Positions 1-32,676 of a stretch of 32,676 nt of DNA are shown here, one piece after another. Each line of letters opens with the position of its first letter. The first letter of the stretch is position 1. A program made the translations under genes and the position numbers. The DNA is from Acholeplasma laidlawii. Its GTDB lineage: Bacteria > Bacillota_I > Bacilli_A > Acholeplasmatales > Acholeplasmataceae. The stretch is taken from contig NZ_JADNRS010000012.1 of the NCBI RefSeq assembly GCF_015709225.1, positions 1 to 32,676 of the forward strand, read 5' to 3'. Under the pieces are notes generated by a model, which was not told where the DNA came from, ran no database searches, and saw only the letters and a list, made by a program, of their open reading frames with translations.

Positions 1-59
1 AGTTCTTTGAATAATTTATATTTAACTTATAGTTACCTGGGCAATTTATAGTCAAAGTT

Positions 60-68
60 TGATATAAT
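60..68 (+). promoter_or_regulatory. Extended -10 promoter for the membrane protein-galU unit
   Basis: TGA-TATAAT lies at 60-68, with the -10 hexamer at 63-68. No good -35 is visible 17 bp upstream, so an extended -10 promoter fits. A ribosome binding site (AAAAAGGG, about 90-97) precedes the ATG at 106. Confidence 0.55.
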
Positions 69-105
69 AGAAGATAGGAAAGTAAACGTAAAAAGGGCGA
101 TTAAG

Positions 106-1581
106 ATGAAAAGAAGATTGTTAATCAGTTTAATATTAATTCTAATGTTATTGATCTCATTCATGCTTGTTTTTCCATTGATGGAGTTAGATTATTCTTT
201 AATCTATACAGTATTTGCTACCATAAGTATTGTATTACTTTCTGTATACTTATTTAGTGGTACTGCCAAGTTCATAGTGATGTTAATTTACTCATTAGTC
301 ATTATATTGGGTTTAATCATTATGCCTGATTATGAGCAAGCAATTATTGCTGTTGGTTCACTTATGATCATATTAAACCCATTATCAAACTTTGAAACAC
401 ATCTAGAAGCAAAACTTATACCGACAGATACTGCACCATTAAGTATTTCATTACGTGGTAAATATTGGCCATTTTATGCATATCGCCAAGAAATGAAAAA
501 CTATGTAAGATTACCTCAAACTAAGAAGTTATTTACTAAGAGTTGGTATTTAAAAACAAGACAATTAATTACGATTTTATTCTTATTTACTGCAATATTC
601 TTATTCATTAATGAATTAAAGAATATTTATATTGACCTAAGTAACTATAACCCATTACAAGTCTTTACTTTCTATGGTGTAACATCCTTATTCGTTCTAA
701 CCTTTATACTCTATAAAAATGGCTTTAGAGCAATGTTTAGAGCAGCAATAATGTTTATCTTTTTACCGGTTATATTTGCAGCATGGATACTTCCTATATC
801 TTATCTATCACAAGTTATCTTTACAGTGATTATTGCGATCCTTGGTATTACAGATATTGTTTATGAAAAATATTTATCATTAAACCGGGTCGCATATAGT
901 GCCTATAAATATTATGATCCAGATGATCAACGTCATGTCTATGCCAATGAGTTTTATGAGCCACTTGTTTATAATGAAACGTATAATATCGTTGGTATCT
1001 ATAAATTTAAAAAACATATAGATGAATATCATAAACATCTAAACGATATACTGTTTTATGCAAATAGAAAACACTTTATGATTACTGCATATACCTTCAA
1101 TGGTAAGGAAATGCACGTGTACACTGAGTTTTATCATAAACATGCAAAGCGTGCTCAAAATTTTAAAAACTATTTAGAAAATATATTACACACAAATATT
1201 GAAGCACAAATTGTATATGATAAATACAAACAAATTTATGAGAAAACTTTCTTTCATAAAACAGAGTATATTGTAGCAAGAGCATTATCGCTTGCCAATT
1301 TATTAAAAGAACTACAAGTTACGAAAAGAGAATTAATTATATCGATTATTTTCTCGTTTAAAAATAAAGAAGATATCTTGAAATTATCAAAGCATTATTA
1401 TGTTGCGCGTATGGAAGAGTTAGATGATTTGGATTATTTAGCAGCCAGAGTATCTGTTAAAACACCAAATTCTAATTTTTCTATCGAACAAAAGATAAGG
1501 GACATTTTACTAAATGCGATGATTTATCAAGCAACATACGTTAGAATATTAGTATATTACGAAGGGGAAAAACAAAAATGA
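106..1581 (+). CDS. Polytopic membrane protein of unknown function, upstream of galU
   Basis: I do not recognise this 491-residue protein. About eight hydrophobic segments are visible, near residues 5-24, 31-50, 54-73, 77-91, 152-170, 188-203, 211-229 and 233-250. They are followed by a soluble, charged C-terminal half (about 255-491), probably cytoplasmic, rich in Tyr, Lys and Glu and with no motif I can name. A loop of about 60 residues (92-151) separates the first four segments from the rest. The ATG at 106 has an AAAAAGGG ribosome binding site and an extended -10 promoter upstream. The stop TGA overlaps the galU ATG (ATGA), so the two genes are translationally coupled. A role in envelope glycolipid or polysaccharide metabolism is possible from that link alone. 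It is confidently a gene; its function is unknown. Confidence 0.9.
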   Translation: MKRRLLISLILILMLLISFMLVFPLMELDYSLIYTVFATISIVLLSVYLFSGTAKFIVMLIYSLVIILGLIIMPDYEQAIIAVGSLMIILNPLSNFETHLEAKLIPTDTAPLSISLRGKYWPFYAYRQEMKNYVRLPQTKKLFTKSWYLKTRQLITILFLFTAIFLFINELKNIYIDLSNYNPLQVFTFYGVTSLFVLTFILYKNGFRAMFRAAIMFIFLPVIFAAWILPISYLSQVIFTVIIAILGITDIVYEKYLSLNRVAYSAYKYYDPDDQRHVYANEFYEPLVYNETYNIVGIYKFKKHIDEYHKHLNDILFYANRKHFMITAYTFNGKEMHVYTEFYHKHAKRAQNFKNYLENILHTNIEAQIVYDKYKQIYEKTFFHKTEYIVARALSLANLLKELQVTKRELIISIIFSFKNKEDILKLSKHYYVARMEELDDLDYLAARVSVKTPNSNFSIEQKIRDILLNAMIYQATYVRILVYYEGEKQK

Positions 1582-2438
1582 TTAAAAAAGCAGTAGTACC
1601 CGCAGCAGGCTGGGGGACAAGGTTTTTACCAATAACTAAAGCAGTACCGAAGGAAATGCTACCAATTATTGATAAACCAGCACTAAGTTATATTATTGAA
1701 GAGGCTGTAGCATCAGGGATTGAAGAAATACTAATTATTATTTCATCTAATAAAGGAGCAATCCAATCATATTTTGAACATAATATCGAGTTAGAGCAAT
1801 TCTTAAAAGAAAAAAATAAATTAGATGATATTAGACTTATCAAAAATACTAGTTATGGTGCAAAAATATTTTACACAACACAAGAAGAACAATTAGGTTT
1901 AGGACATGCAGTCTTGCAAGCGGAAAAATTTATTAATGGTGAACCATTTGCAGTATTACTAGGAGACGATGTCTATGTATCAGAAGAAAAACCTGCACTA
2001 TTACAACTAATTGATGCTTATAATGAAAAAAAATCCAGTATTCTAGGTACGATGGAAGTTCCACTAGAAGACACTAAATTATATGGTATTTGTATACCTA
2101 AAAAAGATAGTTCAAAACCGATTGTTGAACTTGAAGGTGTCGTTGAAAAACCTAAATCAAACCCACCATCACACTCAGCAATTTCTGGTAGATATGTACT
2201 TACTCCAAAAATATTTCAATTACTTAAGGATCAAACAAGAGGCGCAGGTAATGAGATTCAATTAACAGACTCCATCTTAAGATTAATGGATTATGAAAAA
2301 GTGTTTTCACTTGATATGATTGGCAAAAGATATGATATTGGATCAAAGATTGGTTATATTGAAGCTATCATTGATTTCGGTTTAAAACGTGATGACTTGA
2401 AAAAGGATTTGAAAGAAATCTTGAGTAAAAAGTTTTAA
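1578..2438 (+). CDS. galU: UTP--glucose-1-phosphate uridylyltransferase
   Basis: The enzyme makes UDP-glucose from UTP and glucose-1-phosphate, the activated sugar used for glycolipids and surface polysaccharide. The N-terminus carries the nucleotidyltransferase signature, AAGWGTRFLPITKAVPKEML (residues 9-28), followed by IDKPALSYIIEEA. A GDDVY segment near residue 129 fits the metal-binding Asp, and VVEKP lies near residue 190. At 286 residues it has the normal family length. The start overlaps the stop of the membrane protein by 4 nt, with GAAGGGG as ribosome binding site inside that gene. No terminator is visible directly after the stop; a separate promoter for a small RNA begins about 20 bp downstream. 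Acholeplasmas carry glucosyl lipids, so UDP-glucose supply for membrane glycolipid is a reasonable inference. Confidence 0.96.
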   Translation: MIKKAVVPAAGWGTRFLPITKAVPKEMLPIIDKPALSYIIEEAVASGIEEILIIISSNKGAIQSYFEHNIELEQFLKEKNKLDDIRLIKNTSYGAKIFYTTQEEQLGLGHAVLQAEKFINGEPFAVLLGDDVYVSEEKPALLQLIDAYNEKKSSILGTMEVPLEDTKLYGICIPKKDSSKPIVELEGVVEKPKSNPPSHSAISGRYVLTPKIFQLLKDQTRGAGNEIQLTDSILRLMDYEKVFSLDMIGKRYDIGSKIGYIEAIIDFGLKRDDLKKDLKEILSKKF

Positions 2439-2457
2439 AACGTGAAAACCATTTTCA

Positions 2458-2486
2458 TTGACAAATATAAAAAAATAAGGTAAATT
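2458..2486 (+). promoter_or_regulatory. Promoter for the rod-shaped RNA
   Basis: TTGACA (2458-2463), 17 bp spacer, TAAATT (2481-2486). Transcription would start around 2491-2494, at the base of the closing stem of the RNA. No ribosome binding site or plausible reading frame follows on this strand. Confidence 0.65.
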
Positions 2487-2490
2487 AAAG

Positions 2491-2645
2491 GTGCCTAGGA
2501 AGTACCCGTGGAACCCAAACATATCTTTTAGGGAATTAAACCATACTGGAGTTGAAGGCCAAATTAACACTTGGAATCCCAACGTATGTGTATAGGAAAT
2601 TCCCACTTAAAAATAAGAGATTCCAACTCCTTCCTAGGTTTTTAT
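2491..2645 (+). ncRNA. ssrS: Rod-shaped non-coding RNA, candidate 6S RNA
   Basis: The segment between galU and the M42 gene folds as one long interrupted hairpin. Nested pairings seen by eye: CCTAGGAAG 2494-2502 with CTTCCTAGG 2630-2638 (9 bp closing stem), TGGAA 2509-2513 with TTCCA 2621-2625, TTTTA 2526-2530 with TAAAA 2608-2612, GGGAATT 2531-2537 with AATTCCC 2598-2604, CATAC 2542-2546 with GTATG 2584-2588, GTTG 2551-2554 with CAAC 2580-2583, and CCAA 2559-2562 with TTGG 2571-2574. A near-consensus promoter sits just upstream, and the closing stem runs into TTTTTATTTTA, so it can also act as terminator. A rod with a closing stem, a large loosely paired central region (2514-2530 against 2605-2620) and a long terminal arm is the architecture of 6S RNA, which binds the housekeeping RNA polymerase. 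The length of about 155 nt is shorter than the 180-200 nt typical of 6S. That it is a structured RNA is fairly sure; the 6S identity is an inference. Confidence 0.6.
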
Positions 2646-2683
2646 TTTACCCTTTAAAAACAGTTTAGAATGGACACATACAT

Positions 2684-3721
2684 ATGAAAAAACACATTGA
2701 AAAATTAAATAGATTAACACAATTACATGCAATCGCATCCAATGAAGTAGAAGTGACGAGTTATTTAGAATCTACACTAAAAGGTCAAATCAAAAAAGAT
2801 AGACTTGGCTCTATTGTTGCATCAACTGGGCAAGGTAGAGCAGTTTTAATTACAGCACCTATTGATGAGGTGGGTATGATTATTACTCAGGTAACCAAAC
2901 AAGGTCTACTTAAATTTCAAAATGTTGGCTTCATGCATGCTAAGAACTCGATAAATCAATTATTTTTAGTTACAACCAAAAATAAATCTTTTATAGCTAC
3001 ATTAATTGGTAAGCCTTTAACCTATCAATCAGGTGAAGAATTATCTAAAGTAGAAGACTTTAAGTCACTTTATCTAGATGCTGGTTTTAAATCGGATAAA
3101 GAAGCATTTGATAAAGGTATTCAAATTGGAGATATGGTAACGCGCTATGCTGAATTTAAGTCGCTTGAAAACGATCGTTTTATCTCAAAAGCTTTAGACA
3201 CGAGATCATCTGTTTATGTATTAAGTGAACTTTTAGAAGAAGTAGAAAACTTAAAAGTAGCACTTAATGCTGCATTTACTGTTCAAAATAAGATGAACAT
3301 GAAAGGTGCTAAAACTGCAAGTTACATGATAGAACCTGAGCTAGCAATCAGTTTAGATACAATGGAAAGTACAGATCATACAATACCTGATTTTATTAAA
3401 TTAGGTGGCGGACCTGTGATTAGCTTCTATGACCAAGGCTTAATCGCTCATCCAAAATTAAGAAATTATGTACTTAACTTGTGTAAACTTAATGAAATTC
3501 CTTATCAAGAAGCGCACCAACAATCAGTTTTAAGTGAAGGACATTACCTTCAACTATCAAAATTAGGTGCTGCAACCTTATCCATTGGTATACCCATTAA
3601 AAATAAACATTCACATCATCAAATGATAGACTATTCTGACTTAGTTCATACTAAAAAGTTACTAAAACTATTTGTTGAATCCTTAAATGATAAAATCATA
3701 GATGAAATATTATATACATAA
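2684..3721 (+). CDS. M42-family aminopeptidase homologue, probably inactive
   Basis: At 345 residues this has the length and layout of M42 (glutamyl aminopeptidase/endoglucanase-type) metallopeptidases. Typical surroundings are kept: ITAPIDEVGMIIT (56-68), SKALDTRSS (168-176), FTVQNKMNMKGAKTA (198-212), LGGGPVISF (240-248) and IGIPIKNKHSHH (301-312). Active members have H-x-D-E in the first motif, a Glu-Glu pair in the third and a T-D-A block before the last metal His. Here the first His is Pro59, the Glu-Glu pair is Asn202-Lys203, and the T-D-A block appears replaced around Glu285-His287. Asp172, Asp225 and His309 remain. Loss of one metal ligand and of the catalytic Glu pair predicts no peptidase activity. 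The reading frame is otherwise intact, so it looks like a kept pseudo-enzyme rather than a decaying gene. The start ATG at 2684 has no strong Shine-Dalgarno sequence. It is followed by a strong terminator. Confidence 0.85.
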   Translation: MKKHIEKLNRLTQLHAIASNEVEVTSYLESTLKGQIKKDRLGSIVASTGQGRAVLITAPIDEVGMIITQVTKQGLLKFQNVGFMHAKNSINQLFLVTTKNKSFIATLIGKPLTYQSGEELSKVEDFKSLYLDAGFKSDKEAFDKGIQIGDMVTRYAEFKSLENDRFISKALDTRSSVYVLSELLEEVENLKVALNAAFTVQNKMNMKGAKTASYMIEPELAISLDTMESTDHTIPDFIKLGGGPVISFYDQGLIAHPKLRNYVLNLCKLNEIPYQEAHQQSVLSEGHYLQLSKLGAATLSIGIPIKNKHSHHQMIDYSDLVHTKKLLKLFVESLNDKIIDEILYT

Positions 3722-3724
3722 TAA

Positions 3725-3760
3725 AAGGTACTGTTCAGATTGAACAGTACCTTATTTATT
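3725..3760. terminator. Bidirectional terminator between the M42 gene and the SPFH gene
   Basis: Perfect 13 bp stem, AAGGTACTGTTCA (3725-3737) with TGAACAGTACCTT (3741-3753), and a 3-nt loop. T-rich sequence follows on the plus strand and A-rich sequence precedes it, so it can serve both convergent genes. Confidence 0.85.
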
Positions 3761-3766
3761 TACTAC

Positions 3767-4690
3767 TTACTTTTTAGCAGGTTCTTTACCTGATTGTACA
3801 ACTTCAGTTAAAGCAGTCACTGTACCAGCTAAATCGGCTAGATTAGACGGAACTACAATCTTTGTAGCTTGACCCTCAGCAAGGTTAGCAAGTGCCTCAT
3901 AAGCCTTAATTTGTAGCACGGCTGCATCAGGTGCAGCTTCTTTAATTAACTTGATACCTAATGCTTCAGCTTCTTTTAATTGACGAATGGATTCTGCTTG
4001 AGCTTGTGCATTTAAAATCACTTGTTGTTTATCCGCTTGAGCTTTTAAAATGATAGATTCATTAATACCTTCAGCTTCTAAAATCTTAGCGCGTTTTTCA
4101 CCCTCAGCAATTAAAATGGTTTGACGTCTTTCACGTTCAGCACGCATTTGTTTTTCCATAGAGTCCCTAATATCTTTAGGTGGCATAATGTTTTTAACTT
4201 CAACACGGTTAACTTTAATACCCCATTTATCAGTAGCATCATCTAAGATGTGACGCATCTTGGTGTTGATAATATCTCTTGAGGTTAAAGAAGTATCAAG
4301 TTCTAAATCTCCTAAGATGTTACGTAATGTTGTTGCGGATAATGCTTCAATCGCTAGTATTGGGTTTTCAACACCATAAGCATAGAGTTTTGGATCTGTA
4401 ACTTGATAAAATACAATGGTATCGATTTGCATTGTAACATTATCTTTAGTAATTACAGCTTGTGGATCAAAATCTTTAACTTGTTCTTTAAGTGATACTA
4501 CAGATACAACTCTATCTACAAATGGAATAAGCCAGTGAATACCAACACCCCATGTTGTGTGATAAGCCCCTAAACGTTCTACAACGTACTTTTTAGTTTG
4601 TGTAACTATGCGTATACCTGATATTACAAGTAATGCAAGTACACCTAATACAACTACTAATACAATTAATACAACTTGTCCTGGTTCCAT
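3767..4690 (-). CDS. SPFH/Band 7 (stomatin-like) membrane protein
   Basis: Membrane-anchored scaffold protein of the stomatin/prohibitin superfamily, closest by motif to the QmcA/paraslipin type. An N-terminal membrane segment (about residues 5-29) is followed by the Band 7 domain (about 30-190) with VVERLGAYHTTWGVGIHWLI, ITKDNVTMQIDTIVFYQV and the highly typical VNRVEVKNIMPPKDIRDSM. A long Ala/Glu/Lys-rich coiled coil (about 180-255) then serves oligomerisation, and the tail is short. These proteins form large membrane rings or patches and are usually encoded next to an NfeD protein, as here. The gene starts 1 bp after the nfeD stop, with AAGGAGG as ribosome binding site. The exact function of the family is not settled; membrane microdomain organisation or protease control are the usual proposals. 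Confidence 0.93.
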   Translation of the reverse strand: MEPGQVVLIVLVVVLGVLALLVISGIRIVTQTKKYVVERLGAYHTTWGVGIHWLIPFVDRVVSVVSLKEQVKDFDPQAVITKDNVTMQIDTIVFYQVTDPKLYAYGVENPILAIEALSATTLRNILGDLELDTSLTSRDIINTKMRHILDDATDKWGIKVNRVEVKNIMPPKDIRDSMEKQMRAERERRQTILIAEGEKRAKILEAEGINESIILKAQADKQQVILNAQAQAESIRQLKEAEALGIKLIKEAAPDAAVLQIKAYEALANLAEGQATKIVVPSNLADLAGTVTALTEVVQSGKEPAKK

Positions 4691-4691
4691 A

Positions 4692-5150
4692 TTAATTTGA
4701 ATCCTCCTTATTAATTTTAGTTACTATAAATTTATTTCCTTCGATTGCAAGAATTCTAACGGTCGCACCTACTTCAATATCTTCTGATGAAATAGCTGTC
4801 CAGTTCATATGCTCAAAATCTACTTGACCGCGAGACATTGGTGAAATCGCTGTAATCACTATTGCAGATTTACCTACATAGGCATCAACATTGGTTGAGA
4901 CGATGTTCTTTTTAAAGTATTTAACTAATGCAGGTCTAGTAAGTATCATAAGAATGAACCCTGTTAAGAAAAATACAATTGTTTGAAGACCAATATTTGT
5001 TGGCATAAATATTGAGATGACTAATGCAGGAATAGAAGCAAGTGCAAACCATATACTTACAAATTCTACAGTCATAAACTCTATAATAATCGTAGTAACA
5101 AATACTAACAGCCAAAACCATATTGCATATTCAGCAAGAAACTCAATCAT
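4692..5150 (-). CDS. NfeD family membrane protein, partner of the SPFH protein
   Basis: A 152-residue short NfeD (YbbJ-type). Three hydrophobic segments span about residues 8-28, 30-50 and 54-72, followed by a soluble C-terminal domain (about 85-150) of the OB-fold type, with the family-typical GKSAIVITAISPMSRGQVDF and GATVRILAIEGNKFIV. Short NfeD proteins lack the serine-protease domain of long ones and are thought to interact with the adjacent SPFH protein at the membrane. A ribosome binding site (GGAGGT) lies within the end of the upstream gene, and the spacing to both neighbours is 1 bp. The middle position in a three-gene operon implies co-expression with both partners. Confidence 0.9.
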   Translation of the reverse strand: MIEFLAEYAIWFWLLVFVTTIIIEFMTVEFVSIWFALASIPALVISIFMPTNIGLQTIVFFLTGFILMILTRPALVKYFKKNIVSTNVDAYVGKSAIVITAISPMSRGQVDFEHMNWTAISSEDIEVGATVRILAIEGNKFIVTKINKEDSN

Positions 5151-5151
5151 T

Positions 5152-5526
5152 TTATAATACCTCCTTTAATCGAACTTCTAAGATGTTGGAATTTTTATTC
5201 CAAACAGCTTTGAATTTCGTCCCCTTTTCTTCAAAATCTAATTCAAATACAGTAGATATTCGACTAATGAATGCTTTGTTAGCGATTCTTCCATAGGAAG
5301 CATTCACGCTGATGTTATATCTAGTATGTTCAGGTATATCCCCTCTTAACACATCATCTTTTGATAAAGGACGAAGTAAGATCACATATTTATCCTTATC
5401 GTATCCTAACATTACCTGATTGGCAAACTCGAAGAATTGTACACCAGATTTATTCACCGTTAAGTTTGTTGGTGTAATAGTTACTACAATTTCTTTAGGT
5501 TCCCCATTAAACCATGTTACACTCAT
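5152..5526 (-). CDS. Unknown 124-residue protein, first gene of the SPFH/NfeD operon
   Basis: I do not recognise this protein. It has no signal peptide or membrane segment and reads as a soluble, beta-rich protein with alternating hydrophobic strands (EIVVTITPTNLTV near the start, FKAVWNKNSNILEVRLKEVL at the end). The ATG at 5526 is preceded by GAGAGGTGAT, a good ribosome binding site, and by a near-consensus promoter on the same strand. It ends 1 bp before nfeD, so it is produced together with NfeD and the SPFH protein and may work with them. It is a real gene by context and translation signals; no function is assigned. Confidence 0.85.
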   Translation of the reverse strand: MSVTWFNGEPKEIVVTITPTNLTVNKSGVQFFEFANQVMLGYDKDKYVILLRPLSKDDVLRGDIPEHTRYNISVNASYGRIANKAFISRISTVFELDFEEKGTKFKAVWNKNSNILEVRLKEVL

Positions 5527-5548
5527 TTAAATCACCTCTCATATCTAT

Positions 5549-5577
5549 ATTATAAGGCTAATTATCACAAATGTCAA
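5549..5577 (-). promoter_or_regulatory. Promoter of the unknown-nfeD-SPFH operon
   Basis: On the minus strand: TTGACA (complement of 5572-5577), 17 bp spacer, TATAAT (complement of 5549-5554). This is a perfect sigma-A-type promoter about 25 bp upstream of the ATG at 5526. Confidence 0.85.
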
Positions 5578-5649
5578 TAAAATTATTAAAGATTATTAAA
5601 AATTATTTATAGTTAAAATAAGCAAAAGATGATTGAATTATTTTGGTTA

Positions 5650-5658
5650 TGCTATAAT
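5650..5658 (+). promoter_or_regulatory. Extended -10 promoter for the TPP riboswitch and thiT
   Basis: TGC-TATAAT at 5650-5658. A possible TTGAAT at 5633-5638 is spaced too closely to act as a normal -35. Transcription should start near 5665, just before the riboswitch. Confidence 0.6.
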
Positions 5659-5668
5659 GTATATGATC

Positions 5669-5807
5669 AACTTCGGGGAGTCCACGTAATGGACTGAGAG
5701 GACTTTAATCAAGTCGACCCGTTAAACCTGATCTGGGTGATGCCAGCGGAGGGAAAGTTATAATATTTTTTAACTTTTTATTTCTTTGGCCCCGAAGAAA
5801 TTTTTTT
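5669..5807 (+). promoter_or_regulatory. TPP riboswitch with transcription attenuator
   Basis: The aptamer spans about 5669-5759 and has the classic THI-box blocks: CTGAGAGG (5694-5701), then ACCCGTTAAACCTGATCTGG (from about 5717), then TGCCAGCGGAGGGAAAGTT up to 5759. P1 can form between AACTT 5669-5673 and AAGTT 5755-5759. Downstream, ATTTCTT 5780-5786 pairs with AAGAAAT 5795-5801 and is followed by a T run ending at 5807, a weak intrinsic terminator. CTTCGGGG at 5671-5678 is perfectly complementary to CCCCGAAG at 5790-5797. That 8 bp helix would break both the aptamer and the terminator and so serve as antiterminator when TPP is absent. Bound TPP should therefore turn thiT off. Confidence 0.93.
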
Positions 5808-5827
5808 ATTTCCAAGGAGGAAGAAAT

Positions 5828-6454
5828 ATGAATCAAAATAGGATTCAGATAAGAAATGTGGTCATCGTATCCACATTACTAGCGATAGCTATCGCACTCG
5901 ATGTCATAACAGGTTTGATACCTGGACTTAATCTATCCATGCCTTTAGGCGGTAGATTATTTAACATATCATTATTACCAATTATAATGATAGGTATATT
6001 TTTAGGGCCGGTTTACGGCATTGTAGGGGCTGTAACTTATGGTTTATTTGGATTTTTTTATGATGGCTATGCCTTAAGTTATTTTGCTACAAATTTGAGT
6101 GAAGCGCTCTTAGTCTTTTTCTTAGACTATATTGTGGCATTTGGTACACTTGGGTTAAGTGGATTCTTCAAAAAGGCACTTGACTCACGTATTTGGTTTA
6201 GTATCACTGCAGTTGTTGTACTATTAATTAGGTGGTTATCATCTACAATAGTAGGAGCAATCCTTTGGGCATCATATGCATCAGGCAGTGAGTTTACACA
6301 AAACTTAATGGCTAGTGTGAATCAAAATGCATTTATCTATTCAGGTATATACAATATAATTTATACTTTAACCACTGCATTAAGTATCATCATTATTGGT
6401 AGTTTAGCACTACCTCAGTTTAAAGAATTAAAACTACAGTTTGGATCAAATTAA
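5828..6454 (+). CDS. thiT: Thiamine transporter substrate-binding subunit ThiT (ECF type)
   Basis: Integral membrane S-component that captures thiamine and works with the shared energy-coupling module (two ATPases and EcfT), which is not in this window. I chose the ATG at 5828 because AAGGAGG lies at 5814-5820; a longer frame from TTG 5786 would begin inside the attenuator hairpin. The resulting 208 residues contain about six hydrophobic segments. ThiT-like features include LGPVYGIVGAVTYGLFGFF, LSYFATNLSEALLVFFLDYI, and IVGAILWASYASGS followed by IYNIIY; these regions line the thiamine site in known ThiT proteins. The TPP riboswitch upstream supports thiamine as substrate rather than another vitamin. 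The last 9 nt overlap the end of convergent recU. Confidence 0.9.
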   Translation: MNQNRIQIRNVVIVSTLLAIAIALDVITGLIPGLNLSMPLGGRLFNISLLPIIMIGIFLGPVYGIVGAVTYGLFGFFYDGYALSYFATNLSEALLVFFLDYIVAFGTLGLSGFFKKALDSRIWFSITAVVVLLIRWLSSTIVGAILWASYASGSEFTQNLMASVNQNAFIYSGIYNIIYTLTTALSIIIIGSLALPQFKELKLQFGSN

Positions 6455-7009
6455 TTTATTAATAATGCTAAGGTAATCCAGACGTGGTTCATAACTAAAT
6501 GGTATTTGGTGACAATTTTCCTTAAAGAAAGTATAAGGAATTGATTTTCTACCACCTTGTTTTGATGCTTGCCAAAAAGATATGAGATCTTTAAAAAATA
6601 AAATGTAATACTCATTATATTGAGACCATCCTATGATTAAAAAAGCAATACCACCATGAGCATCAACATCAGATAAATGATTAATTTGATGCTCATGTAC
6701 ATTGGATAATGGGAAACTTGTTTTAGAATTTGTTTCTTTGGCATCAAAATCAATATAACGACCTTTGTATAAACCGTTAAAATCGGTCGTAGATGGTGTT
6801 CTGTAATAGGCTTCAACAATTTTAGCTTTATTACGCGCAGGATAGCTGACATTAACGACTTGAATAGGCGTAGGTTTTTTATGAATTACAGCAATTTGAT
6901 GAGATAAATAATACTGATTAGTTAAATCTATATCGGATTCTAAAGTCATTCCAAGGTTAGCGTAATTATTAACTTTTTTGATTGGCTTTTTTTTATTTGG
7001 GTAGTTCAT
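6446..7009 (-). CDS. recU: Holliday junction resolvase RecU
   Basis: Structure-specific endonuclease that cuts four-way DNA junctions during recombination repair in Firmicutes and mollicutes. The 187 residues carry the RecU nuclease signature GRYIDFDAKET (with the D...ExK metal site), then FPLSNVHEHQINHL and GGIAFLIIGW. An N-terminal NYANLGMTLESDI matches the RecU stalk/N-terminal region. It is slightly shorter than the Bacillus protein at the N-terminus. AGGAG (complement of 7020-7024) is the ribosome binding site, and TATAAT (complement of 7035-7040) with ATGTAA 17 bp upstream is a likely promoter. Its stop lies inside the end of thiT, tail to tail. Confidence 0.94.
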   Translation of the reverse strand: MNYPNKKKPIKKVNNYANLGMTLESDIDLTNQYYLSHQIAVIHKKPTPIQVVNVSYPARNKAKIVEAYYRTPSTTDFNGLYKGRYIDFDAKETNSKTSFPLSNVHEHQINHLSDVDAHGGIAFLIIGWSQYNEYYILFFKDLISFWQASKQGGRKSIPYTFFKENCHQIPFSYEPRLDYLSIINKLI

Positions 7010-7034
7010 TTTGCATAATCTCCTATATAAAGGT

Positions 7035-7063
7035 ATTATAAACTAATTAAGATATATTTACAT
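7035..7063 (-). promoter_or_regulatory. Promoter of recU
   Basis: Minus strand ATGTAA (complement of 7058-7063), 17 bp, TATAAT (complement of 7035-7040), followed by AGGAG before the recU ATG. Confidence 0.55.
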
Positions 7064-7109
7064 GATAAAGATAAAATATATGTTTTTTTAAACAGAGTCC
7101 GAAAAAATA

Positions 7110-7118
7110 TGATATAAT
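7110..7118 (+). promoter_or_regulatory. Extended -10 promoter of rnjA
   Basis: TGA-TATAAT at 7110-7118, about 40 bp before the GTG start of rnjA. No good -35 is visible. It is divergent from the recU promoter. Confidence 0.55.
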
Positions 7119-7157
7119 ATATTAACTGAAAATCGTTACTGAAAGGAAAAACTATTT

Positions 7158-8846
7158 GTGAGTGAAATACGCTTTTTCGCTTTAGGTGGATTGGGAGAAA
7201 ACGGTAAAAATATGTATGTCGTTGATATCGATAGACAATATTTTATTTTGGACGCTGGTCTAAAATATCCGACCCAAGAACTATATGGCGTTGATGAAAT
7301 TATACCAAACTATAAGATGTTTATGAACATCAAGGATCGTGTGAAAGGGATATTTTTATCTCATGCACACGAAGATCATATAGGTGCATTACCGCACATT
7401 TTAAAAGATTTAAATGTGCCTATTTATGCTACCCCTTTTACTATGGAGGTAGTAAAAGATTCTTTAAAAGAGAAGAACTTTGACTTAAATAAATTAACAC
7501 TAAACACAATTGATCAAAACTCAATTATACGTATTGGTAATGTAAAGATTACCTTCTTTTCAACAACGCATTCGATTCCAGAATCAGTAGGAATTGCTCT
7601 GCATACGGTTGACGGTGTTATTGTATATACTTCAGATTTTACTTTTGCTCAATACAGTGATCCAAACTATCAAACAGACTTTCCTAAAATTAATGATTTA
7701 GCACAGAAAAATGTGATAGCACTATTAGTAGAGTCTTTAGGCTCAACACTAATTCAAGATGGTGGCATTTACAATGCACTAACACATAAAATCAATTCAG
7801 TGTATGCAAATGCTGAAGGAAGAATTATCGTTTCTTTATTCTCTTCAGACTTACAAAAAATCCAACGTATTGTAGATATTTCATTAAATCATCATAAAAA
7901 GATTGCTATTATTGGTAGACGTGCACAACGTATCGTTGATATAGCGATTGAAAAAGGATATTTAGTGATTCCTAAAGAAGCGCTCGTAAACTTGAAGTTT
8001 ATTGATGAAAAGAATAAAAATGACGCAAACAATCTAGTTTGCTTGGTTACAGGAAATCGTCATGAACCATTCTATATGTTACAAAGAATGTGTAGAAAAC
8101 AAGATAGATTAATTCATATTAGTGAAAATGATACCATATTACTTATGACATCACCTGTACCTGGTACAGAGAAGATGGCAGCACGCACACTGGATATTTT
8201 ATATCGAAGTGATGCGAATATTGAAGTCGTAGATAAAAGGTTATTAGCTTCTAATCACGCGACTGCTGAAGAAATTAAGATGATGATTAATCTATTAAGA
8301 CCTAAATACATTATACCTACAATTGGTGAATACCGTCACCAATATGGCGTCAAACAACTTGCATTACAAATGAACTATAAAGAAGATCAAATTTTCTTAC
8401 TAGATAATGGTGATGCTGTCAATTTAAGTAAGGGTAAAGAACCATTTGTCTCAAGAAATGAAATTAAGACATCTGAAATTTTAATCGATGGTACTGCAGT
8501 TGGTGATGTGAATGACTTTGTTATGAGAGACAGAGAGTTACTCGCAGCAGATGGTGTGTTACTGATTATTGCAAACATTAATGCAAAACAAAAGAAAGTT
8601 TTAGGTGAACCTAAGATTGTATCTAAAGGTTTTGTCCACTTAAACGAAAATGAATCAATGATTGATGAAATTAGAGCAATCTTTGACAAAGTAACAGACA
8701 AACACTTAAAGGGTAAATACATCAATTGGAATGAATACAAACTTCAAATAAGAGATGAAGTATCCAAGTATGTGTATCAAACAGCTAGAAGAAGACCAAT
8801 TACTATACCGGTAATTATATCTACAGAGATAAAAAAAGAAGACTAA
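7158..8846 (+). CDS. rnjA: Ribonuclease J (metallo-beta-lactamase/beta-CASP nuclease)
   Basis: RNase J combines 5'-to-3' exonuclease and endonuclease activity and is a central enzyme of mRNA decay and RNA maturation in Firmicutes. The metallo-beta-lactamase motif SHAHEDHIGALPH lies at 68-80, with metal ligands H69, H71, D73 and H74. Further motifs are FFSTTHSIPESVG, VYTSDFTF, the beta-CASP block with MTSPVPGTE, and SNHATAEEIKMMINLLRPKYIIPTIGEYRH. The 562-residue length matches RNase J1. The start codon is GTG at 7158 with GAAAGGA upstream. The reading frame ends within the loop of a strong terminator. RNase J and PNPase (pnp, at the far end) are both in this window but not linked. Confidence 0.96.
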   Translation: MSEIRFFALGGLGENGKNMYVVDIDRQYFILDAGLKYPTQELYGVDEIIPNYKMFMNIKDRVKGIFLSHAHEDHIGALPHILKDLNVPIYATPFTMEVVKDSLKEKNFDLNKLTLNTIDQNSIIRIGNVKITFFSTTHSIPESVGIALHTVDGVIVYTSDFTFAQYSDPNYQTDFPKINDLAQKNVIALLVESLGSTLIQDGGIYNALTHKINSVYANAEGRIIVSLFSSDLQKIQRIVDISLNHHKKIAIIGRRAQRIVDIAIEKGYLVIPKEALVNLKFIDEKNKNDANNLVCLVTGNRHEPFYMLQRMCRKQDRLIHISENDTILLMTSPVPGTEKMAARTLDILYRSDANIEVVDKRLLASNHATAEEIKMMINLLRPKYIIPTIGEYRHQYGVKQLALQMNYKEDQIFLLDNGDAVNLSKGKEPFVSRNEIKTSEILIDGTAVGDVNDFVMRDRELLAADGVLLIIANINAKQKKVLGEPKIVSKGFVHLNENESMIDEIRAIFDKVTDKHLKGKYINWNEYKLQIRDEVSKYVYQTARRRPITIPVIISTEIKKED

Positions 8847-8858
8847 GTCTTCTTTTTT
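8832..8858. terminator. Bidirectional terminator of rnjA and the DJ-1 gene, containing the rnjA stop
   Basis: Perfect 12 bp stem, AAAAAAGAAGAC (8832-8843) with GTCTTCTTTTTT (8847-8858). The three-base loop, TAA at 8844-8846, is the rnjA stop codon. The minus-strand stop of the convergent gene (complement of 8857-8859) lies at the other foot. Confidence 0.85.
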
Positions 8859-9378
8859 ATTGTTTAGATAATGATTCTATGAGTTTAGGAAGGTAATATG
8901 GTAAATCTATGGGTCTTCTTGCAGTCACGATGTGTTGATCAACTACTACAGGTTTGTCAACCCATGTAGCACCTGCATACATCATATCATCTTTAATACC
9001 TGGCGTTGATGTAAGTGTCACACCTTTTAGGATACCTGCACTCGATAAAACCCAGCCAGCATGGCAAATACTTCCAATGATTTTTTTGTGTTCATTTAGG
9101 TATCTAACAAATTCTAATACTTTAGGTAGGCGTCTTAGGTAATCTGGTGCCCAACCACCTGGGATGATGATACCATCATATTTGGTAATATCGACTTCAT
9201 CAAATGATAAATCACTAACTGTTGATAAACCATATTTTCCTTTATAGGTATGCCCTTTAATTTCTGATGCAATATCCACGGTTGCACCAGCTTCTTTAAG
9301 TCTGATAAGTGGATAATGAAATTCTAAATCATCATAATCATTTGAAACAATGGTAAGTATACGTTTACTATTTAACAT
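8857..9378 (-). CDS. DJ-1/PfpI family protein
   Basis: Class I glutamine amidotransferase-like fold protein of the PfpI/YraA group, 173 residues. Members are described as proteases, deglycases or glyoxalase III-type stress enzymes. The nucleophile elbow GSICHAG places Cys105 next to His106, and Glu19 (DDLEFHYP) fits the conserved acid that activates the Cys. IIPGGWAPDYLR (71-82) is also typical. It starts 5 bp after the rarA stop and is probably co-transcribed with it, which suggests a stress or damage response setting. The precise activity cannot be decided from sequence. Confidence 0.88.
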   Translation of the reverse strand: MLNSKRILTIVSNDYDDLEFHYPLIRLKEAGATVDIASEIKGHTYKGKYGLSTVSDLSFDEVDITKYDGIIIPGGWAPDYLRRLPKVLEFVRYLNEHKKIIGSICHAGWVLSSAGILKGVTLTSTPGIKDDMMYAGATWVDKPVVVDQHIVTARRPIDLPYYLPKLIESLSKQ

Positions 9379-9383
9379 AAGAA

Positions 9384-10622
9384 TTATCCTTTCCTTTTAT
9401 ATCCTTTAATATTATCAATAAGTTTTAATCGATCTTTAAGTGCTTTTTCATAAGCACTTTCATCTTTAGGTACATAATACGTTTTATCCAGTAAGTTATC
9501 AGGCAAGTGTGTTTGACTATTTAACGAGCCCGGATCGTTATGAGGGTATTTGTAGCTATCTGGATGTTGTTTAATATATTTGTTATCGATATGTTTTGGT
9601 ATAGGTCCTGCTAAACCATTTTGGAAATCTTCCATAGCATTATCTAGTGCAGTATAAGCAGTGTTAGATTTAGGAGATAATGCCATATCTACAACTATGA
9701 CAGATAAAGGTATTCTTGCTTCAGGTAAACCAGTCATTTTAGCAGCTTGAATCGCTGCTAATACCTTTTGACCCATGGTCGGATTTGCAAGTCCTATATC
9801 TTCATAGGCAATAACAATCAATCTCCTAAAAATGATTTCCAAGTCCCCGAGTGTTAAGAGTCTGGCTAGATAGTGAATTGAAGCATCAACATCAGAACCT
9901 CTAATAGACTTTTGTAGTGCACTTAACATTTCAAAATAGTGGTTTTCATGATCATCTAAGGATAGTTGCGGTTTACCTGCAAGTTTCCTTATGATGTTAG
10001 AAGTAATTTTTTGCCCATCATCAACAACTAATGAGGCACTTTCAAGTAAATTGAGTGCTGAACGAATTTCAGAATTAGATGCCCTAATAATGGCTGCTAG
10101 TGCATCATCAGTTAATTGGATATCATGATCTAAATATTGAATCGCATTCAGTATAGCAGCTTCAATGTCCTTATCACTAAGCGCTTTAATTTCATATAAA
10201 TGACAACGACTACGAATCGCCATATTAATACTTTGATATGGATTAAGGGTTGTTAAACCAATCATGATGGCCTTACCACTTTCTAAAAATGGTAAAAGGT
10301 AGTCTTGAATATCTGTTTTCATACGATGAATCTCATCAACGATAATGAGTACATCATGATATGCTGTCATATCTAAAATATCTTTTAATTTAGCTTTGTT
10401 GTCAGTTGAAGCATTAAAAAAATAAGTATCCAACATGGATTTATCAGAAAAGAGTTTTGCGATTGTAGTTTTACCTGTACCTGGTGGCCCATATAAGATA
10501 AAAGACAAGTACTTTTTCTTTTCTATCATTTTGGTTAATACGCCATGTTTACTTAGTAAATGGTCTTGGCCATATACTTCATCAAAATTTTTAGGTCGCA
10601 TGCGACTTGCTAGTGGTTCCAT
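9384..10622 (-). CDS. rarA: Replication-associated recombination ATPase RarA (MgsA)
   Basis: AAA+ ATPase of the clamp-loader family that acts at stalled replication forks. Walker A is GPPGTGKT (45-52) and Walker B is VLIIVDEIHR (91-100); sensor and arginine-finger region IGLTTLNPYQSINMAIRSRC follows. The C-terminal MgsA domain contains RGSDVDASIHYLARLL, AYEDIGLANP, ALDNAMEDFQNG and PIPKHI. The 412 residues are full length. AGGAGGATC is the ribosome binding site and TGA-TATAAT on the minus strand the likely promoter. It leads a two-gene unit with the DJ-1/PfpI gene. Confidence 0.95.
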   Translation of the reverse strand: MEPLASRMRPKNFDEVYGQDHLLSKHGVLTKMIEKKKYLSFILYGPPGTGKTTIAKLFSDKSMLDTYFFNASTDNKAKLKDILDMTAYHDVLIIVDEIHRMKTDIQDYLLPFLESGKAIMIGLTTLNPYQSINMAIRSRCHLYEIKALSDKDIEAAILNAIQYLDHDIQLTDDALAAIIRASNSEIRSALNLLESASLVVDDGQKITSNIIRKLAGKPQLSLDDHENHYFEMLSALQKSIRGSDVDASIHYLARLLTLGDLEIIFRRLIVIAYEDIGLANPTMGQKVLAAIQAAKMTGLPEARIPLSVIVVDMALSPKSNTAYTALDNAMEDFQNGLAGPIPKHIDNKYIKQHPDSYKYPHNDPGSLNSQTHLPDNLLDKTYYVPKDESAYEKALKDRLKLIDNIKGYKRKG

Positions 10623-10640
10623 GATTGATCCTCCTAATTT

Positions 10641-10649
10641 ATTATATCA
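10641..10649 (-). promoter_or_regulatory. Extended -10 promoter of rarA
   Basis: Minus strand TGA-TATAAT (complement of 10641-10649), about 20 bp before the rarA ATG and just ahead of its AGGAGG site. No convincing -35. The stretch between this and the apt promoter (about 10670-10735) shows only a short inverted repeat, GGTT 10704-10707 and AACC 10717-10720, with no assigned role. Confidence 0.55.
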
Positions 10650-10735
10650 TGTTTGACACTTGAAAATGGCAGTTATGTAATTTCGTCCGGGTTATCACAT
10701 ATAGGTTAAATACACGAACCAACCGTCTTAAAATC

Positions 10736-10764
10736 TTGTAAAATAGCGCTAAATAACATATAAT
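10736..10764 (+). promoter_or_regulatory. Promoter of the apt-rel-dtd unit
   Basis: TTGTAA (10736-10741), 17 bp spacer, TATAAT (10759-10764). The leader is about 45 nt, without an obvious structure. Confidence 0.75.
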
Positions 10765-10815
10765 AATATGTAGATTAATTTTAGTTTAGTCTAACAATTT
10801 AAAAAGGGATGTATA

Positions 10816-11331
10816 ATGATGGATTTAAAAGCACATATTGCAGCAGTAAAAGATTTTCCTAAAGATGGTATCCTATTTAGAGATATTACACCTCTGATGT
10901 TAGATGGTAAAGCATATAAGTATGCATCTGATCAATTTACTGAGTTTGCAAGATCAAAAAATGCAGATTTAATCGTAGGTCCTGAAGCAAGAGGATTTAT
11001 TTTTGGTTGTCCGGTAGCAGTTAATTTAGGCGTTGGATTTGCACCAGTTAGAAAACCTGGTAAATTACCTAGAGCATCAGTTACAGTAAGTTATGATTTA
11101 GAGTATGGCTCTAACTCATTATCATTACATGAAGATGCAGTGAAACCTGGACAAAGAGTTGTTATTATTGATGATTTACTGGCAACAGGTGGTACAATGC
11201 AAGCAACAGTAGAACTTGTTGAAAAACTAGGTGGTATTGTTGTAGGTCTTGCTTTCTTAATCGAGTTGGATGATTTAGAAGGAAGAAAATTACTTAAAAA
11301 TTACGATGTAAAGACACTGATCAACTACTAA
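10816..11331 (+). CDS. apt: Adenine phosphoribosyltransferase
   Basis: Purine salvage enzyme that converts adenine and PRPP to AMP. The PRPP-binding motif [14 protein letters not shown] lies at about 113-126, the substrate region [14 protein letters not shown] at 56-69, and the flexible-loop region [11 protein letters not shown] at 78-88. The N-terminus ([25 protein letters not shown]) is typical. Two adjacent ATG codons (10816 and 10819) could both serve; AAAGGGATG precedes them. It is followed after 19 bp by rel, as in Bacillus, linking purine salvage with (p)ppGpp metabolism. Confidence 0.96.
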
Positions 11332-11350
11332 ATGAAAAGGATGTGATTAT

Positions 11351-13525
11351 ATGATGAACGATGCACTATATAAAGCATTAATCAAGGATATCTCACACTA
11401 TATTAAAAGTGAATCAAATATCAATTTAATCACAAAAGCTTACGTTGTAGCTAAAGAAAAGCACTTAGGTCAAATGCGTAAAAGTGGGGAACCTTATATT
11501 ACCCACCCTACTGCAGTTGCCAGAATTTTAGCCGAACTAGAAGCCGGTCCACAAACATTGGTAGCTGCACTACTACATGATACAGTAGAAGATACTGATT
11601 ATACACTTGAAGGTATTGAAAAAGACTTTGGTAAAGATGTTGCATCACTGGTGGATGGAGTAACTAAGTTAAGTAAACTTCAATTTAAAGATTCATTACA
11701 AACAGATAATCAACAAAAGATGCTGTTAGCAATGGCTAAAGATATCAGGGTCATCTTAATTAAAATTTCCGATAGACTTCATAATATGAGAACACTAGAC
11801 TCAATGGCGCCTGATAGACAAATAGCTATTTCAAAAGAAACTTTAGATATTTATGCACCGATAGCTCACAGACTCGGTCTTTTTAGATGGAAAGCAGAAC
11901 TTGAAGATAAATCTTTACGCTATGTCCATCCTGCAATGTACTATAAAGTATCTAATTTAGTCAAAGCTAAAAGAGTAGAACGTGAAAGTAATATTAATAA
12001 CGTTATAGATTATATTAAAGAATTATTTAAAGAATCAGATTTAACTAATTTTGAAATTAAAGGTAGAATTAAAAATATCTATTCCATCTATAAAAAGATG
12101 ACTAAAGATATGCGAGATTTTGAAGATATTTATGACCTTTTAGCTGTTCGCATTATCGTTGATAAAGTTGAGACATGTTACCAGTCTTTAGGTATTATTC
12201 ATGCCCACTTTACACCAATTCCAAAACGATTTAAAGATTATATTGCTGTACCAAAGCCAAACCTTTATCAATCACTTCATACAACTGTACTCCATTCAGA
12301 TGGTACGTTATTTGAAGTTCAAATACGTACAAAAGAGATGGATAAAGTAGCTGAAGATGGTATTGCTGCTCACTGGGCATATAAAGAAAATAAGGTTTAC
12401 TCTAAAGAAAAAGAACAATTTGAAATGATGTCACGACTCAAGTGGTATGCAGATCTTATGCGTATGACTGAGGATAAAGATGATCAAGGTGAAAACTCAG
12501 AAGAATTTGTAGAAACGATTAAGACTGATATATTTTCTGCAAACGTTTATGTCTTTACACCCAAAGGCGAAGTGATTGAATTACCTAGCGGTGGAACACC
12601 AATTGACTTTGCATACAAAATCCATACCGATGTAGGTCATAAGATGGTTGGTGCAACAGTAAATAACCGTATTGTTACACTGGACTATGAACTACAAACG
12701 GGTGATGTTGTTGCAATCAAGACAAACAAAAACTCATCTGGACCCAGTGAAGATTGGCTTAAAATAGCTAAATCAGCACATGCCAGACATAAGATTAAAG
12801 GTTTCATTAATAAGAGCAATTACGAATACACTTTGTCAAATGGTAAAGAACTACTTGAAAAAGAGTTGTTAATCAATAAAAAAGAAGACACAATTACTGA
12901 TGAATGGGTACGTCAAAATTTTGAAAAAATAGCAATTACCAATTTACAGGATTTATACCTTGAAATTGGTAAAGGTAATGTATCTACTAAAACAGTTCTT
13001 AATAAATTGATGCCTGAAATATCAAAAGAACAATTGATTCAGCGTCAAATAGAACGTACACAAAGACAATTAACAGCAACTTCAGATACTGGTGTTATCA
13101 TTGAAGGTTTAACTACACCACAAATTAAATTAGCTAATTGTTGTACACCAATTCCAGGAGATCCTATCTCTGGTTATGTCACAAAAGGTAGTGGTATTGT
13201 TGTCCATGCACAACACTGCATCAACCTACAACAATATGATAAAAACCGTTTAATTCCAGCATATTGGGGTACGAATATAAATAGGAAATATGCAACTTGG
13301 ATCAAAATTAAAGGTACAACAAGAAATGGTTTATTAACTGAAATTATTCAGACAGCAAATTCAAGTGGTATAGCAATCGCTGAAGTTTCTGCAATTACTA
13401 GCCATGAACTTGAAAGTATTATTAAATTAAAAGTGACTTTGAAAGAAAAAAGAGAACTTGATTTATTAATTCTAAACATTCAAAAAGTACCTCAAGTATA
13501 TTATGTAGAGCGTGAAATTATATGA
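11351..13525 (+). CDS. rel: Bifunctional (p)ppGpp synthetase/hydrolase Rel
   Basis: Long RelA/SpoT homologue that makes and degrades the alarmone (p)ppGpp. The HD hydrolase domain is intact (YITHPTAVARIL at 49-60, HDTVEDTDYT from H76-D77, DRLHNMRTL at 131-139). The synthetase domain (about 230-345) has the G-loop YIAVPKPNLYQSLHTTV and EVQIRTKEMD. Residues 293-296 are RFKD, the form found in bifunctional enzymes rather than the acidic ExDD of synthetase-only RelA. A TGS domain (about 390-450, VYVFTPKGEVIELPSGGTPI), a Cys-containing region (NCCTPIPGDPISGY) and a C-terminal ACT domain follow. At 724 residues it is full length. The stop TGA overlaps the dtd start (ATGA). As the only RSH in this window it may be the cell's main alarmone enzyme. 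Confidence 0.96.
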   Translation: MMNDALYKALIKDISHYIKSESNINLITKAYVVAKEKHLGQMRKSGEPYITHPTAVARILAELEAGPQTLVAALLHDTVEDTDYTLEGIEKDFGKDVASLVDGVTKLSKLQFKDSLQTDNQQKMLLAMAKDIRVILIKISDRLHNMRTLDSMAPDRQIAISKETLDIYAPIAHRLGLFRWKAELEDKSLRYVHPAMYYKVSNLVKAKRVERESNINNVIDYIKELFKESDLTNFEIKGRIKNIYSIYKKMTKDMRDFEDIYDLLAVRIIVDKVETCYQSLGIIHAHFTPIPKRFKDYIAVPKPNLYQSLHTTVLHSDGTLFEVQIRTKEMDKVAEDGIAAHWAYKENKVYSKEKEQFEMMSRLKWYADLMRMTEDKDDQGENSEEFVETIKTDIFSANVYVFTPKGEVIELPSGGTPIDFAYKIHTDVGHKMVGATVNNRIVTLDYELQTGDVVAIKTNKNSSGPSEDWLKIAKSAHARHKIKGFINKSNYEYTLSNGKELLEKELLINKKEDTITDEWVRQNFEKIAITNLQDLYLEIGKGNVSTKTVLNKLMPEISKEQLIQRQIERTQRQLTATSDTGVIIEGLTTPQIKLANCCTPIPGDPISGYVTKGSGIVVHAQHCINLQQYDKNRLIPAYWGTNINRKYATWIKIKGTTRNGLLTEIIQTANSSGIAIAEVSAITSHELESIIKLKVTLKEKRELDLLILNIQKVPQVYYVEREII

Positions 13526-13965
13526 GAATGTTAGTTACAAAAGTATCTAAAGCAACACTAACAGTAGAAGAAAAACTAATTTCATCTATCAAAGAAGGTT
13601 ATGTCGTCTATTTTGGTGTTAAAGACACCGATACAGAAGCTTTAGTCGATAAATGTGTAACAAAGTTATCAAATTTACGTATTTATCATGATGAAAATGA
13701 TAAACTTAACTTGAAACTTGATAAAGATACACAAGAAATATTAGTGGTCTCACAATTTACTTTATACGGTGATGTCACAAATAATAATCGCCCAAGTTTT
13801 ACTAAAGCAGCAAAACCTGAATTAGCCATGCTACTTTATGAATCTTTTGTAGATAAATTGAAAAAACTAGGTTATAAGGTTCAAACAGGTGTATTTGGTG
13901 CGCATATGGTGATAGATGCAACTTATATAGGTCCATTTAATTTAATGTATGAAATAGGAGATTAA
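13522..13965 (+). CDS. dtd: D-aminoacyl-tRNA deacylase
   Basis: Removes D-amino acids (and mischarged Gly) from tRNA, a proofreading role in translation. The 147 residues carry the active-site motif SQFTLYGD (77-84), then NNRPSFTKAA and TGVFGAHMVIDATYIGPFNL near the C-terminus. The Gly-Pro dipeptide of the second motif is kept, but its context (YIGPFN instead of the usual NDGPVT) and FGAHM instead of FGADM differ from the common form. The start overlaps the rel stop by 4 nt, so translation is probably coupled. The rel-dtd pairing is conserved in Firmicutes. Confidence 0.92.
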   Translation: MRMLVTKVSKATLTVEEKLISSIKEGYVVYFGVKDTDTEALVDKCVTKLSNLRIYHDENDKLNLKLDKDTQEILVVSQFTLYGDVTNNNRPSFTKAAKPELAMLLYESFVDKLKKLGYKVQTGVFGAHMVIDATYIGPFNLMYEIGD

Positions 13966-13967
13966 AT

Positions 13968-15044
13968 TTGAAAAAGGTAAATTTTAAATTAGTAAATATA
14001 TTATTATTACTCTTAATAATTGTACTTGCTATTTTTGTTTTGCCGAATATCTCTGGTGTCTTAGGTAAAGCCTTTTATGCCTTATTACCTTTAATTATTG
14101 CTTTTGCACTTGCCTATATATTAAATCCACTAATCAACTTATTACAAAAATACAAGATACCTAGATGGCTTGGTATCTTGATTGTTTATTCAATTGTTAC
14201 AATTTTCTTTGTATATTTAGTATGGGGTGTACTAAAACCAGCCGTGGACAGTATTGGTAATATTTCAGTAGGTATTGAAAATATTATGGTTCAAATTGGT
14301 GAAATTTTAAATGTAGATACAACCTCTATGTCGAATTATATCATTGGCTTAGTAGACGAGATTATTGTTGAGATAACAAATTTCTTTACAGCAAGTGGTG
14401 GTACGGTTGGTGATGTTTGGAACACACTTATTAGCGGTGCTGTAGTTATAGTTGTAGGAATTATATTCTTACTTAACTTTCCTAGAATACGTCAACACAT
14501 TAAGGAATACTTAACGATTACTGTCAAGCCTAAAACTGTAAGTTTTGTTGGCACGTTAGATAGGGAATTAACAAACTATTTAGTTGCTGAAATTATTATT
14601 GCAGCGATCCAAGCGCTTGAATACGGGACACTAATGCTTGTACTATCTATATTCTTCCCTGAGTTTTTAGTGTTTGTACCACTTGTAGCACTTGTTGCAG
14701 CAGTGTTATCTTTAATCCCTTATTTTGGTGGCTATTTCTCTATTTTATTTACAGCTATTATCGTTATGACTGTACCAAATGCTGCTTATGGCATGATTGC
14801 TATTGGTATATTTATGCTAATTTTCCCTCAACTAGATGCGTATGTAATTAATCCAAAGATTTATCAAACAAAGCTCAAATTAAACCCAATATCAACCATA
14901 GCATTTGTTTTATTAGGTCAAGCATTCTTTGGTATTGTTGGCGCGATACTCTCTGTCCCATTCCAAGTCGTATTAGAAGTAACGATGCAATATTATAAAG
15001 ATAATATAAAAAGTGGTATCAAAAAAATTAATGAACATCTATAA
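13968..15044 (+). CDS. AI-2E family transporter (YdiK/PerM-like permease)
   Basis: A 358-residue membrane protein with the AI-2E transporter layout: two N-terminal hydrophobic helices (about 7-28 and 33-52), a third at 62-84, an extracytoplasmic or amphipathic stretch, a helix at about 155-172, and C-terminal membrane segments with LVALVAAVLSLIPYFGGYFS and VLLGQAFFGIVGAILSVPF, both typical of the family. Members are linked to autoinducer-2 export, Na+/H+ exchange or remain unassigned, so the substrate is open. The start codon is TTG at 13968 with AGGAG at 13956-13960, 2 bp after dtd. No terminator follows, so some read-through into the T-box leader is possible. Confidence 0.9.
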   Translation: MKKVNFKLVNILLLLLIIVLAIFVLPNISGVLGKAFYALLPLIIAFALAYILNPLINLLQKYKIPRWLGILIVYSIVTIFFVYLVWGVLKPAVDSIGNISVGIENIMVQIGEILNVDTTSMSNYIIGLVDEIIVEITNFFTASGGTVGDVWNTLISGAVVIVVGIIFLLNFPRIRQHIKEYLTITVKPKTVSFVGTLDRELTNYLVAEIIIAAIQALEYGTLMLVLSIFFPEFLVFVPLVALVAAVLSLIPYFGGYFSILFTAIIVMTVPNAAYGMIAIGIFMLIFPQLDAYVINPKIYQTKLKLNPISTIAFVLLGQAFFGIVGAILSVPFQVVLEVTMQYYKDNIKSGIKKINEHL

Positions 15045-15049
15045 ATAGA

Positions 15050-15078
15050 TTGCTAATTATATCATAAAATGATAAAAT
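15050..15078 (+). promoter_or_regulatory. Promoter of the T-box operon
   Basis: TTGCTA (15050-15055), 17 bp spacer, TAAAAT (15073-15078), immediately after the permease stop. The transcript would start near 15085, about 10 nt before the base of T-box Stem I. Confidence 0.65.
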
Positions 15079-15084
15079 ATATTA

Positions 15085-15298
15085 CAAATTAAATAAGTTG
15101 AAGACAAAGAAAAAGTGATGTATTTATCTTTAAAATGCAAGCGAGTGATTCACAAACAGGTGAAAGAATCACAAAAAGATAGAAGTCACGGGACAACTTT
15201 AGAGACTAAAAACACATTATGAGGGCCAGTTAATCTGGAACTAAGGTGGCACCGCGAATTATAGCATTCGTCCTTAGAATTTTTTAAGGGCGTTTTTT
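15085..15298 (+). promoter_or_regulatory. T-box riboswitch leader, probably responding to tRNA-His
   Basis: Stem I base is AAGTTG 15095-15100 with CAACTT 15194-15199; the next helix is ATCTTT 15126-15131 with AAAGAT 15175-15180. The distal arm, AGCGAG then GTGATTC...GGTGAAAGAATCAC, has the usual T-box look. A small hairpin (CCAG 15226-15229, CTGG 15235-15238) precedes the invariant T-box AAGGTGGCACCGCG (15243-15256). The antiterminator is CTAAGG 15241-15246 with CCTTAG 15272-15277. The competing terminator is CGTCCTTA 15269-15276 with TAAGGGCG 15285-15292, then six T (15293-15298). In the specifier strand after GAA (15182-15184) the triplet CAC at 15187-15189 reads as His. GAC at 15192-15194 (Asp) lies in the lower GA motif and is less likely. 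Uncharged tRNA would stabilise the antiterminator and switch on the operon that contains hisS and aspS. Confidence 0.92.
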
Positions 15299-15318
15299 GT
15301 TAAAAGGAGAAAGAAACT

Positions 15319-15867
15319 ATGAAACAACCAATCATATATTTTGATAATTACATGTTAAGAGATGTAGAACTAAAAGATGCTAAAGACATGTTTGAGTATG
15401 GAAAAGACCTAGAAACAGTGAAGTTTTTAAGTTGGGGACCATACAGTGATGTGACAGAAGCTTACGGTTCAATTAAAGAGTTCTTTTTGAAAAGACCTGA
15501 AAGAGGTTTACCTGTAGGTTATGCAATCATAGACTTAAAAAATAACAAAATGATTGGGACTATAGACTTTCATACGATGGTATCTGATGGTGTTGTTGAA
15601 GTAGGTTTTTGTTTGAATAAAGCATATTGGAATAAAGGCATTATGTCTAAGTCACTACAAAAGATATTAGAAGTGGGTTTTTATTTTCATGGTTATAAGA
15701 AGATAGTCATTGGCCATGCAAATGAAAATTTTCAAAGTATGCGCGTCATAGAAAAAAATAACTTCATATTTGAATATGAAGATCAAAAGAAATACTATAA
15801 CCGTTTTACAGGTTTAAATGAACCATCAAAATGGTATTACTTAACAAAGGAGACGTTTAAAAAATGA
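15319..15867 (+). CDS. GNAT family N-acetyltransferase (RimJ/RimL-like)
   Basis: A 182-residue acetyltransferase of the GNAT fold. Visible features are the N-terminal LRDVELKDAKDMFEY, the central strand GTIDFHTM, the acetyl-CoA region VEVGFCLNKAYWNKGIMSKSL (split here as VEVGFCLN at 93-100 and KAYWNKGIMSKSL at 101-113) and NENFQSMRVIEKNNF (135-149). The family acetylates N-termini of ribosomal proteins, other proteins or small molecules; the substrate cannot be named. AAAGGAGAAAG is the ribosome binding site. It is the first gene after the T-box and overlaps hisS by 4 nt, so its expression is tied to tRNA charging. Confidence 0.88.
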   Translation: MKQPIIYFDNYMLRDVELKDAKDMFEYGKDLETVKFLSWGPYSDVTEAYGSIKEFFLKRPERGLPVGYAIIDLKNNKMIGTIDFHTMVSDGVVEVGFCLNKAYWNKGIMSKSLQKILEVGFYFHGYKKIVIGHANENFQSMRVIEKNNFIFEYEDQKKYYNRFTGLNEPSKWYYLTKETFKK

Positions 15868-17126
15868 ACTATATAAAAGTTAAGGGTACATATGATGTAT
15901 TACCTACTGAAGCAGAAAATTGGGTTGCTTTAGAATCATATGTTAGACAACTATTTAAAACATATAACTATGGTGAAATTAGAACACCGATGATGGAATA
16001 TTCTAATGTAATTCACCGTGAAACTGAATTATCTGATATGGTTATCAAAGAAACCTATAATTTTAAAGATAAATCAGATCGTGATTTAACTTTAAGACCA
16101 GAAGGTACAGCAGGTGTTATTCGAAGTTATGTAGAAAATAAACTTTACGCTCAAGCTGGTGTGACTAAACTTTATTATATGGGACCTAATTTTAGATATG
16201 AGCGTCCTCAAAAAGGCCGCTTTAGACAATTTATGCAGTTTGGATGTGAGGTCTTAGGATCTAATGAACCAAGTATTGATGCAGAAGTTATTGAACTAGC
16301 TTATGAAACAATCTATCGTTTAGGTTTAAAACAAGTAAGTGTTAAACTTAATAGTTTAGGTGATGATGATTCAAAAAGAAACTATAGACAAGCCCTTATT
16401 GATTTTTTAACACCTGTAAAGGAAAAATTATCAAAGGATTCTCAAGATAGACTCACAAATAATCCACTCCGTATCTTGGATTCTAAGGATCCGGCGGACA
16501 TTGAACTCATCAAAGATGCTCCATTACCACTTGATTACTTAAATGAAACCTCAAAAAAACATTTTGAAGCAGTACTCGAATTACTAAACCTCATGAATAT
16601 CCCATATGAAATTGATAAGAAATTAGTTCGTGGACTAGATTACTATGCACATACAGTATTTGAAATTCATGCAACAATTAAAGGATTTGGTGCACAAAAT
16701 GCTTTAGGTGGCGGTGGTAGATATCAAAACCTAGTTAAAGAATTAGGTGGTCCAGATACACCGGGTATTGGTTATGCGTTTGGTATGGAAAGATTACTTA
16801 GTGCACTGGAACAAGAAGGTATTGCACTGACTAGTCCTAAACAACTTGATGTCTATTTCATTACATTTGATCAACAAAGTAGAAAAAAGGCAATAGAGTT
16901 ACAACACCATTTAAGAAGTGAAAACATTTTATCTGATATTGATCACTTAAATAGAGGATTTAAACCTCAACTTAAAGAAGCATTAAGATATGATTCTAAA
17001 TACATCATTATTATTGGAGAAAATGAATTAAATAACAATGTTGTACAATTGAAAAATACAAAAACTGAAGAACAAGTAGAAGTATCTATGGATACCTTAA
17101 CTGATACGCTAAAGGAGCTATTATAA
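15864..17126 (+). CDS. hisS: Histidyl-tRNA synthetase
   Basis: Class II aminoacyl-tRNA synthetase that charges tRNA-His. Motif 1 region starts at GTYDVLPTEAENW; motif 2 is GPNFRYERPQKGRFRQFMQF; the histidine-specific block is LVRGLDYYAHTVFEI followed by ALGGGGRYQNLV; motif 3 is GIGYAFGMERLL. A C-terminal anticodon-binding domain spans about 325-420. The 420 residues are normal for the family. The ATG overlaps the stop of the acetyltransferase by 4 nt, and aspS follows after 2 bp, so the two synthetases are made together under T-box control. Confidence 0.97.
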   Translation: MNYIKVKGTYDVLPTEAENWVALESYVRQLFKTYNYGEIRTPMMEYSNVIHRETELSDMVIKETYNFKDKSDRDLTLRPEGTAGVIRSYVENKLYAQAGVTKLYYMGPNFRYERPQKGRFRQFMQFGCEVLGSNEPSIDAEVIELAYETIYRLGLKQVSVKLNSLGDDDSKRNYRQALIDFLTPVKEKLSKDSQDRLTNNPLRILDSKDPADIELIKDAPLPLDYLNETSKKHFEAVLELLNLMNIPYEIDKKLVRGLDYYAHTVFEIHATIKGFGAQNALGGGGRYQNLVKELGGPDTPGIGYAFGMERLLSALEQEGIALTSPKQLDVYFITFDQQSRKKAIELQHHLRSENILSDIDHLNRGFKPQLKEALRYDSKYIIIIGENELNNNVVQLKNTKTEEQVEVSMDTLTDTLKELL

Positions 17127-17128
17127 TT

Positions 17129-18832
17129 ATGAGTACATATAGCCATCATAATAATGAATTAACAATTAAAAATTTAAATGAAACCGTCTTTTTAAAAGGG
17201 TGGGTTTCTAAGGTTAGAAACTTAGGTGGACTTATTTTTATGGACCTTAGAGACCAATATGGTATTACACAATTAGTTGTAAGACCAAATAGTGCACTCT
17301 ATGAACGTGCAAGTCAAGTAAGATCTGAGTATGTTGTAGAAGTTAAAGGTATTGTCATTGAACGTGAATCTAAAAATAAATTCATGACAACTGGAGATAT
17401 TGAAATTGATGTTATTGAACTAAATATTTTAAATACAGCCATGACAACACCAATTACTATTTCAGAACAAGATAATATTTCAGAAGAAGTTCGATTAAAA
17501 TATAGATATTTAGATTTAAGAAAGCCAACATCAAAAAACTATTTATTACAAAGAAGTAAGATTACTCAAAGTATTAGAAATTCTTTACTTAAAAATAACT
17601 TCTTAGAGTTAGAAACGCCATACTTAGTTAAAACAACACCAGAAGGTGCTAAAGAGTTTATTGTACCTTCAAGACTTTATCATGGTGAAGGTTATGCACT
17701 TGCACAATCTCCTCAAATGTTTAAACAATTATATATGGTATCTGGCTTTGAAAAATACTTCCAATTTGCTAGATGTTTTAGAGATGAAGACTTAAGAGCT
17801 GACCGTCAATTAGAGTTCACTCAAATTGACATTGAAGCATCATTTATTAATCAAGAAGATATTATGAAACTTGGTGAAGAAATGATGTCAAGTATGTTTG
17901 AAGACATCTTAGGTAAAGAATTAAAATTACCAATAGCACGACTAACATATAAAGATGCTTTTGATATGTACGGCTCAGATAAACCAGACTTAAGATATGA
18001 ATTAAAAATTGAAGACTTAACAGAAAAGCTAAGTACTTATCAAGTACCTTTATTTGAATCTAAAGCATCCTTAAGAGGCTTTACTTTACCAAATAATGCT
18101 TTATTTACACGTAAATACTTTGACAAATTAACAGAAATTGTTAAGAAAAACCATGGAGATACACTTGCATATGTGAAACATGAAGGTGGTCAACTAAGTG
18201 GTTCGGTGGCTAAATTTTTTGATGAAAACGTAGTTGCTGATGGTTATACATTATTTATCGTGCCAGGTACTTATGAAGGTGCAACCAATGCTTGTGGTGC
18301 CTTAAGAAAAGAATTAGCCAAAGATTTAGGTTATATCGATGATACTTTAGAAAGTTTAGTATGGATTGTTGACTTCCCATTATTTGAATATAGTGAAGAA
18401 GATCAAAGATTATATGCTAGACACCATCCATTTACAGCACCTAAAGATTTAGAAGACTTTAGAAACAATCCAAAAGATACATTAGCCAAAGCTTATGACC
18501 TTGTATGGAATGGTTATGAAATTGGTGGCGGATCAATGCGTATTTATAACCAAGAAGTTCAAAATGAAATGTTTGAAAAATTAGGATTTACGCAAGAAGA
18601 AATCAGAAATAAATTTGGATTCTTCATTGATGCATTAAAATATGGTACACCACCACATGGTGGTATTGCATTCGGATTAGACAGAATTGTAATGCTTGCA
18701 ACTAAGACAGACAACATTAGAGACGTTATTGCGTTCCCTAAGACACAATCCGCTAGAGATATTATGATGGAATCTCCAAGTCCAATTGATAAACTCCAAT
18801 TAGAGGACTTAGGATTGAAGGTGATTAAATGA
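17129..18832 (+). CDS. aspS: Aspartyl-tRNA synthetase
   Basis: Class II synthetase that charges tRNA-Asp. The N-terminal OB-fold anticodon-binding domain (LKGWVSKVRNLGGLIFMDLR) is followed by the class II core (RYLDLRKPTSKNY; QSPQMFKQLYMVSGFEKYFQ; FRDEDLRADRQLEFTQIDIE). The bacterial-type GAD insertion spans about 280-400, and motif 3 (GIAFGLDRIVMLATKTDNIR) is near the C-terminus, with IAFPKTQSARDIM after it. The 567 residues are slightly shorter than in Bacillus but complete. The stop TGA overlaps the msrA ATG by 4 nt. Confidence 0.97.
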   Translation: MSTYSHHNNELTIKNLNETVFLKGWVSKVRNLGGLIFMDLRDQYGITQLVVRPNSALYERASQVRSEYVVEVKGIVIERESKNKFMTTGDIEIDVIELNILNTAMTTPITISEQDNISEEVRLKYRYLDLRKPTSKNYLLQRSKITQSIRNSLLKNNFLELETPYLVKTTPEGAKEFIVPSRLYHGEGYALAQSPQMFKQLYMVSGFEKYFQFARCFRDEDLRADRQLEFTQIDIEASFINQEDIMKLGEEMMSSMFEDILGKELKLPIARLTYKDAFDMYGSDKPDLRYELKIEDLTEKLSTYQVPLFESKASLRGFTLPNNALFTRKYFDKLTEIVKKNHGDTLAYVKHEGGQLSGSVAKFFDENVVADGYTLFIVPGTYEGATNACGALRKELAKDLGYIDDTLESLVWIVDFPLFEYSEEDQRLYARHHPFTAPKDLEDFRNNPKDTLAKAYDLVWNGYEIGGGSMRIYNQEVQNEMFEKLGFTQEEIRNKFGFFIDALKYGTPPHGGIAFGLDRIVMLATKTDNIRDVIAFPKTQSARDIMMESPSPIDKLQLEDLGLKVIK

Positions 18833-19326
18833 AAACATTAATTTTAGCTGGTGGATGCTTTTGGGGTGTTGATGCTTATTTTAGACAACTTAAAGGTGTC
18901 ATAGATACAAAATCAGGCTATGCAAATGGCAATAAAGAAAATCCGACGTATAGAGAAGTATGTAATGGTGTTGCAACCCATGCAGAGGCAGTCAAAATTA
19001 CATATGACCCAAAAGGTATTTCGCTAGATCAATTACTAGAACACTTTTTTAGAATTGTAGAACCAACATCATTAAACCGACAAGGTAATGATGTTGGTAT
19101 TCAATACCGTAGCGGTATATACTATGAAGATTTAGAAACTAAAGCAACTGCTGATGCCTATATTTCAAAAGAACAACAAAAATATAAAGAGAAAATTGTA
19201 GTTCAAGTAGAGCCATTAACTCAATTTTTCTTAGCAGAAGACTATCATCAAGATTACCTAGAGAAAAATCCAACTGGTTATTGCCATATTGATTTGGGAC
19301 TTGCAAAGGCAGATGAAGTGAAATGA
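18829..19326 (+). CDS. msrA: Peptide methionine-S-sulfoxide reductase MsrA
   Basis: Repairs oxidised methionine (S form) in proteins, using thioredoxin as reductant. The catalytic motif GGCFWG begins at residue 8, with Cys10 as nucleophile. VEPTSLNRQGNDVGIQYRSGIYY and YHQDYLEKNPTGYCHI are family blocks; the last contains a Cys that could resolve the sulfenic acid. The 165 residues are normal length. ATGA overlaps on both sides (with aspS and with the deaminase gene) place it firmly in the operon. trxA elsewhere in the window could supply the reductant. Confidence 0.96.
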   Translation: MKTLILAGGCFWGVDAYFRQLKGVIDTKSGYANGNKENPTYREVCNGVATHAEAVKITYDPKGISLDQLLEHFFRIVEPTSLNRQGNDVGIQYRSGIYYEDLETKATADAYISKEQQKYKEKIVVQVEPLTQFFLAEDYHQDYLEKNPTGYCHIDLGLAKADEVK

Positions 19327-19799
19327 AAAATCAAAACTACATCTCCTGGGACCAATATTTTATGGGTGTGGCAAAGTTATCAGCTCTAAGATCAAAAGAT
19401 CCAAATACTCAAGTAGGTGCTTGTATTATTAACCCGGATAGACGTATTGTGGCAATCGGATATAATGGCTTACCAATGGGTTTATCAGATGATGAAGATT
19501 TTTGGCAAAAAAACGAGGACTATTCAAAATCTAAATATGCATATGTGGTCCATGCAGAGGCTAATGCGATATTAAATGCAACAACTAGTCTTAAAGATGC
19601 AACGCTCTATGTCACTTTATTTCCCTGTAATGAATGTATGAAACTACTTGTACAAGCAGGCGTTAAAGAAATTGTTTACATGTCAGATAAAGATAAAGGT
19701 AAAGAAAGTCACATCGCATCAACAACAATGATGAAAAAAGCAGGTATCACAGCAAGACAAATCCAATTGGAGACAATCGTACTTGAAACAGACAAGTAA
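19323..19799 (+). CDS. Deoxycytidylate (dCMP) deaminase family protein
   Basis: Zinc-dependent deaminase resembling ComEB/dCMP deaminase, which turns dCMP into dUMP for thymidylate synthesis. The zinc and catalytic site is complete: HAEANAI with His77 and Glu79, and PCNECMK with Cys102 and Cys105. SKDPNTQVGACIINPDRRIV and AIGYNGLP (44-51) are the typical N-terminal block. The 158 residues match the family length. The start overlaps msrA by 4 nt. The C-terminus overlaps the next gene by 17 nt. Confidence 0.92.
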   Translation: MKNQNYISWDQYFMGVAKLSALRSKDPNTQVGACIINPDRRIVAIGYNGLPMGLSDDEDFWQKNEDYSKSKYAYVVHAEANAILNATTSLKDATLYVTLFPCNECMKLLVQAGVKEIVYMSDKDKGKESHIASTTMMKKAGITARQIQLETIVLETDK

Positions 19800-20763
19800 A
19801 TTAAAAACACTTTTTCACAGTGTCATATTTGCATATATTTACTTAATGATTGCCTTAGTTATACCAACCAATTATAGTGTGACAGCACCAAATATGTCAC
19901 GCTCTACAAATACCATGGTAAGCATTGAAGGGAAAAATCAAACACCACATTTAAAGTCGGTGTCTGTTTTATCGATGTCAAGGATTACTGGATTTGCGCG
20001 TATGCTTTATGAGATAAATCCTCAGTTTGAAGTGGAACCACTTCAATATGCTGAATCCGTACTATCTCCTTATGAGAATCATCTTCGAGGGATCATCCAA
20101 AAAGAGGCGTCTTTTGAGCAATCTTTAATTACCGCTTATACATTAGCACATGAGACTAACGATAGTATAACTATTGATTACGACTTAGTAGGTATGATAA
20201 TTGACTTTAGATCGCCTGAATACAATACATTAAAAATTGGTGATATCATCACGGATATTGATGATAATAACTTCACTGATTATGAAACAATGGGGATGTA
20301 TTTTATTCTAAATGAAGGTGACTTTAAACTCGATGTACTAAGAGATGATAAAGTAATAGAAATTACCATTAACAAAACAAGCGATGCGATATTTAGGTTT
20401 TATCCAAAATATCAAATTAATCAAGCATCACCACAGTATAGTCTGCCTGGTATGGACACGAATCTAACAGGTCCATCTGCGGGAATGATGTATACTTTAA
20501 GTATTTATTTTGCTTTAATCGATTATGATGCAATTAATGTGGATATTGTTGGAACTGGAACAATTAGATATAATAATGAAATCGGTCCTATTGGGGGATT
20601 AGTTCAAAAAATATATGGTGCACAAAAAGAAGGTATCAAACACTTCTTAATACCTGCAGTACATTATGATGAAGTGAAACACTTATCACACTTAATCAAT
20701 ATATATCCAGTAGCCACAATTGAAGAAGCAATCGAGGTTATAACCAATGAAGTACTTAACTAA
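19783..20763 (+). CDS. PDZ and Lon-type (S16) serine protease, YlbL-like
   Basis: Membrane-anchored protease of the YlbL type, 326 residues. An N-terminal hydrophobic segment (about 10-28) is followed by a PDZ-like region (about 130-200, with LKIGDIITDIDDNNFTDYE) and a Lon proteolytic domain (about 210-326). The catalytic Ser is Ser232 in TGPSAGMM and the Lys is Lys276 in GGLVQKIYGA; the spacing of 44 matches the Ser-Lys dyad of Lon. There is no AAA+ domain. The start is taken as TTG at 19783, with GGAG at 19769-19772, because the membrane anchor begins soon after; this makes a 17-nt overlap with the deaminase gene. In Bacillus YlbL has been linked to cell-division control after DNA damage; whether this one does that is unknown. 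Confidence 0.88.
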   Translation: MKQTSKLKTLFHSVIFAYIYLMIALVIPTNYSVTAPNMSRSTNTMVSIEGKNQTPHLKSVSVLSMSRITGFARMLYEINPQFEVEPLQYAESVLSPYENHLRGIIQKEASFEQSLITAYTLAHETNDSITIDYDLVGMIIDFRSPEYNTLKIGDIITDIDDNNFTDYETMGMYFILNEGDFKLDVLRDDKVIEITINKTSDAIFRFYPKYQINQASPQYSLPGMDTNLTGPSAGMMYTLSIYFALIDYDAINVDIVGTGTIRYNNEIGPIGGLVQKIYGAQKEGIKHFLIPAVHYDEVKHLSHLINIYPVATIEEAIEVITNEVLN

Positions 20764-21130
20764 ATTATGGAATCAATCTAAGGTAGTTAGATACCGATTA
20801 GATGATCTAACAACAATCAAGTCAACATTTTTAAGCGTTTTAGGTAGTTTAATCATAACTACCTTATTGCTTTTACCGGTTTACCTGATATTCGTCCAAT
20901 TATTTATGTTTGTTGAACTACAATTGCTCCTAATCATTCTATTATTCATATTATCTGTAATTGCTGTGTTCATCTATGAATATTTAATGTATTATATACA
21001 TGGGTTGTTTGAACCAAAAATCAAGTTATTGAATACAAAATCACTAGTTATTGTCGAAGGTAGCATTATGAGTGCTTTGCTTGTGGTTGTAGGTATTATT
21101 TTTGTATTGATATTTTTACAAGGAGCTTAA
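20747..21130 (+). CDS. Small membrane protein of unknown function
   Basis: A 127-residue protein with three hydrophobic segments, about residues 26-50, 52-82 and 100-125, and a basic N-terminal tail (KYLTKLWNQSKVVRYR). I do not recognise the family. It overlaps the S16 protease gene by 17 nt and ends 2 bp before lspA, so it is certainly part of the operon. GAGGT about 10 nt upstream of the ATG can act as ribosome binding site. It may be a partner or substrate of the neighbouring membrane proteases, but nothing in the sequence shows it. Confidence 0.85.
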   Translation: MKYLTKLWNQSKVVRYRLDDLTTIKSTFLSVLGSLIITTLLLLPVYLIFVQLFMFVELQLLLIILLFILSVIAVFIYEYLMYYIHGLFEPKIKLLNTKSLVIVEGSIMSALLVVVGIIFVLIFLQGA

Positions 21131-21132
21131 AC

Positions 21133-21630
21133 ATGATTTTATCTTATATCATAATGGCAGTACTTATCTTAGTAGATGTCATACTTAAACAAATATTTTC
21201 AAATTTATATGCAGCTGGAAGTATTGTATCTGTAATCGATAATACACTTTATGTAGGTTATGTACAAAACACAGGAGCCTCCTTTGGATTACTTCAAGGA
21301 CAACAATTTTTATTTTTCATCATCACCTTATTTGCTTTAGTATTATTTGGATATTTTTTCTCAAAATCAGATTGGAAAACAAAAAAGGTCTATACGATTG
21401 CCTTTATATTACTGATCAGTGGTACATTAGGTAATGCAATAGACCGAGTATTATTTGGTTATGTCATTGACTATGTTCAAATGCCATTTCTTCCAATTGT
21501 AGGTGGAACAATATTTAATTTTGCAGACGTATTATTAAATGCTGGTGTTGTTTTACTACTGATTGATATATTAATACTAGACACACTAAGACAGAAAAAG
21601 ATAAAGAAGGATACACAAAATGAAATTTAA
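21133..21630 (+). CDS. lspA: Lipoprotein signal peptidase (signal peptidase II)
   Basis: Aspartic membrane protease that removes the signal peptide of lipoproteins after lipid modification. Four hydrophobic segments are visible in 165 residues. Conserved blocks are QNTGASFG (45-52), GTLGNAIDRVLFGYVIDYVQ (97-116) and FNFADVLLNAG (128-138). The catalytic Asp pair is Asp113 and Asp132. AAGGAGC precedes the ATG. It overlaps rluD by 11 nt; the lspA-rluD pair is common in Firmicutes. Its presence implies that the organism makes lipoproteins, as expected of a wall-less mollicute. Confidence 0.95.
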   Translation: MILSYIIMAVLILVDVILKQIFSNLYAAGSIVSVIDNTLYVGYVQNTGASFGLLQGQQFLFFIITLFALVLFGYFFSKSDWKTKKVYTIAFILLISGTLGNAIDRVLFGYVIDYVQMPFLPIVGGTIFNFADVLLNAGVVLLLIDILILDTLRQKKIKKDTQNEI

Positions 21631-22513
21631 AATTACAGAACAAGCAGATAGCCGTTTAGACCACTTTTTAGTATCGTCAACAGAACTCAATAGAAGTCAA
21701 ATTACTACACTTATCAAAGATGGGTTTGTCATGGTGAATGGATCAACTACTAAAGCTGGTTATAAGTTAAAAAGTGGTGATGAAATTACCCTAGACCTTG
21801 AAGCTAAAGAAGAGGTTAATCCACTTAAACCTAAAGATATTGATTTAAATATCGTTTATGAAGATGATGATATTATGGTCATTAACAAACCTAAAGGATT
21901 AGTAGTTCACCCGTCTGAAACGTTTAGTGAAACAACCTTAGTGTCTGGTTTGCTACATCATACAGGTACACTATCCACACACAATGATGATCCTTTAAGA
22001 CCTGGTATTTTACATCGCATTGATAAAGATACATCTGGCCTTATTTTGGTTGCTAAAACAAACGAAGCACATAAAATATTAGCCCAAGATTTAAAACTTC
22101 ATGAAATCAAGCGTGAATATATTGCACTCGTTGAAGGTGTTTTAGATCATAATAAAGGTGTTATTGATGCACCAATTGCGAGACACCCAAAAATTCGTAC
22201 AAAAATGGCTGTTGTAGCAACTGGTAAACCAGCAATTACACATTTTGAAGTGATGAGAACCTTTAGAGATCATACATTACTTCATTGTAAATTAGAGACA
22301 GGTAGAACACATCAAATACGTGTTCATTTAGCATATATTAAACATCCAGTTACTGGAGATCCATTATATGGTACAAAAGCTAAAGTATTAAAGGATGGCC
22401 AGTTATTACATGCATTTAGATTAGAATTTGTGCATCCTATTACAAAAAAAGTAATGATGCTTGAAGCACCATTACCACCTGAATTTGAAAGTTATTTAGT
22501 TACTTTAGGTTAA
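21620..22513 (+). CDS. rluD: RluA/RluD family pseudouridine synthase
   Basis: Modifies uridines in ribosomal RNA (RluD acts on helix 69 of 23S rRNA). An N-terminal S4 RNA-binding domain (about 10-60: SRLDHFLVSS, ITTLIKDGFVMVNG) precedes the catalytic domain. The catalytic Asp is Asp135 in LHRIDKDTSGLIL; MVINKPKGLVVHP (86-98) and LETGRTHQIRVHLAYIKHPV are further signatures. The 297 residues fit. RluD-type is preferred over other RluA members because of the S4 domain and the lspA neighbour, but the exact target site is not provable here. Its last 9 nt overlap convergent rnhC. Confidence 0.9.
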   Translation: MKFKITEQADSRLDHFLVSSTELNRSQITTLIKDGFVMVNGSTTKAGYKLKSGDEITLDLEAKEEVNPLKPKDIDLNIVYEDDDIMVINKPKGLVVHPSETFSETTLVSGLLHHTGTLSTHNDDPLRPGILHRIDKDTSGLILVAKTNEAHKILAQDLKLHEIKREYIALVEGVLDHNKGVIDAPIARHPKIRTKMAVVATGKPAITHFEVMRTFRDHTLLHCKLETGRTHQIRVHLAYIKHPVTGDPLYGTKAKVLKDGQLLHAFRLEFVHPITKKVMMLEAPLPPEFESYLVTLG

Positions 22514-23362
22514 ATTTTGTTTTGTGACATTCTTAAAGTTCATTTTGGCTATTTTACTTAACCCATCTAAACCATGCGTGTCATAAATTTCTTTAATTTG
22601 AACATCGACTTCTTTACTAGCACCAAGTTTTAATTTCATATTGAATTTCTTGGAGTATCGATGCATTTTAACTAAAAATGCATAACGTGCTATGATGGAA
22701 GCAGCAGCAACACTTAAGTGTACAGACTCTGCTTTGGTGTAAAACTCAACATCGCGGTACACTAACTTTTCATCCTTTAGATAGTTAAAGTAGTGTGTTG
22801 GTAAACAAAATTGATCTAAAATTACAGGCACTGCAGCTTCAACTTTTGAAGTTGTCTTAATAATCATATGATTATGTAACAGCGCTTTAATTTTGTTTAA
22901 GTTCAAACCTTTCTGGGTTTGTTCATTAAACTTCTCAGGGGTTAATATCACAATAGAGTGTGTTAATCGCTTTGCAATGACAGGACCTAGTTTGACAATT
23001 TCTTTATTAGTCATGGATTTAGAATCTTTAACACCTAGTTTTTCTAGGAATTCGATATCTTCAATCGAGGCGTATGCACTACATACAATTACTGGACCTA
23101 AAGCATCACCTGTACCGACTTCATCAGAACCGATTGCAGCATAATTAGTAATGTTTAAAAAAGATTTTATAGCAACTAATTCAGGATTGATCTCTTCACC
23201 TTGAAGTACAACTTTACCTGATTTAAATGCACTAATACGTGTATCATTATGATGAGCAACAAAAAAAACATATGGCTGCTCCACTTTTAATAAATAATTG
23301 TTATAAAATTGTTTAAGCAAAACTAGCTGGTCGCTAGATAAGCTAATTGTATAATTTCTCAA
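22505..23362 (-). CDS. rnhC: Ribonuclease HIII
   Basis: Removes RNA from RNA/DNA hybrids. The catalytic domain starts with AAIGSDEVGTGDALGPV, where Asp80 and Glu81 are the first two acidic residues. LGVKDSKSMTN and VILDQFC follow, and VHLSVAAASIIARYAFL is the C-terminal family block. An N-terminal TBP-like substrate-binding region of about 70 residues (from SLSSDQLVLLKQFYNNY) distinguishes HIII from HII. The start is TTG at 23362 with AGGTGA upstream; 285 residues. The promoter is TGG-TATAAT on the minus strand. It is convergent with rluD and divergent from mutS2. Confidence 0.94.
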   Translation of the reverse strand: MRNYTISLSSDQLVLLKQFYNNYLLKVEQPYVFFVAHHNDTRISAFKSGKVVLQGEEINPELVAIKSFLNITNYAAIGSDEVGTGDALGPVIVCSAYASIEDIEFLEKLGVKDSKSMTNKEIVKLGPVIAKRLTHSIVILTPEKFNEQTQKGLNLNKIKALLHNHMIIKTTSKVEAAVPVILDQFCLPTHYFNYLKDEKLVYRDVEFYTKAESVHLSVAAASIIARYAFLVKMHRYSKKFNMKLKLGASKEVDVQIKEIYDTHGLDGLSKIAKMNFKNVTKQNLT

Positions 23363-23384
23363 TATTCTTCACCTACTGAGTAAT

Positions 23385-23393
23385 ATTATACCA
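23385..23393 (-). promoter_or_regulatory. Extended -10 promoter of rnhC
   Basis: Minus strand TGG-TATAAT (complement of 23385-23393), about 25 bp before the TTG start. On the plus strand a TATAAT at 23350-23355 might serve mutS2, but it lacks a clear -35. Confidence 0.5.
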
Positions 23394-23421
23394 TAAAAAG
23401 TGTGAAATAAGGAGTTTTTAA

Positions 23422-25722
23422 ATGTATTCGACAAAAGCATTAGAATTTAATTTAATATTAGATAAAATCCAAGACTACGCCTATTCAAAGGTTTCAGTAA
23501 CAGCTATTAAAGATACTTTACCTTATAATCAATTAGATGAAGTCTCTTTAAATTTACACAAATCCTTTGAGTTGAAACAAATTATTGATACTTATGGTCG
23601 ATTACCATTTGTAAAAGGATTTGATATTTACCTTATAATAACCAATTTAGATAAACTGGATTTTTTAAGCATTGAAGATTTTCTTATGATTAGACGCTTT
23701 ATTCACATGGAAAAATCTTTAGAAAACTATTTTAAATCAATTGATTCTGTCCATATTAATCATCTAGAATGGATAAAGACTTTTAAACATTCAAAATCAC
23801 AACTTCAACATATAGATGAAATCATTAAGGATGATGAAACTATTTATGATGATGCTTCAAGTACGCTAAAGACTATTAGACATGACTTAAAGATGAAAGA
23901 AAGACAACTTGATAAACTGTTAAGTGAAGTCTTAACACGTTATCAAAGTTATCTAAACGAGTCCATCATTGTAATGCGTAATGGTCGTTACGCTATACCA
24001 ATTAAAGAAGGCTATAAAAATAAAGTTAAAGGTGTAATACATGATGTATCTGCCTCTAAACAAACGGTATATATTGAACCAGAAGATATAAGACAAGTTA
24101 CACAAGATATTGAGTATTTAAAGAGTCTTGAAGAACAAGAAATTATTCAAATATCAATCGCGTTAACTAATAAGTTAAAACCATTTAGTACTGAATTTAT
24201 AAGTCATTTAGATATCTTAGTAGAACTTGATGTACTACACGCAAAAACCCTTTATGCTGTAGAAATTGATGCAAACCTACCAAATCTAAATAGTGATGGA
24301 AACATCCACTTAATCGATGCTAGACACCCATTAATTGCTAAAGAAAGTGTTGTACCTATTGAAATAAGCATTAGTAATGATCGTAATGTATTAATGATTA
24401 CTGGTCCGAATACTGGTGGTAAAACAGTAGCACTAAAAACCTTAGGGTTATTTACTTTAATGATGCAATCAGGTATTTTAGTGCCATTAAACAAAAATAG
24501 TCAAATGAGTGTTTTTGATCAAATATTCGCAGATATTGGTGATGAACAATCTATTCAACAATCCTTATCAACCTTCTCATCACACTTAACAAAGATTAAG
24601 AATATGTTTGATAAGTTAAAAGGAAGAGCACTTATTTTACTAGATGAGTTAGGTAGTGGAACAGACCCAATTGAGGGTGTATCACTTGCTATTGCAATTA
24701 TTGATGACCTAAAATCAAATAAAAACAACCGTATCATATTAACAACACATTATTCTGAGTTAAAACTTTATGCTTACGAACATGATGATATTTATACTGC
24801 GAGTGTTGCTTTTGATGAGGTGAGCTTAAAGCCTTTATATAAAATTCATTTAGGTATTGCCGGATCATCACATGCATTAAAAATTGCAGATAGATTAGGC
24901 TTACCTAAACGTATTATCCATGAAGCTGAAACACTTTTAAGTGGTAGACAAACGAACCTTGGTAAAAATATAGAAAAACTTAATAAAGAACAAGTTTTAT
25001 TGGAACAAGAAAAAGAAGTACTTAAAGCAAAGTCAGAGGCACTTGATAAAGAAATTAAGAGGTATCAAGATAAGATCAGAACTTTTGAAAAAGAGCGTGA
25101 TCAAATGCTTCAAGATATTAAATTTAAAGCAACTAAAGAATATGACAAATTAAAACAAGATGCCTTAGAGGTCATTGATAAATTATCTAAAGTGGATAAA
25201 TTATCCACGCCGGATGCTGCAAAATTAAAAGGTGACTTAAACAAATCTATTAAAAAAGAGACTAAAGTTAAACTAGAACCACTTAAGATAGGTGATCTTG
25301 TCTTAGTCACTAATTATGGCCAAGATGGTGTCATCACCAAAATAAATAAAGATGAGTATGTAGTATCCGTTGGATTATTCGAATTACCTTTTAAACGTCA
25401 TGAACTTTCAAAGATGGCTGTTAAACCTAAAAAACAAGAAAAAGTTCAAACAAAATACAGTGGTTCAAACCCTTCTAAAGCACCTACTTTTGAACTTGAT
25501 TTAAGAGGTGTACGTTTTGAAGAAGTTAAAGAACTTATGGATAAGGCAATAGATGATGCATTATTATCGAATACACCTTACATTAGAGTGATTCATGGTT
25601 TTGGTACCGGGGCTGTTAGAAAAGCGGTTTATGACTATATTAAGAAGTCTAGATACATAAAATCCCATAGATATGGGCAAGAAGGCGAAGGTTTAAATGG
25701 AGTTACTGTCATTACACTTTAA
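23422..25722 (+). CDS. mutS2: MutS2 family ATPase/endonuclease
   Basis: MutS paralogue without the mismatch-recognition domain. It acts on recombination intermediates and, in Bacillus, on collided ribosomes (as RqcU). The core and clamp domains (about 1-300) are followed by the ATPase with Walker A GPNTGGKT (328-335), IFADIGDEQSIQQSLSTFSS and LILLDELGSGTDPIEG. A long charged coiled coil (about 505-600), a KOW-like segment (LKIGDLVLVTNYGQDGVI) and a C-terminal Smr nuclease domain with FELDLRGVRFEE and IRVIHGFGTGAVR follow. The 766 residues are full length. AAGGAG lies before the ATG. No terminator is seen before the trxA promoter. Confidence 0.95.
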   Translation: MYSTKALEFNLILDKIQDYAYSKVSVTAIKDTLPYNQLDEVSLNLHKSFELKQIIDTYGRLPFVKGFDIYLIITNLDKLDFLSIEDFLMIRRFIHMEKSLENYFKSIDSVHINHLEWIKTFKHSKSQLQHIDEIIKDDETIYDDASSTLKTIRHDLKMKERQLDKLLSEVLTRYQSYLNESIIVMRNGRYAIPIKEGYKNKVKGVIHDVSASKQTVYIEPEDIRQVTQDIEYLKSLEEQEIIQISIALTNKLKPFSTEFISHLDILVELDVLHAKTLYAVEIDANLPNLNSDGNIHLIDARHPLIAKESVVPIEISISNDRNVLMITGPNTGGKTVALKTLGLFTLMMQSGILVPLNKNSQMSVFDQIFADIGDEQSIQQSLSTFSSHLTKIKNMFDKLKGRALILLDELGSGTDPIEGVSLAIAIIDDLKSNKNNRIILTTHYSELKLYAYEHDDIYTASVAFDEVSLKPLYKIHLGIAGSSHALKIADRLGLPKRIIHEAETLLSGRQTNLGKNIEKLNKEQVLLEQEKEVLKAKSEALDKEIKRYQDKIRTFEKERDQMLQDIKFKATKEYDKLKQDALEVIDKLSKVDKLSTPDAAKLKGDLNKSIKKETKVKLEPLKIGDLVLVTNYGQDGVITKINKDEYVVSVGLFELPFKRHELSKMAVKPKKQEKVQTKYSGSNPSKAPTFELDLRGVRFEEVKELMDKAIDDALLSNTPYIRVIHGFGTGAVRKAVYDYIKKSRYIKSHRYGQEGEGLNGVTVITL

Positions 25723-25738
25723 CCCTTAGCCATATTCT

Positions 25739-25767
25739 TTGATTATTTAACCTAAAGAAGTTATAAT
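25739..25767 (+). promoter_or_regulatory. Promoter of trxA
   Basis: TTGATT (25739-25744), 17 bp spacer, TATAAT (25762-25767), followed by AGGAGG at 25786-25791 and the ATG at 25800. Confidence 0.75.
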
Positions 25768-25799
25768 ATAAATACAATTAAAATTAGGAGGCATTTTAA

Positions 25800-26108
25800 A
25801 TGCAACAATATAAAGGTGAAGATTTTAAAGGTCTAGTGAGTAAAGATGGCCTTGTTTTAGTAGACTTTTTTGCTACATGGTGTGGACCTTGTAAAATGTT
25901 AATGCCTGTTTTAGAACAAATTAGCACTGAAAACGTTGGAGCACAATTGATTAAACTAGATATTGACGAATACAGAAAAGAAGCAATTGATAATGGTATT
26001 CGCGCTGTACCGACACTTGTATTATTTAAAGACGGTAAAGAAGTATCTAGAGCATCAGGCTACCAACCAAGAGAAAAAATTCTATCTTGGATAGAAGAAC
26101 ATAAATAA
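25800..26108 (+). CDS. trxA: Thioredoxin
   Basis: Small cytoplasmic disulfide reductant of 102 residues. The active site is WCGPCK (27-32) in the standard FFATWCGPCKMLMPVLEQ context; the cis-Pro loop is AVPTLVLFKDGKEV. It has its own consensus-like promoter and a strong terminator, so it is a single-gene unit. MsrA in the same window is a likely client. Confidence 0.96.
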   Translation: MQQYKGEDFKGLVSKDGLVLVDFFATWCGPCKMLMPVLEQISTENVGAQLIKLDIDEYRKEAIDNGIRAVPTLVLFKDGKEVSRASGYQPREKILSWIEEHK

Positions 26109-26112
26109 GAAG

Positions 26113-26137
26113 TAAGGCTTGTAATAAAGCCTTTTTT
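26113..26137 (+). terminator. Terminator of trxA
   Basis: AAGGCTT (26114-26120) pairs with AAGCCTT (26127-26133), with a 6-nt loop and a run of T to 26137, directly after the trxA stop. Confidence 0.8.
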
Positions 26138-26141
26138 CTTG

Positions 26142-26150
26142 TGTTATAAT
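26142..26150 (+). promoter_or_regulatory. Extended -10 promoter of truB-ribF
   Basis: TGT-TATAAT at 26142-26150, just after the trxA terminator and about 25 bp before the truB ATG. The leader would be fewer than 20 nt. Confidence 0.5.
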
Positions 26151-26174
26151 AAATATATAAAAAGTAGGATGTAT

Positions 26175-27014
26175 ATGAACGGTATATTTTTAGTCAATAA
26201 AAAAGCTGGATTAACCAGCCATGATATTGTTTATCAAATTAGAAAGAAATTTAATATTAAAAAAGTAGGACATACAGGAACTCTGGATCCTTTTGCTACC
26301 GGTTTATTAATAATTTTAGTCGGTAAAGCAACAAAGTTAGCCTTTCTATTTGATGAGCTTGATAAGCAATATGATGGAACCATTGTACTTGGTAAATCTT
26401 ATGATACAGATGACACTACAGGTGAAGTTATAAATGAAGTACCTGTATTATTTGCTGAAGATGATTTAAAGGCTATTTTAGACAAAATAGTGCCTACCTA
26501 TAGGCAAATACCTCCTAGCTATTCAGCGATTAAAAAAGCAGGTGTTAAAGCCTATGAAGCTGCAAGAAGCGGTAAGCCACTAGATTTGCCTGCTAGAGAA
26601 GTAAGTATTTATGATTTTACTTATCAAATAAAGGAACATACAATAGATTTTTCTACACATGTATCCAAGGGTACATATATTCGAAGTATCGCAAGAGATA
26701 TTGGACTAGGATTAAATACCTTTGGTGCACTATCAGTCTTAAATAGAACAAAGATTGGCTTGTATAGCCAAAATATGTCAAAGACCGTAGAAGATATTGA
26801 ACTACCTGATTTAATTGATCATACATTATTATTTGAAGGCGTTAAGAAAATAGTCTTAAATGACTACTTAATTAAACTCGTCAAAAATGGTGTTGTATTA
26901 GATGAACGTCAAACAAACATAAATGAACCATTTATTGTACAAGATGAAGTGGGTACGTACATTGCATATTATGTCCCTGATAATCAACAGTATAAATTGA
27001 AATATTTATTTTAA
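26175..27014 (+). CDS. truB: tRNA pseudouridine-55 synthase
   Basis: Makes the universal pseudouridine 55 in the T loop of tRNAs. I take ATG 26175, giving MNGIFLVNKKAGLTSHDIV, which is how TruB proteins normally begin; AGTAGG lies 6-10 nt upstream. In-frame TTG 26139 and ATG 26169 are less likely, the first being within the terminator and promoter. The catalytic Asp is Asp38 in VGHTGTLDPFATGLL. Further motifs are YDGTIVLG, QIPPSYSAIKKAGVKAYEAAR and GTYIRSIARDIG. The 279 residues are slightly short, with a reduced C-terminal domain. ribF follows within 20 bp, the standard truB-ribF pairing. Confidence 0.94.
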   Translation: MNGIFLVNKKAGLTSHDIVYQIRKKFNIKKVGHTGTLDPFATGLLIILVGKATKLAFLFDELDKQYDGTIVLGKSYDTDDTTGEVINEVPVLFAEDDLKAILDKIVPTYRQIPPSYSAIKKAGVKAYEAARSGKPLDLPAREVSIYDFTYQIKEHTIDFSTHVSKGTYIRSIARDIGLGLNTFGALSVLNRTKIGLYSQNMSKTVEDIELPDLIDHTLLFEGVKKIVLNDYLIKLVKNGVVLDERQTNINEPFIVQDEVGTYIAYYVPDNQQYKLKYLF

Positions 27015-27029
27015 AAGGAAGTGCATGAG

Positions 27030-27923
27030 ATGAAGACAATACACACTACATATGAATCCATAAAAAATAATGAACCAATTACATTAACTATTGGTAATTT
27101 TGATGGGTTACACATCGGGCATCAAAATCTTATAGAAAAGGTTAAAAAATTTAGTGACACAAAAAGTGCTGTCATGACATTTTTTCCACATCCAATGAGT
27201 GTAATTACAAACAAAGAACTTCCAATTCTAATGGATATATCAGACAAAGAACGTGCACTTAAGATGATGGGTGTTGATTTATTTATCGTAGTTGAGTTTA
27301 CTAAGGCATTTTCAAAACTAGAAAAAATAGAATTTATTGAGTGGCTAAAGTCACTTCAAGTAAAACGTATCGTTGTAGGTCGTGATTTCAAGTTTGGTCA
27401 TAAAGGATCTGGTAGTGTTGATGATTTAAAACAGCATTTTGAGGTACTCGTCGTAGAGGATTTACTCTATAAGGATACACGTGTATCTACAACCTACATT
27501 AAGTTATTACTTGAACAAGGTGATATGAAACTTGCCAGAAAACTACTTAATAAAAGTTACAGTATCCATGGTGAGGTGATTCATGGTGATAAAGTAGGCA
27601 AAATGATAGGTTATCCAACCGCTAATATCGACTATAAGAACCATTATTTACCTAAGATAGGTGTTTATGCTGTAAAAGTGGAAATAGGTGATAAAACCTA
27701 TTTAGGATGCGCTAATTTAGGTCATAACCCAACAATCAACTATTCAACTACAAGAAGATTAGAAGTATTTATCATGAATTATGATGGCGATTTATATGAA
27801 GAAGAGATTACTGTTTCATTTGAGTACTATTTACGAGATGAAATAAAGTATGATAAAGTAGAAACTATGTTAGAACAAATCGAAAAAGATGTAGAACAAA
27901 CACATAACTTATTAAAAAAGTAA
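27030..27923 (+). CDS. ribF: Bifunctional riboflavin kinase/FAD synthetase
   Basis: Converts riboflavin to FMN and then FAD. The N-terminal nucleotidyltransferase domain has IGNFDGLHIGHQ (21-32) and VVGRDFKFGHKGSG; the C-terminal flavokinase domain has GKMIGYPTANID and LPKIGVYAVKV, followed by NLGHNPTI. I choose ATG 27030 because AAGGAAG at 27015-27021 is at the right distance; GTG 27021 in the same frame overlaps that site. The 297 residues are normal. Co-transcribed with truB. Confidence 0.94.
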   Translation: MKTIHTTYESIKNNEPITLTIGNFDGLHIGHQNLIEKVKKFSDTKSAVMTFFPHPMSVITNKELPILMDISDKERALKMMGVDLFIVVEFTKAFSKLEKIEFIEWLKSLQVKRIVVGRDFKFGHKGSGSVDDLKQHFEVLVVEDLLYKDTRVSTTYIKLLLEQGDMKLARKLLNKSYSIHGEVIHGDKVGKMIGYPTANIDYKNHYLPKIGVYAVKVEIGDKTYLGCANLGHNPTINYSTTRRLEVFIMNYDGDLYEEEITVSFEYYLRDEIKYDKVETMLEQIEKDVEQTHNLLKK

Positions 27924-27928
27924 AAATA

Positions 27929-27937
27929 TGATAAAAT
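27929..27937 (+). promoter_or_regulatory. Extended -10 promoter of darA
   Basis: TGA-TAAAAT at 27929-27937, directly after the ribF stop. AGAGGAGG at about 27947-27954 is the ribosome binding site for darA. Confidence 0.45.
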
Positions 27938-27962
27938 ATTATTAATAGAGGAGGTATCATCT

Positions 27963-28286
27963 ATGAAAATGGTTATAGCTGTTGTATCTAATGATGATGC
28001 AAACAGAGTTCAAAAGGGTTTAGTTAAAGAAAGAATATTCGCGACTAGATTATCAACTAAGGGTGGATTCCTTCGTGAAGGAAATGCAACATTCTTAATT
28101 GGTATTAATGATGAAAAGGTGCCTGAAGTATTAGATATAATTGAAAAATATTCTAAGACTCGCAGTAAAATTGTACCAAATGCTATCGTTAATGAATTCG
28201 GATCATTTAGTACTTTACCAATCGAAGTATCCGTTGGTGGAGCGACTGTGTTCATTTTAAATGTGGACCAATTTATCAAATTATAA
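27963..28286 (+). CDS. darA: c-di-AMP receptor DarA (PstA), PII-like
   Basis: Trimeric PII-like signalling protein that binds cyclic di-AMP. The 107 residues align by eye with Bacillus DarA: MKMVIAVVSNDDANRVQKGL at the start, ATRLSTKGGFLREGNATFLIG (split as ATRLSTKGGFLREG and NATFLIG) forming the binding-loop region, and VEVSVGGATVFILNVDQF-type sequence at the end. The loop between (about 57-80) is shorter than in Bacillus. It has its own likely promoter and a strong ribosome binding site. The c-di-AMP cyclase is not in the window. Its downstream partner is unknown even in well-studied species. Confidence 0.92.
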   Translation: MKMVIAVVSNDDANRVQKGLVKERIFATRLSTKGGFLREGNATFLIGINDEKVPEVLDIIEKYSKTRSKIVPNAIVNEFGSFSTLPIEVSVGGATVFILNVDQFIKL

Positions 28287-28337
28287 TGTAATTTATTCCA
28301 AAATTAATGCATTTTATCATAAAAAAATAAAAAAATG

Positions 28338-28366
28338 TTGCAATTAAAATTTAATTATGGTATGAT
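28338..28366 (+). promoter_or_regulatory. Promoter of rpsO
   Basis: TTGCAA (28338-28343), 17 bp spacer ending in TGG, then TATGAT (28361-28366). Predicted start near 28373, giving a leader of about 68 nt. Confidence 0.7.
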
Positions 28367-28372
28367 TCATTA

Positions 28373-28440
28373 GGTCGATAGCAAGGACATTGTTAGCCAA
28401 AACAAATTCTTTAGCTATACGAGACATAGGAGGAAACATT
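28373..28440 (+). promoter_or_regulatory. Structured rpsO leader, possible S15 autoregulatory site
   Basis: The leader can fold with GTC 28374-28376 against GAC 28423-28425 and ATAGC 28378-28382 against GCTAT 28414-28418, enclosing a loop of about 30 nt. S15 represses its own mRNA in many bacteria through different leader structures. The AGGAGG start site (about 28429-28434) lies just 3' of this fold, as needed for control. The match is by position and shape only. Confidence 0.35.
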
Positions 28441-28710
28441 ATGGCACTGACAAAAGACAGTAAAAAAGCAATCGTTGAGAAATTTGCAAGATTCGCTGGC
28501 GACACTGGTTCACCAGAAGTACAAGTTGCAATTTTAACTCACGAAATCAATGAGCTAAATGAACATTTACAAACTCATATTCATGACTTCCATTCAAAAC
28601 GTGGTTTATTCATGAAAATTGGTCGTAGACGTAATCTACTTAAGTACTTAAGAGAACAAGATGCTCAAAGATATGCTGCTTTAATTAATGAACTTGGTTT
28701 AAGAAGATAA
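28441..28710 (+). CDS. rpsO: Ribosomal protein S15
   Basis: Small-subunit primary binding protein that contacts the central domain of 16S rRNA, 89 residues. The start is ATG 28441 (MALTKDSKKAIVEKFAR), preceded by AGGAGG; an in-frame extension upstream covers the leader and is not coding. Typical blocks are DTGSPEVQVAILTHEINELN, then HDFHSKRGLFMKIGRRRNLL (54-73), and YLREQDAQRYAALINELGLR (75-94 of the family alignment). It ends in a strong terminator before pnp, an rpsO-pnp order shared with very many bacteria. Confidence 0.97.
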   Translation: MALTKDSKKAIVEKFARFAGDTGSPEVQVAILTHEINELNEHLQTHIHDFHSKRGLFMKIGRRRNLLKYLREQDAQRYAALINELGLRR

Positions 28711-28711
28711 G

Positions 28712-28735
28712 AAAAACTCAATTTGAGTTTTTTTT
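28712..28735 (+). terminator. Terminator of rpsO
   Basis: AAAAACTCA (28712-28720) pairs with TGAGTTTTT (28724-28732) around a 3-nt loop, with T run to 28735. Confidence 0.8.
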
Positions 28736-28795
28736 ATTTTTATAAGTCTAAAATACCATATTCATCGATATATGTGGTGTATTTATAGCGATTAA

Positions 28796-28804
28796 TGTTA
28801 TAAT
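28796..28804 (+). promoter_or_regulatory. Extended -10 promoter of pnp
   Basis: TGT-TATAAT at 28796-28804, no good -35. The leader is about 50 nt and ends in AAGGAG before the ATG at 28860. Confidence 0.55.
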
Positions 28805-28859
28805 TAAATGAATTGAAAAAAATGAAAATAATTTCAATATAAAATGAAGGAGATTTTAT

Positions 28860-31007
28860 ATGTCTAAACAAGTATTTGAAACAACACTTGCTGGGAAACC
28901 ACTAAGAGTTGAAGTCGGCGAAATTGCTAAACAAGCAAATGGCGCCGCAATGATTTATTATGGTGACACTGTTGTACTATCAACTGCTGTTGCTAAAGCG
29001 AAAGTGGGTCAAACTGACTTTTTCCCACTTATGGTAATATATGCAGAAAAACAATATGCTGCAGGGAAAATTCCTGGTGGATTCTTCAGAAGAGAAGGTA
29101 GACCATCAGAAGTTGAAACTTTAACATCAAGATTAATTGATAGACCATTACGTCCATTATTTGATGATGCTTATAGAAATGAAGTTCAAGTTGTTAATAC
29201 AGTATTATCATCAGATCCTGAAGCATCAAGTCAAATGGCTGCAATGCTCGGTTCATCGATTGCGCTTGAGATATCAAATATTCCATTCATGGGACCAATC
29301 GCTGGTGCACATGTTGGACGTATTGATGGACAATTTGTATTAAACCCATCAACAGAACAATTAAATGTATCAGACATCGATTTAATCGTTGCAGGTACAA
29401 AAGATGCAATTAACATGGTAGAAGCGGGTGCTAAACAAGTATCTGAAGAAGTTATGTTAGAAGCTATTTTATTTGGTCATGAAGCAATTAAAGAATTATG
29501 TGCTTTCCAAGAAACGATTAAAAAGGCATTTGGAGTTGAAAAAGTTGAACCCGAATTACTTAGTCTTGATCAATCAATCTTTGATGAAGTATTTGCATAC
29601 AAGGGTAAAGAATTAGTTAAAGCTGTTTCACTTATTGACAAACAAGAACGTTATGATGCAATTGATGCAATCAAAGACGAAGTACTAGCTCATTTTGAAG
29701 AAAGAAATTTCTGGATGACAGTAGATGGTAAAGAAGTACTAGATGCTGATCAAAAGAAAGAATTAATCAATCAAGTTAAAGTTTCTTTAGACAAAATTGT
29801 AACTAAAGAAGTTAGACGCCTTATTACTGAAGATAAAGTAAGACCTGATGGCCGTGGCTTAGATGAAATTAGACCACTTGCATCCTCAGTTGATTTATTA
29901 CCAAGAACTCATGGTTCTGCACTATTTACAAGAGGTCAAACTCAAGCTTTAGGGGTAGTCACATTAGGTTCATTAAATGAAAATCAAATTATTGATGGTT
30001 TAGAACAAGAAACAATCACAAAACGCTTCATGTTACATTATAACTTCCCACCATTTTCAGTCGGTGAAACAGGTCGTTATGGTGCACCTGGACGTCGTGA
30101 AATTGGTCATGGTGCTTTAGGAGAACGTGCTTTATTACAAGTATTACCTTCTGAAGATGAATTCCCATATGCAATCCGTGTAGTATCTGAAATTACTGAA
30201 TCCAACGGTTCAAGTTCACAGGCTACAATTTGTGTAGGCTCTATGGCTCTAATGGCCGCTGGTGTTCCAATTAAAGCGCCAGTTGCAGGTATTGCAATGG
30301 GCTTAATCATGGACGGTGCTCATTACTCAATTTTAAGTGATATTCAAGGTATGGAAGACCATGAAGGTGATATGGACTTTAAAGTCGCAGGTACTAAAGA
30401 TGGTATTACTGCACTTCAAATGGATATCAAAATTCAAGGTATTACAACTGAGATTATGAAAGAAGCATTAGAACAAGCTCGTAAGGGTAGATTACATATT
30501 CTTTCACACATGAACACTGTGATTAGTGAAACAAGAACTGAATTAAGTGCATTCGCACCTAAAGTTAAGATGATCCGTATTAATCCAGATAAGATTAGAG
30601 ACGTCATCGGTGCTGGTGGTAAAATTATTACTCAAATCATTGAAGATCATAACAACGTAAAAATTGATATTGAACAAGATGGTAGAGTATTCATTATGCA
30701 TACGGACTCTTCATGGTTAAACAAAACTGCTGCATACATCGAAAGTTTAGTAAGAGAAGCTAAAGTTGGAGAAATCTACGAGGCTAAAGTGACGCGCTTA
30801 TTAATGGATAAAGATGGTAAAAAAATCCAAGGTGTATTCGCTGAAATCTTCCCAGGAACTGAAGGATTAGTCCACATTTCTAAATGGGAAAAAGAAAGAA
30901 CAGAATCTTTAGATGGTAAAGTTAAAGTAGGTGATCAAATCTTAGTTAAAGTAGTTAAGATTGATGAACGTGGACGTGTTGACTTATCCAGAAAAGACGC
31001 TTTATAA
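28860..31007 (+). CDS. pnp: Polyribonucleotide nucleotidyltransferase (PNPase)
   Basis: Phosphorolytic 3'-to-5' exonuclease that degrades mRNA and can add tails. Two RNase PH domains (about 1-230 and 315-545; [20 protein letters not shown] and [15 protein letters not shown], then [19 protein letters not shown] and [13 protein letters not shown] with the catalytic Asp residues) flank an alpha-helical linker. A KH domain ([20 protein letters not shown], about 560-620) and an S1 domain (YEAKVTRLL to [10 protein letters not shown], about 635-715) complete the enzyme. The 715 residues are full length. It is followed by a strong terminator. Confidence 0.97.
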
Positions 31008-31030
31008 GATAATAGATTGATATTAATTCT

Positions 31031-31077
31031 AAATCCTAGCCCAATATACTCATGCGATATAGGCTAGGATTTTTTTA
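31031..31077 (+). terminator. Terminator of pnp
   Basis: AAATCCTAGCC (31031-31041) pairs with GGCTAGGATTT (31062-31072), 11 bp, with a T run to 31077. The 20-nt loop is long for a terminator. Confidence 0.75.
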
Positions 31078-31154
31078 TTTTTATGTAAAAATAACACGCT
31101 TAACAAATAAATCTATTATAATAAATTATTACTTTTAAAAAGGCTGGTGTTATT

Positions 31155-31448
31155 ATGGATGATAATCTACAGTTATATTTGAATATGATTTTTATTTTTC
31201 TTGCAAGTGGTTTGATTAACTACTGGGTAAGTGGTGTACTTTCAAAAAAAAATAAATGGTTGGTTTTTATTATACCAGGTATAGTGTTGTCTATTTCTTC
31301 AGCATTTTTGATTCTAGGTATCACAGCTAATGATGATACCGGATGGGCTGCACTAGGCTATCTACTCATCTTTGGTTTTACTTTACTTATATTTATTGGT
31401 ACACTAACTTCATCCATAATTTGCTTCATTAGACATAAAGTTAAGTAA
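31155..31448 (+). CDS. Small membrane protein of unknown function
   Basis: A 97-residue protein with three hydrophobic segments (about 8-27, 35-56 and 66-91), a polar N-terminus and a basic C-terminal tail (RHKVK). It reminds me of YesK-like small membrane proteins, but I cannot confirm that. AAAAAGGCTGG upstream of the ATG is a modest ribosome binding site, and a TATAAT at 31117-31122 may be its -10. It lies alone between the pnp terminator and the rnpB promoter. Function unknown. Confidence 0.75.
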   Translation: MDDNLQLYLNMIFIFLASGLINYWVSGVLSKKNKWLVFIIPGIVLSISSAFLILGITANDDTGWAALGYLLIFGFTLLIFIGTLTSSIICFIRHKVK

Positions 31449-31471
31449 ATTATGATAATACAATGTATTGT

Positions 31472-31500
31472 TTGACATTTCATCTAAAAGCATATAAAAT
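31472..31500 (+). promoter_or_regulatory. Promoter of rnpB
   Basis: TTGACA (31472-31477), 17 bp spacer, TAAAAT (31495-31500); start expected near 31507. Confidence 0.85.
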
Positions 31501-31506
31501 GTCTAT

Positions 31507-31884
31507 GCATTATGGAATTAGGAAGGTGACTGAGCGAATCTTTATGATTCGTTAGGAAAGTCCATGCTAGCACACACCTTATAGGTGTGTAGTGTTTGTG
31601 CTAAGGGAAATCATAACCTTAGGTATGTTGTATAAACATAACGGCAAACTAGTTATAGCTAAGGTGTTTCACTACGTTATAACTTAAATTAAAGTGCCAC
31701 AGAGACGAATCTATTTAGAAATAAATAGAGTGAAACGCGGTAAACCCCTCAAGCTAGCAACCCAAATTAGGTAGGGGCACATGATGTGTAGCAATACAAC
31801 ATCATGCAAGATTTGAATCTTGAGATTAATAGTCACAAAAGAAGAAATTCTTTACAGAACATGGCTTATGCACTAATTCATATG
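31507..31884 (+). ncRNA. rnpB: RNase P RNA, class B
   Basis: The catalytic RNA that trims the 5' leader of tRNA precursors. P1 is formed by TATG-G-AATTAG (31511-31521) with CTAATT-CATA (31873-31882). Conserved regions are present in order: TTAGGAAAGTCCATGCTAGC (from about 31552), GTGCCACAGAGACGAATCT, GAAACGCGGTAAACCCCTCA (from about 31731), AGCAACCCAAAT, and ACAGAACATGGCTTATG near the 3' end (31854-31870). The Bacillus-like AAACCCCTC block and the arrangement fit class B. It fills the otherwise gene-free stretch between the small membrane protein and gdpD, and has a consensus-like promoter and strong terminator. Confidence 0.96.
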
Positions 31885-31889
31885 TAAAA

Positions 31890-31920
31890 TAAAACCCACT
31901 TGTTTATAGTGGGTTTTATT
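31890..31920. terminator. Bidirectional terminator of rnpB and the GDPD gene
   Basis: TAAAACCCACT (31890-31900) pairs with AGTGGGTTTTA (31908-31918), 11 bp perfect, with a 7-nt loop. T-rich sequence follows on the plus strand and the complement provides U-rich sequence for the convergent gene, whose stop lies at 31922-31924. Confidence 0.85.
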
Positions 31921-31921
31921 T

Positions 31922-32614
31922 TTATATACCATCCGTTGTAATATAATCTATGCCTAATTTTGCTAAATTTTCCATTAGAACCTTATCATTTACTGTCCAA
32001 GTACTAATTTTTATATTATATTTATGAAGTAAATTAATTAAGTCCTTAGTTACCTGGCTATGATGAATAGATAGATCAAATCGATTTTTAATTAAAAAAT
32101 CAAAGATTTCATCATCAAATTTATCTGTTAATAGTTGAACCAGACAGTTTTTTAAAATGGATCTTAATTGAAGTAGATTTTCTCGATGAAAAGAAATGAA
32201 AATGACATGATCTAAATAATCATGTGTGTCAATCTTTTCGATAATGAATTTAATTTGATCTAGTGTAAATTCAGCTTTTAATTCAATGATTGCTTCTTTT
32301 TGAAAGGTTTTACAAATATCAATATATGTATCAAGTAAAGGTATTTTATACGTATCTTTAAGTTTGAGCGCCTTGATTACTTCATAAGTAGTCTCATTAA
32401 TATTTAAATCGATATTTGCAAGTCTTAGTAGATTATGATCATGATGTATGATAGCTACTTGATCAAGTGTTAAATGAATATCCGTTTCAATGCCAAAAAA
32501 GGGGAGTTTTGAAGCCTTTTTAAAGCCTTCTAGGGTATTTTCTAACACTTTTGAGGGAAGTCCTCTATGTGCAATAAATTTAGTTTTGGGGTATTTTTTT
32601 ATCATTGTTTTCAT
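31922..32614 (-). CDS. Glycerophosphodiester phosphodiesterase
   Basis: GDPD-family enzyme that splits glycerophosphodiesters (deacylated phospholipids) into glycerol-3-phosphate and an alcohol. FIAHRGLPS, ENTLEGF, FGIETDIHLTLDQ and AIIHHDHNL give the catalytic His (H16 from the chosen start), metal ligands Glu43 and Asp45, and the second His (H58). IKISTWTVND and the final DYITTDGI are also typical. No signal peptide, so it is cytoplasmic. I use ATG 32614 (230 residues); ATG 32605 and an in-frame TTG 32632 are alternatives. There is no Shine-Dalgarno sequence before any of these, and a TATAAT sits 6 nt before the chosen ATG. Confidence 0.9.
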   Translation of the reverse strand: MKTMIKKYPKTKFIAHRGLPSKVLENTLEGFKKASKLPFFGIETDIHLTLDQVAIIHHDHNLLRLANIDLNINETTYEVIKALKLKDTYKIPLLDTYIDICKTFQKEAIIELKAEFTLDQIKFIIEKIDTHDYLDHVIFISFHRENLLQLRSILKNCLVQLLTDKFDDEIFDFLIKNRFDLSIHHSQVTKDLINLLHKYNIKISTWTVNDKVLMENLAKLGIDYITTDGI

Positions 32615-32619
32615 ATCTA

Positions 32620-32626
32620 TATTATA
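32620..32626 (-). promoter_or_regulatory. -10 box directly before the GDPD gene
   Basis: Minus strand TATAAT lies 6 nt before the ATG at 32614. If used, transcription would begin at or next to the start codon. The -35 is weak. Confidence 0.4.
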
Positions 32627-32650
32627 CGACAAATGAATAAATAAAACATA

Positions 32651-32676
32651 AAAAATAAGGTTACCACTCTACTGGT
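32651..32676 (-). terminator. Partial terminator at the window edge
   Basis: GGTTACCA (32659-32666), a 6-base spacer and TGGT (32673-32676) look like a hairpin cut by the window end. Read on the minus strand it is followed by TTATTTTTT, as for a terminator of a minus-strand gene just outside the window. Confidence 0.4.

Follow-up and report, generated by a model that had tools for sequence, protein, structure and literature searches.

The window, a 32,676-nt stretch of Acholeplasma laidlawii DNA, carries an RNA gene of about 155 nt that we take, with a probability of about 95%, to be the organism's only 6S RNA gene: short and diverged, with its own sigmaA-type promoter, and encoding an RNA that would sequester RNA polymerase and template pRNA. 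6S RNA, a small RNA, holds back RNA polymerase by mimicking an open promoter. With this assignment, the range of 6S RNA grows to include the Acholeplasma family and its order, in whose tested genomes the Rfam 6S model reported none, and a naturally short 6S RNA, of about 150 nt, becomes available. In the literature searched, no link was found between 6S RNA and Acholeplasma or other Mollicutes, although the 6S surveys of 2005 and 2014 lay outside that search and may hold a prior mention.

A full-length match to two covariance models described below, R1 and R2, places the RNA at 2491-2645 on the forward strand. The predicted transcript spans 2491 to 2645 or 2648. It is flanked by galU (1578-2438) on its 5′ side and, 36 nt beyond its 3′ end, by an M42 peptidase gene (2684-3721). 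A promoter scan and the homologues identified a -35 element, TTGACA, at 2458-2463 (+) and, after a 17-nt spacer, a -10 element, TAAATT, at 2481-2486 (+), with 10 of 12 consensus matches. Because of the position of this promoter, the start site should lie near 2491-2493, and the 5′ end of the RNA is 4 to 6 nt beyond the -10 element. The original prediction had given an interval of 2458-2650, of which the RNA part stands, but its start is that of the promoter. The distance from promoter to RNA is fixed in the homologues of the family, nearly all of which have TTGACA or a close variant, and their -10 element reads TAAATT, TAAAGT, or TATAGT. As the flanking genes differ among family members while this distance stays fixed, the RNA gene is free-standing. 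At its other end, a U-rich tract (TTTTTATTTT, 2639-2648, +) immediately follows the closing stem, and the T-run is kept in homologues. The 3′ strand of that stem and the U-tract probably double as a terminator; a scan of the element for short-loop terminators was negative, since the closing stem encloses the whole RNA. No sense-strand open reading frame of at least 60 amino acids was found over the RNA, and an antisense frame overlapping it (2382-2606, -) was discarded as a mechanical call without support. The proposal of a free-standing structured RNA gene between galU and the M42 gene, with a -35/17/-10 promoter, a U-rich end, and no reading frame, was thus borne out. Like 6S RNA genes, it has its own promoter and its own 3′ end and is typically present once per genome.

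The RNA forms a rod with a closing stem, an open center, and a long apical arm, a 6S-like shape supported by covariation. As had been noticed from the sequence, the closing stem P1 is a perfect 9-bp helix, between CCUAGGAAG (2494-2502) and CUUCCUAGG (2630-2638), and it covaries (helix 1). P2, the "downstream" helix, pairs GUGGAA (2508-2513) with UUCCAAC (2621-2627) in the MFE fold. The center comprises a 5′ bubble (2514-2530) with a near-invariant CCCAAA and a 3′ bubble (2605-2620) that starts with A2605-C2606, the end of a conserved CCCAC. The distal part of the 5′ bubble, AUCUUUU (2523-2529), can pair with AAGAGAU (2615-2621) in the MFE fold, resembling a bubble collapse. P3 (GGGAAUU, 2531-2537, with AAUUCCC, 2598-2604) covaries, P4 (CAUAC, 2542-2546, with GUAUG, 2584-2588) gives the strongest covariation, and a further helix joins CCAA (2559-2562) to UUGG (2571-2574).

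The MFE of -40.0 kcal/mol (z = -2.2 versus dinucleotide shuffles, 4 of 200 of which were as good) is a modest signal when taken alone. Together, conservation, covariation, and the conserved promoter place the RNA gene far beyond chance. In an unfitted MAFFT alignment of 18 sequences, 89% of the cells were paired and 16 pairs had changed on both sides; none of 500 shuffles reached either value, and sliding the partners by one base dropped the pairing to 49%. With 56 sequences, both-sided changes were seen in 33 of 35 pairs, in an alignment that was fitted to the model and leans toward structure. Because P2 pairs hardly vary within the family, the family-internal data neither support nor refute this helix; in the wide alignment it was 96% paired, with both-sided changes (helices 2 and 3). 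Given those changes in the wide, model-fitted alignment, a tiny UGG/CCA hairpin called by RNAalifold was dropped in favor of P2. A reverse-strand match of R1 (2487-2641, -, 22.9 bits) reflects the near-palindrome of the rod and is not a second gene.

Comparison with the Rfam 6S model, proposed with the original prediction, did not by itself show the identity of the RNA. With RF00013, the RNA scored 18.6 bits, short of the gathering cut-off of 46.4 bits, which is a detection criterion and not a biological one. A scan of the whole genome with this model reported nothing, and the best score among relatives with a reported match was 21.8 bits, far below the cut-off. No Rfam family exceeded its cut-off at the RNA, and low-scoring opposite-strand matches to a plant miRNA and a C. 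difficile sRNA were rejected as chance. For an independent test, we built R1 from 18 Acholeplasma-family sequences only, with no known 6S RNA included, and searched 198 genomes of the class with it and with RF00013. R1 matched 24 genomes outside the order; 11 of them were also positive with RF00013, and in all 11 the matches fell on the same place and strand, which upholds the suggested 6S identity. Seven of these 11 shared RF00013 matches were above the cut-off, with scores in the shared genomes including 72.7 bits (G205), 57.8 bits (G103), and 53 bits (G177). R2, a broader model to which six class sequences were added, coincided with RF00013 in 53 of 55 matches. One exception, in G069, falls just beside tandem 6S copies, and the other, in G196, may be a second 6S gene. 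The tandem locus (L032, G069:C73:3309-3882) probably comprises three 6S RNA copies, of which the Rfam model lists two. In the same scan, 13 class genomes matched by R1 and 33 matched by R2 (e.g., G128, G134, and G146) were RF00013 negative; the alignment and the two models thus also yield putative 6S RNAs in further families, and one such candidate, L080, reaches 38 bits when a short stretch is searched.

The motifs of 6S RNA are retained, in the same order. The apical motif GGAGUUGAAGGCC...UUGGAAUCC (2548-2579, +) is the counterpart of GGuGuGcAaGCC...GGAAgCC in Rfam 6S RNA; it preserves GGUGUGAA.GCC...GGAAUCC and is followed by the CCCAC of the 3′ bubble. Firmicutes 6S RNA (RF00013; B. subtilis 6S-1, bsrA) has GuGuG.AaGCC...GGAAgCC and then CCCAC in identical order, as well as the closing stem, P2, central bubble, P3, and covarying apical arm, its own promoter, and a single gene. 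Bridging homologues link the two: L034 and L052 exceed the RF00013 gathering threshold, and L034 reads GGUGUGAAUGCCC...GGGAAUCCUAAA...CCCACC. The 6S RNA of G205, aligned to both models, shows the common blocks GGUGUGAAUGCCC, GGGAAUCCUAAA, and CCCACC. The Acholeplasma RNA differs from Firmicutes 6S RNA in its subthreshold RF00013 score, its place after galU, its length (about 155 versus 185 to 200 nt), and its 5′-bubble template CCCAAA, which is specific to its lineage. The doubt first raised over the length is resolved, as 6S RNAs of about 150 to 165 nt, detected with Rfam's own model, occur in the same class.

The location after galU had been the other source of doubt, which is answered by homologues that adjoin aspS or have rarA nearby. 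L128, from another family of the class, has the RNA 31 bp after apt-rel-hisS-aspS; L127, from the same order, and L129 have it near rarA. This hisS-aspS or rarA vicinity in the bridging genomes is the usual neighborhood of Firmicutes 6S RNA; rarA is a standard 6S neighbor in lactic acid bacteria and is near 6S-1 in B. subtilis (PMC8414754). In the window, where the RNA adjoins galU and the M42 gene, rarA (9384-10622) is about 7 kb off and aspS (17129-18832) about 15 kb off, with rarA, apt, rel, dtd, hisS, and aspS all between 9.4 and 18.8 kb. Since the genes from rarA to aspS are kept, the RNA is in the same region, and exact adjacency was lost; 6S neighbors do differ between lineages. A 491-amino-acid protein without a Pfam match (106-1581, +) has its gene close to that of the 6S RNA in the whole family, as well as in a second family of the order, with or without an intervening galU.

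In the known 6S mechanism, the bubble occupies the polymerase active site and pRNA synthesis frees the enzyme (PMC8876501). The anatomy of the RNA fits this scheme. Transcribed from its own sigmaA-type promoter, possibly under growth-phase control, the rod with its open central bubble would imitate melted promoter DNA and fill the active site of the sigmaA-RNA polymerase; RpoD is encoded in the genome. The 5′ bubble (2514-2530) would serve as template for a short pRNA that the polymerase begins opposite C2520 or A2519. As this pRNA grows into the 5′ strand of P2, the helix would open, the bubble would refold, and the enzyme would be freed. The near-invariant GUGGAACCCAAA predicts a pRNA GUUUGGGUUCC for a start opposite 2520 or UUUGGGUUCC for 2519, and we infer the start site that gives the predicted GUUUGGGUUCCAC.... 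The predicted pRNA has GG at positions 5/6 (start at C2520) or 4/5 (start at A2519), and GG at pRNA positions 4/5 or 5/6 has been reported to be conserved outside lactic acid bacteria as well (PMC8414754). In 29 sequences from outside the genus of the window, a GAAC...GUUC hairpin between the 3′ bubble and the 3′ strand of P2 is possible, with a mean of -3.7 kcal/mol against -0.7 kcal/mol for shuffled sequences. In seven related sequences of the window's genus, the hairpin is lost (-0.6 kcal/mol) and the cross-bubble pairing is stronger, at -4.8 kcal/mol, or -3.8 kcal/mol with partners swapped. This contrast between the genus and other lineages, based on computed energies, is suggestive only. 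A 3′-bubble hairpin that competes with P2 is an E. coli-like mode of release, and a cross-bubble collapse helix is B. subtilis-like. It is conceivable, if somewhat doubtful, that the release switch changed type in the family, with the GAAC...GUUC hairpin in most lineages, collapse pairing in the genus Acholeplasma, and no 6S RNA in a small-genome genus, probably the phytoplasmas.

Three other readings were weighed. That no Rfam family is detected at the cut-off and that the RNA is 155 nt long rather than about 185 nt might point to a new class of structured RNA unrelated to 6S, resembling it merely in its rod shape. This is highly improbable, as a model free of 6S sequences lands exactly on known 6S RNAs in 11 of 11 genomes, the motifs are common to both in the same order, and aspS and rarA provide bridging synteny. 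The uORFC-13-1 motif, likewise a structured RNA candidate from Acholeplasma, is a distinct element: it harbors a reading frame and always precedes aroF (PMC8632094). There is also very little chance that the 6S-like RNA acts in cis on the M42 peptidase gene, as a riboswitch or attenuator leader. This gene does lie downstream in many family members, but in the L006, L013, L020, and f5 genomes M42 is either distant or not the next gene, the 3′ end is closed by a stem and a U-rich tract in nearly all homologues, and homologues elsewhere are located after aspS or close to rarA. Cis-regulation of M42 or galU was rejected on account of the changing neighbors.

A 6S descendant with a shifted function is unlikely as well. 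Its precedent is Ms1 of Actinobacteria, an RNA of about 300 nt with extra end hairpins that binds core polymerase without the primary sigma factor (PMC9130861). Divergence past Rfam detection would agree with such a shift, the partner of the Acholeplasma RNA is only predicted, and both RNAs are rods with a central bubble and a 6S-related shape. However, the Acholeplasma RNA is 155 nt long with no end hairpins in its fold, and three near-invariant features, its pRNA template, its apical motif, and the CCCAC in the 3′ bubble, are what retained promoter mimicry would predict.

The RNA was found by blastn in 22 of 41 genomes, its own included, and a better model found one copy each in 37 of the 41 relatives, among them Acholeplasma granularum, Peloplasma aerotolerans, and many Acholeplasmataceae MAGs. 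The comparison proposed with the original prediction, across Acholeplasma and phytoplasma genomes, confirmed conservation and covariation within the family but not among the probable phytoplasmas: R2 detected no copy in 29 genomes of 300 to 900 kb that belong to a single genus of this family, probably Candidatus Phytoplasma, and R1 was likewise negative in members of this genus. SRP RNA, used as a control, was recovered in 27 of the 29 with the same pipeline. Loss of 6S RNA in this genus is likely, even if a remnant that is shorter or very rich in AU might escape detection, and the contrast between keepers and small-genome relatives without a detected 6S RNA lends itself to studying the cost of lacking it. 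Two other RNA elements were noted in the window: a TPP riboswitch (RF00059, 83.1 bits) at 5664-5771 (+), upstream of a membrane protein gene (5786-6454) whose product is probably an ECF-type thiamine transporter subunit, and a bacterial RNase P class B RNA (RF00011, 261 bits) at 31518-31873 (+).
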